Assembly: GCA_937921825.1 (NCBI GenBank)
Contig: CAKZVK010000036.1
Coordinates: forward strand, 1 to 64,000
Origin: an uncultured Saprospiraceae bacterium
GTDB taxonomy: Bacteria; Bacteroidota; Bacteroidia; Chitinophagales; Saprospiraceae
Length of the DNA stretch: 64,000 nt
Reading direction: 5' to 3'
Below, in pieces: positions 1 to 64,000 of this stretch. The translations under genes were made by a program, and so were the position numbers. Numbering within the stretch: the stretch's first letter is position 1; every line of letters starts with the position of its first letter. A model generated the notes under the pieces. It was not told the origin of the DNA. It searched no databases and saw nothing but the letters and a program-made list of their open reading frames with translations.

Positions 1-10
1 GCTCAGTTTT

Positions 11-85
11 CGGGGCGTAGCGCAGTCCGGTTAGCGCACCTGGTTTGGGACCAGGGGGCCGGAGGTTCGAATCCTCTCGCCCCGA
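11..85 (+). tRNA. tRNA-Pro (anticodon TGG)
   Basis: A complete cloverleaf can be folded by eye. The acceptor stem CGGGGCG pairs with CGCCCCG, the anticodon stem CCTGG/CCAGG encloses loop TTTGGGA (anticodon TGG, reading CCA and other Pro codons), and the T-loop TTCGAAT is canonical. The discriminator base is A and no CCA is encoded. A hairpin terminator follows at once. The end of a restriction-modification operon lies about 300 bases downstream, so the tRNA 3' end is a plausible old integration target. Confidence 0.96.
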
Positions 86-89
86 CATA

Positions 90-125
90 AAAGCTCAGTA
101 ATACTATGTATTGCTGGGCTTTTTT
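90..125 (+). terminator. Rho-independent terminator of tRNA-Pro
   Basis: An imperfect stem (AAGCTCAG-like arm pairing with CTGGGCTT) is followed by a run of T. It directly follows the tRNA, so the tRNA is transcribed as a single unit. Confidence 0.75.
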
Positions 126-130
126 AGTTG

Positions 131-152
131 AAGGGGTCGTCTAAGGGGTCGT
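131..152. repeat. Tandem 12-base repeat (AAGGGGTCGT core, 2 copies)
   Basis: Two copies of AAGGGGTCGT are spaced 12 bases apart, just past the tRNA terminator. Short direct repeats beside a tRNA can be recombinase arm sites; that is inference only. Confidence 0.45.
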
Positions 153-397
153 TTTCTACATTTATTTCATCAAGTATAGCTTCACTAGATTAAATCAAAT
201 AGTCAACGAGGGGGGCTTCTTCTTTTATCCAATACTACTCCCCACCCTCTGAAAAACAAAAAATATCCCCCCACATCTATTGATATGTATAAGCAGCTTC
301 GGCCTATATATTTTTGTTTTTCATCTTATCCATAATCGTGTTTAGTCTTACAGCTCTCTGTTGACCGCAGGAACGAGGACGGCAGTGTGCTGTTTGT

Positions 398-2272
398 TTA
401 GCATTTACTTTTTATAAAATCAAAAATTGGTCTTAATACTTCAAAGTTCTCCTTAGCAATATGAGGAACAACTTCAGTAGCAAATTTCATTTTTAGAGAG
501 TCATTTATTTCGATTAGCTCTCCACCACCGACAACGGAAACCTTATGGAAATGCCCAGCTGTAGTTTCTGAATAGAATAAATGTTCAACTTCTAATTTCG
601 AATTTTCTTTAAAAGTCTTATTGCCATCTTTGATTACTTGTTTCTTAATAAGTGGAACATCAGGAACCGGAACCAAAATAGCATAACTATTCTTGTTTAG
701 AATCTTCTTAGTTAAGCCTTTATATGGATTAGCTTCTACTAAATCTTCTTCACCATTTATTGAATTCCATTCATTGTATGCCATATCAAAATCGAATAAC
801 CCAAATATTGGGAAAGTCCCCATTTCATTAATGAGTTTATCACTCTGTAGTAATAGTCGTAGATACAAACAGCCATGTCCGAAACATATTTCAAAAGGAA
901 TTTCTTCTTCATAGAGTTGAGACCAAGCGTGATTTAGTATAACAGGATCAGAATATCCTTCTGTGAACAGTATTGGTTTGTTTTGCCCAATTGTGTGGAT
1001 TACGCTTAAAATTTGCTTGTCATGTTGTACGTTAATCAGATTTGAAGAAAGCTGTCTTACAGCATATGACTTCTTGACTTTGTTGCTTATGATGTTATTA
1101 TCCTTAAAAGTGAAAAGGTTTATTCTTTTTTCTTGACTATTAAGTAATGTGATTGCACTATGGCTTGTCATAAGAACATGGTTGTTTACAGTAGCGGCTT
1201 TGGTGATATCAAAAACTTGACTCATAAAATCAAATTGCCATTCTGGATGAAGAAATGAATCAGGCTCATCTAATAGTGTGAGACAGTTTTTGTCCTTAAA
1301 CAGTTCCATGATTGTATAGATGTAAATTGACTGAAATTGTCCATCGCTGAACCAATTTATATCATTGTCTTCTACGTTAGGATCATTATGAGAAAGTGTT
1401 ATATCTACTAACATTTCAATAGTTTTCAGATTGTCGAATGATCTGAAAAGATCTTGAACAGGTAATTGTTCAAATTTATTTTGAAAGTCTTCAATGTCTA
1501 AATAAAGCTCATATTTATCATCATATGATTTTTTTTCAGGATCTGTTTGAGGTATATATTCTTCATCTCGTTCTCCTATTTTTGTTGTTCTTGCTATACT
1601 ATGTAGAACATCCATAAAGTTTTTAGTAATTCCCTTTGCTTTCCAGAATCTTGTTGAGTCTTCAAATGGATCTACATCATAGCCATTTTTATAAGAATAG
1701 TATGGACGTTTTAATGTTATATGTAATTCATTCCAATTAGGAGTTATTCCTAACTTTTGAATTATGAATTGCTTTGCTTTACAAGTATTGGGCTGTAACA
1801 AAAGAACAGTAAGTAGAAGTGCTTTGTAATCTTTACCTATTCCAATGAATTCTCTTGTATCACCTTCATTTGCCTCCTTCAGATCTTTCTTAAATTCTTC
1901 TTCATATTCATGAATTAGGTTTATGACCTTTTCGTTATGACCCGAATAGTAAATTAAAATATTATCTGGGAGCTTAACCTTTGAGATCTTTGGGACTTCT
2001 TCATTCTGATTATTTAAATATCTATTGTTAGTCCAATCCCATTTTATGAAGTGTACTTCTTCATTAATTTCATATTCAATTACGTATTCGAAATTTACTT
2101 TATATTCCTTTTCGAATAGTTGTCGAAAGATTTCAATTATAGCCTCAAATAAATTCGACTTTCCTGTTCCATTCTTTCCAACAAAAACATCTATAAAACT
2201 GTCTCCTTCAAATTTTAAGGAAAAGTCTTTGAGGTTTTTGTAGTCACTAATATAGATATGCTTTAGCCTCAT
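398..2272 (-). CDS. OLD-like ATPase with C-terminal TOPRIM domain, RM-associated
   Basis: A 624-residue predicted DNA-targeting ATPase/nuclease. The N-terminal half is an SMC/RecF-type ABC ATPase: Walker A GKNGTGKS near residues 32-39, Walker B LTLLDEPDS with the following HPEW, and the switch histidine in MTSHSA. The C-terminal half has TOPRIM-like features: an acidic strand ILFTEGYSD near residue 436 and a DxD pair in LFDFDMA near residue 492. This is the layout of OLD-family (overcoming lysogenization defect) nucleases. Its ATG overlaps the stop of hsdS (ATGA), so the two are translationally coupled and this is the last gene of the type I RM operon. ATPase genes linked to type I loci are known (for example the R-linked rloA genes), but here ATPase and TOPRIM are fused. 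It probably adds a second defence activity or regulates restriction; which one cannot be read from sequence. Confidence 0.8.
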   Translation of the reverse strand: MRLKHIYISDYKNLKDFSLKFEGDSFIDVFVGKNGTGKSNLFEAIIEIFRQLFEKEYKVNFEYVIEYEINEEVHFIKWDWTNNRYLNNQNEEVPKISKVKLPDNILIYYSGHNEKVINLIHEYEEEFKKDLKEANEGDTREFIGIGKDYKALLLTVLLLQPNTCKAKQFIIQKLGITPNWNELHITLKRPYYSYKNGYDVDPFEDSTRFWKAKGITKNFMDVLHSIARTTKIGERDEEYIPQTDPEKKSYDDKYELYLDIEDFQNKFEQLPVQDLFRSFDNLKTIEMLVDITLSHNDPNVEDNDINWFSDGQFQSIYIYTIMELFKDKNCLTLLDEPDSFLHPEWQFDFMSQVFDITKAATVNNHVLMTSHSAITLLNSQEKRINLFTFKDNNIISNKVKKSYAVRQLSSNLINVQHDKQILSVIHTIGQNKPILFTEGYSDPVILNHAWSQLYEEEIPFEICFGHGCLYLRLLLQSDKLINEMGTFPIFGLFDFDMAYNEWNSINGEEDLVEANPYKGLTKKILNKNSYAILVPVPDVPLIKKQVIKDGNKTFKENSKLEVEHLFYSETTAGHFHKVSVVGGGELIEINDSLKMKFATEVVPHIAKENFEVLRPIFDFIKSKC

Positions 2273-3996
2273 GAAGTAGATTCAGTTTGTTCCATCACTT
2301 CTCGGATTGATGATTCTAAAAAGTCTTTATAAAATGTATTTCTATTTTCTACTTCTATTTTCATTCGATCACAAGCATCAAAAAGATTGTTTACAATTCT
2401 TACTATTTCCTTCTGCTCAGCTAATGGAGGGAAAAAGGTGACTAAAGTTCTTATCATTTTTCTATCTAATCCTGGAATTAGTCCATTCGCATTCTCTTTA
2501 AAAAAGATAAGTTTAGTATTCAAGAATATTCGAACAAATTGTATCGAACTTCCTAAAGTGTTTATCGCCATTATTTGCCTTGCTATATGAGCTTTTTCAA
2601 CATGAAGCCAGCCCATTTTACCAACTCCTGATCCTTTACAGGTCAATAATAAATCACCTTTAAAGGCAATAGATTTGGGCTCATTCGTCCACCTATTTAT
2701 AATTACTTTATCATTTTTGAGATTGCTTGCTCCTGTTATATATGGAAGACCTGATTGATCAGTATTTGAATATTGAGTAGGTTTTAAATCTTGTCCCGAT
2801 TTTAAAGTAATTAATTCGCCAAAATTTGTAATTACCCACCCCTCAGGCAACTCAAATGGAATCTCATCCACACTTATCTCAGGTAATGGCTTCTCTTTCC
2901 TAATCTTTTTGTCTTTAATCAATCTCGCTTTTTCTTCTTTGATCCTCTCCAACAAAACAGAAGCTGGCTCCACATCAGGATTCTCTGCTCTCCACTGCTT
3001 TGTCAACTTTCCCTGTACAGCCAATTGCAAAATCGCCTCTTTGAGTTTGTCTATACTTTCTGTGGTATCAAAAATGGAAGTGAAATGGGGTTGTAGTTTT
3101 TTCCATTCTTCAGCACTATTGGCTGTGGTCAATTGTCGCAATGAAGATTGGATAAAGTCTTGTCGAAGTTGAACTCTTGATGTGGTTTGTGCCTCCAATT
3201 GATCGACTTCTGCCATCAATTGATTGACGATTTTGACGACGGCTTTTTGTTCTTCAAGTGGTGGCAATGGAAAAATCAGATTCTTGAAAGTGGTAGATCC
3301 TATATTCCCCTGGTTCGCAGTACCACTTTCACTTGCAAATAGCTGATCAAGAATAAATTTTGCTTTTAGGAAGTAATTAAATAATTCAAAGCTTGACTTT
3401 TCAATAGATCTGATACATCCCACTCTTTGATTAAGCAAAAGAACTTTATCCTTTAAATGTTCGCTTGTTACTATACATGTAAAGCAATAATCTCTCTTTC
3501 CTTTAGTGCCTGTTAATGTGGTAAGAACATCTCCTTTATAAAGTTTATAGTCGAGATTAGCTTTACCTATAGAATCAGGAACAAAAGCTTGTTTTGCATT
3601 AATTTTGAAATAATCGTTTTTTACATTACCTAACCTGATTACTTGGAAGGAGGATTGATCAACGTAAGTTGAACTCTTAAATGCGTATCCATTTAAGAAC
3701 GAAATTATGTTTCCGAACCTGCACCATGCCCATCCCATGGGTAACTCAAAAGGAACCCCATCTTTACCTATCTCAGACAAAGGCTTCTCCTTTCTAATTT
3801 TTTTTTCTTTTATTAACTTTGCTTTTACACCTTTAATCTTCTCCAATAAAGAAAAAGCTGGTTCCACATCAGGATTCTCTTTCCTCCATTCCTCAGATAA
3901 CCTCCCTCGAATAGCCAAATCCAATATTAATCCTTTTAACTCTTTAGAATTTTCAGGCTTAAGACTCAACTTGTCAAAATACTTCAGTAAATGCAT
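2269..3996 (-). CDS. hsdS: Type I restriction-modification specificity subunit
   Basis: A 575-residue HsdS. It recognises the bipartite DNA target and holds HsdM and HsdR together. Two half-subunits are visible. Each begins with a conserved helical segment (residues about 5-75 and 315-385) containing ENPDVEPA...LLE(K/R)IK and KKIRKEKPL, followed by (P/E)FELP.GW and a variable target recognition domain. Each half ends in LPPLEEQK / FPPLAEQK, the usual dimerisation helix. The gene starts one base after the hsdM stop and its own stop overlaps the next gene. The two conserved blocks are also similar at DNA level, which could allow domain exchange. The length is somewhat above a typical HsdS because of the extra N-terminal conserved block. 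Confidence 0.95.
   Translation of the reverse strand: MHLLKYFDKLSLKPENSKELKGLILDLAIRGRLSEEWRKENPDVEPAFSLLEKIKGVKAKLIKEKKIRKEKPLSEIGKDGVPFELPMGWAWCRFGNIISFLNGYAFKSSTYVDQSSFQVIRLGNVKNDYFKINAKQAFVPDSIGKANLDYKLYKGDVLTTLTGTKGKRDYCFTCIVTSEHLKDKVLLLNQRVGCIRSIEKSSFELFNYFLKAKFILDQLFASESGTANQGNIGSTTFKNLIFPLPPLEEQKAVVKIVNQLMAEVDQLEAQTTSRVQLRQDFIQSSLRQLTTANSAEEWKKLQPHFTSIFDTTESIDKLKEAILQLAVQGKLTKQWRAENPDVEPASVLLERIKEEKARLIKDKKIRKEKPLPEISVDEIPFELPEGWVITNFGELITLKSGQDLKPTQYSNTDQSGLPYITGASNLKNDKVIINRWTNEPKSIAFKGDLLLTCKGSGVGKMGWLHVEKAHIARQIMAINTLGSSIQFVRIFLNTKLIFFKENANGLIPGLDRKMIRTLVTFFPPLAEQKEIVRIVNNLFDACDRMKIEVENRNTFYKDFLESSIREVMEQTESTS
2836..3045 (-). repeat. HsdS internal repeat, copy B
   Basis: DNA encoding the second conserved block of HsdS. 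It resembles 3721-3940 through runs such as CCACATCAGGATTCTCT and GGCTTCTC. It is a direct repeat within one gene and a possible substrate for homologous exchange of recognition domains. Confidence 0.75.
3721..3940 (-). repeat. HsdS internal repeat, copy A
   Basis: DNA encoding the first conserved block of HsdS and direct-repeat partner of 2836-3045. The shared protein signature is ENPDVEPA followed by LLE(K/R)IK and KKIRKEKPL. Confidence 0.75.
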
Positions 3997-3997
3997 A

Positions 3998-5425
3998 TTA
4001 AGACAAGGCTTTGTTGAGGACGGAAATAATTTCTTCTTGGATCGTTTTGATGTTTTGTTCTGTTTCTTGCAGTTTGCCTAATATGACATCCGGACTCTCA
4101 AGATGATCTACCTCTTCATAAGGATTCTTGATGTCGAGATTGTAGTTGCGTTTTTTGATCTCATCGATACTTACTTTCCATGCTTGTTTGCTTTTCTTTC
4201 TCTTATTCCACCATTTCTTCTCTGCATCAAATTCCTTGACGGTTATAGGCTTTGATTTATTGTAGCTCTTGTAACCTTTCGGGTAGGGATGCTCGTAGTA
4301 CCAGATTTCTTTAGTCGGTGTTCCCTTCTCGAAGAAGAGTATGTTGGTTTTTATACTGGTGTAAGGATTGAAGACACCATTAGGCAGACGGACAATGGTA
4401 TGAAGATTACATCGAGCCAGTAGTTCTTCTTTGAGTCTTGTCTTGACACCTTCACCAAACAAAGTGCCATCAGGTAGAACGACTGCTGCACGTCCACCAT
4501 CTTTGAGTAATCTTATAATAAGCGCTAAGAATAAGTCTGCTGTTTCTTTAGTTCTGAATTTCTGAGGAAAGTTTGTTTCTGTTCCATCTTCTTCTACGCC
4601 ACCAAAAGGAGGATTGGTAATTATGACATCCACTTTATCCTTAGACCCCCAATCGCTGTAGGGCTTACTTAGATAATTATCTCTTCTTACTGTGGGTACA
4701 TCAAATCCATTGAGCATGAGGTTAGTCGTGCACAAAAGGTGTGGTAGTGGTTTCTTTTCTATGCCTCTGATTTTCTTTTGTATTTGCGCTGGCTTATAGT
4801 TTTTAGAGTTTTCTCTGATATAATTTATAGAATTAACCAAGAAGCCTCCTGTGCCGCAAGCTGGATCCAGAATGCTTTCTCCCTTTTTGGGATTGATGAT
4901 GTCTACCATGAATTTGGTGACGCCTCTTGGTGTATAGTATTCTCCAGAAGAGCCCGCTGATTGTAGTTCCTTTAGTATAGTCTCATATAGATCATTGAAT
5001 AAGTGTCGCTCTTTCTGATCGTTGAAGTCTATTTTATTTATCTCATTGATGACTTGACGGAATAGGGTACCGTTTTTCATGTAGTTATACGTATCCTCAA
5101 ATACGGACCTTACTATGGCAGCTTGAGGACCCAATGAAGGATCTAGTTCTTTGAGAGTCGGGAATAAGGAATTGTTGATAAAATCCATCAATTTATCTCC
5201 CGTGTCTCCCTCGTCATCTGCTGCCCAAGATTGCCATTTAAGATATTTCGGTAGCGGACTTTCGTAATTTTCTAAGGTGATACTCCATTCTTCTTCTTTG
5301 TCAGCAAATATCTTCATGAAGATCATCCACACCATCTGCGATATACGCTGCGCATCTCCATCTACTCCTGTATCCTTACGCATAATGTCTCTGATAGACT
5401 TTATGATTCCTGTGATGTTACTCAT
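3998..5425 (-). CDS. hsdM: Type I restriction-modification DNA methyltransferase subunit
   Basis: A 475-residue HsdM, an adenine N6-methyltransferase that acts with HsdS and also forms part of the restriction complex. It has an N-terminal helical HsdM_N region (about 1-130), then the S-adenosylmethionine motif DPACGTGGF near residue 187 and the catalytic motif NPPFGG near residue 271. The C-terminal tail is helical and probably contacts HsdS. The start codon immediately follows the stop of the DUF1016 gene, and hsdS starts one base after its end, so R, DUF1016, M, S and the ATPase are almost certainly one transcript. The length is normal for the family. Confidence 0.96.
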   Translation of the reverse strand: MSNITGIIKSIRDIMRKDTGVDGDAQRISQMVWMIFMKIFADKEEEWSITLENYESPLPKYLKWQSWAADDEGDTGDKLMDFINNSLFPTLKELDPSLGPQAAIVRSVFEDTYNYMKNGTLFRQVINEINKIDFNDQKERHLFNDLYETILKELQSAGSSGEYYTPRGVTKFMVDIINPKKGESILDPACGTGGFLVNSINYIRENSKNYKPAQIQKKIRGIEKKPLPHLLCTTNLMLNGFDVPTVRRDNYLSKPYSDWGSKDKVDVIITNPPFGGVEEDGTETNFPQKFRTKETADLFLALIIRLLKDGGRAAVVLPDGTLFGEGVKTRLKEELLARCNLHTIVRLPNGVFNPYTSIKTNILFFEKGTPTKEIWYYEHPYPKGYKSYNKSKPITVKEFDAEKKWWNKRKKSKQAWKVSIDEIKKRNYNLDIKNPYEEVDHLESPDVILGKLQETEQNIKTIQEEIISVLNKALS

Positions 5426-6565
5426 CTATAGTTTCTTCTTTTCTTGGTGTAAAAATCTCTTCAGTTCTTCTATAGAGGGCAGTGCTGTTTTGTATTGACT
5501 GACAAATAGATTTTCGTCCATACCACCTAAGGCGTATTCTACCAGCTCTTCATTCTTATTCGTACATAGCAAAATACCTATGGGAGGATTGTCATCATCT
5601 CTTTGTTCGTTAGTTTTGTAGTATTGTATGTAGGTGTTAAGCTGACCTGCGTTGGCATGGGTAAATTCTTCTACTTTGAGTTCTATGATGACATGGCATT
5701 TCAGAATCCGATGATAGAATAATAAATCTATAAAGTAATATTCTCCACCGATTATGATTCTTTTTTGTTGTGCTTCAAAGCAAAAGCCGTGACCAAGCTC
5801 AAGGATAAAATTCTTGAGTTCCTTAATCAATGCTTTTTCTAATGCAGATTCTGAGCCCAAGACTTGGTCTGGCAGTCCCAAAAAATCAAAGACGTAAGGC
5901 GTTTTTATGATTTGTTCTGGCAATAGTCTTGCTGCACCTTTACTTAAGCTCTCTGACAAGGAGGAAGGATCCTTAGCTGCTGCACTCCGTTCGAAATTGA
6001 GGCTATTGATTTGACGTTTGAGTTCTCTGACCGACCATACGCCTTTTATGGCTTCTATCTCGTAGTATGTTCTTTTGATGGGGTCATCTACTTTCAGCAG
6101 TTCTACCAGATGAGAGAATGATAGTGTAGATATGAGTTTTGCTGGTGGTACGACAGGAGTATTGGTCGATTCTGCAGACGATGTATGCATAATTGGCCGG
6201 CCTTTAGATTTTACAGACATTGTCTGCAAAATCTTGGAATCCAAAAAGGCAGACACTGTCTGCCCAATCTCATCTGTCAATAAGTCAGACACTGTCTGAC
6301 TTATCTGAGGATAGTTGATATACAATTGTTTAAAGAGCTTCAGATTCGTTGCAGAAAGCCCCTTTGTTTCTATTCTATCAGAAAGATTTTTAAGTAACAG
6401 AGTCCCATATTCGGCTCTATCTTCCCCATTTTGCTCATATTCTACGATATAGAAGCCGATCAACCAATTTCTTAGAGTTAGATACTGATCTATTGTTCTT
6501 GATGCTTTTCCTTTGAAATAATCATCCGTTTGCTTGATCTGTGATATAAGTAATTGAATATCCAT
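5426..6565 (-). CDS. DUF1016 (YhcG-like) PD-(D/E)xK nuclease within the RM operon
   Basis: A 379-residue protein of the DUF1016/YhcG family. The N-terminal domain (residues about 1-100) starts with a Q-x-R-T-like segment followed by YGxxLLxxLS, typical of the family. The C-terminal domain has the restriction-endonuclease-like core: D in YFIDLLFYH near residue 280 and E-x-K in IIELK near 295-297. Between them lies a linker made of a repeated QTVS-type unit encoded by palindromic DNA (see the repeat entry). The ATG directly follows the hsdR stop with no gap, and hsdM follows with no gap. DUF1016 proteins are often found in or beside defence loci and are predicted nucleases; their role in type I systems is not established. 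The family assignment is firm; the activity is inferred. Confidence 0.88.
   Translation of the reverse strand: MDIQLLISQIKQTDDYFKGKASRTIDQYLTLRNWLIGFYIVEYEQNGEDRAEYGTLLLKNLSDRIETKGLSATNLKLFKQLYINYPQISQTVSDLLTDEIGQTVSAFLDSKILQTMSVKSKGRPIMHTSSAESTNTPVVPPAKLISTLSFSHLVELLKVDDPIKRTYYEIEAIKGVWSVRELKRQINSLNFERSAAAKDPSSLSESLSKGAARLLPEQIIKTPYVFDFLGLPDQVLGSESALEKALIKELKNFILELGHGFCFEAQQKRIIIGGEYYFIDLLFYHRILKCHVIIELKVEEFTHANAGQLNTYIQYYKTNEQRDDDNPPIGILLCTNKNEELVEYALGGMDENLFVSQYKTALPSIEELKRFLHQEKKKL
6174..6303 (-). repeat. In-frame array of four palindromes (core CAGACACTGTCTG) in the DUF1016 gene
   Basis: Palindromes are centred at about 6181 (degenerate), 6220, 6256 and 6292, that is 39, 36 and 36 bases apart, all multiples of 3. 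The copy at 6281-6303 is a perfect 23-base palindrome around a central C, and the copy at 6248-6264 is a perfect 17-mer. The arms outside the core differ between copies (AAGT/ACTT, GG/CC, TTT/AAA) but keep their symmetry. In protein they give repeated QTVS/QTMS/HTSS units 12-13 residues apart. Confidence 0.9.
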
Positions 6566-8947
6566 TTAAGCAGATCTGTATATTTCGTTTTCTAATTCTT
6601 TGATAGCATCTTCAAATGCCTCTTTCCCTCCAAAAGCTCTCACCAGCTGAACAGGAGAACCCAATTCATTAAGAGGCTTTACTTTTAAGACTGAGCCTTT
6701 CTCAATTTGAATAAGTCCATGTTCTTCATACTTATCTAAAAGTTTGTGTATCACGATTTGGGCTAATTCGCTGTACTTCGCAAAGTAGTTTCTTTTCCTT
6801 ACGTTATTCGCTCGGTCTTTTCTTGTTAGCGGTGGTTGGTCATAAGCCACATGACAGACCAAATCAAACTCATCCATATCTTTTCCTACTTCTTCTTTTA
6901 ATGCTTCTATCAGTATGCCTTGTTCTGCAAGTTCTCTGATTAATTCTTCTTTGTGTTCAGCGCTTTTCCATTTCTGGGAAAAATCAATATGGGACGCATA
7001 AGATTGTAACACATTATTTCTTGTGTAGTCTTTTAATGATTCAGTAATGAGTTTGCCATCTTTACCATAATACTGTACTCTTTCATGAGCTATAGAAACT
7101 GGTATATTATTGACATAGAACTTCTTCACTTTACCTTCTTCATCGTCTATGAAAATCTCATCGGAAGAAGACCAGTCAACGTCATCAAAAGTAGTTAGGT
7201 TGTCTTCATTGATTTCCTCAATCACATCAGGTGGTACCACTGAACCTTCAGGCCCTGGTTCATAGATTTGGACAGGATCACCATCAAAGTCTGGATCGGC
7301 AAAAAGGTTAGTCGCTTTCCTGAAATCTAGGATTGTAAAAAACACCTTTCCTTCATGTTCTACGATTCGTGTTCCTCGACCAATAATTTGCTTGAATTCA
7401 GTCATAGATCCTATGTTTGATTCCAAGACAATGAGCTTAGCCATTTTAGTATTTATGCCTGTGGTAAGCATTTTTGATGTGGTAGCGATTACTGGCATCC
7501 TTTCTTCCACATCAATAAAGTTATCCAATTCTCTTTTCCCAACTTCATCATCTCCTGTAATCTTGACCACGTAGTTAGGATACTTAGCAACCATATCGGC
7601 ATTCTCATTGATAAGTGCCATGCGCATACGATTAGCATGATCTATATCTACACAGAATACAATGGTCTTCGCAAAAGGATCAACCTCTCTTATATATTGC
7701 GATATCTTCTGAGCAACTATTTGTGTTCGTTCATCAATGGCAAGATTCCTATCATAGTCTTTTAGGTTGTAAATACGATCTTCTATTTCGTTTCCATATT
7801 TGTCTCGTAATCCTGCTGTTGGACGCCAACCTTCATCCACAGTAGTAGATACTCTTACTACTTTATATGGAGCTAAAAATCCATCATCGATCCCTTGCTT
7901 CAGTGTATAGGTATATACTGGTTTTCCGAAATAAGACATGTTAGACACGTCTTTCGTTTCTTTTGGCGTTGCGGTTAAGCCAATTTGTGTTGCATTAGAG
8001 AAATGGTCTAATACTTCTCTCCATGCAGAAGCTTCAGAAGCACTTCCTCTATGGCACTCATCTATAATTACTAAATCGAAAAAGTCTTTACTGAATTCTC
8101 TGTATGCATTTTTAGAATCATCATTACTGGTCAATCCTTGGTATAATGCAAAGTAGATTTGATAAGACTTGTCGATTTTTCTATTCTTGATAATATGCAT
8201 GATGTCATTCCCAAAAGGAGAGAAGTCACCATTCTTGGTTTGTGCTAATAATGCATTTCGATCAGCAAGAAATAGAATTCGTTTTTTTACTCCAGATTTC
8301 CAGAGTCTCCAAATTATATTGAAAGCGGTATAGGTTTTACCCGTACCCGTTGCCATCACAAGAATGATTCTTTGTTGCCCTTTTGAGATCGCTTCTATTG
8401 TTCTATTAATGGCATTCTGCTGATAATATCTTGGAGTCATTCCAGAAGTATCTGCATAATAGTCCTGCTCTACTATTTCCTTAGATTCAATATTGTCAAT
8501 ACCTCTGTATTCAAGATACTTGTTCCATAATAGCGTCGGACTAGGAAAATCACTTAACTGAATTTCTTTTTCCTTCGAGCTTGTTTTGTCATGAAAAACG
8601 AATGAGTCACCATTAGAGGTAAATACAAATGGGATGTGAAGAATGTCAGAATACTCAAGGGCTTGCTGCATGCCATCTCCAACAGGCTTTTTGTTGTCCT
8701 TAGCCTCGATTATTGCAATTGGAATATTCAGCTTGTAGTAAAGAATATAATCTGCTCTTTTTCTTTTACCTCTTGTATGTAATTTTCCTTGTACAATTAT
8801 ACGACCGTCAGTAAAGGAGACTTCTTCTCTTACTTGTTTCCTCATATTCCATCCAGCCTGTTCGATTGCAGGATTGATGAATTTTGTACATATGTCTCTT
8901 TCTGACAGTTCCTTTTTATTCATGGGATTAATAGATCTATGTCTCAC
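6566..8947 (-). CDS. hsdR: Type I restriction endonuclease subunit R
   Basis: A 793-residue HsdR, the ATP-driven translocase and nuclease of the type I system. The N-terminal nuclease domain contains a PD-(D/E)xK core (RADYILYY, then IIEAKDNKK near residues 70-85). The SF2 helicase follows: Walker A MATGTGKT near residue 198, box II DECHR, motif III LTATPKE, and a motif VI region IIGRGTR. The C-terminal part is the EcoEI-type R_C domain. The first in-frame start is GTG at 8947, but ATG at 8923 begins the usual family N-terminus (MNKKELSERD) and is the likelier start (785 residues). It is the first gene of the five-gene minus-strand operon and is intact. Confidence 0.95.
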   Translation of the reverse strand: MRHRSINPMNKKELSERDICTKFINPAIEQAGWNMRKQVREEVSFTDGRIIVQGKLHTRGKRKRADYILYYKLNIPIAIIEAKDNKKPVGDGMQQALEYSDILHIPFVFTSNGDSFVFHDKTSSKEKEIQLSDFPSPTLLWNKYLEYRGIDNIESKEIVEQDYYADTSGMTPRYYQQNAINRTIEAISKGQQRIILVMATGTGKTYTAFNIIWRLWKSGVKKRILFLADRNALLAQTKNGDFSPFGNDIMHIIKNRKIDKSYQIYFALYQGLTSNDDSKNAYREFSKDFFDLVIIDECHRGSASEASAWREVLDHFSNATQIGLTATPKETKDVSNMSYFGKPVYTYTLKQGIDDGFLAPYKVVRVSTTVDEGWRPTAGLRDKYGNEIEDRIYNLKDYDRNLAIDERTQIVAQKISQYIREVDPFAKTIVFCVDIDHANRMRMALINENADMVAKYPNYVVKITGDDEVGKRELDNFIDVEERMPVIATTSKMLTTGINTKMAKLIVLESNIGSMTEFKQIIGRGTRIVEHEGKVFFTILDFRKATNLFADPDFDGDPVQIYEPGPEGSVVPPDVIEEINEDNLTTFDDVDWSSSDEIFIDDEEGKVKKFYVNNIPVSIAHERVQYYGKDGKLITESLKDYTRNNVLQSYASHIDFSQKWKSAEHKEELIRELAEQGILIEALKEEVGKDMDEFDLVCHVAYDQPPLTRKDRANNVRKRNYFAKYSELAQIVIHKLLDKYEEHGLIQIEKGSVLKVKPLNELGSPVQLVRAFGGKEAFEDAIKELENEIYRSA

Positions 8948-9221
8948 AATATGTCAAATGAGAAGAGGAATTATATTCTAAATTAGCTTTATTATTGCTC
9001 ATCCAGTACATACAAAAACTATTTTAATAATTTGATTCCATTAGCTGTTATCAAATGAGCTCAATCACATAAAGGGTTTCTACCTGAATATTTGTTTTGT
9101 GCTGTGTGCTGCTTATTGATTGGTTTTTTTGACACATCAGGTATTTCCCCAAAAGCACATTAAAAGCAACTAAAGACTCTTTCTTATCTTTAGTACCAAT
9201 TGATGTACCTAAGCTGTTCCT

Positions 9222-11453
9222 ATGATTCGTAGTCTGATCCTTATCCTCTTTTCATTGCTGTGTATATTTTTTGCTCGTCAGCGGGAAGCTGCTACTCAAG
9301 TCAAGCCTCGCAGTACTACTGGTTTCTCTGCAGAGAATGTCATGGACTATCTTAAAGTGATAGCTGCAGAAACACATCCTATAGGCAGTACAGCCAATAA
9401 AAAAGTCAAAGACTATCTTGTTGCCGAACTTACTAAACTCGGATTGACTACTTCTGTGGAGTCTGGTTATGTAGATTTATCATGGGGAAAGAGTTATGGT
9501 CGGAGTGCTTATGTCGAAAATGTAATTGCTACTCTAGCAGGCAGTGACCCAGCTGGACAAAAGGTCGTATTGGCTGCCCATTATGATAGCGTCTTCGAAG
9601 GACCAGGGGCTGCTGATGATGGCTATGCAGTCGCTGCTATGATAGAAACTGTAAAACTGCTTAAAGATCAACCTCGTAAAAACGATATCAAACTCATCAT
9701 TACCGATGGTGAAGAAATGGGCCTCTTAGGGGCTTACTACCATGTGGAGAAAAACGATATGGAAGATGTAGGTATCCTCCTTAATTATGAGGCCCGTGGT
9801 AATCAGGGTCCGTGTAATGCTTTTGAGTGGTCTGATGATAATGCTTGGCTGGTAAGAGAAATGAAAAAATCTGCGATAAGACCTATCACCAGTTCTCTTT
9901 CATATGAGATCTACAAGATGATGCCGAATAGCTCAGACTTTACAGCTTTTGCGAGACGTAACGTCTCTGGAATAAATCATGCCTTCATAGATGGCTTCTC
10001 CTATTATCATAACCCTGCTGATAACATAGAGAACATTAGTATGAATAGTGTACAGCATACGGGTGAGAATATGTACCTGATGACTAAGCACTTCTCTAAT
10101 TATGATTTTTCTGTAAAGGAATCTGGCAATGCGAGCTTTTTTAATTTCTATGGCTTGCTGATTACTTATCCTGCTAGTAGAGATCTTTTGATTCTCATCT
10201 TTCTGGGACTGATCTTTTTGGTAGTGATTGTTTTAGCGAAAAGAGATGAGAGCTTCAAAGTATTAGGTCTAGCTAAGGCGCTACTATGGATGCTTCTGAC
10301 CATTATACTTATAGGCGTTGCTAATTATGGTATGGGTCTACTGACTAAGCAACTCTATCCTCAGTACAGCACCTTCTATAGTTATCAGTATTATAATCAT
10401 GAGTGGTACTTTGTAGCAGGTCTGGGTTTAGCACTTGTGTTACTAGCGAGCATGAGTCGATGGATAATACCTGAGCAGGGAAAAGTAGGACAAGGGGTAG
10501 CACTCTTGTTATTGATGTCATTGCTAGCAGTAGGAATTTACACAGTTATGCCTACAGGGGTATACGTTATGTCATGGCCTGCAGTGGGTTTAGGGCTAGC
10601 TATACTTGCTAAACTGATAACTAAAGAAAGGGGAAAATCTAAATTGATAATTGGCCTAGTATATATGTTCTTCCTTGTGGGAATGTGGACTTTTTTGTCT
10701 CATGGTCTTTTCTTAGCTTTTAGTTTATCCGCCTTGCCGGGTGCTGTATTTCCTGCGAGCTTAGCCGCCTTGGCTTCTATGTATCTGCTGCCTGCGGCTT
10801 GGGATAAAATAGGAAGGAAAATTATTTTCGCTTTAGGTCTTGTGTTATGTTCAGGAAGTCTATTGGTGGCACATATTAAGACCAAACCTTCAGAAGCAGA
10901 ACCGTTACTGACTAATCTAAAGTATGTCTATGATGGGGAAACTGATAAATCTTATCTGGCCACCTTTGATGATTACCTCCATGATGGGCACTTAAATCTC
11001 CTGGAAGGTGCTAAGCAAGAAAGACTTCCAAAGCATCTGACTTATTCTTCATTTTATCTAGAACGTGAAAGCACGACTTCTCAATTCAGATCATCAATAA
11101 TACCTGATAGCACGGCACAGAACAATAACTTTTCCTACACAATTGCCAATCCTAAAAGGGCAAGCATTGCCTACGTTTATCTTCCGAAATCTGCTAATGT
11201 CGATAGTGTATTCTTAGATAATAGATATAGCAAAAAGCTGAGTGCTAGTAATAATGAGCTTAAAGAATTAACCCTATATGGCTATGGGTTAGATAGCTTG
11301 CAGTTGCGGATAACGAAACTGGATACTAATCTTCCTGCTAAGCTCTACGTCAATATGGAGTATCAAGGGCTGGCAGAAAACCTTGACAAACTAGAGGGTA
11401 TCGCATGGAATGATCCCATCAGTTATGTGAGTAATGTGATCAACATCAAGTAG
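9222..11453 (+). CDS. Membrane-bound M28 family zinc aminopeptidase
   Basis: A 743-residue M28 peptidase that should remove N-terminal residues from peptides outside the inner membrane. The N-terminus is a signal/anchor helix (residues 3-18). The zinc site is visible: H120 and D122 in AAHYDS, the bridging D132 in AADDG, the catalytic EE in TDGEEMG, E in NYEARGN, and the last His in YYHNPADN. After the peptidase domain there are about eight hydrophobic helices (residues about 310-560), then a soluble C-terminal domain of beta type. This arrangement resembles ERMP1/Fxna-like peptidases, of which Bacteroidota have many. It stands alone between the RM operon and the secreted giant. A 274-base divergent spacer separates it from hsdR; no convincing promoter was identified there. 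Confidence 0.92.
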   Translation: MIRSLILILFSLLCIFFARQREAATQVKPRSTTGFSAENVMDYLKVIAAETHPIGSTANKKVKDYLVAELTKLGLTTSVESGYVDLSWGKSYGRSAYVENVIATLAGSDPAGQKVVLAAHYDSVFEGPGAADDGYAVAAMIETVKLLKDQPRKNDIKLIITDGEEMGLLGAYYHVEKNDMEDVGILLNYEARGNQGPCNAFEWSDDNAWLVREMKKSAIRPITSSLSYEIYKMMPNSSDFTAFARRNVSGINHAFIDGFSYYHNPADNIENISMNSVQHTGENMYLMTKHFSNYDFSVKESGNASFFNFYGLLITYPASRDLLILIFLGLIFLVVIVLAKRDESFKVLGLAKALLWMLLTIILIGVANYGMGLLTKQLYPQYSTFYSYQYYNHEWYFVAGLGLALVLLASMSRWIIPEQGKVGQGVALLLLMSLLAVGIYTVMPTGVYVMSWPAVGLGLAILAKLITKERGKSKLIIGLVYMFFLVGMWTFLSHGLFLAFSLSALPGAVFPASLAALASMYLLPAAWDKIGRKIIFALGLVLCSGSLLVAHIKTKPSEAEPLLTNLKYVYDGETDKSYLATFDDYLHDGHLNLLEGAKQERLPKHLTYSSFYLERESTTSQFRSSIIPDSTAQNNNFSYTIANPKRASIAYVYLPKSANVDSVFLDNRYSKKLSASNNELKELTLYGYGLDSLQLRITKLDTNLPAKLYVNMEYQGLAENLDKLEGIAWNDPISYVSNVINIK

Positions 11454-11739
11454 ATGGAGTAGTATAAGATACTACCAGCTGTGTATGGGATGAAAGGAGT
11501 AACTGTGGTTTAGTGACGACAGTTGTATATTTTGATTTTATCCTTACTTTCTTAATTCCTATCTCATATTCACATTCCATCAATATAAATTTTAACACTT
11601 TGTAACTCTCTCACTTTGTGGAGTTCTAGGTATGTAATTTTCTAACATGCCAAAATTACCCTTGTAATTTATTGAGAATGAGTACTTTATCTAGACTCTA
11701 TGTTCTAAGTTGTGAAAGTTTTTTTCCAAAAATCTGAAC

Positions 11740-14700
11740 ATGAACCGATACTTAACGACAGTAGGGGGTATCCTTACTGTATTGTTGGCCTCCCTGCCAA
11801 TGATACTATCCGCAAATAATTTCGAGCATCTCGATGATGGCCCGTTAGCTTGTTCTAACCAGGTCAATGTCTCTGTTAATGCCACTTGTGGTGCAGAGCT
11901 CACAGCTGAAGCCTTGCTAGAAGGTAGCTATGACCCTGGCACTTATGAGTTACAAGTAGAATTAACCACTGGCGTCTACGCAGACCTTACCGATGTAAGT
12001 CTTCATCTAGATGAAAGGCTAAAATATACAGTCACTAATGCTGGCACAGGTCAGTACTGCTGGGGCTATATTATTTTTGAAGATAAGACAGCACCAGTTG
12101 TAGCTTGCACGACTTGCGATGATCCGATAGTCAGTGATCCTAATTGTATACTTAACTGTGCTGAACTACCCCTCTTTAATGAATTTGATCTCAGCTCAGG
12201 GCTCAGAGGTTATGATAAGAAGTTGTTGGATAATATTATCCCTAGTGATCCAGATTCTTTTTTAGAGGATCATGTCAGTGATAATTGTGGTCAGACGGCT
12301 AATGCCTACTATATAGATACTTTCGATAATGGTGACTGTAATTCAGAAACAGTGATGACTAGATCTTGGATAGTACAGTATGGTACAGCATCTGGGTTTT
12401 CTGGGCAAGTGATTTGCAAAAGCTATTACAAGTTCGAGGCGATTCCCGTAGTCGATCTTTCTGGTAATTCTGTGCTAGGGATAGGAGATGGATCTGAAAT
12501 AGAGGATGCTATTCTTTTACCACCTACTCAGGTCAGTATTCCTTTATGTGGAAATGGTTATAGCCCTGCAGATATTGCTGCGTACTTTGATGATCCTACT
12601 ACTGTAGATTACGATTCAGATGGTAATGGAGAAAAGCCATCAGATGGAGATATAGATTGTGTTATAGAAAATAATGAAGGCATATGGCAGGCTTACCCAC
12701 ACATCTACCTGCCCGGTCTTAAAGGCAGTGATCTACATGCGACACCACTAACGAATAACCTCTGTTCTGTGAATGTGAGTTATGAAGATGTAGTGATAGA
12801 CGCTTGTGGACCTTCTTGCAGTGGTAATGTCAAGATATCTAGAGTTTGGACTATTCTAGATTGGTGCAGTGGGAGTTACTTCACGCATGGACAGATAATA
12901 GAAGTCCTCGATATGATTCCCCCTGTGTTAGATATAAATGATGTATATGCCAGTGTTGATCCATGGGCCTGTACAGCTACAGTTACTATTCCACATCCTG
13001 AACACCTTTATGACCTATGTGATGATGACATTAGTTATGAAGTACAATTAGATGGAAAAGTAATCGATCTATCTGGCAGTCCTGAAGAAGGATATATTAT
13101 TCATAATTTGGAGAGAGGCGCCTACTCTCTTTTTTATACAGCAGAAGATTGCTGTGGAAATATAAACAAAAAGGCAGTACGACTATTTGTGGACGATAAG
13201 ACTCCACCAGTACCTGTGGTAAAGCAAAATCTTGTAGTAGATCTAGCACCTACCGGTATAGTCAATGTGCCAGACAGAGGCATAGCTAAGGTATATGCAG
13301 TAGATATTGATAACGGTAGTTATGATAGCTGCTCAGATGTACAAGTGTATGTCAGAAGACCCCCAGGTTGCGAAAAAGCGGATACGACTTGGGGAGAATT
13401 TGTAAGATTCTGCTGTGCAGACGTAGAAGCTGGTGGCAATGAGATTCAAGTAGAATTCAGAGTAGTAGATTGGAATGGTAATGAAAACTTTACTTGGGCC
13501 AATATTCTACTAGAAGATAAAGGGGTAGCCTCTACCTGTCCATCTGATATGGTCTTGGACTGTAATGACGATATATGGGATTATTCACTGACAGGATATC
13601 CTACTGCGCAGAAAGCTTGCGAAGCAGTAATAATAGATATAGATACCATCGCTACTAATGAGAGGACAGAACCACGAAAAAAAGCTGCTTCTGTAGGTAA
13701 TGTACCAGGTTATGAAGATGTAGAGGTAGAGGCTTACGATCCAGCTTGTGGATTTGGAGCTATGAGAAGGGAATGGAAGTCTAATGGCATAACAGTTTGT
13801 ACACAATGGTTTGTGATAGAACCAGGTATAAATGTATTCGACCCTAGCACTATAGTTTTTCCAGATAATGTTGTAGCAGATTGTGCAGGCTACGACACAG
13901 GAGAACCTACTTGGTTAGGTGGTAGTTGTAATCTGATAGGGCTGACACTGAATAGTGATACCATTAGAGTAGGAGGAGAAGCATGTGTCAAGATAGTCAA
14001 TGAATGGGCTGTAATAAACTGGTGTACTTATGACGCTAGTGATTCTGATCTCAATGATGTTGCTGATCCAGATGATGACGGTCAGGTACGTGGTAGATTT
14101 ACACATTTTCAAATCATAGAAATCAATGATAGTAGTGCACCTACTATCCAAGGATTTGATGATATAGTCGTTTCTGTAACGAGTGAATGTGAGAGTAAGG
14201 GAACATGGTTTTCTGCAGTAGCTACAGATGAAGGAGATTGTGCGAGTCCATGGTTGGCTTGGGATATCAGAGTGGATCTGTATGATGACTGGCAGATGGA
14301 TTATAACTTCACTTATAATACACAAAGAGAAATCAATGGAGAGCCGAACCCATTCTTCGTAGAAAAAACTGCGAGTGGCCATGCCGTAAATATTCTCTTG
14401 CCTGATGGTATAGAACCAAGTAAGAGACGACACAGAATAGATTGGTTAGTGAATGATGGTTGCGATAACACTACGCTACTCTCCACTTACTTTACTGTAG
14501 AAGATACCAAAGCACCAACACCTTACTGTCTCAATTTGGGGACCTCTGTTATGGAAAATGGGAAAGTAGAATTATGGGCGATAGACTTTAATGTCGGAAG
14601 CTTTGATCATTGTACAGATCAAGATAATTTGCTTTTCACTTTTACTGATGTGCCACCACCACCGCGATGTGATGAAGAATTTGATAGTCCTAGAGATCTT

Positions 14701-16194
14701 CAGTGGTATGATGGATCATATTGGTTTTATAAGGCCACTGAGCCTACGGTAGACGATGATGACGATTGTCCATTAGATGGGCAGGGTGCCTACAGTGATG
14801 GCGGGTATAATCAAGCGACAAGATCATTTGAGGAGTTTGGTGGAGATATCCATAGATGGGAGCCTGCCCTGCGTAGTAGTGGAAAAATATTTACTACTGC
14901 AGATGTCGGTGATGATCAGCATATGGAGATTCCCATTTATGTCTGGGATGAATGTGATAACATAGATTTCTGTATCGTCCGATTGAGAGTAATAGATAAT
15001 GGTGGCGGTGCTCAAGGGTTGGTAGCTGGAGTCATAAAAACTGAATCAGGAAAAGTAGTAGAAGATGTAATGACTGAAATCATGACTAATCTTCCTGACT
15101 ATCCTAAATATCAAGCGACAGATAACACTGGTAGTTATGCCTTTGAAAATAATGTAGTAGCGATGGATTATCAGCTTACTGCAAGTAAGGATGGAGATGA
15201 CCTTAATGGTGTCAGTACAATAGATCTTATACAGATACAAAGACACATCTTGGGTATAGAAACCCTAGACAGTCCTTATAAGCTTATCGCTGCAGATATC
15301 AATAATGATCAGAGAATCAATGGTCAAGATTTAGTAGAACTAAGAAAATTAATCTTGGGAATCTATACAGAACTGCCTCAGAATGATAGTTGGAAAATAT
15401 TTGATCAGAACTCTACGATGAGTCTTCAGATGCCATGGACGATTGATTCTGAAATATCGGTGCCTGACTTTTACGAAAATGTCATGGATCAAGATTTCAT
15501 CGGAGTAAAGGTTGGTGATGTAAATAATAGTGTCGTTGCCAATACTCAAGAGGAAAACGTGACGAGTTCTAAGGCTGGACTTCTGACTTATGAAGATCAG
15601 TTACTAGAGCCAGGGCAGATAGTAGATGTCACTTTTGAATCAGCAGCAGCACTAGCTGGATTACAGATAGCTCTTAAGGCTACTGATGCTACAGTTGTGA
15701 ATGTGACAGGGGCTGAGCTCTCTGAAAAGAATTATAGAATAGAGGATGACAAGGTTTATTTAAGTGTCAATGCACAAGAGGAAGCGACGCATAGTTTTGA
15801 AGTCTCTCTTATAGCTACCAGAGCAGGATTACTAAGTGAGTTTATAAGCTTGGATGATAGTTTCTTGTCTGCTGAAGTTTATACACTTGAAGATTTTGAT
15901 GTTTTGCCATTGCAATTACAGCCACAGTTGAATAATGAATTTGTACTCTACCAGAATACACCTAATCCATTCAAGGAAGAAACAACTATAAGTTATATGC
16001 TTCCTGAGGCGAGTATGGTAAAAGTTTCATTCTTCGATATGGATGGCCGTTTGCTTCATAGATTAGATCAGGCAGGAATAAAAGGACTTAATCAATTTGC
16101 TGTCTCTAAAGAAGCAATAGGAATAGGACTGATATATTACCAATTAGAAACGAAGGAATATTCTGCTGTGAAGAATATGATGATAATCGAATAA
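11740..16194 (+). CDS. Secreted multidomain protein: Ig/HYR-like repeats, dockerin, cohesin-like domain, type IX tail
   Basis: A 1484-residue surface protein. A signal peptide (residues 1-25) is followed by about 1050 residues of Cys-rich beta repeats marked by recurring phrases such as EDKTAPVV, DDKTPPVP and EDTKAPTP plus NG-rich loops, as in large Saprospirales adhesins. A carboxypeptidase-regulatory-like domain lies at about 1090-1150. A dockerin-like pair of calcium loops spans about 1152-1208 (DLNGVSTIDLIQIQRHIL and ADINNDQRINGQDL). A cohesin-like beta domain occupies about 1285-1390, and a Por/T9SS sorting domain starting NTPNPF covers the last 85 residues. It is therefore a predicted client of the PorU/PorV machinery encoded downstream. 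The substrate or binding partner is unknown. Confidence 0.8.
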   Translation: MNRYLTTVGGILTVLLASLPMILSANNFEHLDDGPLACSNQVNVSVNATCGAELTAEALLEGSYDPGTYELQVELTTGVYADLTDVSLHLDERLKYTVTNAGTGQYCWGYIIFEDKTAPVVACTTCDDPIVSDPNCILNCAELPLFNEFDLSSGLRGYDKKLLDNIIPSDPDSFLEDHVSDNCGQTANAYYIDTFDNGDCNSETVMTRSWIVQYGTASGFSGQVICKSYYKFEAIPVVDLSGNSVLGIGDGSEIEDAILLPPTQVSIPLCGNGYSPADIAAYFDDPTTVDYDSDGNGEKPSDGDIDCVIENNEGIWQAYPHIYLPGLKGSDLHATPLTNNLCSVNVSYEDVVIDACGPSCSGNVKISRVWTILDWCSGSYFTHGQIIEVLDMIPPVLDINDVYASVDPWACTATVTIPHPEHLYDLCDDDISYEVQLDGKVIDLSGSPEEGYIIHNLERGAYSLFYTAEDCCGNINKKAVRLFVDDKTPPVPVVKQNLVVDLAPTGIVNVPDRGIAKVYAVDIDNGSYDSCSDVQVYVRRPPGCEKADTTWGEFVRFCCADVEAGGNEIQVEFRVVDWNGNENFTWANILLEDKGVASTCPSDMVLDCNDDIWDYSLTGYPTAQKACEAVIIDIDTIATNERTEPRKKAASVGNVPGYEDVEVEAYDPACGFGAMRREWKSNGITVCTQWFVIEPGINVFDPSTIVFPDNVVADCAGYDTGEPTWLGGSCNLIGLTLNSDTIRVGGEACVKIVNEWAVINWCTYDASDSDLNDVADPDDDGQVRGRFTHFQIIEINDSSAPTIQGFDDIVVSVTSECESKGTWFSAVATDEGDCASPWLAWDIRVDLYDDWQMDYNFTYNTQREINGEPNPFFVEKTASGHAVNILLPDGIEPSKRRHRIDWLVNDGCDNTTLLSTYFTVEDTKAPTPYCLNLGTSVMENGKVELWAIDFNVGSFDHCTDQDNLLFTFTDVPPPPRCDEEFDSPRDLQWYDGSYWFYKATEPTVDDDDDCPLDGQGAYSDGGYNQATRSFEEFGGDIHRWEPALRSSGKIFTTADVGDDQHMEIPIYVWDECDNIDFCIVRLRVIDNGGGAQGLVAGVIKTESGKVVEDVMTEIMTNLPDYPKYQATDNTGSYAFENNVVAMDYQLTASKDGDDLNGVSTIDLIQIQRHILGIETLDSPYKLIAADINNDQRINGQDLVELRKLILGIYTELPQNDSWKIFDQNSTMSLQMPWTIDSEISVPDFYENVMDQDFIGVKVGDVNNSVVANTQEENVTSSKAGLLTYEDQLLEPGQIVDVTFESAAALAGLQIALKATDATVVNVTGAELSEKNYRIEDDKVYLSVNAQEEATHSFEVSLIATRAGLLSEFISLDDSFLSAEVYTLEDFDVLPLQLQPQLNNEFVLYQNTPNPFKEETTISYMLPEASMVKVSFFDMDGRLLHRLDQAGIKGLNQFAVSKEAIGIGLIYYQLETKEYSAVKNMMIIE

Positions 16195-16202
16195 TTAAGA
16201 CT

Positions 16203-16243
16203 AAAAGGAGAGATGAGTTTGAGATCGAGTTTGCTCCTTTTTA
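16203..16243 (+). terminator. Weak hairpin after the secreted giant
   Basis: The arms AAAAGGAG and CTCCTTTT enclose a loop of about 24 bases. It is weaker than the hairpin that follows and may act together with it. Confidence 0.4.
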
Positions 16244-16257
16244 CAATTATAAATCCC

Positions 16258-16291
16258 AAAGACCGGTCAGAAGTGATCGGTCTCTTTTTTT
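16258..16291 (+). terminator. Rho-independent terminator after the secreted giant
   Basis: The stem AGACCGGTCA/TGATCGGTCT (one mismatch), with loop GAAG, is followed by seven or more T. Confidence 0.85.
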
Positions 16292-16372
16292 GTACTCTAT
16301 AAAAAGAATGATCTTGTTAGGTCAGCGAGAAACATGAAAGACTTGAAACCTTTAGAACTCCAAATATGAAAT

Positions 16373-16873
16373 CTACTTATAGATCTTATTATTATCCACT
16401 TTCCACTCTGATCTCTTTTTGAAGTACTTTGGATTGATTATAAGTAGTCCAAAAGATTCGCAGTCATGTTTTGTTTGCTTAGCATGGTGAGAGCCATGTG
16501 CTCTGAGGATAGCTTTTGAGTATTTATTATCTAGATGCTTGAACCATTTAAATCTTTGGTGGATGTAGACATCGTGGATCAAAAAATATATCAGACCATA
16601 TATAGAAATACCTATACCGATATATAGTAAGAATCCCCATCCCTCCCAGAAGGAGCCTGCCATATAGCAGAATGCAGATGGAATTGCAAAAACTAAGAAG
16701 AAACGGTCATTTTTTTCGAAGAATCCATCTTTTAGATGCGGTGCATGATGGTCTTCATGCCAGTTCCAAAGGAGACCATGCATTAAGAATTTATGAGCTG
16801 ACCATGCTACGAACTCCATAGCTAGGACAGTACCGAGTACGATTAGTGTATTAATAAGAATAGTCATAGACAT
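16373..16873 (-). CDS. crtZ: Beta-carotene hydroxylase (CrtZ-type, fatty acid hydroxylase superfamily)
   Basis: A 166-residue di-iron membrane hydroxylase that adds hydroxyl groups to the beta-rings of carotenoids (beta-carotene to zeaxanthin). All the histidine clusters of the family are present: H27-x4-H32, H39-x2-H42-H43, H100-x4-H105 and H126-x2-H129-H130. Hydrophobic helices lie at about 5-25, 58-78 and 80-100. The length is typical for CrtZ. The start may be either of two ATGs two codons apart. No other carotenoid gene is near. It is transcribed in the same direction as, and downstream of, the large kinase gene, 55 bases away. Confidence 0.88.
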   Translation of the reverse strand: MSMTILINTLIVLGTVLAMEFVAWSAHKFLMHGLLWNWHEDHHAPHLKDGFFEKNDRFFLVFAIPSAFCYMAGSFWEGWGFLLYIGIGISIYGLIYFLIHDVYIHQRFKWFKHLDNKYSKAILRAHGSHHAKQTKHDCESFGLLIINPKYFKKRSEWKVDNNKIYK

Positions 16874-16928
16874 AAAGGTAATTATTACTATAAAAACAAC
16901 GATCCACAGAAAGTTGTTTATAGATGAA

Positions 16929-19900
16929 TTAATCTAATGTAATTCTTTCTTTATTATCTATAACAACGGGCTGCCTGATTAAGTCCAGTTCTATATAAAA
17001 GCTAGTACTGACGTCTGGTTCAGACTCAAAATAGATTTTACCATTCATAGATTCTATCATATTGGCAGAGATGGCCAGTCCTAGTCCAGAACCAGAGTCT
17101 TTTGTAGTGAATTTAGGTTGGAAAATCTTGCCTTTCATCTCATGTGGAATCCCATTTCCATTATCTGTGACCTTGATTATAGCTTTTTCCTTTCTGGTAG
17201 TCAGCTCGAGATTTATAAGTCCTCTGCGCTCAGAAGGAATAGCTTCAGTCGCATTCTTCACTAAGTTATTCAGGATTCTGACTAACTGACTTTTATCTGC
17301 ATGTACGTAGATGGGATCTATCGGTACAGAGAGCTTGATGTCCATATCTTCTCTCTTCCTAAATAGATTATGCACTACCTCTACTATGTTATTGAGTTCG
17401 ACTCTCACATTTGTTGTCTTTGGCAATTCAGCAAAGTTGCCAAAAGCTTCTGCTATCCCCGTGAGATTATCTATCTGCTCTAGCATGGTTCTGGATATCT
17501 TTTTGGCGATTTTATCCGCATCGTCCGGATACTGCTTGATTGCTTTTTCTAGATACTGGATGCTTAGCTTCATTGGTGTGAGCGGATTCTTTATTTCGTG
17601 AGCGACCTGCTTGGCCATTTCTCGCCATGCAGAATCTCTTTCATTTTTAGCCAGAATTTCAGCGCTCTCTTCTAGCTTAGTCACCATCTTATTGTAGTTA
17701 CCTATAAGGATACCTATCTCATCATCTCTTTGCCAGACCAGTTGTTTGTTCTGCTTACCTAATTTGACCTGGGTCAGGTTTTGGTTCAGCATAGACAGCG
17801 GCCTAGTGATGGACTGTGCAATAAATATCGAAATCACACTGGCTATCAAAAACAAGAACACGTAGACATTAAAGATAGAACCGAGGAAGTCAAAGACATT
17901 AAGTTTACTATTTCTGATACTACTCCTCATTTCCAGAGCTGCTACACCAGCAATCTCTTCACCCGACCAGATCGGAATATAACTTACAGGCGTATTTGCT
18001 GAAGATGTTTCTGTAAAGGCAAAGGGTTCTTTTTGCTTCTGAAAGAACATCTGTGTAAAATAATTGAGCTTAGAATTACCCTCACTGACTTGGTAGACTT
18101 CCAGATCTACATTATGTATTTTTTCTATTTGTTTTTTGTAGTTAGAGACAACTTCTACAGTTTCATTAGCTGCATTGGAGTACTTGGTCCTGCTCTCAAA
18201 ATCTCTCGCCACATTTTCTAACTTATCTCTTATGACCAGATCTTTTTCCTTGGCTAGATAGTCCTTAAGAAAGGTGCTCGTAATAGAGGCTATGATGATA
18301 AAAGATATAAGGATAACTAGAATAAGAGAAATCTGAATCTTACTATTGAGGGATTCTATGTCTTGAACGAAGAGCGGCCAGTCCTTAGGTAGAAATTTAA
18401 AAACAACATTCAGCAAGCCTATCACTAACATCATGATGGTGATAATGCTGAATAGAAAAGAGAAGAGTGCAATAGGTTTTATGAGCCCTAAGAATGATTT
18501 TTTAGAAACTAATAGTCTGCCTGTAGAAGGTCTATAGACAGTGTACACATCAGAGCCAGCGTAGAAAACATTGCTATGTTCTGCAGGCAACTGAGCGATT
18601 TCATTTTTAGAGATAGCTTGTCTGTTTATAATGGTCATACCATCCCTATAATAGTTGAAGGCAAACGGGAATGCGCTTTCTACTTTTCCAAGAGTGAATC
18701 CAATAAATATTCTCTTATTATCACTCAGCTTCTTCTTAGTCCAGATTGTATTTTTGATTTCATCATAGACAGTCAGACTGTCTATCTTGAGGAGTCTATT
18801 CAATCCTGAAGAATAGTAATCTATCTCATCAAAGAGACTTTGGCCTTGATTATCAAAGAGTTTGAGCTGGATGTCTTCTCTGTCCAGTTTCTGGTTTATG
18901 TAGGATTCTAGATCTGCACGGCTGTCTTCTCTGTTGTACTCTATACCTTCAGGCAGTTCTAGTAGATCGTTGACTAAGGTAGAAATCGTGTCAGGTAGAC
19001 CTAACTGATTTATGTCCTTTATTTTTTGTGTAGGTATGTTATGAAAGACTTTTTCTAGGAAGGCCTGGCGAGACCTTATCTCTTTCTTTATATCATAATT
19101 AAAGAAGAGTGCGGAGAGATATATCGCATAGAAGATGCCCCACCATATGACCCAAGTTATCGTTCTAGTGCGGACATCTACAAATAGATCCATCAGCAGA
19201 ATGTAGCAAAAGAGGAATAGGATCAGTAATGCTGGATCTAGATTGAGTTTAAGAAAATAGCCCATTACCACAGCTGTACAGATGCTGACAGCGTAGGTGA
19301 TATAGAGTTCTGACTTCGACTTGGTCGAGGTTTTGTAACTTTTGAATAGGGCATAACCAAAATGAAAAATGCCCAACTGAACCAGGACTACTGCAAAGAA
19401 AATAATCAAGTCAGAGATGGAGGTGCTGCCTAAGTCCTCTATGGAGAGAGAAGTATTTTCTCCCCTCACTAGTACCTGTACAAGTCTAATGTGTGAGATA
19501 AAAATCAATATGTGCAGAAAAGACAGACTTGCAAATCGACTAGTGGTCAGTTTGTTCTTGACTGGTGTGATGAACTGCTCTGTGATAACAAATAAGCTCC
19601 CAAAGAGTAGGGTGCTATCCAGCAGTAAATCTATAGAGTTGTATTGTACATTCTGATTGAGCAACTGAGTCAGCTCTGGATGAGCAAATCTATCCGACCA
19701 GTTATTCAGTATAGCGAGAGCTCTGACACCACCCAAGATGACGAGTGGCCAGTATGCCGAATATTTGACACTGAGAATGAGAGTCAGAAAGAACGCTAGA
19801 AAATATAGAGTGATAATAAGATTTTCTTGGAGACTGGTCCTGAACTTCTTGCCTAGGGTGATCGGTACACCATCTATTTCATCATGCCCTTTATGGACAC

Positions 19901-20348
19901 CTCTCTTGAAGTAATAATCAAAGCCGTCATTTTGTAGGGTGCTGATCTCTGCATAACCTTTGGCATTGAATGGGGCATAGCATATACTGCCAGTAAAGTC
20001 TTTAGTTTGGAAAGCCTCACAGAAGTTATACTTACTGTACTCTTCTGTCCAGAATACCAGCTTTTCGTCTTTTAGGAGCTTTACTTGAATGGAATTTTGC
20101 TCTAGCTCATCTAAGAGTAGCTTTAATTTATTGAGTTCATCTATCTCTAGCTCAGGCTTGGAGAAGAGCTCGGTATATTTAGAATCGAGTAAGTTTTTTT
20201 GATTTTCGCTGAGGATTGATTTAATCCTCGTTTCAGTATGGCTAAACCGCTCCTCTTTCTCAGATGGAAGTAAGCTGAGGTGGTCATAGCAAACTATGCC
20301 CAGAAGTATAAGAAGTGGTAGTATTAGACTTTTTTGAAAACCTTGCAT
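16929..20348 (-). CDS. Large multi-pass sensor histidine kinase (NtrY-like)
   Basis: A 1139-residue membrane sensor kinase. The N-terminal part has a helix at 10-27, an extracytoplasmic region (about 30-180) and a block of about eight hydrophobic helices (about 185-410). A second extracytoplasmic region and further membrane helices follow near 610-640, 670-700 and 810-835. The output half has a HAMP linker (about 835-890), a HisKA domain with the phospho-acceptor in AHEIKNPLTPMK (His near 916), and an HATPase_c domain with N-box NNLVKNATEAIP, G1 TDNGNGIP and G2 GSGLGLAI. HAMP-HisKA-HATPase with the NPLTP H-box is typical of NtrY. No regulator gene is adjacent; the NtrX-like regulator at 41855 is a possible partner. 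The signal is unknown. Confidence 0.88.
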   Translation of the reverse strand: MQGFQKSLILPLLILLGIVCYDHLSLLPSEKEERFSHTETRIKSILSENQKNLLDSKYTELFSKPELEIDELNKLKLLLDELEQNSIQVKLLKDEKLVFWTEEYSKYNFCEAFQTKDFTGSICYAPFNAKGYAEISTLQNDGFDYYFKRGVHKGHDEIDGVPITLGKKFRTSLQENLIITLYFLAFFLTLILSVKYSAYWPLVILGGVRALAILNNWSDRFAHPELTQLLNQNVQYNSIDLLLDSTLLFGSLFVITEQFITPVKNKLTTSRFASLSFLHILIFISHIRLVQVLVRGENTSLSIEDLGSTSISDLIIFFAVVLVQLGIFHFGYALFKSYKTSTKSKSELYITYAVSICTAVVMGYFLKLNLDPALLILFLFCYILLMDLFVDVRTRTITWVIWWGIFYAIYLSALFFNYDIKKEIRSRQAFLEKVFHNIPTQKIKDINQLGLPDTISTLVNDLLELPEGIEYNREDSRADLESYINQKLDREDIQLKLFDNQGQSLFDEIDYYSSGLNRLLKIDSLTVYDEIKNTIWTKKKLSDNKRIFIGFTLGKVESAFPFAFNYYRDGMTIINRQAISKNEIAQLPAEHSNVFYAGSDVYTVYRPSTGRLLVSKKSFLGLIKPIALFSFLFSIITIMMLVIGLLNVVFKFLPKDWPLFVQDIESLNSKIQISLILVILISFIIIASITSTFLKDYLAKEKDLVIRDKLENVARDFESRTKYSNAANETVEVVSNYKKQIEKIHNVDLEVYQVSEGNSKLNYFTQMFFQKQKEPFAFTETSSANTPVSYIPIWSGEEIAGVAALEMRSSIRNSKLNVFDFLGSIFNVYVFLFLIASVISIFIAQSITRPLSMLNQNLTQVKLGKQNKQLVWQRDDEIGILIGNYNKMVTKLEESAEILAKNERDSAWREMAKQVAHEIKNPLTPMKLSIQYLEKAIKQYPDDADKIAKKISRTMLEQIDNLTGIAEAFGNFAELPKTTNVRVELNNIVEVVHNLFRKREDMDIKLSVPIDPIYVHADKSQLVRILNNLVKNATEAIPSERRGLINLELTTRKEKAIIKVTDNGNGIPHEMKGKIFQPKFTTKDSGSGLGLAISANMIESMNGKIYFESEPDVSTSFYIELDLIRQPVVIDNKERITLD

Positions 20349-20438
20349 AATATGAGGTAAACGCCATATTTAGTGCAATTTACACATTATTAATTAGTAT
20401 AATATGAAAACTACCTTAATATTCCAGTAAATGCCTGA

Positions 20439-20469
20439 TTGGGTGGACTTATTATATAGCTTACCTTTG
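20439..20469 (+). promoter_or_regulatory. Bacteroidetes-type promoter of rnpB
   Basis: A TTG element (20439-20441) is followed after 20 bases by TACCTTTG (20462-20469), which matches the TAnnTTTG -7 box with its -33 element. Transcription would begin a few bases downstream, exactly where helix P1 of RNase P RNA starts. Confidence 0.68.
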
Positions 20470-20838
20470 TTCTGTGCGATCTATCGCATCAGCGTAGGCT
20501 GATGAGGAAAGTCCGGACAACGTAGAGTACCGTACCATCTAACAGGTGGGTTCAAGGTGAGAAATTGCCTTGAAACAGAAAGTGTCACAGAAAACAGACT
20601 ACCAATGGAGTTTTACTTCAGTGGAAAAGGTGAAAATGTGAGGTAAGAGCTCACATATCTTGTAGGTAACTATAGGGTAAGATAAACCTTACGGGTTGAA
20701 ATGCCGCGTATATCACGGAATCCACTAGTTGGATAATAGGTGACTCGCCTAGATGCTTTGGCATCCGTGCTGGGTAGGCAGCTTAGACAAATGATAGATG
20801 TCCACTTGTGGAAACAGAATCCGGCTTATAGCACATCT
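20470..20838 (+). ncRNA. rnpB: RNase P RNA, bacterial class A
   Basis: This is the catalytic RNA that trims the 5' leader of pre-tRNAs. The hallmark P4-region sequence GAGGAAAGTCCGGAC lies at 20504-20518. The distal partner ACAGAATCCGGCTTA lies at 20814-20828. Helix P1 can be formed by TGTGC (20473-20477) with GCACA (20831-20835). Internal ACAGAAA and the GGGTAAGAT-type purine-rich segments also fit. A strong terminator follows. Ends are placed from P1 and are accurate to a few bases. Confidence 0.95.
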
Positions 20839-20846
20839 TTAAAACC

Positions 20847-20884
20847 AAAAACAGGCTACATCTTTCGATGCAGCCTGTTTTTTT
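20847..20884 (+). terminator. Terminator of rnpB, probably bidirectional
   Basis: The stem AAACAGGCT-CATC / GATG-AGCCTGTTT with loop TTTC is followed by T7 on the plus strand. A run of five A on the other side would also give T5 on the minus strand, so it may end porV transcription too. Confidence 0.88.
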
Positions 20885-20908
20885 ATATCTCTTTAGAAGC
20901 TTTGTGTT

Positions 20909-22150
20909 CTATGAACCTTGAAGGGCTTCGAAGTCAAATTTCACTGTAAATCTTAAGGTATTATCCAGGGGATTTCTTCTATTATTAGTTGGTACTAAGT
21001 AAGAAAGATCTAAGCCAAAGACATTTAGAGCTAGACCAGCACCTACTGTTATGAATTGTCTATCTCCCTTAAGCGGATTTTCGTAATAGTAACCGGCTCT
21101 TACGGCAAACTGCTTATCATACCAATATTCTACACCTAGAGAGTAATTGATTTCTTTGATTTCCTCAGCAAAGCCGCCTTGTGCATCTGAAAATGAACCT
21201 GCTGCAGCACCAAATATGGACTTCTCTTTATAATCAGGCCAGTTGTTTTCTGGACAGCAATCATATTCTTCATTAGGAACAGTATCCCCATTTTCATTTA
21301 TGACCTCTCGTGATACTGGAGAGGGTAGTAACAATTTGTTTATATCAAGATTTACAGTGATACTATTATAGTCATCAAAGTTGAGCATGAGTGCAGCACC
21401 TAATCCTAGGTTAGCTGGTATGTAATCTCTGAATTGATTGCCACTGTAGGTAACTTTAGAACCTAAGTTAGTTATGGCGCCTCCGATAGTTAGTAAACTC
21501 CCTTCAGCAGCCAGATTTCCTTTCTTTCTGTATGTCAAGCTTAAGTCAGCAGCAAAGGCATTAGCCGAAGAAATAGGAATACCATCTACACTTTGGCCAG
21601 AGGCTAGATTAGAGTGAATGAACTTGGCAGTCATACCAGCAGCTAGATTTTCAGAAAGCTTTCTGTTATAAGATACAGCAAATTCAAATTCTCTAGGATT
21701 TCCCATTCCTGTTTGGATACCATCTGTATTAGTAAAGATGATTTCACCAAGATTGAAGTATCTAAGACTCATACCTATAGTTTGTAGCTCATCTACTTGC
21801 TTGTAACCTGAGAGGTAAGCGAGGTATACATCTCTTAACCCTAGGTTTCTCAACCATGGTGTATATGAAGCAGAAAAACTCATGTCTTTGTCTATAAAAG
21901 CCAGCTTAGAGGAGTTAAAATGCATTGAATTCTGATCTGGAGAAGTGGCTATACCCGAATCACCTAAGGCACCACTTCTAGCATCTGGTGCTATTCTTAA
22001 GAATGGCACAGCTGATAAAATGGTAGTCGGGAGGCAATCACCATTGCTATCTGTAATACAGCCTTTTACTGGATTGTAAGCTTGCGCAACTCCTTGATTT
22101 ATAGATGTTAAGCAAAGTAAAGCTGTAATAAGCAAAATTGAATATCTCAT
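20909..22150 (-). CDS. porV: Type IX secretion system outer membrane shuttle protein PorV
   Basis: A 413-residue FadL-like outer membrane barrel. In type IX secretion PorV receives folded clients from the translocon and carries them to the PorU sortase. A signal peptide occupies residues 1-24. The family segment FLRIAPDARSGALGD-x-G-I-A-T near residues 50-70 is diagnostic, and the C-terminus ends in alternating strands. The gene follows porU in the same direction with a 125-base gap and probably has its own promoter. porU-porV-gldJ clustering is known from Flavobacterium and relatives. Confidence 0.95.
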   Translation of the reverse strand: MRYSILLITALLCLTSINQGVAQAYNPVKGCITDSNGDCLPTTILSAVPFLRIAPDARSGALGDSGIATSPDQNSMHFNSSKLAFIDKDMSFSASYTPWLRNLGLRDVYLAYLSGYKQVDELQTIGMSLRYFNLGEIIFTNTDGIQTGMGNPREFEFAVSYNRKLSENLAAGMTAKFIHSNLASGQSVDGIPISSANAFAADLSLTYRKKGNLAAEGSLLTIGGAITNLGSKVTYSGNQFRDYIPANLGLGAALMLNFDDYNSITVNLDINKLLLPSPVSREVINENGDTVPNEEYDCCPENNWPDYKEKSIFGAAAGSFSDAQGGFAEEIKEINYSLGVEYWYDKQFAVRAGYYYENPLKGDRQFITVGAGLALNVFGLDLSYLVPTNNRRNPLDNTLRFTVKFDFEALQGS

Positions 22151-22250
22151 GTTATTTTTCTATTGCAATCCAACAGAGCACTAGGTTTTATCTAGATGTT
22201 GGACTTTATTTAAAGTAAGTTCTTCGAATATTTGGGCCTATATAAAGGCA

Positions 22251-22258
22251 CAAAGATA
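22251..22258 (-). promoter_or_regulatory. Candidate -7 box for porV
   Basis: The minus-strand sequence TATCTTTG fits TAnnTTTG and lies about 95 bases upstream of the porV start in the porU-porV gap. No clear -33 TTG is present at the right distance. Confidence 0.35.
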
Positions 22259-22275
22259 ATACATTATAAAATTAT

Positions 22276-25200
22276 TTAATTTAAGATCACAAGTTTTGAG
22301 AAATCGCTTTCTCGACGGAGATTTAACTGTGAGGAATATAGATTTATTTTATACAGATATATTCCTTTTGCCAATTTGTTGCCATAATCATCTCTTGCAT
22401 CCCAAGACAAGTCACTAATCAGAGTCCCAGATGAAAATCTATTGTCAGTAATACTCTTGACCAGCTTACCTGATACAGTATAGATGTTGATGACAATATC
22501 TAGCTCAGTGTTCACTAAATCGTGGTTAAAAGCAAACTCTGTATAGGTGGAGAAAGGATTAGGATAGTTATAGATATTAGTAATCGCGCCATCCTCACAT
22601 TCTTGTACCACAAATTCCATAACTTCTTCTGTAGAATTATTGAGTATGTCCCAGGCCTTGATATAGATCTTGTGCGGACCTGGCTCCAGTTTCGGCATCT
22701 GATAGCTTACAGTTCCTTCACCTACTTTGTTAGGTGTAGGTTCGTAAAAGTCATTAAGTACAATCTTATCTCCGTTTTGGTCTTCGAGCACAGCCGTGAT
22801 GTCATGCCCTATACTCGTACTACTTAAGTTGATACCGTTTTCATCTGCTAGGTCCACAAGGAGCAAAGGTTCTTTGGTTGTGCTACCACCGAATTCGAAA
22901 GTTCTATCATTAAAGAAGATATTGACTTCTGGACCTTCATTGTCTTCTATTACTGATGAAGAGGTTCCTCCTATAACTAGATCTTGGTAGCAGCCCGCAG
23001 CATCTACTTCATTATTGCTTAACGCATACAGGTGTATGTAGCCTTTGCCGAATTCATAATTAATATCCATAGGGAGGATGACATCTACAGAGAAAGTGCC
23101 ATTCGTGACAGTCGCACTACCTCTATATAGTACATTCTTTTTCACATCGAATGGAATGGGTGATCCATTGTTGTCATTGGTGAGAGTATAAAGTGTACTA
23201 GGCTTATCAAAAATTGTTATGTCTACCTCTCCGTTAAAATCAGAAACTAAGGTACCGTCTTTATGACTGGTGATTCTTCCACCGAAAGTTGCCCTTCCGA
23301 GAGCGCCTAAGGTGTCTTGCTGGCCTCCTTGGATTTGTACATTATTGTATTCCGTTATTTCTGCTTTGTGCTGTGGAAGTGCTATCCTCATACATGGATC
23401 TCCCATAAGTAAAAACTTTCTTGTGTTTTCTCTCGCAGAGCTTCGGCCTGAATTTTTTGATTTTACTATGATGTCTCCTAGCCTGGATGGGAGTCCTTCA
23501 GTCCTTAAGAATATTTCCTTGAATATGCCTTCTGTTAGATCAAAATTTTGACTAGCATATACCGATCGTACTGTGGTAAATAAAGCGACTGCACCACCAT
23601 TAGGATTAAGTATAAGGTGCTCACCTGCAGAGACAAAATTAGGCTCATCAAATCCTGTAAATGAACAAGTAGCAGTTATGAATATCGGTAGTTTGTCCAT
23701 GTTGGTCCAGCTACGTATATCTGCGATCTGTAATACTCTTTCTTGGGATAGTCCTTTCGGTCCACCATGACCCAGGTAGTTGTAGACCAGTTGTCCTTTG
23801 AAGATATTGTCATTGATGGCTTTATTGGCATCAGGATACCTAGAGCCTCCCGGAGTTGCTTCCTGCTTGTAGGAGTCAAAATATACTTTTTTCTGCAAGA
23901 GGCAAGGGTGACTTTCTTCTGTCTGACGAGCAATGTTATCCGAATCTCTAAGGTGCACCGTATCCCAGCTAGCATCTACATCGTCTGCCGAAAATCCTAG
24001 TACTGTTCTCCAGTCACCGAAGCGATTAGGATTGGTATCGTAGCTTATGATTTTTTCTACTACTCCCATGGCCTCATCAGCGTCCTTGGCAGGAATTCGA
24101 CCTATGCCTATATCTATATCCCCACTTAATCTGTCTCCACCTTCATCTTCAGAAAGTAAGGCGAAGAAATCATCAGAAGGATAGGCGTCCACTCCGTTAA
24201 GAGATTCATCTGTTTCGTAAGTCGGTACGAAATTCTGATTGGGAAGATTCACGACGAGACCTTTGTAATCATAGGAGGCATCCCCTAAGAGAACCACATA
24301 TTTGAAATTATTATCGCGGAGATGTATTAGTCTAAAGAAATCTCTCATTGCGACAGGATCTTGTTTTCCACCGGCAAACTCATTATACACTTGTTGGATT
24401 TCAATGGTCTCTACTATGAGGTTGTCCTGCGTTCTTCTGTGATCAGCAAGTTTTTCTGCACTTGCTTTGAAATTTGGATGATATACAATTATGAGATCGG
24501 CTCTTTCGATTCCATGTAAGTTTTGATTGGGAACAGTCTCTGAGAAAGTCGGGGATAAGAAAGTCCCACTCTCTTCGAAGGCAACAAACGTTTTTGTTTT
24601 GAAATCATTATTCACTCCAAATGACACATTGCCATTAGAACTGTTGTATTCAATGGCACTGATATCTGAAAGAGAGCTAACGTCCCATATTTTCAATCCG
24701 TTACTGCTGTATGGAAATTCATACCCTATCATGGCTTCATTGGCGTCTTGAGCATTGTATATAATACTTGGAGAATTACTGATAGATATTTCTTCTTTGA
24801 CGATCATTTGTATATAGTCCAGCCAAGCCTCACTGTTACTGCCACTATTTTGATAGCTCACGGTAATTTCAGGACTCTCACTTAGGTTCACTACCTGAGA
24901 GATATTAGCTACAGAGGCATAGTTCCCTTCGATATTTCCAAGATTGACAGATATGGTATTTGAACTGAATACATCATTGTTTACAAAGAGTCGTACAGTA
25001 CCTGCGGCAGAGCTTCTGCCAGCAAATCGTAATTTGATTTGAGCCTCTTGATTGGCTACTGGATTATTGAGTCGGAAGGATTCTGAAAAGCTTTGCTCTC
25101 TATTATTAGTAAATGTTTCTCCAAACCACTGCTTGCCAGAGCCCTGAGTACTACCAAACTGACCGAGCAAGTTCAATCTGTCCTCTTCATGTCTAATCAG

Positions 25201-25713
25201 TCGTTCAGTATAGTTTCTATAGCTAGCTACAGGAGTAGAAGCTACCTGATCTATTCTTAACCCTCTAGAGTCATTGACTTTTATGTAATAGTAGTTATTA
25301 TAGTCATAGACGTTCTTCTCATAAGCAAAGGCACCAGTTTCGGTGTTTACTCTGTCTCCTCCTTCTGCATAGAAAAGAATATAATCTCCTGGATCAAAAC
25401 TGTTGTCAGTACTCCCACTGAGGAAGATTCTGTTTTCTATTAAATCATCAGCACGAGCTACATCATTGGGCAGTGGTAATAATCCACCTCTGTTGCCATA
25501 AATATGGATGTTGTTTGGATTGATATTATCGACATCTATAGCTGTATTGTCTTTAAGTTCCTCATAGGATATTTTATAGAGGCCAGTCTGAGGAATGGTG
25601 AGTTTAGTTATTACACCTTCAGAGAAAATCGATTGTGTCGTCCCTTGGCCATACGAAATGGAAGTGTATATTATCAGGCTTAGGACAAATAGAATTTGAT
25701 AAGTGCGCTGCAT
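22276..25713 (-). CDS. porU: Type IX secretion system C-terminal signal peptidase/sortase PorU
   Basis: A 1145-residue gingipain-like (C25) cysteine peptidase. PorU removes the C-terminal sorting domain of type IX clients and attaches them to the cell surface. It has a signal peptide (residues 1-22), a beta-rich N-terminal region, a C25 peptidase domain with the catalytic His in NYLGHGG near residue 649 and the catalytic Cys in ITATCSF near 681, and Ig-like domains. A C-terminal domain starting NYPNPFSTYTEF resembles a sorting domain, as usual for PorU. The gene is divergent from the PorP/SprF-like gene and upstream of porV. The length is normal for the family. Confidence 0.95.
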   Translation of the reverse strand: MQRTYQILFVLSLIIYTSISYGQGTTQSIFSEGVITKLTIPQTGLYKISYEELKDNTAIDVDNINPNNIHIYGNRGGLLPLPNDVARADDLIENRIFLSGSTDNSFDPGDYILFYAEGGDRVNTETGAFAYEKNVYDYNNYYYIKVNDSRGLRIDQVASTPVASYRNYTERLIRHEEDRLNLLGQFGSTQGSGKQWFGETFTNNREQSFSESFRLNNPVANQEAQIKLRFAGRSSAAGTVRLFVNNDVFSSNTISVNLGNIEGNYASVANISQVVNLSESPEITVSYQNSGSNSEAWLDYIQMIVKEEISISNSPSIIYNAQDANEAMIGYEFPYSSNGLKIWDVSSLSDISAIEYNSSNGNVSFGVNNDFKTKTFVAFEESGTFLSPTFSETVPNQNLHGIERADLIIVYHPNFKASAEKLADHRRTQDNLIVETIEIQQVYNEFAGGKQDPVAMRDFFRLIHLRDNNFKYVVLLGDASYDYKGLVVNLPNQNFVPTYETDESLNGVDAYPSDDFFALLSEDEGGDRLSGDIDIGIGRIPAKDADEAMGVVEKIISYDTNPNRFGDWRTVLGFSADDVDASWDTVHLRDSDNIARQTEESHPCLLQKKVYFDSYKQEATPGGSRYPDANKAINDNIFKGQLVYNYLGHGGPKGLSQERVLQIADIRSWTNMDKLPIFITATCSFTGFDEPNFVSAGEHLILNPNGGAVALFTTVRSVYASQNFDLTEGIFKEIFLRTEGLPSRLGDIIVKSKNSGRSSARENTRKFLLMGDPCMRIALPQHKAEITEYNNVQIQGGQQDTLGALGRATFGGRITSHKDGTLVSDFNGEVDITIFDKPSTLYTLTNDNNGSPIPFDVKKNVLYRGSATVTNGTFSVDVILPMDINYEFGKGYIHLYALSNNEVDAAGCYQDLVIGGTSSSVIEDNEGPEVNIFFNDRTFEFGGSTTKEPLLLVDLADENGINLSSTSIGHDITAVLEDQNGDKIVLNDFYEPTPNKVGEGTVSYQMPKLEPGPHKIYIKAWDILNNSTEEVMEFVVQECEDGAITNIYNYPNPFSTYTEFAFNHDLVNTELDIVINIYTVSGKLVKSITDNRFSSGTLISDLSWDARDDYGNKLAKGIYLYKINLYSSQLNLRRESDFSKLVILN

Positions 25714-25834
25714 TTAATTGATCTTACTTAGTTTCGTAATAGGAACGTGAAGTTAAGCCCTAAATTGCTCGAACAATATTTATAGCTCGAAATTGATTAT
25801 TATAATACTTTAAAGGCGACAATTGTCTTCTGGA

Positions 25835-26854
25835 ATGAGAATCTACAAAGCTCTAACATATTATACCTTGTTTTTGTTGATGTGCACAAGTTTGAGTGCC
25901 CAAGACCTCGTCTTCAGTCAATATTACAGTAATCCTGTACATTTTAATTCAGCTTTTGCTGGAACGGTGGCCTATCCAAGATTTGCTGCGAACTATCGTC
26001 TTCAATGGCCAGGCCTGACGAATGTATATGAAAGCTACGCTTTGACCTATGATCAATACTTTCCTTCTAAAAACCTATCTGCTGGACTGATATTACTCTC
26101 AGATGATCAAGGGAATGGGACTCTCAGACAGACGAGTGGTAAAGCTATCGTCGCCTACAATTTGCGCTTTAGAGACGATTGGCAGTTAAAATTCGGGGTA
26201 GGAAGTAAGTTTTCGCAGAATCGCTTGGACTGGGATAGATTGGTGTTTTTTGACCAATTAGATCCAGTTACTGGGCCTTTAAGTCAGACAGGAACTCCAA
26301 ATATCTCCTCTGAAGTACGACCTACAACATTGACCAACTCGTATTTTGATATAGATATGGGCTTTTTAGTCTATAATCCCCGATACTTTTTTGGCGTCAG
26401 TGCTTTTCATATCAATAGTCCAGCTTATGGATTCGGAGTCGGAGGTCCAGAAGATCCTAAGAATGCCTTACCGTTCTTTGTTTCAGCGCATGCTGGCTTA
26501 CAATGGACGCTGATGGAGGACAATAAGGGAGTACCTACCACGTTTATATCTCCGAGCATTCTGTATGCAAGGCAAAGTGGCTTTGATTTGATCAATTTAG
26601 GCGCCTACCTTCAGAAAGATAGCGTCTTCGGCGGAATTTGGTTAAGACATACTTTGAAAAATCTTGATGCTGTCATTTTTTCCTTTGGAGTAAATGTCAA
26701 TAATCTGAAAATTGGCTATAGTTATGATTTAACTCTATCTAATCTAGGTCTTTCGTCCACTGCTGGGAGCCATGAACTCAGTATTTCTTTCGGATTAAAA
26801 GCCTTAGAGAAGAAAGTATCCAAACTGAATGACTGTTTTAGCCTATTTAGATAA
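25835..26854 (+). CDS. PorP/SprF-family type IX secretion outer membrane protein
   Basis: A 339-residue barrel-type protein. The signal peptide ends at LSAQD, followed by the family signature FSQYYSNPVHFNSAFAGT and a body of alternating strands ending in LSISFGLK. PorP/SprF proteins anchor components of the type IX machinery or help export particular clients such as adhesins. An upstream TTG (25823) extends the frame by four codons, but the ATG at 25835 gives a proper signal peptide. Divergent from porU, upstream of gldJ. Confidence 0.9.
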   Translation: MRIYKALTYYTLFLLMCTSLSAQDLVFSQYYSNPVHFNSAFAGTVAYPRFAANYRLQWPGLTNVYESYALTYDQYFPSKNLSAGLILLSDDQGNGTLRQTSGKAIVAYNLRFRDDWQLKFGVGSKFSQNRLDWDRLVFFDQLDPVTGPLSQTGTPNISSEVRPTTLTNSYFDIDMGFLVYNPRYFFGVSAFHINSPAYGFGVGGPEDPKNALPFFVSAHAGLQWTLMEDNKGVPTTFISPSILYARQSGFDLINLGAYLQKDSVFGGIWLRHTLKNLDAVIFSFGVNVNNLKIGYSYDLTLSNLGLSSTAGSHELSISFGLKALEKKVSKLNDCFSLFR

Positions 26855-27017
26855 TTTTCGGAACAGTTTGTGACTATAAAGTAGAAGGCTAATAAGAGTT
26901 CTTTTTTTATCGAAAAATGAACGGAAAATCAGCTTTTTTTAGAATGAATACATGCATGAGAGATGAAATAATTTGATATCTTCATGTTTTTAATAAAGTA
27001 AACTAAATCAGTTAATA

Positions 27018-28547
27018 ATGACAAAGGGCATAAAATCATTATTATTCTTAAGCTTGGTACTCTCTCTCGCGACCACTTCTTGTAAAAGGGGTGACAGTTC
27101 GTCAGGAGGATCAGGTGAATTATCTTCTGCAACAGGATGGGAATATGGTAATCAAGACTATGGAGGTTTTGAGAAGCTAGACTACGAAGGTCAGGTCAAT
27201 GGACCTAATCTAGTCCTCATAGAAGGTGGTACTTTCAATATGGGTCTGACAAATCAAGATGTCACCTATGACTGGAATAATATACCTAGAAGAGTTACAG
27301 TTTCTTCATTTTACATGGATGAAACAGAAGTCAGTAACATCAACTGGAAAGAATATGAATTCTGGACAAAGAAAACATACCAATCTTACCCACAAATATG
27401 GATAGACCTTCTTCCTGATACTTTAGTATGGAGAGAGGAGCTAGCGTATAACGAGCCTTATATCAGAACGTACTACAGACATCCATCTTATGATGATTAT
27501 CCGGTAGTCGGTGTGACTTGGGATCAATGTCAAGATTTCTGTGCTTGGAGAAGTAATAGAGTAAATGAGATGCTTCTTATAGAAAGAGGCGTTCTTAATC
27601 CTAACTCTTCTGAGCAGATGGATAGTGAGTCTTTTGATACTGAAGCTTATCTAGCAGGTCAGTACCAAGGTAGTGTCAGAAAGAATCTTGAAGATAAGGC
27701 TACAGGTGGAGAAAGACCTGTAAGATTTGAAGATGGTATTATGCTACCTGATTATAGATTACCTACTGAGGCAGAATGGGAGTATGCAGCGCTGGCACTC
27801 CAAGGAAATCAGCCAGAAACAGGTGATGAAAACATCATGGAAAGAAGATACTTCCCATGGAATGGTAATACACCGAGATATCAAAAGCACAATAAGAATC
27901 AAGGAAACCTACAAGCGAACTTCAAAAGAGGACGTGGTGATTATATGGGTATGGCAGGAAGTCTGAATGATAAAGCTTCTGGACCAGCTCCTGTAAGAAA
28001 GTTTATTCCTAATGACTTTGGGTTATATAACATGGCTGGTAACGTGAATGAGTGGACTCAAGATGTATATAGAGCATTGACAAGTTCTGATCTTTCTGAT
28101 GCTGAGAATCATGATTTAAATCCATTCAGAGGAAATGTCTTTAAAGAAGCGATTCTAGATGAAGAAGGCAGACCAGTAGAAAAGGATTCTATGGGTAGAC
28201 TGAGATACAAGACTGTGGAGGATGATACTTTAGGTATCAGAGAAAACTATAGAAAAGGTGATGTTAGAGGATACGGGGATGGAGACAATGAAGAAATCGT
28301 AAATTATGGCTATGGCGACTGGTCATTAATCTCTGACAAAGCTAGAGTTATCAAAGGAGGATCTTGGGGAGATAGATTGTATTGGTTGCAACCAGGTACA
28401 AGAAGATTCAAGGATCAAGATAAAGCGGATAACAAAACAGGTTTCAGATGTGCTATGATAAGAGTAGGAGGAGAAACTGGAAATGAAGATACAGGAGGTA
28501 TCGATTTCAAAGAGAAAGGCAAGACCGTAAAGAGAAGATATAAGTAA
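27018..28547 (+). CDS. gldJ: Gliding motility lipoprotein GldJ (SUMF1/FGE-like)
   Basis: A 509-residue lipoprotein with lipobox Cys at residue 22 (ATTSCKRG). The formylglycine-generating-enzyme-like fold starts near residue 65 (LVLIEGGTFNMG) and runs through DETEVSN, RLPTEAEWEYAA, NMAGNVNEWTQD and VIKGGSWGD to FRCAMIR. GldJ and its paralogue GldK share this fold. The N-terminal TGWEYGNQDYGGFE phrase and the position beside porU/porV and murF favour GldJ; GldK would be expected with gldL/M/N. GldJ stabilises the other gliding/type IX components. A strong terminator follows. Confidence 0.88.
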   Translation: MTKGIKSLLFLSLVLSLATTSCKRGDSSSGGSGELSSATGWEYGNQDYGGFEKLDYEGQVNGPNLVLIEGGTFNMGLTNQDVTYDWNNIPRRVTVSSFYMDETEVSNINWKEYEFWTKKTYQSYPQIWIDLLPDTLVWREELAYNEPYIRTYYRHPSYDDYPVVGVTWDQCQDFCAWRSNRVNEMLLIERGVLNPNSSEQMDSESFDTEAYLAGQYQGSVRKNLEDKATGGERPVRFEDGIMLPDYRLPTEAEWEYAALALQGNQPETGDENIMERRYFPWNGNTPRYQKHNKNQGNLQANFKRGRGDYMGMAGSLNDKASGPAPVRKFIPNDFGLYNMAGNVNEWTQDVYRALTSSDLSDAENHDLNPFRGNVFKEAILDEEGRPVEKDSMGRLRYKTVEDDTLGIRENYRKGDVRGYGDGDNEEIVNYGYGDWSLISDKARVIKGGSWGDRLYWLQPGTRRFKDQDKADNKTGFRCAMIRVGGETGNEDTGGIDFKEKGKTVKRRYK

Positions 28548-28570
28548 TTATATTTATAAATTCAGTTTTC

Positions 28571-28610
28571 AAAAAAGGCTTTTATCTACTCGATAAAAGC
28601 CTTTTTTTTT
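28571..28610 (+). terminator. Terminator between gldJ and murF
   Basis: A perfect stem AAAGGCTTTTATC/GATAAAAGCCTTT with loop TACTC is followed by a long T run. It ends four bases before the murF ATG. Confidence 0.9.
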
Positions 28611-28614
28611 AATT

Positions 28615-29895
28615 ATGAAAATTTCCGAACTACATACCTATTATCTAGACAGTGCAGGAGTAAGCACAGATTCTAGAACCGTTAGACCAGACCAGATATT
28701 CTTTGCCCTGAGCGGCGAAAATTTTGATGGTAATCAATATGCACAGCAGGCACTCGATAAGGGCGCTAAGTATGCTGTAGTGAGTGATAAATCACTAAAA
28801 TCTAAGCAGTGTTTCTATTTCGAAGATGTGTTGCTCGCTCTCCAAGAATTAGCACTGTACCATAGAAAGAGCTTAGATATTCCTGTACTAGGTATTACAG
28901 GCTCAAACGGTAAGACTACCACCAAAGAACTGCTGACCTCAGTACTATCTCTCAAGTATAAAGTCCATGCAACAAGAGGAAATTTTAATAATCATATAGG
29001 TGTTCCCCTGACCCTGCTGGAGGTAGGTTCTGATATTGAATTTCTAGTAGTGGAAATGGGTGCCAATCATATAGGAGAAATAAAGTTTCTATCTGAGCTC
29101 GCCTGTCCAGAGTATGGACTTATTACTAATATAGGTATGGCACATATAGAAGGCTTTGGTTCATATGAAGGCGTCAAAATTGCAAAATCAGAATTATATA
29201 GATACATAAAGGGCAAAGGAAACCTAGTGTTCTATAATAGTGAGGATATGGTGCTGAAAGAACTCTTACCAAATGAAATAAGAGCAGTGCCCTATAGAAA
29301 AGATATCGTAGTGGATGCTTCTTCTATCTGTCTGTCTATCGGTCCTAAGGATAGCAAGGAAGCACTGATACCAACCCGATTTGTAGGTGCATATAATCGA
29401 GCCAATATGCTTGCAGCCCTGACAGTAGGAGATTATTTTGGAATAGCTACTTCTGCTATGTTATCAGCAATAGCAGGTTATCAGCCCGAAAATAATAGGT
29501 CTCAGCTCATAGAACGAGACGGTCTGAGAATAGTCATGGACGCTTATAATGCTAATCCTACCAGTATGCGTCATAGTATCATCAGTCTAGCCAAGCAAGC
29601 TTCTGAAAAAGCAAAGGTTTTGATACTCGGAGATATGAAAGAGTTGGGTGCAGAGTCCGTTAAGATGCACAAAGAAATTCTAGATCTGGTACAGCAGTAT
29701 GACTGGAAATCAGTAATTCTAGTAGGAAGAGATTTTGCAGCTGCAGATAAGGACAAGCAGTTTGTACAGTACAGCGATGTAGAAACAATGTCAAAATCCC
29801 CAGAGGAGATTTTGACATTGATAAAAGATTCTGATTGTCTTATCAAGGCTTCCCGATCTATAAAACTCGAAAAGCTACTGGACTTTATTTTCTAG
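28615..29895 (+). CDS. murF: UDP-N-acetylmuramoyl-tripeptide--D-alanyl-D-alanine ligase
   Basis: A 426-residue Mur ligase that adds D-Ala-D-Ala to the peptidoglycan precursor in the cytoplasm. The N-terminal substrate domain includes STDSRTV. The ATP-binding loop GITGSNGKTTTKE is near residues 92-104. NHIGVPLTLL, MGANHIGEI and the C-terminal DAYNANPTSM match MurF. The length is typical. The ATG lies just after the gldJ terminator, so it is either expressed by read-through or from a promoter inside gldJ. The gene end meets the opposite-strand gene with only three bases between them. Confidence 0.95.
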   Translation: MKISELHTYYLDSAGVSTDSRTVRPDQIFFALSGENFDGNQYAQQALDKGAKYAVVSDKSLKSKQCFYFEDVLLALQELALYHRKSLDIPVLGITGSNGKTTTKELLTSVLSLKYKVHATRGNFNNHIGVPLTLLEVGSDIEFLVVEMGANHIGEIKFLSELACPEYGLITNIGMAHIEGFGSYEGVKIAKSELYRYIKGKGNLVFYNSEDMVLKELLPNEIRAVPYRKDIVVDASSICLSIGPKDSKEALIPTRFVGAYNRANMLAALTVGDYFGIATSAMLSAIAGYQPENNRSQLIERDGLRIVMDAYNANPTSMRHSIISLAKQASEKAKVLILGDMKELGAESVKMHKEILDLVQQYDWKSVILVGRDFAAADKDKQFVQYSDVETMSKSPEEILTLIKDSDCLIKASRSIKLEKLLDFIF

Positions 29896-29898
29896 AGT

Positions 29899-30816
29899 CT
29901 AGTTCTGAAGAGACACAATAGAATCAGGCAAGTTTCCTACAGAAATAGCCTTGTAATCTTTATCGGAACATGGAACATATTCTTTCGTTGATGGATGTTG
30001 ATACCACCATCTTCCAGTTTTGTGACCGACTACAAATTTGATTGGCTCATCATATAGCTCAGATGAGACAAGGAAAATGTCATTTTCTTTTTGTTTCATA
30101 GTTTCTATGTTTTTATTAATTAGACCTTCTAAGAAGTACCAAATCATTAGAGTAATAGCATCAGCTGATTTCTCATTGATCTGATCATTGTTAGTATTTA
30201 TACAAAATAGTTTCAAAGCTTTAGACATCCCAGCTAGTCTGAATAGGCTACAACATGTGAAGATGTCAAGACCTACTGAATGACTATTGCAGTTTCCACT
30301 GTCCTCTTTTTTCATGACATCCAAGCAGAAATGAAGACATTCTGCAGACCTGACCATGGTCTCAGATTCAGATAAATCTTCTTTCATTTCTCCAAGAGAA
30401 ACAGAATAAGGGTTATTGTGCCGCGCCATATGCCGCTGATATCCTAGATACAAGCTATTATTTCGTGCAGTATTTGACATATTCAGGGTTTTAACTACTG
30501 GAATTTTCATAAAACCCTTTATCTCTATATCTTGCCCCACTATTATAGACCGCTCTGGATTAATCCCCAGATTGATATCCATACCTTCCTTATCTATCCA
30601 ACCGAATCTGATTTGCAGATTTTGAAAGGCATCTTCTAATATTGAGAAAGAATTGAGCAATTGATTGGCGTTCAGCTGGTTAGTAGCAATGATATCATAA
30701 GAATCCTCTCCTTTTTCTTCGCAATCAGTACTGAATCGTCTAATAATTGGACTCTCTGAAAGAGCTTCAGTTAATAGGTGTTTGTTGTTATGTAACCAGT
30801 TTACGGGCATTGTCAT
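29899..30816 (-). CDS. Divergent arginase/formimidoylglutamase-fold protein, probable pseudoenzyme
   Basis: A 305-residue protein. From about residue 120 it matches the C-terminal half of Bacteroidota formimidoylglutamases (ureohydrolase fold): LGYQRHM, then LGEMKEDLSESE-x-M-V-R-S-A, LAGMSKALKLFCIN, MIWYFLEGL, FVVGHKTGRWWYQHP and VPCSDKDYKA-x-S-x-G-x-LPD. The expected SFDI(S/D) metal strand reads HFCLDV here, so the first Asp is Cys, and no GGDHS or DAHxD motif is visible in the shortened N-terminal part. It is therefore unlikely to be a manganese hydrolase. Convergent with murF, divergent from the OmpA gene. The start may be either of two ATGs two codons apart. Confidence 0.6.
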   Translation of the reverse strand: MTMPVNWLHNNKHLLTEALSESPIIRRFSTDCEEKGEDSYDIIATNQLNANQLLNSFSILEDAFQNLQIRFGWIDKEGMDINLGINPERSIIVGQDIEIKGFMKIPVVKTLNMSNTARNNSLYLGYQRHMARHNNPYSVSLGEMKEDLSESETMVRSAECLHFCLDVMKKEDSGNCNSHSVGLDIFTCCSLFRLAGMSKALKLFCINTNNDQINEKSADAITLMIWYFLEGLINKNIETMKQKENDIFLVSSELYDEPIKFVVGHKTGRWWYQHPSTKEYVPCSDKDYKAISVGNLPDSIVSLQN

Positions 30817-30858
30817 TATAAATAAAATGGAAATATATATTACATATTATGAATAATG

Positions 30859-30866
30859 CAAATTTA
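30859..30866 (-). promoter_or_regulatory. Candidate -7 box for the arginase-fold gene
   Basis: Minus-strand TAAATTTG fits TAnnTTTG about 43 bases upstream of the start codon. No clear -33 element. Confidence 0.28.
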
Positions 30867-30982
30867 CTATAGACTGAAAATAAAAGTTTTAAATATTACT
30901 ATTATTTATAATATATACGTAAATTCGCCTTGTATTGGGATATCTGACTGAGAGATTTCCATTACCTAGGCAACATAAACGA

Positions 30983-31042
30983 ATGATACTGAGCCTTTTA
31001 GCTAGTGCAGCAATTATGATTAACCTAATTTTTACCTTATGA
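30983..31042 (+). CDS. Possible 19-residue hydrophobic leader peptide
   Basis: An ATG at 30983 opens a frame of 19 codons rich in Leu, Ile and Ala with no charged residue. Its TGA overlaps the ATG of the OmpA-family gene (ATGA). This could be a translationally coupled leader or a chance frame; there is no other support. Confidence 0.25.
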   Translation: MILSLLASAAIMINLIFTL

Positions 31043-33108
31043 TAAATAAGTTGACTACAGTTTTCCTTTTACTAGGATTATTTGTTTCTGGTGCTCTTTT
31101 TTCACAAATCGAAGAAATAGAGCCCACTATAGAGATTGAAGCTGAGCCAGAAACTCAGACAGTTTCTGATCCAAGTGAAAACGACTACAAGGATACGTGG
31201 AAGACTCCATATGTATCTGATGATATGACTGCAGACCCAGAGCAGAATAAAAGCTGGAGAATGGGTGAGTACAAGTATAACTCTAGACCTAAGAACTCTT
31301 GGGAAGTAGGATTACACGGTGGACATTTCTTCATCGATGGTGATGTAGATAGAAAAATACCAGGTGGATGGGGTGCAGGTCTGCATCTTAGAAAAGCCAT
31401 TAATTATGTTTTCTCACTGAGAGGTTCTCTCTTTTACGGTGTAGCAAAAGGGATAGAAAGCCAACCTTATTATCACTTTAATTTAGGTGGAGGTTTGGTA
31501 GAAGAAACTTTTGATCCATATGATCCTACTATAGATGGTCCCGGTCATTGGTTTCCTAGCCACAAGACAACTTATATCTCTGGAGATCTTGCCGTAGTAT
31601 TTAATATTGGAAATTTACTCTTCCACAAGGAAAGAAATAAATGGAACTGGTATGGAGCTATTGGTATCGGACTAGATCATCACCAGACAAAACTAGATTT
31701 ACTTAATGGTGCAGAACCTTATCAGAATCTCATAGAGCAGACTGATTGGGATCTAGATAAGTTCAATACTAAGGTAGGAAGAGATCAAATCGAAGCTGAT
31801 CTAGAAAATATATACGATGGTATCTATGAAAGTGATGGCTTTAAGAAGACAGGTATCTTCAGAGTAGGTGATGATTTTAATATCCACGCCATCTTCGTTC
31901 CTTCTATGGGAATCTCAAGAAAGATCAATAAAAGATTAAATATAGGTATCGAACATCAAGTATTCTTATCAGATAACGATTATCTAGATGGTATCAAGTG
32001 GAGAACAGCTGAAGATCAAACGAATAACGTAGATATAGCACATTATACTAGCGTTAGAATAGGTGTAAACCTTGGAAACTTTGATAAAGTAACGGAGCCA
32101 CTATATTGGCTAAATCCTTATGATGCAGCTTTCAATGATATCGCTGATCTAAAGTCACAACCAGCATTAGACCTTACAGATGAAGATAACGATGGCGTAC
32201 TAGATATAGTAGACCAAGAGTTAGATACGCCTGAAGATTGTCCAGTAGATACAAGAGGTGTCTTACTAGATAGTGATGGTGACGGTATCGTAGACTGTGA
32301 GGACAAAGAGCCGTATTCTAGACCAGGTTGTCCTATAGACGAACTAGGTGTCGCTCAGTGCGAAGAAGAATGTTGTGCTGATGAAGAAAGTATCAATCAG
32401 CTGATAGATCAGAGAACAGCTTCTATGAAAGAAGAGATTGCGGCTGCCGCAGCTGCTGGAGGTGGAGGTGGCATTGGTGGAGCAACTAGAACAATTACTG
32501 TGCAGGAGCCACAGACTCAGACTATAACGAATCCAGATGGAACGACTACTACCAAAACAGTTATGGTTCCAGTAACTAAGACGGTATCATCAGGTTCATC
32601 AGGATCATCAGGTTCTGGTGGCAGCTATTCTTCAGTAAGATCTGGATGTGGAGAATGGTTCTTACCTATGATTCATTATGATTTAAATAAATCATCTATC
32701 AAGCCAGAATACTTTTCTCACCTACATAATGTAGCTCAAGTAATGAAGAAGTGTCCAGAAGTATGCGTAGTTGCGCAAGGACATACGGATTCTAGAAACT
32801 CTAGCGATTACAATAGAGTACTTTCTTACAAGAGAGCAAGATCAGCAGTAGATTATCTAGTAGATAACTATGCAATCGATAGAAGCAGAATCAAGCTTAT
32901 GTACGGCGGTGAAGAAAACCCTATGGTTGCTTCTCCCAATAGTGAAGCACATCACTTCATGAATAGAAGAGTAGAGTTCAGAACATGTGAAGGCAGTGAT
33001 TTTGATATGGCAGAACCGGATGGCTTTACGCCTACAGATGGATCATCCTCAGGCTATACTCCTGCTAAGAGTGATTACTATAATGGAAATAAATCTTCTG
33101 GCTACTAG
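31039..33108 (+). CDS. OmpA-family outer membrane protein with thrombospondin type 3-like repeats
   Basis: A 689-residue envelope protein. A signal peptide (1-22) is followed by a beta-barrel-like region (about 85-350). Then come calcium-binding type 3 repeats (DEDNDGVLDIVD, DSDGDGIVDCED; about 380-440), an Ala/Gly linker and a Ser/Gly linker (near 515-532), and an OmpA-like peptidoglycan-binding domain (about 535-655: YDLNKSSIKPEY, GHTDSRNSSDYN, LSYKRARSAVDYL, NRRVEF). It should tie the outer membrane to peptidoglycan. The gene ends in a strong terminator. Its place beside gldJ/murF fits a role in envelope structure, possibly with gliding. Confidence 0.88.
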   Translation: MINKLTTVFLLLGLFVSGALFSQIEEIEPTIEIEAEPETQTVSDPSENDYKDTWKTPYVSDDMTADPEQNKSWRMGEYKYNSRPKNSWEVGLHGGHFFIDGDVDRKIPGGWGAGLHLRKAINYVFSLRGSLFYGVAKGIESQPYYHFNLGGGLVEETFDPYDPTIDGPGHWFPSHKTTYISGDLAVVFNIGNLLFHKERNKWNWYGAIGIGLDHHQTKLDLLNGAEPYQNLIEQTDWDLDKFNTKVGRDQIEADLENIYDGIYESDGFKKTGIFRVGDDFNIHAIFVPSMGISRKINKRLNIGIEHQVFLSDNDYLDGIKWRTAEDQTNNVDIAHYTSVRIGVNLGNFDKVTEPLYWLNPYDAAFNDIADLKSQPALDLTDEDNDGVLDIVDQELDTPEDCPVDTRGVLLDSDGDGIVDCEDKEPYSRPGCPIDELGVAQCEEECCADEESINQLIDQRTASMKEEIAAAAAAGGGGGIGGATRTITVQEPQTQTITNPDGTTTTKTVMVPVTKTVSSGSSGSSGSGGSYSSVRSGCGEWFLPMIHYDLNKSSIKPEYFSHLHNVAQVMKKCPEVCVVAQGHTDSRNSSDYNRVLSYKRARSAVDYLVDNYAIDRSRIKLMYGGEENPMVASPNSEAHHFMNRRVEFRTCEGSDFDMAEPDGFTPTDGSSSGYTPAKSDYYNGNKSSGY

Positions 33109-33136
33109 TCAGAGAAAGGATAAAAACAATGTCAAT

Positions 33137-33172
33137 AAAAAAAAGCGGTGATTCATTTCACCGCTTTTTTTT
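33137..33172 (+). terminator. Terminator of the OmpA-family gene
   Basis: A perfect stem AAAAAGCGGTGA/TTTCACCGCTTTTT with loop TTCA and a T8 tail. It lies inside the longest frame of the next gene, which shows that the long start of that frame is not real. Confidence 0.92.
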
Positions 33173-33227
33173 GTATGGTTTTTGTTATTTACGTATATTA
33201 TCAGATAAGAAAAGACTCGAACTAGAT

Positions 33228-34163
33228 TTGATTAGTAGATTAGAAATAAAGAATTTTTTAGCGTTCAAGCATCTGAAAGTTGAAGACTTAAAGAAAGTCA
33301 ACCTGATAACTGGTAGAAATAATACTGGGAAGACTGCTTTCCTAGAGGCGATTAGAGCATATAAATCAAGCTTTGATTCCGCAGTCATCTATGATATCCT
33401 TTACAATAGAGGAATCAGACTTGAAGAGCATGAGAATCTTTATTCTCTTTATAATTCTGTTAATGAGTTTGAATCAGATTTGATACTCAGTATAAATAAC
33501 TTGACGCTAAAAACGTTAGCTCATGTAAACACATCAGTCGACGTGTACAAAATTGATGAGTTTATTTCAAAATTGGGCTTTGGTTATAATAGAAAGCATC
33601 CCGATAAAAAACTTGATTATTTATCATTTGGATTTGATGAAAATCGATTGGAAGAACAGTGGTCCAAGATTGCATTAACACCAACAGAAGATGATGTTTT
33701 TTCAGTTATAAAGAATTCCATTCAAGAGAATTTCTTGAAACTTAATATAACTTCTAATGGAGTTCTAATAAGACTTGAAGGGGAAGATAAGCCAGTCAAT
33801 ATAAGGAGGCTGGGTGATGGGATGAAAAGAATTGTATCAATAGCAATGGCTTTAGCTTCATCAAAGAACAAAATTCTCTTGATAGATGAAATTGAAACTG
33901 GATTACATCACACTGTGCTTAGTCAACTTTGGGAAATAATTTTCAGGTACTCTGAGAAATGGAATATTCAAATTTTTGCAACGACCCACAGTAGTGACGC
34001 TATTAGAACCTTCCGAAATGTAGCTTCTGAGACTGAAACGACTAAAGGAATGGTTAACATATTACGATTGCAAAAGAATAGGAAAGATGGAGAAATAGAG
34101 GCTGTAGCATATCATTACAATGAAGTAGATACTATCCTTGATGCGAATATGGAATTGAGATAA
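33228..34163 (+). CDS. AAA_15/RecF-type ATPase of a two-gene defence-like module
   Basis: A 311-residue ABC-type ATPase if started at TTG 33228, giving the usual family N-terminus (ISRLEIKNF at residues 2-10) and Walker A GRNNTGKT at 29-36. The frame stays open back to 33129, but that stretch covers the terminator hairpin of the preceding gene. Signature-like RRLGDGMKR, Walker B ILLIDEIETGLHH and the switch His in ATTHSSDAI are present. The stop overlaps the ATG of the next gene (TAATG), so the two are co-translated. Such ATPases paired with a TOPRIM protein occur in split OLD-like and PARIS-like anti-phage systems. No metabolic link to the neighbours is apparent. Confidence 0.82.
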   Translation: MISRLEIKNFLAFKHLKVEDLKKVNLITGRNNTGKTAFLEAIRAYKSSFDSAVIYDILYNRGIRLEEHENLYSLYNSVNEFESDLILSINNLTLKTLAHVNTSVDVYKIDEFISKLGFGYNRKHPDKKLDYLSFGFDENRLEEQWSKIALTPTEDDVFSVIKNSIQENFLKLNITSNGVLIRLEGEDKPVNIRRLGDGMKRIVSIAMALASSKNKILLIDEIETGLHHTVLSQLWEIIFRYSEKWNIQIFATTHSSDAIRTFRNVASETETTKGMVNILRLQKNRKDGEIEAVAYHYNEVDTILDANMELR

Positions 34164-34762
34164 TGGATCAAATTTGCATAGTTGAGGGAAATGACAGCCA
34201 TGTTATTTCAAGTATTCTTAAAAAAAGAGGCTTTGGGTTTCCCAATAGTTTTTCAGAAGAAACCATAAGAGACTTTTATAAGAAGGCCAAATCAGTAGAG
34301 AGAATACCAACTTTATTCAAAGCAGCCTTAGAGAATTCTGTTTACAATAATATTGGAATTGTTCTAGATGCAAATCAGATCGGTCCGAATAGACGGTATC
34401 AAGCTTACAAGGATATTCTTGTGGCCTATGATAGTAAAATAGAACCACCAAATGTAAATAATAATGGAATTTCGATTACTGATTCAACAGGTAGAAAAAT
34501 AGGAATTTGGATTATGCCTGATAATAAATCAAGTGGATATTTGGAACATTTTCTTGAAAGGATAATTCCTACAGAGAATAAGAAAAAGTTAGAGTATGTG
34601 AAAGAAGTAGTTGAGAAATATAATAGCAAATTTAATAATGCAATTAGTGATAGTGAAAAACAAAAAGCTTACGTCTATTCATATTTAGCATTACAATCAA
34701 AGCCTGGGATGCCATTAGGTCAAGCAGTTACTGCAAACTATTTTAATGGTAAAAGCTCTTAG
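34163..34762 (+). CDS. DUF3226-like (TOPRIM-related) partner of the ATPase
   Basis: A 199-residue protein. It opens with MDQICIVEGNDS, the acidic first strand of a TOPRIM fold. It continues with GIVLDANQIGP, a possible second acidic strand, and has IWIMPDNKSSGYLEHFL, the phrase typical of DUF3226 proteins. It overlaps the ATPase stop by one base. Together the pair has the same parts as the fused ATPase-TOPRIM gene at 398-2272, but split. The nuclease role is inferred from the fold; the family call rests on motif memory. Confidence 0.72.
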   Translation: MDQICIVEGNDSHVISSILKKRGFGFPNSFSEETIRDFYKKAKSVERIPTLFKAALENSVYNNIGIVLDANQIGPNRRYQAYKDILVAYDSKIEPPNVNNNGISITDSTGRKIGIWIMPDNKSSGYLEHFLERIIPTENKKKLEYVKEVVEKYNSKFNNAISDSEKQKAYVYSYLALQSKPGMPLGQAVTANYFNGKSS

Positions 34763-34808
34763 GCTGATTCATTTGTCAATTGGTTCACCAATGTGTTTGA
34801 TATCTCAC

Positions 34809-36098
34809 TTATCTCCCAGTAAACCAAAGTTTAACTGGATTCTCTATGTGACTCTTTAGGGTCTGTAAGAAGGCTGCTCCTTTAGCACCGTCTACTATTC
34901 TATGATCGCAAGACAGAGTGACCTTCATTATATTACCGATAGCAATAGCCCCATCTTTTACGATAGGCTTTTCTACGATAGATCCTACTGCAAGGATGCA
35001 AGCATCTGGCGGATTGATAATAGCTGTAAACTCATCTATATCAAACATCCCTAGATTACTGATAGTAAAGGTATTACCAGACATTTCTTCAGGACTGATT
35101 TTTCTTGACTTTGCTTTTCCAGCCAGATCTTTAATTTCTGATTTTATAGCTACTAAGGTTTTTCTATCTGCATTCTTGATGACAGGAACCATAAGGCCTT
35201 CGTCTATCGCTACAGCTACACCTATGTTGATGTCTTCATGATATGTGATTTTATCACCGAACCATGAAGCATTGATTTCAGGATGCTTTCTGAGTGATGC
35301 TGCAGAAGCTTTGACTATTAGATCATTGAAAGAGATTCTGATCGGAGACTCTTCATTGATAGCTTCTCTCGCCGAGATCATTTTATCCATATTCATCTCC
35401 ATCGTCAGGTAGAAATGAGGAGCAGAGAATTTACTTTCTCCTAGTCTCTTTGCTATAACTTTTCTCATCTGAGAGACTGGCTTGTCACCATAGATACTAG
35501 GATCATAGCTTGCCTGAGCAAGAGCACCTGGGACATAAGCTGTACCCATTGCGGTACCACCAGAAATTGCTGCTTCTACATCTCGCTTGACGATTCTGCC
35601 GTTTTCTCCAGAGCCACTGATTCTATTGATATCTATTCCTGCTTCCTTAGACATCTTCTTTGCCAGGGGAGAAGCGAAGATTCTACTTTGATCATGTGTT
35701 ACAACTTGCGCAGCCGGAGCAGGTGTAGGTTTTGGTGGTGCCGGAGCTGCTGCAGGCGTTGCGGCTTTAGCCACAGGTGCTGGAGCTTCTTCTTTCACTT
35801 CTTCCTTAGCTGGAGCAGCTTTCTCAGCTTCTATTTCCTTTAGTAAACTTGCGATGTCCTCTCCTTCGTCTCCTATGATTGCAATAACTCCTTCTACTGC
35901 TACTGGACCTTCAGGAACACCTATATGCAATAGGAAACCTTCATTGAAGCTTTCTAATTCCATCGTCGCCTTATCCGTTTCTACTTCAGCCAATATATCA
36001 CCAGGGGAGACTTTATCTCCTACTTTCTTTTGCCATCCTACTATATTGCCTTCTTCCATAGTGTCACTAAGACGAGGCATTCTGATTACTTCAGCCAT
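34809..36098 (-). CDS. pdhC: Pyruvate dehydrogenase E2, dihydrolipoamide acetyltransferase
   Basis: A 429-residue E2 core that transfers acetyl groups from lipoyl-lysine to CoA. It has one lipoyl domain (lipoyl Lys 43 in VETDKATME), a Pro/Ala-rich linker (about 95-135), a peripheral subunit-binding domain (SPLAKKMSKEAGID...GRIVKRDV) and a catalytic domain with the active His in SCDHRIVDG near the C-terminus. The E1 genes are not in the window. It is convergent with the defence pair and divergent from recR. Linkage of pdhC to gldJ/porUV occurs in other Bacteroidota, so this is the ancestral neighbourhood. Confidence 0.93.
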   Translation of the reverse strand: MAEVIRMPRLSDTMEEGNIVGWQKKVGDKVSPGDILAEVETDKATMELESFNEGFLLHIGVPEGPVAVEGVIAIIGDEGEDIASLLKEIEAEKAAPAKEEVKEEAPAPVAKAATPAAAPAPPKPTPAPAAQVVTHDQSRIFASPLAKKMSKEAGIDINRISGSGENGRIVKRDVEAAISGGTAMGTAYVPGALAQASYDPSIYGDKPVSQMRKVIAKRLGESKFSAPHFYLTMEMNMDKMISAREAINEESPIRISFNDLIVKASAASLRKHPEINASWFGDKITYHEDINIGVAVAIDEGLMVPVIKNADRKTLVAIKSEIKDLAGKAKSRKISPEEMSGNTFTISNLGMFDIDEFTAIINPPDACILAVGSIVEKPIVKDGAIAIGNIMKVTLSCDHRIVDGAKGAAFLQTLKSHIENPVKLWFTGR

Positions 36099-36116
36099 TT
36101 TCTTGATTTAAGTGAC

Positions 36117-36124
36117 CAAAAATA
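36117..36124 (-). promoter_or_regulatory. Candidate -7 box for pdhC
   Basis: Minus-strand TATTTTTG fits TAnnTTTG about 19 bases upstream of the pdhC start. A minus-strand TTG lies 16 bases further upstream (36141-36143), slightly closer than ideal. Confidence 0.4.
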
Positions 36125-36187
36125 AACATCATATAGATAACAACGAGAGTTATTAGCATAAAACCATTATTGACTATTTTTGCTAAT

Positions 36188-36805
36188 ATGAATTTTTCTT
36201 CCAAGATTCTAGAGGATGCCGTGGTTGCTATGAGCGCCTTGCCTAGTATAGGCAAGAAAACAGCTTTAAGATTAGTGCTCCATCTAGCTGGTTCTCAGAC
36301 AGATAAGACAAAAAAACTGATAAAAGCACTAGAGGCTCTAGATACTAATCTCAAGATGTGTCAGAGTTGTCATAACTACAGCGACCATGATATCTGTAAT
36401 ATCTGCGAGGATCCTAGCCGTAATAAGAGACTGATTTGTGTGGTAGGTTCTGCTAAAGATGTCATGGCTATCGAAAATACACAGCAATTTAGTGGAGTTT
36501 ATCATGTTCTTGGTGGTGTCATTTCTCCCCTAGAAGGCATAGGGCCAGAAGATCTATATATTTCATCTCTAGTCAGTAGAGTCAAAGAAATGGAGGTAGA
36601 AGAGCTTATTATGGCCGTAAGTCCATCTATCGAAGGGGATACAACGATATATTATATCTCTAAGGTTCTTGATGGTATAAATCTGAAGATAAGTACCATC
36701 GCTAGAGGTGTGGCCTTTGGTGGGGAACTAGAATATGCAGATGAGTTGACTCTAGGCCGCTCCATCCATAGTCGAGTAGATTATAATAAAGAGGTAACTA
36801 TTTAG
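36188..36805 (+). CDS. recR: Recombination mediator RecR
   Basis: A 205-residue RecR of the RecFOR pathway, which loads RecA at single-strand gaps. A helix-hairpin-helix (ALPSIGKKTALRL), a four-Cys zinc finger (CQSCHNY...CNICEDP) and a TOPRIM domain (CVVGSAKDVMAIE, GGVISPLEGIGPEDL) appear in the right order. TTG at 36170 opens the frame earlier, but ATG 36188 gives the standard N-terminus. TATTTTTG at 36175-36182 resembles a -7 box; if used, the transcript would be nearly leaderless. Confidence 0.95.
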   Translation: MNFSSKILEDAVVAMSALPSIGKKTALRLVLHLAGSQTDKTKKLIKALEALDTNLKMCQSCHNYSDHDICNICEDPSRNKRLICVVGSAKDVMAIENTQQFSGVYHVLGGVISPLEGIGPEDLYISSLVSRVKEMEVEELIMAVSPSIEGDTTIYYISKVLDGINLKISTIARGVAFGGELEYADELTLGRSIHSRVDYNKEVTI

Positions 36806-36944
36806 AGCCATTAGCTAGTTTGGCTACTATGGTATGGTTATTTTCACACCATATGGACTATCGCTCATTCATACAACGTGGTGATTTTAAGTGTATTACA
36901 CAATTATCTCTGACACCGTAAGGTTATAATCATTCTATAAGACC

Positions 36945-38873
36945 ATGTCAGGCCTCTCTATAATCATAGTAAACTATAATGTAAAGTACTTTCTGAGGCA
37001 GTGCCTACAGTCCATCTATAAGACCAACTTTACTCAGGAGCTGGAAGTCATCGTTGTAGATAATGATTCTAAGGATGGATCTATAGAGATGATAAAGAAT
37101 GACTTCTCTGAGGTACAGCTTATCGCCAATCAAGAAAATGTAGGTTTCTCCAAGGCTAATAACCAAGGGATAGCTCTGGCTACACAAGCCTACACTTTGA
37201 TATTAAATCCAGATACCATTCTGCAGGAAGATACCCTGGAGCGCTGTTATGCCCTTATGGAAGAGGATAGCTCCATCGGTGCTGTCGGGGTTAGAATGGT
37301 GGATGGTAGTGGAAACTACCTGCCAGAATCAAAACGGGGATTTCCGACACCACTGAGTGCTTTATTTAAAATGTCAGGACTGGCTAAGATTTTTCCTAGT
37401 TCTAAAATTTTGAACCACTATTACTTAGGACATCTTAATCCTGATGTGGTAAATGAAGTCGATGTGCTCACAGGCGCTTTTATGTTTTGTAAAACTGCCC
37501 TGCTGAAAGAGATAGGCGGATTCGACGAGGACTATTTTATGTATGGGGAGGATATAGAGCTTTCTTTTCAGATCAAGCAATCGGGACATAAGCTGATTTA
37601 TCTGCCCGATACTCAGATCATCCATTTTAAAGGCGAGAGCACCAAGAAACTCACTTCCAGATATCTCAAGAGTTTTTATGGCTCCATGAGTATCTATGCA
37701 CAGAAGCGCAATGCTTCTGGTTCTTTTCTCTGGTCCTGGATACTTAATTTGGGGATCTTGGCCGCAGGCGTCACAGCCGTTATGAAGAAACTTTTTGCAT
37801 CGGCCCTAAGACCCTTATTGGATTTTATTTTGTTGTTTGTTGTCGCACATTTAATACAGAAACTATGGGCCACATATTATTACGAGCAACCGCAGTATTA
37901 TGACTTAAGTTCTTTCAATAAAATCTATGTTGTTCTTGTAAGTGTCATTCTTTTTAGCTACTACCTTTTCGGGCAGTATGATCATAGACATAATGTTAAG
38001 CATCTGATCTATGGATTTGTGGCAAGTGGATTCTTGACACTATCTATATATAGTCTATTGCCGTTAGAATTTCGATTTTCTAGAATTATCTTATTGCTGA
38101 CTCTATTGCTGTCTCCTGTGGTCTTGTACCTAAGCAGGAGTATTTATAATTATCTCTCAGCAAAGACTTTTAGTTTCAATATAGATGATGGGAAGCGAGT
38201 AGCAATAGTAGGAGATAAGAATTCCTATGCTCGGATAGCTGAAATCGTCCATAAGTTTTCTGGACCTGGCTCCTTAGTCGGTCGTATTGACCCTAGTAAT
38301 AAGGGTGCTGAATTGGGTTCATTGAAAAGTGTAAAGGATATTACTAGTTCTAGAAAAATCAATGAGCTGATCTTCTGCAGTAGCGATCTTAGTACGGCAG
38401 AAATATTTAAGTCCATGTCTGCAGCAGGAAACCAAGTTTCATTCAAAGTCGCTAATAATGATAATACGACTATCTTAGGCAGTGCATCTAAAGAGAGAGT
38501 AGGTGAGTGGTATACCTTGGATTTGAGTTTTAAAATTTCAGAACCCTTTCATAGGAGGACCAAAAGAATTTTGGATGTGCTATTCTGTATTGTAGCAGTA
38601 TTGGCTTTCCCACTAGTACTGCTTCTTTCCTCTAATCGTGGAGTGATTTTTAGCGGCCTAGTCAAAGTGCTTTTGGGCAAGAACACGTGGATAGGGTACC
38701 ACAGAGGCGATGAGAGGATATTCGAGTTACCAAAAATCGCAAAGGCAGTTATGACTCACGGTAATAATATAGGCGAATCCAAAGAAGATCTTCATAAGGA
38801 GAATCTATGGTATGCTCGCAACTATAGTACTTGGTTGGAATTAGCCACATTGATACAAAAGTTTTTTAGATAG
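36945..38873 (+). CDS. GT2 glycosyltransferase fused to a degenerate polyprenyl-phosphate sugar-transferase half
   Basis: A 642-residue fusion. Residues 1-260 form a family 2 glycosyltransferase of the rhamnosyltransferase type: SIIIVNYNV, VVDNDSKDGS, NPDT at the DxD-like position, and GEDIELSFQ. After several hydrophobic helices (about 260-410) comes a Rossmann-like segment (KRVAIVGDKNSYARI) and a short tail starting RRTKRILDVLF, as in WcaJ-type polyprenyl sugar transferases. The usual catalytic block of such enzymes (KFRSM, DELPQ, VGPRP) is missing, so the second half is probably not a transferase by itself. Role in surface polysaccharide is likely; the sugar is unknown. Confidence 0.85.
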   Translation: MSGLSIIIVNYNVKYFLRQCLQSIYKTNFTQELEVIVVDNDSKDGSIEMIKNDFSEVQLIANQENVGFSKANNQGIALATQAYTLILNPDTILQEDTLERCYALMEEDSSIGAVGVRMVDGSGNYLPESKRGFPTPLSALFKMSGLAKIFPSSKILNHYYLGHLNPDVVNEVDVLTGAFMFCKTALLKEIGGFDEDYFMYGEDIELSFQIKQSGHKLIYLPDTQIIHFKGESTKKLTSRYLKSFYGSMSIYAQKRNASGSFLWSWILNLGILAAGVTAVMKKLFASALRPLLDFILLFVVAHLIQKLWATYYYEQPQYYDLSSFNKIYVVLVSVILFSYYLFGQYDHRHNVKHLIYGFVASGFLTLSIYSLLPLEFRFSRIILLLTLLLSPVVLYLSRSIYNYLSAKTFSFNIDDGKRVAIVGDKNSYARIAEIVHKFSGPGSLVGRIDPSNKGAELGSLKSVKDITSSRKINELIFCSSDLSTAEIFKSMSAAGNQVSFKVANNDNTTILGSASKERVGEWYTLDLSFKISEPFHRRTKRILDVLFCIVAVLAFPLVLLLSSNRGVIFSGLVKVLLGKNTWIGYHRGDERIFELPKIAKAVMTHGNNIGESKEDLHKENLWYARNYSTWLELATLIQKFFR

Positions 38874-38879
38874 AATATT

Positions 38880-40064
38880 ATGGCATTAGTGAATAGCATA
38901 AAGAAAGAAGTCGAAAAGAATATAGATGACTTCATTCAAATCAGAAGACATCTGCATGCCCATCCTGAGTTGTCTTTTGAAGAAAAAGAGACTTCAGCTT
39001 ATGTGCAGTCTATGCTGGCAAAGCACAAAATTAAGTACACAAGCGGCTACTGCAAGTATGGTATCGTCGCTGAAATAAAAGGTGCTAAAAAAGGAGGTTT
39101 ATTATATCTAAGAGGAGATATGGATGCGCTGCCCATCCTAGAAAAAAATAAGGTTCCCTATAAATCAAAGAACAAAGGAGTCATGCATGCCTGCGGACAT
39201 GATGTGCATACTACTTCAGTACTGGGGGCCGCTATAGTGCTCAATAAACTAAAAAGTCAACTCAAAGGAACAGTCCGCTTTATCTTCCAACCTGGCGAGG
39301 AAAAGCATCCAGGTGGCGCTTCTATTATGATAAAAGAAGGAGCTATAAAGTCTGCAGCTAAAGCTAAAATATTCGGACAGCACGTACATCCTCCGTTAGA
39401 AGTGGGTAAGGTCGGATTTCATCCTGGGGAGTATATGGCCTCTGCTGATGAGCTCTATATTACTATTACTGGCAAAGGGGGTCATGCAGCGCTACCCGAA
39501 AATTTTATTGACCCAATATTGGTGACCTCAGAAGTTATTTCAGCGCTGCATAAAATCGTCAGTCGATATTCTGATCCGAAAATTCCTACAGTGTTGAGTT
39601 TTGGTAAGATTTGGTCTGATGGTGGAGCGACTAATGTTATTCCTCAGAAGGTACACTTCATAGGGACTTTTAGAACTATGGATGAAGACAATCGAGTAGC
39701 CATCCATAAAAGAATCAAAGAAATAGCCAAGAACATTGCCAAGGCCTATGGTGCCAAGGCTAGGGTCAATATAAAATATGGTTATCCGACCTTATATAAC
39801 AATGAGGCACTAACCTTTCGGGCTATAGATCTAGCAAAGGAATATATGGGTGAAAAAAATGTGGTCATGCTTCCCAAGCGAATGACAGCAGAGGATTTCT
39901 CTTATTATTCTCAGATGATGCCCGCTTGCTTTTACAGATTGGGGACTGGAAATAAGCGTAAAGGCATTACTTCTCCTGTTCATACTTCTACTTTCGATAT
40001 AGATGAGAAGGCACTATCAACTGGAGTAGGCTTAATGGCTTATCTAGCGACAGAGAATACTTAG
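38880..40064 (+). CDS. M20D family amidohydrolase (N-acyl amino acid deacylase type)
   Basis: A 394-residue cytoplasmic metallo-amidohydrolase of the hippurate/N-acetyl amino acid/IAA-conjugate group. RRHLHAHPELSFEE at the N-terminus, LRGDMDALPI, MHACGHDVHT, FQPGEEKHPGGA and a dimerisation domain starting VTGKGGHAALP-like (ITGKGGHAALPE) are all present. The catalytic metal ligands (Cys/His/Glu/His) are in place, with the final His in PVHTSTFDID. The ATG is six bases after the stop of the glycosyltransferase gene, so they may share a transcript. The natural substrate cannot be told. Confidence 0.92.
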   Translation: MALVNSIKKEVEKNIDDFIQIRRHLHAHPELSFEEKETSAYVQSMLAKHKIKYTSGYCKYGIVAEIKGAKKGGLLYLRGDMDALPILEKNKVPYKSKNKGVMHACGHDVHTTSVLGAAIVLNKLKSQLKGTVRFIFQPGEEKHPGGASIMIKEGAIKSAAKAKIFGQHVHPPLEVGKVGFHPGEYMASADELYITITGKGGHAALPENFIDPILVTSEVISALHKIVSRYSDPKIPTVLSFGKIWSDGGATNVIPQKVHFIGTFRTMDEDNRVAIHKRIKEIAKNIAKAYGAKARVNIKYGYPTLYNNEALTFRAIDLAKEYMGEKNVVMLPKRMTAEDFSYYSQMMPACFYRLGTGNKRKGITSPVHTSTFDIDEKALSTGVGLMAYLATENT

Positions 40065-40089
40065 TTGTAACAGCTAAAAAGACAAACTA

Positions 40090-40665
40090 GTGCAGACAGA
40101 AAAAATAATCTCTAATATCGCCAAGCATATTGTTCTTTCTGCTGAGCAAGAAGCTTACTTTATCAGTCTCCTAGAACACCAAGAGGTCAAAAGAAACGAA
40201 TTCATCCTAAGAGAAAACCATCCTTGTAATAATATCAACTTCGTAACTAGTGGTCTTCTTCGTGCCTACTTTATAAGTCCTAACGGTAAGGAACATACTA
40301 TTATGTTTGCCAAAGAGGATTGGTGGATAACAGATATGTACTGTTTTACAACTAGGAAACCTGCTATGGTAAGCATTCAAGCAATAGAAGAGAGCATTGT
40401 CCTGAGCCTATCTAGGACTAAGCTAGATGAGCTCTACCAAAAAATACCGGAGTTCAATAAGTTTTTTAGAATTCTAATGGAGAATGCCTATAGTAGAGAA
40501 CAGCTAAGGACAGTTCAGAATTTATCTTTTTCTGCCATAGATAGATATCATGACTTTGTTAGTAAATACCCATTAGTGGCAAGTAAGGTGCCTCTTAAGC
40601 ATATCGCCTCCTATCTGGGAGTTACCCCTGAGTTTCTGAGCACCATAAGGGCGAAGGAAAAGTAG
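40090..40665 (+). CDS. Crp/Fnr-type cyclic-nucleotide-fold regulator
   Basis: A 191-residue protein starting at GTG. The first 120 residues form the effector-binding barrel (FILRENHPCNNINFVTSGLLRAYF, GKEHTIMF, EDWWITDMY). The C-terminal part is a short winged helix (PLKHIASYLGVTPEFLSTIR). Bacteroidota have many such regulators, mostly without the cAMP-binding residues, and the RSELVR-like phosphate cassette is not seen here. Targets unknown. It lies 25 bases downstream of the amidohydrolase. Confidence 0.85.
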   Translation: MQTEKIISNIAKHIVLSAEQEAYFISLLEHQEVKRNEFILRENHPCNNINFVTSGLLRAYFISPNGKEHTIMFAKEDWWITDMYCFTTRKPAMVSIQAIEESIVLSLSRTKLDELYQKIPEFNKFFRILMENAYSREQLRTVQNLSFSAIDRYHDFVSKYPLVASKVPLKHIASYLGVTPEFLSTIRAKEK

Positions 40666-40741
40666 TTACAGTCCTCCAAGTTTCTTAATGTATCTTATTC
40701 TCATTTCTCTGAGAATGATTTTTATTCGCAAATAAAAAGTT

Positions 40742-41098
40742 ATGATGATACTTATCGCAGGCCCCTATAGAAGTGGGACTAATGATGATCCCGTTTTGAT
40801 CCAAAAGAACTTAGACAACCTAGAAGCAATGGCTCTGCCCATTTTCAGAAAAGGTCATGTTCCAATGATAGGAGAGTGGGTGGCCCTACCTCTGACTCAT
40901 TTAGCAGGATCAAAAGAAATGGGAGATGAGGTGTGGAATGAAATTCAATACCCAGCAGCACATAGACTATTAGAAAAATGTGATGCTGTACTGAGAATTG
41001 CGGGAGAGTCTAAAGGTGCAGATCAAGATGTAGAGATTGCCAAACAGCGAGGGCTAAAAATATTCTATTCACTACAAGAAATTCCAGATGCAGAATAG
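40742..41098 (+). CDS. DUF4406-like protein (nucleoside deoxyribosyltransferase fold)
   Basis: A 118-residue protein starting [11 protein letters not shown], with a body predicted to be a small Rossmann-like fold and a conserved [17 protein letters not shown] tail. This matches DUF4406 and relatives of nucleoside 2-deoxyribosyltransferases. The substrate is unknown. The last 11 bases overlap the start of the NudK-like gene, so the two are coupled and might act on related nucleotide-sugar or nucleotide compounds. Confidence 0.75.
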
Positions 41099-41672
41099 AG
41101 TTAAAAATCTGAAAAAGGAATTGCTTTCTGATAATTGGTTCCTTCTAAATAAGGTGACCTATGATTTTCAGTTAGCTGATGGATCATGGGAGTCACATAC
41201 TCGAGAAGCTTATGATAGAGGTAATGGAGCGGTTATCTTACTTTATAATCCAGATAAAAAAACAGTGGTCCTAACCAGGCAGTTTAGACTTCCCACTTTT
41301 ATAAACGGTAATCAGGATGGTTTTTTAATAGAAGCTTGTGCTGGTCTCTTGGATGATGATGATCCAGAAAGTTGTATTAGAAAGGAAACCGAGGAGGAGA
41401 CAGGGTATAAAATAGAAAAGGTCCAGAAAGTTTTTGAAGCCTATATGTCACCTGGCTCTGTGACAGAAATACTTTATTTCTTTATAGCTGAGTATAAGGC
41501 TGAGATGAAGGTCAATGAAGGTGGAGGAATTGCAGAGGAGCAGGAGAACATCGAGGTATTGGAATTACTATTTTCAGAAGCTTTCCGTATGATAAGTACT
41601 GGTGAAATCAAGGATGGAAAGACGATTATGTTGCTCCAACATCTAAAGATATGTGCTCTCATAGAACTTTGA
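41088..41672 (+). CDS. nudK: Nudix hydrolase, NudK (GDP-mannose pyrophosphatase)-like
   Basis: A 194-residue Nudix enzyme. The N-terminal strands and [11 protein letters not shown] segment match ADP-sugar/GDP-mannose pyrophosphatases. The Nudix box begins at about residue 86 ([10 protein letters not shown], then [10 protein letters not shown]). The following [14 protein letters not shown] is typical of the NudK/ADP-sugar group. It hydrolyses nucleotide sugars to sugar phosphate and NMP. It overlaps the DUF4406 gene by 11 bases. Confidence 0.9.
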
Positions 41673-41854
41673 TATTAGAATTTTATGTCCCCAAGCTCCC
41701 TATGAATCAAATATTTACACATTACAATAATTTTTAATATATCTTAGCATTCTTATTTAAGATTATAACCTGCTTACACGATACTAAACCTAGTATTTCT
41801 AAAATAAGTGTCTGATATACAATATGTTAGGCAGAAACTAAAGTAAACTACACT

Positions 41855-43132
41855 ATGCCCAAAGTTTTAATTGTTGATGATGAGAAAGCCATAAGAAGAA
41901 CGCTTCGTGATATCCTGGAAATGGAGAAATACGAAGTGGCAGAGGCCGAAGATGGTTTATCAAGTTTAGTAAAAGTAAAACAAGACAAGTTTGATGTTAT
42001 AATTCTTGATATCAAGATGCCTAAAATGGATGGTATGGATGTCATGGATAGACTGAATGAAGTTGCGCCTGACGTACCTGTCATTATGATTAGTGGACAT
42101 GGTGATATAGACACCGCTGTTGAAGCCGTGAAGAAAGGGGCCTTTGATTTTATAGCTAAGCCACCTGACCTTAATAGGTTACTTATCACCGTTAGAAATG
42201 CTCTCGATAAGTCTACATTGATAGTGCAGAAGAAGACACTTCAGAAAAGAGTCAAAAGATCTAATAAGCCTACTAAAATAGTAGGTTCATCTCCTGAAAT
42301 AAATGTTCTCAAAGAAACCATAGAAAAGGTAGCCCCTACTGATGCTCGTGTATTAGTGCAGGGTCCCAATGGTACTGGTAAGGAATTAGTCGCGAGATGG
42401 ATGCATGAGCAGAGCTCTAGAAAAGATGCACCTATCGTAGAAGTAAACTGTGCAGCTATCCCTTCGGAGCTGATAGAATCAGAACTGTTCGGACATACAA
42501 AGGGCTCGTTTACTGGCGCTTACAAGGATAAGGCAGGAAAATTCGAACTAGCTAATAAAGGAACTTTATTTCTAGATGAGATAGGAGACATGAGCCTCAG
42601 TGCTCAAGCCAAAGTACTACGTGCTCTACAAGAAAGTAGAATCACAAGAGTAGGAGGGGATAAGTCTATCTCCGTCAACGTCAGAATAGTATCTGCTACT
42701 AATAAAGATCTAAGAAAGGAAATAGCAAAAGGAAATTTCAGGGAGGATCTCTATCACAGATTAGCTGTAATCGTGATGAAAGTGCCTTCTCTAAATGATA
42801 GAAGATCTGATATTCCAGAATTAGTAGATCATTTCAATTCTATGATCTGCAAAGAGTATGGGGTGCCTGAGAAGGCCTTTGAAGCTGCTGCAGTAAAAGA
42901 ACTTCAGAAAATAAACTGGACTGGAAATATTAGAGAGCTTAGAAATGTCGTAGAAAGATTAATCATTCTAGGTAAGGAGCAGATTACTAAGAAAGATGTT
43001 GTAGACTTTGCAGTATCTGTGAGTAATAGTAGAAATAGTCTAGAAGATCTCTTCGAAAAATACAGCACTTTCCCTGAACTAAGAAATTACTTAGAGAAGG
43101 AATATGAAAAGTATAAGGCAGTCACTGTCTAA
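41855..43132 (+). CDS. NtrX-like sigma-54 response regulator lacking the DNA-binding domain
   Basis: A 425-residue regulator. The receiver domain (1-120) has the acidic pair DDE near residue 8 and phospho-acceptor Asp in VIILDIKMPKMDG. The AAA+ domain carries QGPNGTGKE (Walker A), GSFTGAYKDKAGKFE (GAFTGA with Ala to Ser), FLDEIGDMS (Walker B) and NIRELRN. After it only about 30 residues remain (DLFEKYSTFPELRNYLEKEYEKY) where NtrX proteins normally carry a Fis-type helix-turn-helix. No HTH could be found in any frame just downstream. It may pair with the NtrY-like kinase at 16929. Confidence 0.88.
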   Translation: MPKVLIVDDEKAIRRTLRDILEMEKYEVAEAEDGLSSLVKVKQDKFDVIILDIKMPKMDGMDVMDRLNEVAPDVPVIMISGHGDIDTAVEAVKKGAFDFIAKPPDLNRLLITVRNALDKSTLIVQKKTLQKRVKRSNKPTKIVGSSPEINVLKETIEKVAPTDARVLVQGPNGTGKELVARWMHEQSSRKDAPIVEVNCAAIPSELIESELFGHTKGSFTGAYKDKAGKFELANKGTLFLDEIGDMSLSAQAKVLRALQESRITRVGGDKSISVNVRIVSATNKDLRKEIAKGNFREDLYHRLAVIVMKVPSLNDRRSDIPELVDHFNSMICKEYGVPEKAFEAAAVKELQKINWTGNIRELRNVVERLIILGKEQITKKDVVDFAVSVSNSRNSLEDLFEKYSTFPELRNYLEKEYEKYKAVTV

Positions 43133-43162
43133 ATTGATTTAATAAAATAAGAATTCGAGGGG

Positions 43163-43291
43163 ATGCTAGTTTTAATGGTCATAAGTCTAACGCTAATAGT
43201 AAGTGTGCTAGTGGCTATATTCAAGAGTCGTGAGGCCTATAAGTCGTATACTCTAAAACTAAAGACCTTCAAAATCACAGTTAATAAGTAA
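43163..43291 (+). CDS. Possible 42-residue single-helix membrane protein
   Basis: An ATG preceded by GAGGGG opens a 42-codon frame. It consists of one hydrophobic helix of about 18 residues (LVLMVISLTLIVSVLVAI) and a basic tail (KSREAYKSYTLKLKTFK). It fills the gap between the NtrX-like gene and the LOG-family gene, ending eight bases before the next ATG. The helix-plus-basic-tail layout is that of a small inner-membrane protein. It is too short for certainty and has no recognised family. Confidence 0.42.
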   Translation: MLVLMVISLTLIVSVLVAIFKSREAYKSYTLKLKTFKITVNK

Positions 43292-43299
43292 TAGGAAGT

Positions 43300-43992
43300 A
43301 TGGCAAATCTGAAACAGTGGACAGAAATGAAAGGTGAGAATTCTTGGACGATGTTCAAGGTGCTTGCTGAATTCGTTGATGGTTTTGAAAGACTGAATAA
43401 AATAGGACCCTGTGTTTCTATCTATGGTTCGGCAAGAACTAAGCCCGGTCAGAAATATTATGAAGAAACTGTAGATCTTGCAAGAGGCCTTGTAAAGGAA
43501 GGTTTCGGAATTATCTCAGGTGGTGGTCCAGGTATTATGGAAGCAGCTAATAAAGGGGCACATCTAGAAGGTGGTGTTTCGGTAGGACTGAATATCGAGT
43601 TACCTTTTGAGCAAGGTGGTAATGAGTTCGTAGATAAAGACAAGCATATCAATCACAGATACTTTTTTGTAAGAAAAGTCATGTTTGTAAAATATTCGCA
43701 GGCCTTGATAGCTATGCCAGGTGGATTCGGAACTTTAGATGAGCTCTTCGAAACAATCACACTAATACAGACTAATAAGATTACTAAAGTCCCTGTGATA
43801 CTTTATGGTTCTGACTTTTGGGCAGGCCTAAAAGATTGGATCAATGAGACTTTGCTTAATAAGTTCGGTAATATTTCTCCAAACGATATGGACTTAATTC
43901 CACTAGTGGATACAAAAGAGGAAGTCATAGATATTATCAATGCTTGGTACGGAACGGCTGAGCACAGACTAGAGCCTAATTATAGCCTATAG
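43300..43992 (+). CDS. LOG-family Rossmann-fold protein (TIGR00730)
   Basis: A 230-residue protein with the lysine-decarboxylase-like fold of LOG phosphoribohydrolases, which release bases from nucleoside 5'-monophosphates. SGGGPGIMEAANKGA near residue 72 and MPGGFGTLDE near 139-148 are the diagnostic motifs. The N-terminal extension (SWTMFKVLAEFVDGFE) is typical of the longer bacterial subgroup. The stop codon lies in a 12-base palindrome (AGCCTATAGGCT, 43984-43995) shared with the convergent porin gene. Confidence 0.88.
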   Translation: MANLKQWTEMKGENSWTMFKVLAEFVDGFERLNKIGPCVSIYGSARTKPGQKYYEETVDLARGLVKEGFGIISGGGPGIMEAANKGAHLEGGVSVGLNIELPFEQGGNEFVDKDKHINHRYFFVRKVMFVKYSQALIAMPGGFGTLDELFETITLIQTNKITKVPVILYGSDFWAGLKDWINETLLNKFGNISPNDMDLIPLVDTKEEVIDIINAWYGTAEHRLEPNYSL

Positions 43993-43995
43993 GCT

Positions 43996-45885
43996 TTATC
44001 CTTTTAGCAGCCAGCGCACTCCCATTCTTAGTTTCCAATCAAACTGTGGGTAATTGACTACTTGATAGTGAGGTATACCATTATCAAAGGGCTGGATAAG
44101 ATCATTAAGATTTTCAACCTTTATAAATAGTCTAAAGTCCTTAATCTTAAAGTTAGCATAGGCTTCCATGTAGGGGTAATTATTCATGGTCCTGCCAGAA
44201 GGAATATCAGTAGTAGAGGGGTAGAAAGTCCCAGTAATAGGGAAGTAATCGATGGCTCTATCCAATCTCGTAAAGTAATATAACCCTCCAATTCTAGTCA
44301 ACAAGTTTTTTCTAAACAGTCTAATCTGCACGTATATATTGTGGATGCTATATAGATCAGGTAGTAGATACACGTTATCTGTGAATTCCTGATAACAAAG
44401 ACTGTTCTCTATACCTATATAGCGCCAGAAAAACTTATGAGTCAGCATCGCTTGGACGTACTCTGTAGATCCTTCCTTCTGCAAAGGCATCCTGATAGTA
44501 TCATAGTAGATAGGATTATCTATGAGACCAGAATTGAATTCGAGCTCTAAGTTTAGCTTGTCGTATTTCAGAGTACCACCTAGTAGAAATTCATTGATCT
44601 TAGAAAATTCATTTTCATAGATTAGGGTTTCTGAGATAGTCAGACTTTCGTGGATGACACTAGGGTCATATCTTAATATCTGTAATCTTCCTTCTATGGA
44701 GAGATCTTTTATAGGCCGTAGGCTGAGCTTGTTGTCGAGTCTTATATTTCCAGAGTTGCTACCGATCCCTAATTCACCTCGAGATTTTAATTGTGCTATA
44801 TTTTTTAGGGCTAGATCTATTTCCGCATAGGCAAAGGCGTCGTTGATATTCAGTATATCTAAGTCTCTAGTATACCGAGACCATTGGTGCATGACACCAG
44901 TCTTCAATCCGAATCTTTTGGTATCTAGACTTATACTGAGATCATTTTTTGCTTTGAAGTAGCCCATAAAGTATCTGAGACCTTTTTCATCCGTGATAAA
45001 CTTATCTGTATAGATTAAGGTGTCATTCCTAGTAATCGGATCATCATCAGCAAAGTGGTAGTAACCGTGCTGAAGATGTACGCGATGATGTGCTTTGTAT
45101 TTTGGAGTTTTGAAGTTGAAGAAATTATCTAAGGCGTATTGAAAATTTTGATGTCTGGTATCTGCATTTCTCAGATAAGTTGGCTCAGTTATTCTTACAC
45201 GAAATTCAGAAGGTGCGATGATTCCACCATTTTGTTCCTCATTGTGATTGTTGGCTAGAAAAGTAAAGAACAGTTGATGATTCTTCTCCGTATTATTTTT
45301 CCATAGTCCAAAACCAAAGGCAGTGGATTTAGTGGCTTGCGAATTGTAAAAACCTAATTGGCTGATTCGGTTTAGATAGACAGAGAGGTTAAGATTATTT
45401 TGGAAATTTGTACTGAACTTCGCGTTGACTTTAAAGTTGTCCTGACCGTCTACAGGCGTGAAGAACAAGTCATTAAAGGCCTTTCCCGTTTTATAATATC
45501 TAAAGTCATCAAGATTAATTTTATAAAAATCATATTGATGAAAGCCATCATCCGTGAAGATGTTTTGCCGTGCTCTATATACTATAGGTAGGTGGCTAGA
45601 ACCTAGATTGCCTAGATTCAAGGCGGCAGTCTGGAATGATCTTAGTTCGGCATATTTCTCAAAGTCTCTTAGTGTCGTATCCTTAAAGAGTACTGGAGTA
45701 GATATATCTCTCAGAGTGAAATAACTTACGGATACGGTATCTTCCTTTAGTTGGTTAGCTGATAGGGGTTCAGTAGTAACAGTATTCTGGAACTGAGGTG
45801 GTATCCCTGACTGCTGAGAGTAACTAAGGCTACTGACAGAAAGTCCAAATAATAAAGGAATTAGTACTTTAAGAATAGCTTGCAA
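43996..45885 (-). CDS. Putative porin (Porin_10-like outer membrane barrel)
   Basis: A 629-residue outer membrane protein. The signal peptide (1-23) is followed by a short plug-like region, then a phrase typical of the Bacteroidota putative porin family (LGNLGSSHLPIVY...DDGFHQYDFY). The rest is alternating amphipathic strands, with the C-terminus WKLRMGVRWLLKG consistent with a closing strand. It probably forms a channel; the solute is unknown. Convergent with the LOG-family gene; stops are four bases apart. Confidence 0.85.
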   Translation of the reverse strand: MQAILKVLIPLLFGLSVSSLSYSQQSGIPPQFQNTVTTEPLSANQLKEDTVSVSYFTLRDISTPVLFKDTTLRDFEKYAELRSFQTAALNLGNLGSSHLPIVYRARQNIFTDDGFHQYDFYKINLDDFRYYKTGKAFNDLFFTPVDGQDNFKVNAKFSTNFQNNLNLSVYLNRISQLGFYNSQATKSTAFGFGLWKNNTEKNHQLFFTFLANNHNEEQNGGIIAPSEFRVRITEPTYLRNADTRHQNFQYALDNFFNFKTPKYKAHHRVHLQHGYYHFADDDPITRNDTLIYTDKFITDEKGLRYFMGYFKAKNDLSISLDTKRFGLKTGVMHQWSRYTRDLDILNINDAFAYAEIDLALKNIAQLKSRGELGIGSNSGNIRLDNKLSLRPIKDLSIEGRLQILRYDPSVIHESLTISETLIYENEFSKINEFLLGGTLKYDKLNLELEFNSGLIDNPIYYDTIRMPLQKEGSTEYVQAMLTHKFFWRYIGIENSLCYQEFTDNVYLLPDLYSIHNIYVQIRLFRKNLLTRIGGLYYFTRLDRAIDYFPITGTFYPSTTDIPSGRTMNNYPYMEAYANFKIKDFRLFIKVENLNDLIQPFDNGIPHYQVVNYPQFDWKLRMGVRWLLKG

Positions 45886-45962
45886 TAAAATGAAGTTTTT
45901 GCAGGTCTGAATTAAAACACTAAGATAGCTGATATAATGATTTTGGGTGGTGTTAACATAAA

Positions 45963-45996
45963 TTGACGCAGTATTATCAATAACTGTCTATTTTTG
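45963..45996 (+). promoter_or_regulatory. Candidate promoter upstream of the 146-residue gene
   Basis: TTG (45963-45965) and TATTTTTG (45989-45996, a TAnnTTTG match) are 23 bases apart, slightly longer than usual, and 45 bases before the start codon. Confidence 0.38.
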
Positions 45997-46040
45997 TCAC
46001 ATTAAGAAATTTTATAATTAAACAGAATAAATTGAGAAGT

Positions 46041-46481
46041 ATGAAACTCAAGAAACTTTTGTCCTTGGAGAAGAAAGCATCTGAAGTATGGATAGTATCA
46101 CCGGACCTTTTTTATGATACAGAAAATGATGTATTCAAGAATATTGTAAAACACAATTTACATAAAGGTAAAAAGTACCGATATATTGTACCAGCGACTA
46201 CTTCAGTAAGCAAGCATATCACTAAGTATCAGAAGGATCAGACGATACCGAAAGACATGAGTGATGAGATGTTTCTTATTCTGCCTGTCTCAGAGTTTAA
46301 TCCATTTTTAAATGAATTAGCGATCTACAATCCCAACGGGAAGGATACAGTCGCCTGTCTATCTGTATGGAAAGATGCAGATACTGATGATGAAGTCATC
46401 AAAATAGACAAGGAAATGACTAAGCATTTAGTATCTAAATTCAAAAGCATCTGGAAAAAGTATAAGCGAGTAAATCCTTAA
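46041..46481 (+). CDS. Protein of unknown function, 146 residues
   Basis: The frame can start at TTG 46032, but ATG 46041 is more likely. There is no signal peptide or membrane helix. The N-terminal part reads EVWIVSPDLFYDTENDVFKN with GKKYRYIVPAT after it, an alternating strand/helix pattern that looks like a small alpha/beta domain. The tail is Lys-rich. I do not recognise the family with confidence. It precedes the duplicated lipoproteins in the same direction, 44 bases away. Confidence 0.6.
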   Translation: MKLKKLLSLEKKASEVWIVSPDLFYDTENDVFKNIVKHNLHKGKKYRYIVPATTSVSKHITKYQKDQTIPKDMSDEMFLILPVSEFNPFLNELAIYNPNGKDTVACLSVWKDADTDDEVIKIDKEMTKHLVSKFKSIWKKYKRVNP

Positions 46482-46525
46482 CAGCATTAGGGATTTATAA
46501 TTATCAAATCTCTAAATCAAAAGTT

Positions 46526-46897
46526 ATGAAACAGCTACTTTTCGTCCTTACCTTATTCTTGTTTTCGTGCGGAGATGATCCCGTAGTCTATGATGATTAT
46601 CGTGAAGAATTCATAGGCACCTATGATTGCACTAAGTCCAATAGAGGCTTTGATGATGATAACTTTACCACCGAGGTAGAAGTATTAGTGGAGTTAGACA
46701 CCACAACAGAGAATAGCATTCTTATAAACGGAATATCTGTAGAGCTAGATGCAAATGGAGAATTTGAAGGGGCGGCCGTGAACAATGACTTTTATGATTT
46801 GAGTCTAGCAGATGGGAAGATAAGATGGGAGGTAAATGTCTATTTCCCATTGGGACTTGCACTGCCTTGCTATATCCAAGGAGAGTTGAGAGACTAA
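46526..46897 (+). CDS. Small lipoprotein, copy 1 of a tandem pair
   Basis: A 123-residue lipoprotein: signal helix MKQLLFVLTLFLFSC with lipobox Cys 15, then an acidic mature part with YREEFIGTYDCTKSNRGFDDD and KIRWEVNV. The mature protein looks like a small beta-sandwich/barrel; a second Cys pair (YDC and LPC) may form a disulfide. The gene is duplicated immediately downstream. No known family. Confidence 0.75.
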   Translation: MKQLLFVLTLFLFSCGDDPVVYDDYREEFIGTYDCTKSNRGFDDDNFTTEVEVLVELDTTTENSILINGISVELDANGEFEGAAVNNDFYDLSLADGKIRWEVNVYFPLGLALPCYIQGELRD

Positions 46898-46926
46898 CTT
46901 ATTTATAAATCTTTAGAATCATTATT

Positions 46927-47304
46927 ATGAAACAGCTGTTGTTTGTTCTTACCCTGTTCTTGTTTGCTTGTGGAGATAATTCATCTGGCTTTGATGATTA
47001 CCGAGAGGAATTCATTGGTATCTATGATTGTACTAAATCTAATAGAGGCTTTGATGATGATATGTTTACTAGGGAGATAGAAGTAGAAGTGATTTTAGAT
47101 TCACTCAGTGAGAACAGTATAATTATTAATGGATTCACTATAGAGATAGATGAAGATGGCAAGCATCAAGGCGGATCTACTGACGAAGATATGCATGACT
47201 TAGATCTATCTGATGGCAAAATACGATGGGAGGTAAATGTCTTCAATAACAACATTCCAGGTATTGCTTTGCCTTGCTACATTAAAGGAGAAAAGAGAGA
47301 TTAA
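46927..47304 (+). CDS. Small lipoprotein, copy 2 of a tandem pair
   Basis: A 125-residue paralogue of the preceding gene, with an almost identical signal peptide (lipobox Cys 15) and shared segments EEFIGIYDCTKSNRGFDDD and DGKIRWEVNV. The central segment and a two-residue insertion near the C-terminus (FNNNIPG) differ. The 29-base gap to copy 1 suggests co-transcription. The function is unknown. Confidence 0.75.
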   Translation: MKQLLFVLTLFLFACGDNSSGFDDYREEFIGIYDCTKSNRGFDDDMFTREIEVEVILDSLSENSIIINGFTIEIDEDGKHQGGSTDEDMHDLDLSDGKIRWEVNVFNNNIPGIALPCYIKGEKRD

Positions 47305-47352
47305 TGCTGCAATCTTATTGCAAGACTCAAGGTTGGTGAATATCTTGATTAC

Positions 47353-47395
47353 AAAAAAAGAGGCTGAATTCAGTTTTGAATGCAGCCTCTTTTTA
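47353..47395. terminator. Bidirectional terminator between the lipoprotein pair and the SPFH gene
   Basis: The stem AAAAAGAGGCTG-ATTCA / TGAAT-CAGCCTCTTTTT has A and T tracts on both sides. It serves the convergent genes on both strands. Confidence 0.88.
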
Positions 47396-47398
47396 TAT

Positions 47399-48349
47399 CT
47401 AGCTATTTAGTCTCTTCTGAGTCTTAAGCTCTTTGTTTTTTTCTTTCATCGCTTCTCCGATTTGTTGAGAGGCAATAAATGAGGTCGTCATTTCCGAGAG
47501 CATATCAGAGCCTGCATTAGGTGAGTTAGGCATAAGTATCAGATTACTATTCGTATTCTCTCCCATAGATTGTAGAGTATCATAGTGCTGAGTGACTACT
47601 ATAAGAGCAGACGCCTCTTGGCTATTAATACCGACATTGTTGAGAACCTCTACACTTTCTTCTAGTCCTTTAGCGATCTCTCTTCTTTGGTCAGCTATAC
47701 CTTGACCTTGTAGTCTTTTACTTTCTGCTTCTGCTTTTGCTTTTGCTACGATACGGATTCTTTCAGCTTCTCCTTCATACTCTGCGGCTATCTTTTCTCT
47801 TTCAGCGGCATTAATCCTATTCATTGCTTCTTTTACTTGCTGGTCAGGATCTATATCCGTTACTAGAGCTCTCACTATCTGATAACCGTAGTTATTCATA
47901 GCCTCTTGTAATTCATTTTTGATGGCATTGGCCACATCATCTTTTTTGACGAATACGTCATCCAATCTCATTTTAGGGACTTCCGCTCTCACCACATCGA
48001 ATACATAAGAGGTAATCTGATCATGCGGATTTTCTAATCTGTAGAAAGCATCATAGACTGCATCAGGGAGTACTAGAAACTGAACCGATACTTTGATTCT
48101 GACGAATACATCATCGAAGGTCTTGGTCTCTACATTCACATCTAGCTGTTGCGTCTTCAGATTGATTCGTCCTCTGACTCTGTCGATAATTGGAATTTTG
48201 AAATGTAACCCTGGGCTCTTTACACTGTGGAACTTACCCAACCTTTCTAGGATTGCAGCTGTTTGTTGTTTGACAGTGAATAGTCCTGAGGACAGGATAA
48301 AAAAGGCGATAAATAGTAAGGGAATTAGATATACTGGAAATGGAGGCAT
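47399..48349 (-). CDS. SPFH/Band 7 membrane protein (stomatin/QmcA-like)
   Basis: A 316-residue membrane-anchored scaffold protein. The N-terminal helix (residues 5-26) is followed by a PHB/SPFH domain (LGKFHSVKSPGLHFKIPIIDRV...VRIKVSVQF) and a charged coiled coil with AEREKIAAEYEGEAERIR repeats. The tail is hydrophobic/polar. Such proteins form oligomers in membrane microdomains and control proteases or membrane fluidity. No NfeD-type partner gene is adjacent. The length is typical. Confidence 0.92.
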   Translation of the reverse strand: MPPFPVYLIPLLFIAFFILSSGLFTVKQQTAAILERLGKFHSVKSPGLHFKIPIIDRVRGRINLKTQQLDVNVETKTFDDVFVRIKVSVQFLVLPDAVYDAFYRLENPHDQITSYVFDVVRAEVPKMRLDDVFVKKDDVANAIKNELQEAMNNYGYQIVRALVTDIDPDQQVKEAMNRINAAEREKIAAEYEGEAERIRIVAKAKAEAESKRLQGQGIADQRREIAKGLEESVEVLNNVGINSQEASALIVVTQHYDTLQSMGENTNSNLILMPNSPNAGSDMLSEMTTSFIASQQIGEAMKEKNKELKTQKRLNS

Positions 48350-48406
48350 ATAGAATAGTTTTTAGTTAGTTATAACTGTGTAACATGTTCAGGAGTCAAT
48401 ATAATT

Positions 48407-48414
48407 CAAAATTA
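48407..48414 (-). promoter_or_regulatory. Candidate -7 box for the SPFH gene
   Basis: Minus-strand TAATTTTG (TAnnTTTG) lies about 58 bases upstream of the start. No good -33 partner. Confidence 0.28.
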
Positions 48415-48606
48415 GTGGATTTCTTATATGATGCTCTGGCTATTCTCCACCAATAGACCATTTTACTGGACTAAATTCCACATATAATTAGTGCTTGTTA
48501 ATAACTATATCCTACTACATATCAGAGTGATAGCCTTAAATTTGAGCCTCTTAGGAGTAATTTATTAATTTGTGAGTTCGTTTAATTCTAGGCCTAAAAT
48601 AATTAC

Positions 48607-49425
48607 ATGAGAACCTTGCTTATTTCTTTATTTCTAGTAACCCTGCTGATTTTTTCTAGCTGCGTCAGTGATACACCTGCAGCTAGCCAAGCTGGTAATA
48701 CAACGCCACCATCTACAGCAATCACCAAGCAAAAACCTACTACTGCGACAACAAGACCGACAGAAAACATTAAGGTTACGCAAGCTGGTAAGAAAGCGCC
48801 TACCACGGCAAGTACTGTACAAAAGAATGAGACTGTAGATATCAATACAGTAAGAGATAAGAACAGACCGACAGCAATCCAAAAAGCTAAAGAACAAGCG
48901 AAGCTTAAAAAAGAAAAATCCCTTAAGTCCTATAATGGTGTAGAACTACCTTCTGCTTGTCGTCTGATTCATGCAAGTTTCATTACAAAAGTTATGGGTG
49001 GCTCTGTCCAACAAAGTGACATACTAACTAAAGATGGTTCTGCAAAAAGTGCAACTGATGCACGATCTTGTTTTTATAAATGGGATGATGGGGGTAACCC
49101 TAATGGAGGTGTGCTCATTCAAGTACAGAGAAATCCGATACCAGATGAGTTTCCTGACTGGGCTTCCTATTACGTCAGCGCTAAAAAGAATCAAGGGGAT
49201 CAGATGCCAGATGGATCTGGATCATATAGATATAAAGATTTTCCAGGAATGGGTCTTGCGGGGGCATACAACTATGACTTATCTAGATATGTGTGGAGGT
49301 CAGAGACAGACCATGTCTTTATGGTCGCTTTTAATCTAGCTTCCTCTGAGGCAGAACAACTAATCTGGGCAGAGAAGATCGGAAAGGAAATGATGAAGAA
49401 TTTTAACACCTACCTGACTAAGTAA
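48607..49425 (+). CDS. Lipoprotein with Thr-rich linker, unknown function
   Basis: A 272-residue lipoprotein: signal helix ending LIFSSC (lipobox Cys about 19), a Thr/Ala/Lys-rich low-complexity linker to about residue 105, then a compact C-terminal domain. That domain begins LPSACRLIHASFITKVMGG, followed by a Cys in ARSCFYKW and GVLIQVQRNP. The two Cys may pair. The domain faintly recalls DUF3558-type extracytoplasmic domains, but I cannot claim the family. It ends six bases before recN and probably shares its transcript. A TAAATTTG at 48537-48544 could be its -7 box. Confidence 0.7.
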   Translation: MRTLLISLFLVTLLIFSSCVSDTPAASQAGNTTPPSTAITKQKPTTATTRPTENIKVTQAGKKAPTTASTVQKNETVDINTVRDKNRPTAIQKAKEQAKLKKEKSLKSYNGVELPSACRLIHASFITKVMGGSVQQSDILTKDGSAKSATDARSCFYKWDDGGNPNGGVLIQVQRNPIPDEFPDWASYYVSAKKNQGDQMPDGSGSYRYKDFPGMGLAGAYNYDLSRYVWRSETDHVFMVAFNLASSEAEQLIWAEKIGKEMMKNFNTYLTK

Positions 49426-49430
49426 CCAAG

Positions 49431-51089
49431 ATGCTAAAGTCACTCAGCATAGAGAACTATGCAATCATCTCTCATGTCCGTCTGGATTTTGATGAGAGCC
49501 TAAATATCATCACAGGTGAGACAGGTGCGGGCAAGTCTATCCTCCTTGGAGCATTGGGCCTGATAATGGGTCAGCGATCTGATAGTAAAGTGCTCTATGC
49601 CAATGACTCTAAGTGTATTGTAGAGGCAACTTTTGTAAATTTTCCTGCAGGAGTAGAAGAGCTCTTAGAAGCACATGACCTGGATAGTGAAACTGAACTA
49701 ATAGTCCGAAGAGAAATAAACCCAAGTGGCCGCTCCAGAGCTTTTGTCAATGATACGCCTACGAATCTAGAAGTACTACAAAAACTCAGTCTAGAGTTAG
49801 TGGACCTAAATCAGCAATTTCAGATCATAGAAATTCAGAATAAGAATTTCCAACTGAATCTTGTCGATGCACTAGCTGATAATGAAAAGAAGGTAGCAGC
49901 ATACCGTGACATCTATAGTTCTTACAAAGCAGATCAAAAAAGTCTGCAAGAATTATTAGCGATGGAGTCCTCACAACTCAAGGAGTTAGACTTCATGAAG
50001 TTTCAGCTGAACGAATTGCAGGTAGCGGATCTTACCGAAGGGGAGCAAGCTCAGATGGAATCTGAAATGTTACTTCTAGAAAAGGCTGTAGATATTACCG
50101 CACTAATGGAGGAGACTAAGTTTAAGTTGGTAGACTCGGATAATAATATAAAAGATGAAATCTCTGACTTGATAAAAAGATGGTCAGAGTTCGAACAAAC
50201 TGATCCAGAAGTATCAGAAGCTTATGGCTTGATGATAGAGATACAAGAACAACTTATGGCTATCTATGCTACTGCAGATAAGATGTCTAGTAAGGTAGAG
50301 AGCAATCCTACGAAGTTTCAAGAATTACGATCACGTCTTGATAGTATCTATAGCTTGCAGAAGAAGCATGGGGTACAGACAGTTGGGGACTTATTAAGTA
50401 TTCAGCAAGACCTAATTTCTAGACTCAATCGTGTAGATAATAGAGCTGAGCTTATAGAAAATCTTAAGGATAAGATTCAGACCAATAAGACCAAGCTTTC
50501 AAAGAAAGCTGCGGAGCTATCGAAGAGAAGAACCAAGGTCTTTCCTGAGTTAGAAAAGGCAGTCAATAAGAAACTGAAAGACCTCTCCATGGGATCTGCC
50601 GAGATTAAGTTCTCTAATGAAACCCTTGAAGAGCTGAATTCCAATGGCCAAGATGATATCAACATACTCTTCAAAGCCAACAAAGGAAATAAATTCCTTC
50701 CTATAAAGAAGGTCGCGTCTGGAGGAGAGAGTGCCAGGCTGATGTTGAGCATTAAGGCTTCTGTGGCTCACGCCATGGCACTACCTACTATGATCTTTGA
50801 TGAGATAGATACAGGAGTATCAGGGGAAGTCGCTGGCAAAATGGGGAATATCCTCAAGAAATTATCTAGTCAGCACCAACTGATTTGTATTACCCATTCT
50901 CCTCAGGTTTCTGCCAGAGCTGTCAAGCACTTCTTTGTACATAAACAAGAAACTAAATCTAGAACTATAACGCAGGTGAAAGTCCTAGATAAACAAGAAC
51001 GTATCAACGAAATAGCTAAAATGCTGAGTGGTGATCCACCAAGCACCTTTGCTATAGATAATGCCAAAGACCTAATAACTACAATCTAA
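49431..51089 (+). CDS. recN: DNA repair protein RecN
   Basis: A 552-residue SMC-like protein for double-strand break repair. The Walker A ITGETGAGKS is near residue 30, a QxxQF-type segment (LNQQFQIIE) follows, and a long coiled coil spans about 150-360. The C-terminal half has the signature ASGGESARLMLS and Walker B MIFDEIDTGVSGEV, then ITHSPQV. Length and order are normal for RecN. It begins six bases after the lipoprotein gene. Confidence 0.95.
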   Translation: MLKSLSIENYAIISHVRLDFDESLNIITGETGAGKSILLGALGLIMGQRSDSKVLYANDSKCIVEATFVNFPAGVEELLEAHDLDSETELIVRREINPSGRSRAFVNDTPTNLEVLQKLSLELVDLNQQFQIIEIQNKNFQLNLVDALADNEKKVAAYRDIYSSYKADQKSLQELLAMESSQLKELDFMKFQLNELQVADLTEGEQAQMESEMLLLEKAVDITALMEETKFKLVDSDNNIKDEISDLIKRWSEFEQTDPEVSEAYGLMIEIQEQLMAIYATADKMSSKVESNPTKFQELRSRLDSIYSLQKKHGVQTVGDLLSIQQDLISRLNRVDNRAELIENLKDKIQTNKTKLSKKAAELSKRRTKVFPELEKAVNKKLKDLSMGSAEIKFSNETLEELNSNGQDDINILFKANKGNKFLPIKKVASGGESARLMLSIKASVAHAMALPTMIFDEIDTGVSGEVAGKMGNILKKLSSQHQLICITHSPQVSARAVKHFFVHKQETKSRTITQVKVLDKQERINEIAKMLSGDPPSTFAIDNAKDLITTI

Positions 51090-51123
51090 ATAGTAGTATA
51101 ATTGCTGATCAATAATTAATAGT

Positions 51124-51927
51124 ATGAGTAACGGAATATTAAAAGGAAAGAAAGGAATCATTTCAGGCGCTTTAGATAGCAATTCTATAGCGTGGAAGAT
51201 AGCAGAAAAAGCACATGCTGAAGGAGCTGAAATAGTCTTGACTAATGCACCAGTTGCCTTAAGGTTAGGTACAATAAATGAACTAGCTGAAAAAACTAAC
51301 AGTATAGTTATACCTGCAGATGCTACCTCTGAGGAAGATATCAATAATCTTCTAGATCAATCCGTAGAAAGATTTGGTGGAAAGATTGATTTCATTCTTC
51401 ATTCTATCGGTATGTCTATTAATGTCCGTAAGAAAAAGGAGTATGCTGATATCAAGTATGATTGGATGCAGAAGACTTTTGATATCTCTGCAATCTCATT
51501 TCATAAGTTTATGCAGTGTGCCTTCAAGAAGGATTGCATTAATGAGTGGGGGAGTATACTAGGACTTTCTTACATCGCTGCACAGCGTACCTTTCCTGAT
51601 TATGGAGAGATGGCTCAGTCTAAGGCTCTCTTAGAATCCTTTGCAAGAAGTTTCGGCTACTACTGGGCTAAGAAGAATAATGTTAGAGTCAATACAGTAA
51701 GTCAGTCACCTACCTTGACAACAGCAGGTAAGGGAATAGGTGGTTTTCAAGATTTCTTCTCTTACTCTAATAAGATGTCTCCCTTGGGTAATGCCCCAGC
51801 AGAAGCCTGCGCTGACTACTGTGTCAGTCTTTTTTCTGACTATACCAGATATGTAACAATGCAGAACCTCTATCATGATGGTGGTTTCTCTAATATGGGG
51901 ATGGCTCCTGAGGTTTTAGAATCTTAA
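51124..51927 (+). CDS. fabI: Enoyl-ACP reductase (NADH) FabI
   Basis: A 267-residue short-chain reductase that completes each round of fatty acid elongation. The N-terminal nucleotide-binding segment is of the FabI form (KGIISGALDSNSIAWKIA), not GxxxGxG. The catalytic pattern Y-x6-K is seen in DYGEMAQSKAL, preceded by a second Tyr (LSYIAAQRTFPDYG). NVRVNTVSQSPTLTTAGKGI is the substrate-loop region. Length typical. It follows recN by 34 bases and precedes the thioredoxin gene by eight. Confidence 0.95.
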   Translation: MSNGILKGKKGIISGALDSNSIAWKIAEKAHAEGAEIVLTNAPVALRLGTINELAEKTNSIVIPADATSEEDINNLLDQSVERFGGKIDFILHSIGMSINVRKKKEYADIKYDWMQKTFDISAISFHKFMQCAFKKDCINEWGSILGLSYIAAQRTFPDYGEMAQSKALLESFARSFGYYWAKKNNVRVNTVSQSPTLTTAGKGIGGFQDFFSYSNKMSPLGNAPAEACADYCVSLFSDYTRYVTMQNLYHDGGFSNMGMAPEVLES

Positions 51928-51935
51928 ATCTATTC

Positions 51936-52313
51936 ATGTTCTGGAAGAAAAAGCCTAAGTATCAAGTTACTCATGTAACTGATCAAAATTTTGATGAGTT
52001 GGTACAGAATTCACCTATACCAGTTCTATTGGATTTCTATGCGGATTGGTGCGGTCCTTGTAAGGTCATAGGACCTATTATAACTGAGCTGGCGGAAGAA
52101 TATGAAGGCCGAGCTCTAGTGGCAAAAGTAAATTCAGAGGTCAATCCACGGTTAAGTCAGTTTTTTAAGATTAAATCTATTCCCACTTTGATAGTCATTC
52201 ATCAGAATATAGCACATGAGCGATTTAATGGCTTAGTGCCTAAACCTAATCTAGAGGAAATATTGGATGAATATATCCGTGGCGACCATGATATTACTTC
52301 TGAGGAAGAATAA
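51936..52313 (+). CDS. Thioredoxin
   Basis: A 125-residue thioredoxin with active site WCGPC (Cys 39 and Cys 42) and the cis-Pro segment IKSIPTLIV. No signal peptide, so cytoplasmic disulfide reductase. It has a slightly longer acidic C-terminal tail than the minimal family member. It is eight bases after fabI and likely co-transcribed. Confidence 0.93.
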   Translation: MFWKKKPKYQVTHVTDQNFDELVQNSPIPVLLDFYADWCGPCKVIGPIITELAEEYEGRALVAKVNSEVNPRLSQFFKIKSIPTLIVIHQNIAHERFNGLVPKPNLEEILDEYIRGDHDITSEEE

Positions 52314-52436
52314 GGATCACTTTAACACCATAAGTTTTTTTAAATAGAGGTTTTACTTGATATTAAATTAATTTTTAATATATATTGATCTCTATTTCAA
52401 TTCTATAGACCCTGTGGAGTTGAAAACGATCCAAAG

Positions 52437-55400
52437 GTGAAAAAGTCAATAAAATCATTAGTTCTTCTGACACTTCTGTATAGTGGTCAGATGTTCGGTC
52501 AGATCTATATGGAGATGGCCATGGACACAACAATGTCCTACCAGGAGATAGTAGAGGAAGGTGAAAGCTTCTTCGAAGAATACGGTCGTGGTCAGCATAC
52601 CGGATACAAAGCATTTAAAAGGTGGCAATATTGGATGAAGAGATGTCTCGATGCAGATGGTCACATGATGACTAATGCTCAAGCCATTGAAAACTTCGAG
52701 AAATTTCAAGAAGCTCAATCTTCAAATGGAAAAAGAAGGAGACAAAACCCCATATGGACAGAACTCGGACCTACTAGCGCAGGAAATACTAATGGCTGGT
52801 CAGCACATCTAGGACGGGTATCAGCCATTGGTGTACAAGCAGACAATCCAGATCACATAATCGTAGGTTCTCCCACTGGAGGAGTATGGAAGACTACTGA
52901 CTGTGGAGTAAACTGGACACCGATTTATGATGAAGAATCTAATCTAGATATCTATTCGCTAGAGATAAATCCACACAATCCACAAGATTACCTTGTAGGT
53001 ACTTGGGGAGCTGGTGTCAGAAGATCTAGAGATGGAGGACTGACATGGACGGACGTACCAGGAATAGCCAAGTCAACTAGAATCGTAGATCTCGCTGTAA
53101 ATCCTCTCGATTCTAATAATATAATAATAGTAAACGAAGGAGGTAATATATTCCAATCTCGAAATGGAGGTCAGCGTTTTGATAATTCATTAATACATCA
53201 AGGGACATTATATGATGTAGAATTCATGCCAGGTTCTGCAACAGTCGTTTATGTATCTGGAAAGAATGGTGTCTACAGATCAGAAGATGGTGGTTGGAGC
53301 TTTACAGAAATAATGGGTCCGTGGAAGACAAGCCAGGCTGTATATAACCCAATTATGTTAGCGGTTACAGAGGACGATCCTAATTATGTCTATGCCTTAG
53401 AGGCTGATAATGGCGGCTTTGGAGCTTTATATCGTTCTACAGATGGGGGCTTCACTTTTACCACACAGTCTCATGATAATAACGGAGACAATAATATTAT
53501 GGGCTATGACCTTACACGGAAAGGAGGTCAGGCACCTAGAGATATGGACATTGCAGTAAGTCCATTGAATAAAGATGAAGTACACATAGGAGGCATAATG
53601 ACTCGACGATCTCTCGATGGAGGCGTTACTTGGGAGCAAACCTCTCATTGGCTCAGAAATGACCCTTTGCCATTTATTCATGCAGATATTGATATCATCG
53701 AATATGTTAATGGCAGATTGTTCTTCGGAACGGATGGAGGATTATTTGTCTCAGATGATGCTGCACTCTCATTTACAGATAAAAGTGAAGGTCTGAGCAT
53801 CAGACAGTTCTATCGAATAGAAGTATCAGAAGATGGTCTAGATCTCGTAGGAGGTAGTCAAGATAATGGAACAGGCGTATACAAAGAAGGCAATGGCTGG
53901 TGGGATTTTCTAGGCGCGGATGGTATGGAGCCAGTAATAGATAAGGATGATAAGAATATTATCTATGGCTCTATCCAATATGGATTTGTATATAAAACCG
54001 TAGATGGTGGAGTGACACTTATCGGTGGCGTATTCCAATCACCGGGTAGAGGCGACTGGGTCACTCCCATAGTCCAAGATCCAGTCTTACCCAATACTAT
54101 CTATCAAGGCAAGCAGCAATTGCATGTAAGTACAGATGGATTCAGTACTTGGGCACCCATATCCAATTTCGTCATGAATAATCCTTTGGATACCTTAATG
54201 CAAGAAATGGATATATCTCCGATAGATAATAAGACGATCGTTGTCGGATTTGGAGAGCAACTTTTTAGGACTACAGATGGTGGGTTGTCATGGACGGATA
54301 TTACACCGCCATTTGCATTCTCTAATGTCAATTATATCAGCATTCATCCTCATGATAAAAACTGGATAAGTTTGGCCCTCTCAGGAACTAACTCTCGGAT
54401 AGTACAGACTACTGATGGTGGTCTGACCTGGACTGATTTAATGAATAATCTTCCTGACCTAGGAGCTGAATGCGTTATCTATGAAGGAGGACCTAAAAAT
54501 GGTATGTACGTCGCTATGAACCCCGGAATCTATTACAAGAATTCAGAGCAAACAGATTGGGTTTTAATATCTCAGGGAATGCCTAACGTATTAGTCGCAG
54601 AGCTAGAGATAAATGGATGTGATCTCTATGCCGCTACCTTTGGTAGAGGGGTATGGAAAACTCAAATTCAAGATGATACGGAAGTCTATGCTGATAGTGA
54701 TGGTGATGGATATGGCGATGATTCAGCGCTTATTACCTATTGCTCAGCTAATATAGGCTATGTCTTGAATGGTGGAGACTGTGATGATACTAATGCCTCT
54801 GTTAATCCAGCTGCAGCAGAAATATGTAACGGTCTAGATGATAATTGTGATGGGGATGTAGATGTCTCCAATACTCAATTTGTAGGCGCACAAGTCTGGT
54901 ATCAGGATATGGATCAAGATGGCTATGGTGATGCGACGAATGTGCTTTGGTCCTGTCAGCAACCGCTCAATTATGTAAATAATCAACAGGACTGTAATGA
55001 TTCTAATGGGATTATATATCCTAACGCCGAAGAGCTCTGTGATGATATCGATAACAATTGTAATGGCAGCATAGATGAGAACTGTACAGATTGTGATGGA
55101 AATTTTCTATACATACACTACAGTCTGCAGGAGGAATACCGTGCCGCTAATAACTTGTATTCCGATGCCATAGTAGAGGGTACCAGTGCACAACTATTTA
55201 CAGCAGGCAATAGTATAGATTTATTACCTGGTTTTGAAGTCAAACCCAATAAGCAATTTGAAGCTAGGATAGAGCCTTGCTTTAATGGCGTCTCTCCAGT
55301 AAGTGCTACCCTAGAGAAAGAGTTAAAGATTGTCAATAAAGATCTCAACGACAAGATCATAAAAGGAGAACTAGTAACTGTCAAAATAGTTACTGAGACC

Positions 55401-55544
55401 AATAGGACACATCTAGTTATGTTCTTCAAAAAGGAAGTTAACCTGCAATCTATTTTATCTCAGTTAGAGACAGGAACCTATGTCATCTATGTAGATTCTA
55501 CTAGTGTAGAATGGAACAGAGAATTCCAAGTCATTGCTTCCTAG
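52437..55544 (+). CDS. Secreted sortilin/BNR beta-propeller protein with MopE-like repeats (paralogue A)
   Basis: A 1035-residue secreted protein starting at GTG. A signal peptide ends near residue 22. Residues about 100-740 form VPS10/BNR-type beta-propellers with many Asp-box-like motifs (for example STDGGFTF, TTDGGLSWTD). Then come two MopE-like calcium/metal units (DSDGDGYGDD, GDCDDTNASVNP, GLDDNCDGDVD) and a 3-coathanger-like region (TAGNSIDLLPGFEVKPNKQFEARI). The tail (about 950-1035) is a beta-rich domain, not a standard type IX sorting domain. It is paralogous to 58311-62525 over most of its length. Function unknown; adhesion or extracellular enzyme are possible. Confidence 0.85.
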   Translation: MKKSIKSLVLLTLLYSGQMFGQIYMEMAMDTTMSYQEIVEEGESFFEEYGRGQHTGYKAFKRWQYWMKRCLDADGHMMTNAQAIENFEKFQEAQSSNGKRRRQNPIWTELGPTSAGNTNGWSAHLGRVSAIGVQADNPDHIIVGSPTGGVWKTTDCGVNWTPIYDEESNLDIYSLEINPHNPQDYLVGTWGAGVRRSRDGGLTWTDVPGIAKSTRIVDLAVNPLDSNNIIIVNEGGNIFQSRNGGQRFDNSLIHQGTLYDVEFMPGSATVVYVSGKNGVYRSEDGGWSFTEIMGPWKTSQAVYNPIMLAVTEDDPNYVYALEADNGGFGALYRSTDGGFTFTTQSHDNNGDNNIMGYDLTRKGGQAPRDMDIAVSPLNKDEVHIGGIMTRRSLDGGVTWEQTSHWLRNDPLPFIHADIDIIEYVNGRLFFGTDGGLFVSDDAALSFTDKSEGLSIRQFYRIEVSEDGLDLVGGSQDNGTGVYKEGNGWWDFLGADGMEPVIDKDDKNIIYGSIQYGFVYKTVDGGVTLIGGVFQSPGRGDWVTPIVQDPVLPNTIYQGKQQLHVSTDGFSTWAPISNFVMNNPLDTLMQEMDISPIDNKTIVVGFGEQLFRTTDGGLSWTDITPPFAFSNVNYISIHPHDKNWISLALSGTNSRIVQTTDGGLTWTDLMNNLPDLGAECVIYEGGPKNGMYVAMNPGIYYKNSEQTDWVLISQGMPNVLVAELEINGCDLYAATFGRGVWKTQIQDDTEVYADSDGDGYGDDSALITYCSANIGYVLNGGDCDDTNASVNPAAAEICNGLDDNCDGDVDVSNTQFVGAQVWYQDMDQDGYGDATNVLWSCQQPLNYVNNQQDCNDSNGIIYPNAEELCDDIDNNCNGSIDENCTDCDGNFLYIHYSLQEEYRAANNLYSDAIVEGTSAQLFTAGNSIDLLPGFEVKPNKQFEARIEPCFNGVSPVSATLEKELKIVNKDLNDKIIKGELVTVKIVTETNRTHLVMFFKKEVNLQSILSQLETGTYVIYVDSTSVEWNREFQVIAS

Positions 55545-55553
55545 AAAACTTTC

Positions 55554-57554
55554 CTATCCTCCTGCATTAATTTTTGCTACAGTCTCTGGATTCCCCTTGA
55601 AGCCAAGACTTTGACTGGTACGTAGCGCTTGTTTTGCTCTATCATACTGCTGTAGTAGATAATATGTTTTTGCACTCTCAAAGAAGTATACCCCTTTGGT
55701 CCTATTCATGCCTAATGCTTGGTTGATGGCTTGTAAGGCTTCATTCGATTGCGATAGGGCATTATGAATTCTAGCTTTCTCATACCACATATCAGGATAG
55801 TTAGGTTTTAGTTTTAAGTACTGGTCTATATCCTTTAAGGCATTAGGAAGATCTCTTTTTTGATTGTATATCACAGATCTATTCAGATAGATGTTAGCAA
55901 AGCTAGGATCTATTGATTCTGCCTGATTAAGACTTTTCAGAGAGTTTTCTAAGTCTCCTAGCTTGGCATAAGTGGCCCCTCTGTTGACGACGTATTCCAC
56001 ATCTGACGGGCTGAGTTCTATAGCCTTGTTGTAATTTTCTAGGGCTTTAAGTAAGGAGTCTCTTTGATTAAAATTAAAGTAGAGTCTTGCTCTTGAATTA
56101 TAGGGCTCAGGTTTTTTCTGATCTAGCTTGATGACCTCACTATAATCTCTAAGGGCCTCTTGAGTTCTACCACTATCTCTGTAGTAGTTTGCTCGGTTAC
56201 CCCAGGGAAGTGTGGATTTTTTGTAGTACTGTAAGACATGCGTCCACATGGTCCCACTGTCTTTCCAGATCTTATTTTGCTGAAAGGTCATGAAAGAATA
56301 GATTGCTATAGCTACGCCACATACCCCATATATTGCGGCCTTTAACTGTGGCTTTGAGACTGATAATTTATTGACATAATAGGCAATGATAAAGAAAAGC
56401 CCTAGGTAAGGAATGTAGGTAAATCTATCAGCAAGAAATCCTTGTCCTGCTCCTAAGATCTGAAGTAGTAGGACCACATTCACAAAGAAGAAGGTGATAC
56501 CAAAGAACCATACTTTGAGCTTCTTTTGATAGCTGTAGAATAGGCCAGCTCCTGTCACTAAAAAGCTTATGGCTGACGCATAGAACTGCCAGTCAAGAGA
56601 AGCTGGATAGGGATACAGAGGAGAAAGTCTATAAGGTACCAAGGCCTTTATGTAGTAGACTACTAGAGAATAAGAACCAATGAAGAATCTTGATATCCCA
56701 GTATAGGCTTGTTCTGAGATAGACCCTTGTTGCTTAAGGAAATAAATATTAACAAGACCTATGATCAGAGAGCCTATGAAATATGGCCACTTTCTAAGTA
56801 TGCTTTTAATAGTGATTCTCCCGTCTTTAGATAGGTAATAATCTACCAGTACCATAGACACAGGTAGTATGACGGCTTGTATTTTAGATAGTAGTGAAAG
56901 AATGAAGAGGACAGCAATTAGGGTATGTGTCTTAGTTGTAAACCCTTGCTGCTTTCCTTTTATATAGTAATACAAAGCTGATAGATAGAATACACCAAAA
57001 AGTACATCCTTTCGTTCTGTAATCCAGGCTACGGATTCTACCCGCATGGGATGTATCCCAAACAAGAGGGCGAGAATAGCCGCACCTCCAGTTCCTAGTT
57101 TGAGTCTGATGCCTATCCAGAATACGAATAGTGTACATAGAAGATGAAGAAAGATATTATTGAAATGTCTCCAAAATGGTCTGTTCTTATCGTTGAAAAC
57201 CTTCTGCTCTACAGCAAAGGTGAATATCGTCAGAGGGTTATAATTTCCGATGACATGTGTCTTGAAAATCTTAGAGGAGTTCTCCCAGAAGTTTTTATCG
57301 TTTATGGTTGTTATCAGCTCATTTTCCGAGAAGTTTTTGTCGTCATCCCAGTTGACATATTTATTACCCAATGAAGGTTGGAAGGCTATGAACGTCAGCA
57401 GGAGTATACCAGCGAGAATTAGATATTTTCTAGCGTCGAAAACTGCTTTTGGGCTCGAGTCAGGATGAAGGCCTTTTTTCTTGAGCTTAAGCGCTTTCTG
57501 AGGAGATAGTTTTTTCTCTTTTGCTAGCTTTTTCTTGTTCTTTTTGGAAGCCAT
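55554..57554 (-). CDS. TMTC-like multi-pass glycosyltransferase-fold protein with C-terminal TPRs
   Basis: A 666-residue membrane protein. A Lys-rich N-terminus (1-28) precedes the first helix (about 45). YVNWDDDKNFSEN in the first large loop holds the acidic pair typical of PMT/TMTC-type transferases. Roughly ten membrane helices extend to about 440. The C-terminal 220 residues are tetratricopeptide repeats (AIELSPSDVEYVVNRGATY, NLNQAESIDP-like units). Such proteins are thought to O-glycosylate or handle exported proteins; the substrate is unknown. Its stop lies nine bases from the convergent stop of paralogue A. Confidence 0.83.
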   Translation of the reverse strand: MASKKNKKKLAKEKKLSPQKALKLKKKGLHPDSSPKAVFDARKYLILAGILLLTFIAFQPSLGNKYVNWDDDKNFSENELITTINDKNFWENSSKIFKTHVIGNYNPLTIFTFAVEQKVFNDKNRPFWRHFNNIFLHLLCTLFVFWIGIRLKLGTGGAAILALLFGIHPMRVESVAWITERKDVLFGVFYLSALYYYIKGKQQGFTTKTHTLIAVLFILSLLSKIQAVILPVSMVLVDYYLSKDGRITIKSILRKWPYFIGSLIIGLVNIYFLKQQGSISEQAYTGISRFFIGSYSLVVYYIKALVPYRLSPLYPYPASLDWQFYASAISFLVTGAGLFYSYQKKLKVWFFGITFFFVNVVLLLQILGAGQGFLADRFTYIPYLGLFFIIAYYVNKLSVSKPQLKAAIYGVCGVAIAIYSFMTFQQNKIWKDSGTMWTHVLQYYKKSTLPWGNRANYYRDSGRTQEALRDYSEVIKLDQKKPEPYNSRARLYFNFNQRDSLLKALENYNKAIELSPSDVEYVVNRGATYAKLGDLENSLKSLNQAESIDPSFANIYLNRSVIYNQKRDLPNALKDIDQYLKLKPNYPDMWYEKARIHNALSQSNEALQAINQALGMNRTKGVYFFESAKTYYLLQQYDRAKQALRTSQSLGFKGNPETVAKINAGG

Positions 57555-57646
57555 AAACTTTGAGGACTAATCGATTACATATATAAAAAAAATAAATATA
57601 ATCAGAATAGCCCTATTTCATATCATCTCAGTCTATAAAAGGGCAT

Positions 57647-57682
57647 AAAAAAAGCCCAAAGCATTTCGCCTCGGGCTCTTAT
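57647..57682 (-). terminator. Terminator of the Cys/Lys-rich secreted protein gene
   Basis: On the minus strand AAGAGCCCGAGGC pairs with GCTTTGGGCTTTT, loop GAAAT, followed by T7. It is placed 20-55 bases after the gene and before the TMTC-like gene in the same direction. Confidence 0.85.
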
Positions 57683-57701
57683 ATTTTTTAAGTAAGTGTG
57701 A

Positions 57702-58196
57702 TTATACACCTGCTTTTTTACTTCCGCACTTTTTCTTTCCGGCGCAACAAGCTTTTTTCTTTGATTTTTTAGCACCGTCAGTTTGCACTTGACCATCTAC
57801 TGTATCAGCAGTTTTGATAACTTTTGCTTCTTGACCTTTAGCCATATCAGAAGGAGATGCATTTACAAATGCTTCTGATTTGTCACAGTACTTAACTTCT
57901 TCCATCGTGATCTTTCCAGACTTAGCACATTCAGACTTTCTGAAGTAAGAAATCTTTCCAGACATTGGGCACTCTTTTCTTGAGATTGCCTCATCTGCTT
58001 CAGCTAATACGTCTGCTGCAGCTGATGCTGAAAGTACACTTGAATCTGATGTTCCTTCTAGAGCTGCAGTTTTAGCGCAAGCCGCTTTTTCTGCTTTCGT
58101 GCACTTTTTTGCACAAGATTTTTTCGCTGCTACATCCTGAGCTGAAACAAATCCAGCAGTCATTACGAGAGCAAATAGTAATATTAAATTCTTCAT
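57702..58196 (-). CDS. Small secreted Cys/Lys-rich protein, unknown function
   Basis: A 164-residue exported protein with signal peptide ending VSAQD (residues 1-20). The mature protein has twelve Cys and many Lys: KKSCAKKCTKAEKAACAK at the start, ECPMSG, SECAKSG and YCDKSEAF in the middle, and ACCAGKKKCGSKK at the end. The CP and SGK(I) repeats hint at a small metal-binding or disulfide-knotted domain. I do not recognise a family. It has its own strong terminator and a candidate promoter, so it could be abundantly expressed. Confidence 0.75.
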   Translation of the reverse strand: MKNLILLFALVMTAGFVSAQDVAAKKSCAKKCTKAEKAACAKTAALEGTSDSSVLSASAAADVLAEADEAISRKECPMSGKISYFRKSECAKSGKITMEEVKYCDKSEAFVNASPSDMAKGQEAKVIKTADTVDGQVQTDGAKKSKKKACCAGKKKCGSKKAGV

Positions 58197-58213
58197 TATT
58201 CTTATTTTTTTTC

Positions 58214-58221
58214 CAAAATTA
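58214..58221 (-). promoter_or_regulatory. Candidate -7 box for the Cys/Lys-rich gene
   Basis: Minus-strand TAATTTTG fits TAnnTTTG 18 bases before the start codon. No clear -33 TTG. Confidence 0.35.
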
Positions 58222-58310
58222 GTAAAATCAATCTATTGATGCTGCTTCTAGAGCAGACTATACAACTAAATTAACGACAAAAGCCCTCAATTGTTACCAC
58301 TTTTTAGTAG

Positions 58311-61300
58311 TTAATTGCTCAAAAATCTAAATCTGATAAGGATATTTTTGTTTTTAAGCGATTCAATTTTTTGTCGCACAGTCTTGATTATTTCGTAATT
58401 ACCTGATTTTGAGTAAGTTGTATTGCCATCTGAACCTATCAGTTCGATCAAGAATTGCTTTTTATTGTGAGAATCGGAATTGAAATATTCTTCCATTTCC
58501 TCTAGGTTTTTAATATCGTAGAATTCAGGGTCTCCTCCTGGTGCCGGAGGCGGCAGACAGGGCATAATTTTGGCCTCGAATTCAGTTCCTAGAATCACTT
58601 CAAAAGGGGCAATCAGATCTATGTCTGTTCCAGCAGTAAATAATACGGTATTAGTATTATCCACCACAGCATCAGAGGTGATATTTATCTCGGCTCTATA
58701 GATGTCTTGTGATACAGTATTTATAACTAGGTATACGTCATCACAGTAGTTTGGTGCACAACCTTCATCTACTTGATTATCACAGTTGTTATCTATGCCA
58801 TCACAGATTTCTGAGGCTCCTGGATTGATAGCTGCATTAGAGTCGTTACAGTCTGTATTATCAGTGACATAACCTGCGGGCTGAGTACAATCACTGACGG
58901 AGCTGGAGTTATCTCCATAACCATCGGAATCGGTATCAGCATAATAGGTGACGAAGGCTAGTCCCTCATCTATCATATTATCACAGTTATTATCTATACC
59001 ATCACATATTTCTGTTGCTCCCGGATTGATAGCTGCATTATTATCATCGCAGTCAGTATTGTCAGTGACGTAACCAGTGGGCTGGACACAAGCATCTAAG
59101 GTGCTAGAATTATCTCCATAACTATCCCCATCTGTATCTGCATAGTAAGTAGTGACGGTGAGACCTTCATCTATCATATTATCACAGTCATTATCTATAC
59201 CATCACAAATTTCTATTGCGCCTGGATTTATAGCCGGATCACTATCATCACAATCTGAGTTATCGCTTACGTAACCAGTAGGCTGCGTACAAGCCGCCAA
59301 AGAATTAGCATCATCACCATACCCGTCTCCGTCCGCATCTGCATAATAGGTATTAGATGTGAAGAGGACTTCGAAGTCAAAAGCCGAACTACTCCATCTG
59401 TCATCCCACTCTATATAGTAGGTAGTACCACCAATTACACAGAGGTCTTCTATTTCAGAAGCATAGGCATCTGATCCTCCACTTACCATGAGACAATCAT
59501 CATCACTATCAGCCACTTGGTTAAGATTAGTACAAGTGCCATCATGAATGAATAGTCTAGTATCTACACCATTGAGGCAAGAGTTGACACTAAGAAAACC
59601 ATCAGAAGGTGGGACATAGCTAAACCAATTTGCATTTCTATCACTGTTGCTGCCACCATTACCTTGACCTGGACCTATAGCAGAATGCGTTCCTGTGCTA
59701 GCAATAACATTAGCCGTAGAGCAGGTGTAATTAGTAGAACAAGTAGTCGGCGCTATAACTGTGACTGCTAGGGAACAAGTAGGGTCTCCAACATCGGTAA
59801 TTGTAAAATTTTTATTACCCGAAGTGATAAGATATCCAGCGCCTCCATTGTCAAAAACCAAAGGACTCCCATAGCTAACATTAGCGGCAGTGACATCTCC
59901 GGTTACACTGTAGATAGTGCCTATATTAGACCCAACAGGATCTATGCTGAAAGTAAAAGTGTCATCATTTATAGTTCCTGTAGAATAGCCTTCGCAAGTC
60001 AGTATCAGCTCATTAGCCCCATCGATGATACAAGGACAAGTTGTTGGATTTGTGTACACATTATTTCTAGTCAGATCACAATTAGGATCAGCACTAAAGG
60101 AAATAGTTACATCAACGGAGTTGCCATCTAAAGGCTGATTAGTCAATTGTATATTTTGTGGAGACCCTAGTATGGGAAAGGAAGTCCCATTTATATCAAG
60201 AGTGCCTGTAGTGGGAGGTCCAGAATAATCTACCTCTAGCACTCTAGTATAAGTGCCTGTACTGTTATCACATTCTATGACTCCGAGATCTGCAATTGAA
60301 TTTATAGAACAACTAAGGTTTACTGAAAGATCATTTTTCCATAGCCCTCTACCATAGGAACCGGCATAGATAAAGTTGTTCCTTATTTCCAGTTCTGCTA
60401 CTCTTACATTTGGCAGGGCAGTCATGTAGCTTGTCCAGGTGGTGTTGTTATTGTTTTTGTAGTAGATGCCAGGATTCATTGCCACATAAATACCATCTGC
60501 AGAAGTACCTTCATAGATAGCACATTCTGCGCCGACGCTGGGGAGTGAAGCTGTAATGTCTGTCCAGGTAGTTCCTTGATCCGTGGTTTCTATTACTTTT
60601 TCATTGACGCCAGAAAGTACAACGAGTGCCTTTTGGTCATCGGTAGGGTGGACGTTAATGTAATTTACATTTGTAAAAGAATAGCTGGGAGAAACATCTG
60701 TCCAAGTAGTGCCTCCATTATTCGTTTTGAATATCTGATGTCTGTATGCAGCGTAGATCACTTGATTATTAGAAGGAGCTAAGGTTACTTCTACCAGATT
60801 ATCATCGTTGGAGTTACTCGGATTAAAACTCGAAATAGAGCTCCAAGTGGAACCGCCATTAGTACTCTTGTAGAGTTGATTTTTTCCTTGGTATAAGACA
60901 TTATTAGTCGTGGGATCTTCTTCTAGTGGAGTGACCCAGTCTCCGTCTCCACCAGGTGGGTTATTTATACTGGCCAGAGAATTTCCACCATTGACTGTTT
61001 TATACAGCCCGCCAAATTGTATAGAAGCATAGATTATGTCTTCGTCATGCTTAGCTATAAAGGTCTCCATGCCATCTGCACCGACCCAGTCTGTCCATGT
61101 TCCTGATTCTATCGTACCTGTTCCATTATCTTGAGAGCCACCAGAGACTCTATCTATTTCGGTTTCTGAGACACCTATTCTATAGAACTGTCTGATTCCT
61201 AGACCAGTAGTCTTGTCACTAAAAGTAGAACCACCATCAGAGGAAATGAAAATGCCACCATCTGTACCAAAATATATATCATTCCCTTGATAGAACATGA

Positions 61301-62525
61301 TATCGCAATCTGCATGTATAAATGGTAGTGAGTTACTAATAACCCAGTGAGTCGTTTGATTCCAAGTCACTCCAGAATTGGTAGACTTAAAAGTCATAAC
61401 GCCTGCTACATGGACTTCGGTTTTATCTGTGGGACTCACTACGACGTCCATATCTCTAGGAGCTTGTCCACCCGTCTGACCCAGATTGTAACCCATAATA
61501 TTATTATTACCAGAACTATCATCGGATTGGGTCGAAAAAGTAGAGCCGGCATCTGTAGATAAGTACAGTGCTCCAAATCCCCCTCCATCACTCTGTAAGA
61601 TATACAGGTAGTCATTATCATCAGGAGTGACAGCCATCATCATAGGTTCATCATTGGCCCAGGGGCCCGATAGTGTAGAGAAGCTAGCGCCATTGTCAGT
61701 AGACTTGTACATGTTTCCATCTCCAGAGGCATAGATCGTATTCGAGTCATTTGGTTTGAACTCTAGATCATAGAGGTCATCGTTAGAACTTAGTACAGAA
61801 TTCCAATTGTCTCCTTGATTCGTACTTCTGTAGACATTTCCCCATTGACTGACGGCAAGCAGAGTATTGCTATTAGTTGGATCTATGATGATTCTATTTA
61901 TGAGGGTATTAGTGCCCACTCCTGTTGCTGTAGCCCATGTAGCCCCACCATCTACAGATTTCAGAATACCTAGACCATAAGTACCACAGTAGTAGTGCTG
62001 AGCATTGGTAGGACTGATGGCAAGTGAGTAGACATTCATAGCCGCCTCATTGTCAAAGATCGGTGCCCAAGTAGAGCCATTATCTGTAGTCTTCCATACG
62101 CCACCAGTGGGTGATCCCACTATATAGTGTGAGCTGTTTGTGACATCCAGTCCTATAGCTGATATCCTACCTATATGAGAAGACCAAGTAGATGTATTAT
62201 TCGCAGAGCTAGGACCCATATCTGTCCAGCTTCCTGTCATAGATCTCCTAGGTCCATGGTTATCTGAGAATCTAGAAGTTTCCTTCCTAATCTGATCATT
62301 TGTTATAATTCTATTGTTGGGACCGAGAGATCTTCTGGTCCAGTATTCCCATCTCTTGAATTGTTTATAGCCAGTATGTTTTCCTCTTCCTTTTGTATCA
62401 AAGTAAGTTTCTGTCTGCTGGACTATTTCATCAAATGACAAACTAGTATCCTGAGCTAGTTCCAGATAAATCTGACCAAATAAACCATTACATAAAAATA
62501 GGAGTGGTATTAGAAGTTTCTTCAT
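58311..62525 (-). CDS. Secreted sortilin/BNR beta-propeller protein with triple MopE repeat (paralogue B)
   Basis: A 1404-residue secreted protein. The signal peptide (1-17) is followed by the same YLEL(A)QDTSLSFDEIV...GRGKHTGYK-x-F-K-R-W opening as in paralogue A. Propellers with Asp-box motifs cover about 100-730. A second beta region follows (about 740-920), then a PPC-like domain (about 935-1055: NWFSYVPPSDGFLSVNSC, TRLFIHDGTC). Three 67-residue MopE-like units come next (about 1060-1260), then a 3-coathanger-like segment (FTAGTDIDLIAPFEVILGTEFEAKI) and a short tail with no standard sorting domain. It is much longer than paralogue A because of the inserted middle domains. Confidence 0.85.
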   Translation of the reverse strand: MKKLLIPLLFLCNGLFGQIYLELAQDTSLSFDEIVQQTETYFDTKGRGKHTGYKQFKRWEYWTRRSLGPNNRIITNDQIRKETSRFSDNHGPRRSMTGSWTDMGPSSANNTSTWSSHIGRISAIGLDVTNSSHYIVGSPTGGVWKTTDNGSTWAPIFDNEAAMNVYSLAISPTNAQHYYCGTYGLGILKSVDGGATWATATGVGTNTLINRIIIDPTNSNTLLAVSQWGNVYRSTNQGDNWNSVLSSNDDLYDLEFKPNDSNTIYASGDGNMYKSTDNGASFSTLSGPWANDEPMMMAVTPDDNDYLYILQSDGGGFGALYLSTDAGSTFSTQSDDSSGNNNIMGYNLGQTGGQAPRDMDVVVSPTDKTEVHVAGVMTFKSTNSGVTWNQTTHWVISNSLPFIHADCDIMFYQGNDIYFGTDGGIFISSDGGSTFSDKTTGLGIRQFYRIGVSETEIDRVSGGSQDNGTGTIESGTWTDWVGADGMETFIAKHDEDIIYASIQFGGLYKTVNGGNSLASINNPPGGDGDWVTPLEEDPTTNNVLYQGKNQLYKSTNGGSTWSSISSFNPSNSNDDNLVEVTLAPSNNQVIYAAYRHQIFKTNNGGTTWTDVSPSYSFTNVNYINVHPTDDQKALVVLSGVNEKVIETTDQGTTWTDITASLPSVGAECAIYEGTSADGIYVAMNPGIYYKNNNNTTWTSYMTALPNVRVAELEIRNNFIYAGSYGRGLWKNDLSVNLSCSINSIADLGVIECDNSTGTYTRVLEVDYSGPPTTGTLDINGTSFPILGSPQNIQLTNQPLDGNSVDVTISFSADPNCDLTRNNVYTNPTTCPCIIDGANELILTCEGYSTGTINDDTFTFSIDPVGSNIGTIYSVTGDVTAANVSYGSPLVFDNGGAGYLITSGNKNFTITDVGDPTCSLAVTVIAPTTCSTNYTCSTANVIASTGTHSAIGPGQGNGGSNSDRNANWFSYVPPSDGFLSVNSCLNGVDTRLFIHDGTCTNLNQVADSDDDCLMVSGGSDAYASEIEDLCVIGGTTYYIEWDDRWSSSAFDFEVLFTSNTYYADADGDGYGDDANSLAACTQPTGYVSDNSDCDDSDPAINPGAIEICDGIDNDCDNMIDEGLTVTTYYADTDGDSYGDNSSTLDACVQPTGYVTDNTDCDDNNAAINPGATEICDGIDNNCDNMIDEGLAFVTYYADTDSDGYGDNSSSVSDCTQPAGYVTDNTDCNDSNAAINPGASEICDGIDNNCDNQVDEGCAPNYCDDVYLVINTVSQDIYRAEINITSDAVVDNTNTVLFTAGTDIDLIAPFEVILGTEFEAKIMPCLPPPAPGGDPEFYDIKNLEEMEEYFNSDSHNKKQFLIELIGSDGNTTYSKSGNYEIIKTVRQKIESLKNKNILIRFRFLSN
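58746..59348 (-). repeat. 201-base tandem repeat encoding MopE-like units (3 copies)
   Basis: Three in-frame copies of a 67-codon unit, recognisable by TCATCTATCATATTATCACAG-type segments at about 58764, 58965 and 59165. Each encodes YYADxDxDxYGD...DCxDxxxAINPGAxEICDGIDN(N/D)CDN. Divergence between copies is low, so copy number may vary between strains. Confidence 0.82.
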
Positions 62526-62805
62526 TGGGGGATTTAGAAAGATTAATTAATTCAATTTGGGGTTTGTCTTATAGACAAGGCTACTTAGGGAGTGCTTATA
62601 GATTGTATGATAAATATATTTGTTTTTTCAGAGATTTGTTGGAACCAAATTCTGGCCACAGACTATTTATTTTTACAAATCGAAATTAGACGCCATAGAA
62701 AAAGCTTCACTTAAGTTAATCCTTTCTAGTTCTTTGGCCTGAGACTGATTTTCAAGCTTAATTGTAATATTTTCGTGTATTGTCCATAACTAAGCATTAT
62801 CAAGT

Positions 62806-63270
62806 ATGTTCAGACTCATCTTACTGCTATTACTACCTCTATTACTTTCACAGTGCAAAACCAAAGACTATCTCACTCCACATGAGTACGAGGGAAGAAT
62901 TATAAATTTTGGTTCAGGTGGAGGATTTACGGGAAAGTCTACTCAATATACTCTCATGGAGAATGGGCAAATATTTAAAGATGTCAATAAAGAAGGAAAT
63001 GTCGTTGGGATCAGAAAATTAAAGAAAGCGGAAGTGCAACAAATTTTTGACAATTATGATAAGCTTAATTTCTCAAATCTGCGCCTCAATGAACCTGGAA
63101 ACATGTACCACTTCATCACGATGCGCTCACAAGGTAAGGATCATAAAATAATGTGGGGCAACTCTGCTACGGAAGGATATAAAGAGCTACAGCTATTTCA
63201 TTCTATCCTTCTCAATACGGTCAATAAAAGTAGAACAGACCAATCTCAAAAAGTTAAAATCACAAAGTAG
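62806..63270 (+). CDS. Small lipoprotein, unknown function
   Basis: A 154-residue lipoprotein with signal helix LILLLLLPLLLSQC (lipobox Cys 17). The mature part has GSGGGFTGKSTQYTLMENGQIF, then KLKKAEVQQIFDNYDKLNF, which suggests a compact alpha/beta domain. A similar pattern (question of a Gly-rich turn followed by ENGQI) is common in hypothetical Bacteroidota lipoproteins. No function can be assigned. It is 26 bases upstream of the partial peptidase gene, so they may be co-transcribed. Confidence 0.72.
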   Translation: MFRLILLLLLPLLLSQCKTKDYLTPHEYEGRIINFGSGGGFTGKSTQYTLMENGQIFKDVNKEGNVVGIRKLKKAEVQQIFDNYDKLNFSNLRLNEPGNMYHFITMRSQGKDHKIMWGNSATEGYKELQLFHSILLNTVNKSRTDQSQKVKITK

Positions 63271-63296
63271 TATTCAATACATTCAAGACACTATAG

Positions 63297-64000
63297 ATGA
63301 AAAGAATTATACACAGTTTATTGGTAATCGTATTTTTTACAACGAGCATTTCTGCACAGCATAAAATGAAGCCTCAGGTTTATAAGAAAGTAGAGAGAAA
63401 TCAACCTGCTATTATTCCCCTCCAGCCTAAGGTAAAGTCTGCAAGTACTTCTAGAAATATAGAAGTAGACTACAACTTTAAAAAGGGAATGGCTTTCAAA
63501 TTAGAGTCATCAGATCTTGAAGTTCTTTCTCGAGATGAGCAAGGCTATGCGCAGTGGTTTACAGGAGACCTTGTAACTATAAAATCAGTAGATCAGCAAA
63601 CGAACATAACGGCATGGATGGACGCAGCAGCAAAGATGCAAGGCCTAAATCCAGCAACTAATGAGTATAGTCTCAAGCAGGAGTGGTCAGATGATGATGG
63701 AACATTCCATAGGAAGTATGATCAGAGGCATCTTGGAGTCAAGGTATTCGATGGAGAAATTATTCTACATGGTATAGGTAATGCTGTGAATATGCAAAAT
63801 GGCAAAGTTGTCCCTTCAGCTTTGTTGCCTACTCAGAAATCTGCTGCAATATCAAAGGAAGATGCGCAGCAAGTCATTATAGCTAATACACCAGGCTATA
63901 AGCTAGACTGGAATCCGCTAGCTAAGATGGGTATAGGAAAAGATGCTCAGCAGTGGGAAGGAGAACTTGTGTATTATAACCATGAAGGCAATTACCGATT
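63297..64000 (+). CDS. Start of a secreted protein with a thermolysin/fungalysin-type propeptide (partial)
   Basis: An ATG at 63297 opens a frame that runs off the window (about 234 codons seen). A signal peptide (1-21, ending TSISAQ) is followed by a propeptide-like region: QWFTGDLVTIKS, then KQEWSDDDGTFHRKYDQRHLGVKVFDGEIILHG and AISKEDAQQVI. This is the pattern of the FTP and PepSY propeptides that precede M4 (thermolysin-like) metalloproteases. The catalytic domain (HExxH) would lie beyond the window, so the enzyme call is inferred. Confidence 0.75.
   Translation, partial: MKRIIHSLLVIVFFTTSISAQHKMKPQVYKKVERNQPAIIPLQPKVKSASTSRNIEVDYNFKKGMAFKLESSDLEVLSRDEQGYAQWFTGDLVTIKSVDQQTNITAWMDAAAKMQGLNPATNEYSLKQEWSDDDGTFHRKYDQRHLGVKVFDGEIILHGIGNAVNMQNGKVVPSALLPTQKSAAISKEDAQQVIIANTPGYKLDWNPLAKMGIGKDAQQWEGELVYYNHEGNYR

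Follow-up and report, generated by a model that had tools for sequence, protein, structure and literature searches.

Most of the DUF1016 (YhcG) genes that we sampled contain a palindrome at a conserved place within their own reading frame. Judging from covariation among the sequences, it is likely that this palindrome is a binding site for the protein of its own gene, read by a dimer of an N-terminal domain predicted to resemble those of ParB and Noc. In the proposed arrangement the N-domain, acting as a symmetric dimer, would read an odd-centred palindrome roughly 19 bp long. The outer half-site, positions ±5 to ±9, would fall to helix A (alignment columns 70-76), and the inner one, ±2 to ±4, to residues around columns 100-103 and 129-130. 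Binding to the DNA, dimer formation and what binding brings about are all inferred.

The window (the whole stretch of 64,000 nucleotides analysed) carries one such gene within a type I restriction operon. The relevant features are:

398..2272, minus strand: AAA ATPase, best PADLOC match PtuA-like
2269..3996, minus strand: hsdS
3998..5425, minus strand: hsdM, directly downstream of the DUF1016 gene
5426..6565, minus strand: DUF1016/YhcG gene, 379 amino acids, with DUF1016_N (PF17761) and YhcG_C PDDEXK nuclease (PF06250) domains
5459..5914, minus strand: YhcG_C PDDEXK nuclease domain, residues 218-369, by Pfam match
6026..6031, minus strand: reader B, residues 179-180 (columns 129 and 130), assigned by covariation and expected to read bases ±2 and ±3
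6104..6115, minus strand: reader B, residues 151-154 (columns 100 and 103), assigned by covariation and expected to read bases ±3 and ±4
6169..6193: fourth palindrome, decayed, centre 6181, palindrome score 5
6206..6234: third palindrome, centre 6220, in the linker
6248..6264: second palindrome, centre 6256, in the linker
6280..6304: primary palindrome, centre 6292, adjoining the reader helix at the family-conserved place, HMM column 93
6314..6352, minus strand: predicted reader helix A, residues 72-84, with covarying residues 71-77 (HMM columns 70-76) that would read bases ±5 to ±9
6566..8947, minus strand: hsdR of the type I restriction operon, upstream of the DUF1016 gene

Both Pfam domains of the window protein score above cut-off (86.9 and 186.1 bits), and its PDDEXK catalytic residues are E239, D280, E295 and K297. 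The PADLOC models PDC-S02, a label for a candidate defence gene, match the window protein (E 7e-122) and YhcG of Escherichia coli K-12 (E 2e-131). PtuA is the nearest PADLOC relative of the AAA ATPase that follows hsdS, so the operon may carry one more defence gene.

On the coding (minus) strand the palindrome centred at 6292 reads ataagtCAGACAgTGTCTGacttat (12/12 pairs), that at 6256 ggCAGACAgTGTCTGcc (8/8 pairs) and that at 6220 agattttgCAGACAaTGTCTGtaaaatct (13/14 pairs), each with a centre of one nucleotide. The primary palindrome is centred on codon V92, HMM column 93, at codon position 1. The preliminary description had recorded an array of four palindromes in this gene. The array is real and the centre-to-centre spacings are 36, 36 and 39 nucleotides, but only three members are strong; the fourth, with a score of 5, is much weaker than described. 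The outer arms vary from copy to copy and remain complementary, as had been noted. When one mismatch is allowed, the window has 8 copies of CAGACNNNGTCTG, where 1.28 are expected and none of 100 shuffles exceeds 5. Of the four occurrences of the core CAGACANTGTCTG in the 4.0-Mb source genome, three are within the DUF1016 gene array. The other is a lone CAGACATTGTCTG (L004:1501-1513; C83:12064 of the window's genome) at the 3' end of what was identified by eye as a ribosomal protein L10 gene, where it is probably due to chance.

The palindrome is not restricted to the window gene but is typical of most of the family. The earliest homologues considered have a palindrome at the same place in other letters (a GGGGGAC core in L012, GTGCGGAC in L010). 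We gathered 212 distinct DUF1016 coding sequences (224 before removal of identical DNA). The sources were the window's phylum, a set of named homologues with their genomes and, for three of these homologues (one of the three being an archaeon), their phyla, as well as E. coli and plasmids of Pseudomonadota, Actinomycetota and Deinococcota; the genes, picked by HMM, are best-scoring or fetched matches from the genomes searched. A palindrome with an arm score of at least 7 is present at the site in 154 of the 188 sampled genes that span it. Palindromes with a score of at least 9 lie mostly in HMM columns 80-99 (143/159), and 151 of the 159 are centred on one base at codon position 1. There are 32 genes that lack a site of score 6; 17 are fragments missing the region, and the remaining 15 of the 212, some of them near-identical, have the region yet no palindrome of score 6 or above.

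Selection on the pairing itself, beyond the protein sequence, had been proposed and is supported in several ways. In a test blind to symmetry, made at column 93 of ungapped genes, seven or more of the eight positions 2-9 are paired in 88% of 90 distinct sequences; at nine other codons (columns 90-92 and 94-99) this is true of none. In 145 of 196 genes the observed score is reached by at most two of 200 synonymous shuffles, 16 of the 212 having been left out since too little of the site region is present. The fixed-column test and these shuffles, which compare maximum against maximum, are free of bias from the choice of site. Two further comparisons use sites picked by score, which inflates the pairing: palindromes scoring at least 9 anywhere in the gene are found in 127 of 212 DUF1016 genes against 6 of 186 neighbouring open reading frames, and when codons are exchanged for others encoding the same residue at the same place, pairs 2 and 4-8 stay above expectation with z of 7.1 to 14.5, with z of 3.5 at position 3, 5.5 at position 9 and 3.1 at position 13. 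In that exchange pair 1 and pairs 10-12, an AATT-like flank, are accounted for by the protein.

The letters are free to vary. Each of pairs 2-9 occurs as three or four Watson-Crick types, and 168 genes contain 55 different inner cores. Additional palindromes occur near amino acid 54 in L114, L115, L121, L020 and L042, and near amino acid 150 in L023, L032 and L154. Nine genomes have paralogues and, where a site is detected, their palindromes differ; this observation has no chance baseline.

Which residues accompany which bases? The code was derived from 147 of the 212 genes, all full-length (effective number 87), leaving out those with more than 80 gaps or no usable site in columns 90-96. For bases -9 to -2 the top covarying columns outside the site are, respectively, 75, 306, 72, 70, 76, 103, 129 and 130, and all except 306 (base -8) fall in two regions. 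The associations are close, though the 147 genes include related sequences and the counts are not independent: Arg72 with G at -7 (56/60), Lys or Gln72 with C at -7 (26/29), Trp75 with T at -8 (37/40), Glu75 with C at -8 (10/10), Asp or Glu70 with G at -6 (16/17), Tyr76 with A at -5 (37/37), Arg103 with C at -4 (29/31), Lys129 with C at -3 (31/31), Thr or Ser129 with G at -3 (23/25) and Arg130 with C at -2 (84/85). In protein-DNA recognition, contacts of arginine or lysine to guanine, and of aspartate or glutamate to cytosine, are usual ones.

Predictions were made with 65% clusters left out and the column chosen in training. The accuracy, against that of the training majority, is 0.77 versus 0.36 at -7 (column 72), 0.77 versus 0.08 at -4 (column 103) and 0.84 versus 0.01 at -3 (column 129), the commonest base overall at -4 and -3 being near 0.4. 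Elsewhere the values are 0.54 (majority 0.38) at -9, 0.48 (0.61) at -8, 0.67 (0.57) at -6, 0.78 (0.70) at -5 and 0.80 (0.76) at -2. When whole 50% clades are held out -7 and -3 survive (0.68 and 0.78), -4 drops to 0.39, and -8, -6 and -5 fall below the majority. Among control nucleotides elsewhere two of nine exceed the majority, by 0.02 and 0.11. The residue-base code is strong only at -7, -4 and -3. A separate comparison of 72 independent nearest pairs, comprising 2264 residue-base tests, is led by column 72 with -7 (p 2e-6) and column 75 with -8 (p 6e-6), the only two past Bonferroni correction. Its top twelve include column 75 with -9, 100 with -3, 129 with -3 and 103 with -4; columns of no obvious role (279, 209, 173 and 13) also rank high. 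Across the collected genes the arm bases covary with each other and with reader residues. This covariation is indirect support for the predicted sequence-specific binding of the palindrome by the N-domain, and it lends strong support to the self-recognition site that the preliminary description had offered as one candidate role.

Structure prediction is consistent with such a role. In the model of the window protein (pLDDT 80) the covarying residues lie or begin in helices 72-84, 150-157 and 179-187, and linker residues 117-134 have pLDDT below 50. The N-domain of a compact relative, L028, was modelled with a pLDDT of 92.8. Compared with known structures using VIA, its first 12 rows are all ParB, Noc or Spo0J with Z from 9.1 to 6.9, and the next row has a Z of 4.9; the best match (Z 9.1, RMSD 3.1, 98 aligned) should be read with the caveat that values below 13 may be weak for helical bundles. 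Foldseek alone gives this domain an E value no better than 0.048. Independently, the Pfam family HTH_ParB matches 14 of 74 N-domains at E ≤ 0.01, the best at 2.9e-5, at least one of them lying below the curated cut-off. A sequence-profile search of solved structures does not have ParB among the matches listed. We predict that the DUF1016 N-domain folds like the DNA-binding domains of ParB and Noc. The available text of PMC1189080 describes the YhcG nuclease motif and gives the function of the N-domain as not known at that time. For the C-terminal domain the fold match is EndoMS, with a Z of 12.1. At the positions of E239, D280 and K297 all 147 aligned site-bearing genes encode E, D and K, truncated genes having been dropped beforehand.

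Alleles of E. coli yhcG provide a natural comparison. The K-12 gene has three internal palindromes and a single mispair at ±8. The genes of strains O102:H6 and PN43 (K-12-like) are 88-100% identical per 60 nucleotides outside nucleotides 240-420, whereas within that segment, which holds helix A and the palindrome array, identity is 60-68% (36/60, 39/57 and 29/48). From PN43 to O102:H6 Lys85 becomes Arg as C becomes G at -7, and Arg88 becomes Trp as G becomes T at -8, both as the family table predicts; base -9 of O102:H6, a G under Trp, departs from it. The pattern points to two alleles that differ by joint exchange of reader helix and palindromes. Among 5426 genomes, 3915 have a full or partial match to the PN43/K-12 cassette and 468 match the other.

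Several further observations concern this locus. An untranslated perfect palindrome of the same type is centred 28 nucleotides after the yhcG stop codon (L082:6971-6995; also L083, L088, L089, L222 and L223) in K-12, PN43, O157:H7, O102:H6 and two more strains, and it differs between alleles with compensation, CTG/CAG as against CTC/GAG. In E. coli B C2566 (L084:6380-6406) yhcG ends at the edge of the third palindrome, and about 470 nucleotides of other DNA stand where the remainder of yhcG and its downstream palindrome would be. Copies of IS1 adjoin yhcG remnants that start inside palindrome 3 (L085:5985-6001, K-12 gene nucleotide 385; L221:1485-1501), which is possibly a hot spot. Systematic truncation of the family's genes at the palindrome, an idea prompted by E. 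coli B and the IS1 insertions, is not borne out: gene ends are scattered across the family.

The linker copies are less simply explained. In 45 within-gene comparisons of copies that differ, some of them from near-identical genes, the log-odds fit to the inner code is 1.70 for secondary and 1.57 for primary copies; to the outer code it is -0.27 and 0.46, the primary copy being better in 22 and the secondary in 15 of the 45. The window array follows suit. Its linker copies keep the inner code, and the outer triplet suits the resident reader less well (1.6 for the primary, -0.1 and -1.9 for the other two scored copies). Secondary copies that stay symmetric with a poor fit to the reader are not explained by simple sequence recognition. 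They would be extra sites, or former ones left by cassette exchange, and may also serve as sites for other alleles. A repeat that sets linker length had also been suggested. Length does change, as E. coli O157:H7 yhcG lacks 78 nucleotides, equal to two repeat units, but this cannot account for the palindrome because compact genes with no linker carry a single one.

Three alternatives would dispense with a protein that reads the DNA at this place. The transcript could form hairpins, and the compensated arms would suit an array of them, which the preliminary description had offered as a control of expression; it might govern translation or be a target of the protein. However, G-T mispairs, which RNA would tolerate on the coding strand, are not more frequent than A-C (20 and 28 of 1344, p=0.31; 33 and 46 over 215 sites), and the bases change in step with residues of a fold predicted to bind DNA. 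The variable letters and the missing G-T bias place the constraint on DNA and not on mRNA, and we reject the hairpin array as extremely unlikely. Rickettsia palindromic elements are in-frame palindromes in coding DNA scattered over unrelated genes. The DUF1016 palindrome is likewise short, in frame and repeated in units, with copies near amino acids 54 and 150 in some subfamilies, but it is fixed in one family, and in compact proteins it keeps to one codon across several phyla. A search of 118 genomes of the window's phylum finds the window core as 19 exact matches, 12 in DUF1016 genes and 7 outside them, and a reversed-pattern control also gives 7. Scatter through unrelated genes, which was held to count against a role tied to this gene, is therefore not above background, dispersal is rejected for the window core in this phylum, and a mobile element of this kind is almost certainly not the explanation. 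Correction of quasi-palindromes by template switching might keep the arms complementary with no selection at all. Such self-maintenance would account for symmetric copies unsuited to the reader, but palindromes are rare in the neighbouring open reading frames and covariation with residues encoded 20 to 110 nucleotides away (in compact genes) is left unexplained; we consider it very unlikely.

It is also conceivable, if improbable, that structure is all that matters, a cruciform or extruded hairpin being recognised by the nuclease or by replication proteins whatever its letters. Consistent with this, 246 of 401 differing within-gene comparisons at pairs 2-8 are Watson-Crick in both copies (weak palindromes anywhere included), the untranslated copy after the E. 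coli stop codon varies with compensation, and deletions in the array suggest hairpin slippage. The accessible portion of PMC2672614 reports that yhcG deletion is synthetic lethal with dnaB, dnaN and parE alleles. It also links YhcG to HsdMRS, McrABC and replication in E. coli, ties that do not separate one consequence of binding from another. Neither the base-residue covariation nor the difference of the E. coli alleles in reader and site together is predicted by structure alone.

If the N-domain does read the palindrome, what would follow? We regard a portable autoregulatory operator inside the coding region as the most likely consequence, with chances a little short of even. Wherever it landed, a nuclease that may do harm could in this way hold down transcription of its own gene. 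Self-regulation of this kind would be the least elaborate outcome and would be apt for a gene that passes from one operon to another; reader and site lie within about 330 nucleotides of the window gene, less in compact relatives, so they move and switch specificity together. DUF1016 genes are found near methyltransferase, BREX and integrase genes. In L205, a Methylomonas plasmid, the gene sits between pglX and pglZ of a BREX-1 locus, and on plasmids L198 and L199 it is near HU-family and integrase genes, the HU neighbour perhaps hinting at a DNA-bending partner. Against an ordinary operator, the catalytic residues are kept in every aligned gene, and mere repression would not need them. Operators at promoters were considered and set aside, as a gene's own palindromes are not enriched in its flanks: within about 2 kb, cognate copies matching at 13 or more of 16 positions number 4 of 160 against 24 of 800 in the null. 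Apart from the E. coli downstream copy, cognate sites outside the genes are not above background in the flanks or, for the window core, in the 118 genomes.

The invariant catalytic residues keep another outcome alive, namely that the palindrome is bound and cut by the nuclease whose gene carries it, either there or in allelic copies that arrive on incoming DNA. We hold this to be possible but doubtful, and view with similar reserve the associated idea that the site serves as an address in gene conversion, in copy control or in excluding rival alleles. About 16 specified bases make a nearly unique target; the window's genome has a single 13-nucleotide core outside the gene. The E. coli alleles, differing in reader and site together, would fit as well. 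Viral contigs were searched with the primary sites of PN43, O102:H6 and the window and with one pattern devised on the model of family sites, each a 19-mer. Of these four patterns two have no match and two match seven stretches, of which three are DUF1016 genes, in favour of self-directed cleavage, and four are not. A protein search of the viral contigs yields no relative, and phage genomes as a general target were rejected, given the four stretches outside DUF1016 genes and the two patterns lacking any match. The 19-mer GTGCAGACANTGTCTGCAC stands just before what was identified by eye as a RecA/UvsX-like phage gene (L227:4975-4993 and L228:5954-5972) and is perhaps a terminator. Cutting its own gene would be costly unless controlled or protected, and some genes, including yhcG of K-12, are not beside a methyltransferase.

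Comparison with known systems informs the preferred reading, recognition of the palindrome by the protein of its own gene. ParB-parS (chromosome partition) and Noc-NBS (nucleoid occlusion) resemble it in the predicted fold of the N-domain and in a dyad-symmetric target of similar length. The gene for the B. subtilis ParB, spo0J, itself contains a parS. According to the available sections of PMC7383237, ParB Arg173 bonds guanine 1 of parS and Noc residue 201 bonds guanine -6 of NBS. By our own count on the printed sequences the contacted positions are 7 and 2 bases from the dyad, giving the same outer and inner reading order as in DUF1016; residues 173 and 201, like columns 72 and 100, are 28 apart, with no one-to-one residue alignment. 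The differences are also clear. No Pfam match to the ParBc CTPase domain is found in the window protein (E 0.001) or in four further DUF1016 proteins (E 0.1), a nuclease domain taking its place; the centre is one nucleotide, the letters of the site vary widely between genes, and in most sampled members the site lies inside the gene itself.

The PDDEXK nucleases EndoMS/NucS and Card1/Can2 share the fold of the YhcG C-terminal domain. Enzymes of these types act on mismatches or are switched by cyclic oligoadenylate, whereas in DUF1016 the partner domain is a predicted sequence reader. Homing endonucleases have a very long recognition site and their own reader, and the site is lost in the occupied allele. 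DUF1016 also combines a nuclease, a predicted reader of its own and a long site, but keeps an intact site in the gene. The parts, a ParB-like reader and a PDDEXK nuclease, are of known kinds. The text available to us of the literature on DUF1016/YhcG, COG4804, PDC-S02 and palindromes within endonuclease coding sequences makes no mention of the palindrome. We know of no other nuclease family with a variable cognate site of its own inside the reading frame.

It is unusual for one stretch of DNA to encode a protein and seemingly to serve as the variable binding site of that protein. DUF1016/YhcG is common: of 296 genomes sampled from the window's phylum, 122 have it. It occurs in restriction and BREX loci and matches models of a listed defence candidate. 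The covariation amounts to a readable protein-DNA code by which a likely target can be named for most DUF1016 members. We tentatively suggest, as one possibility and not the leading one, that these proteins are self-addressing nucleases with an exchangeable reader-target cassette, which act on their own or allelic copies and retain former targets as linker repeats. If so, a cassette swap by recombination would give a new specificity, and copies of the gene would know self by sequence, whether for control, exclusion or conversion.
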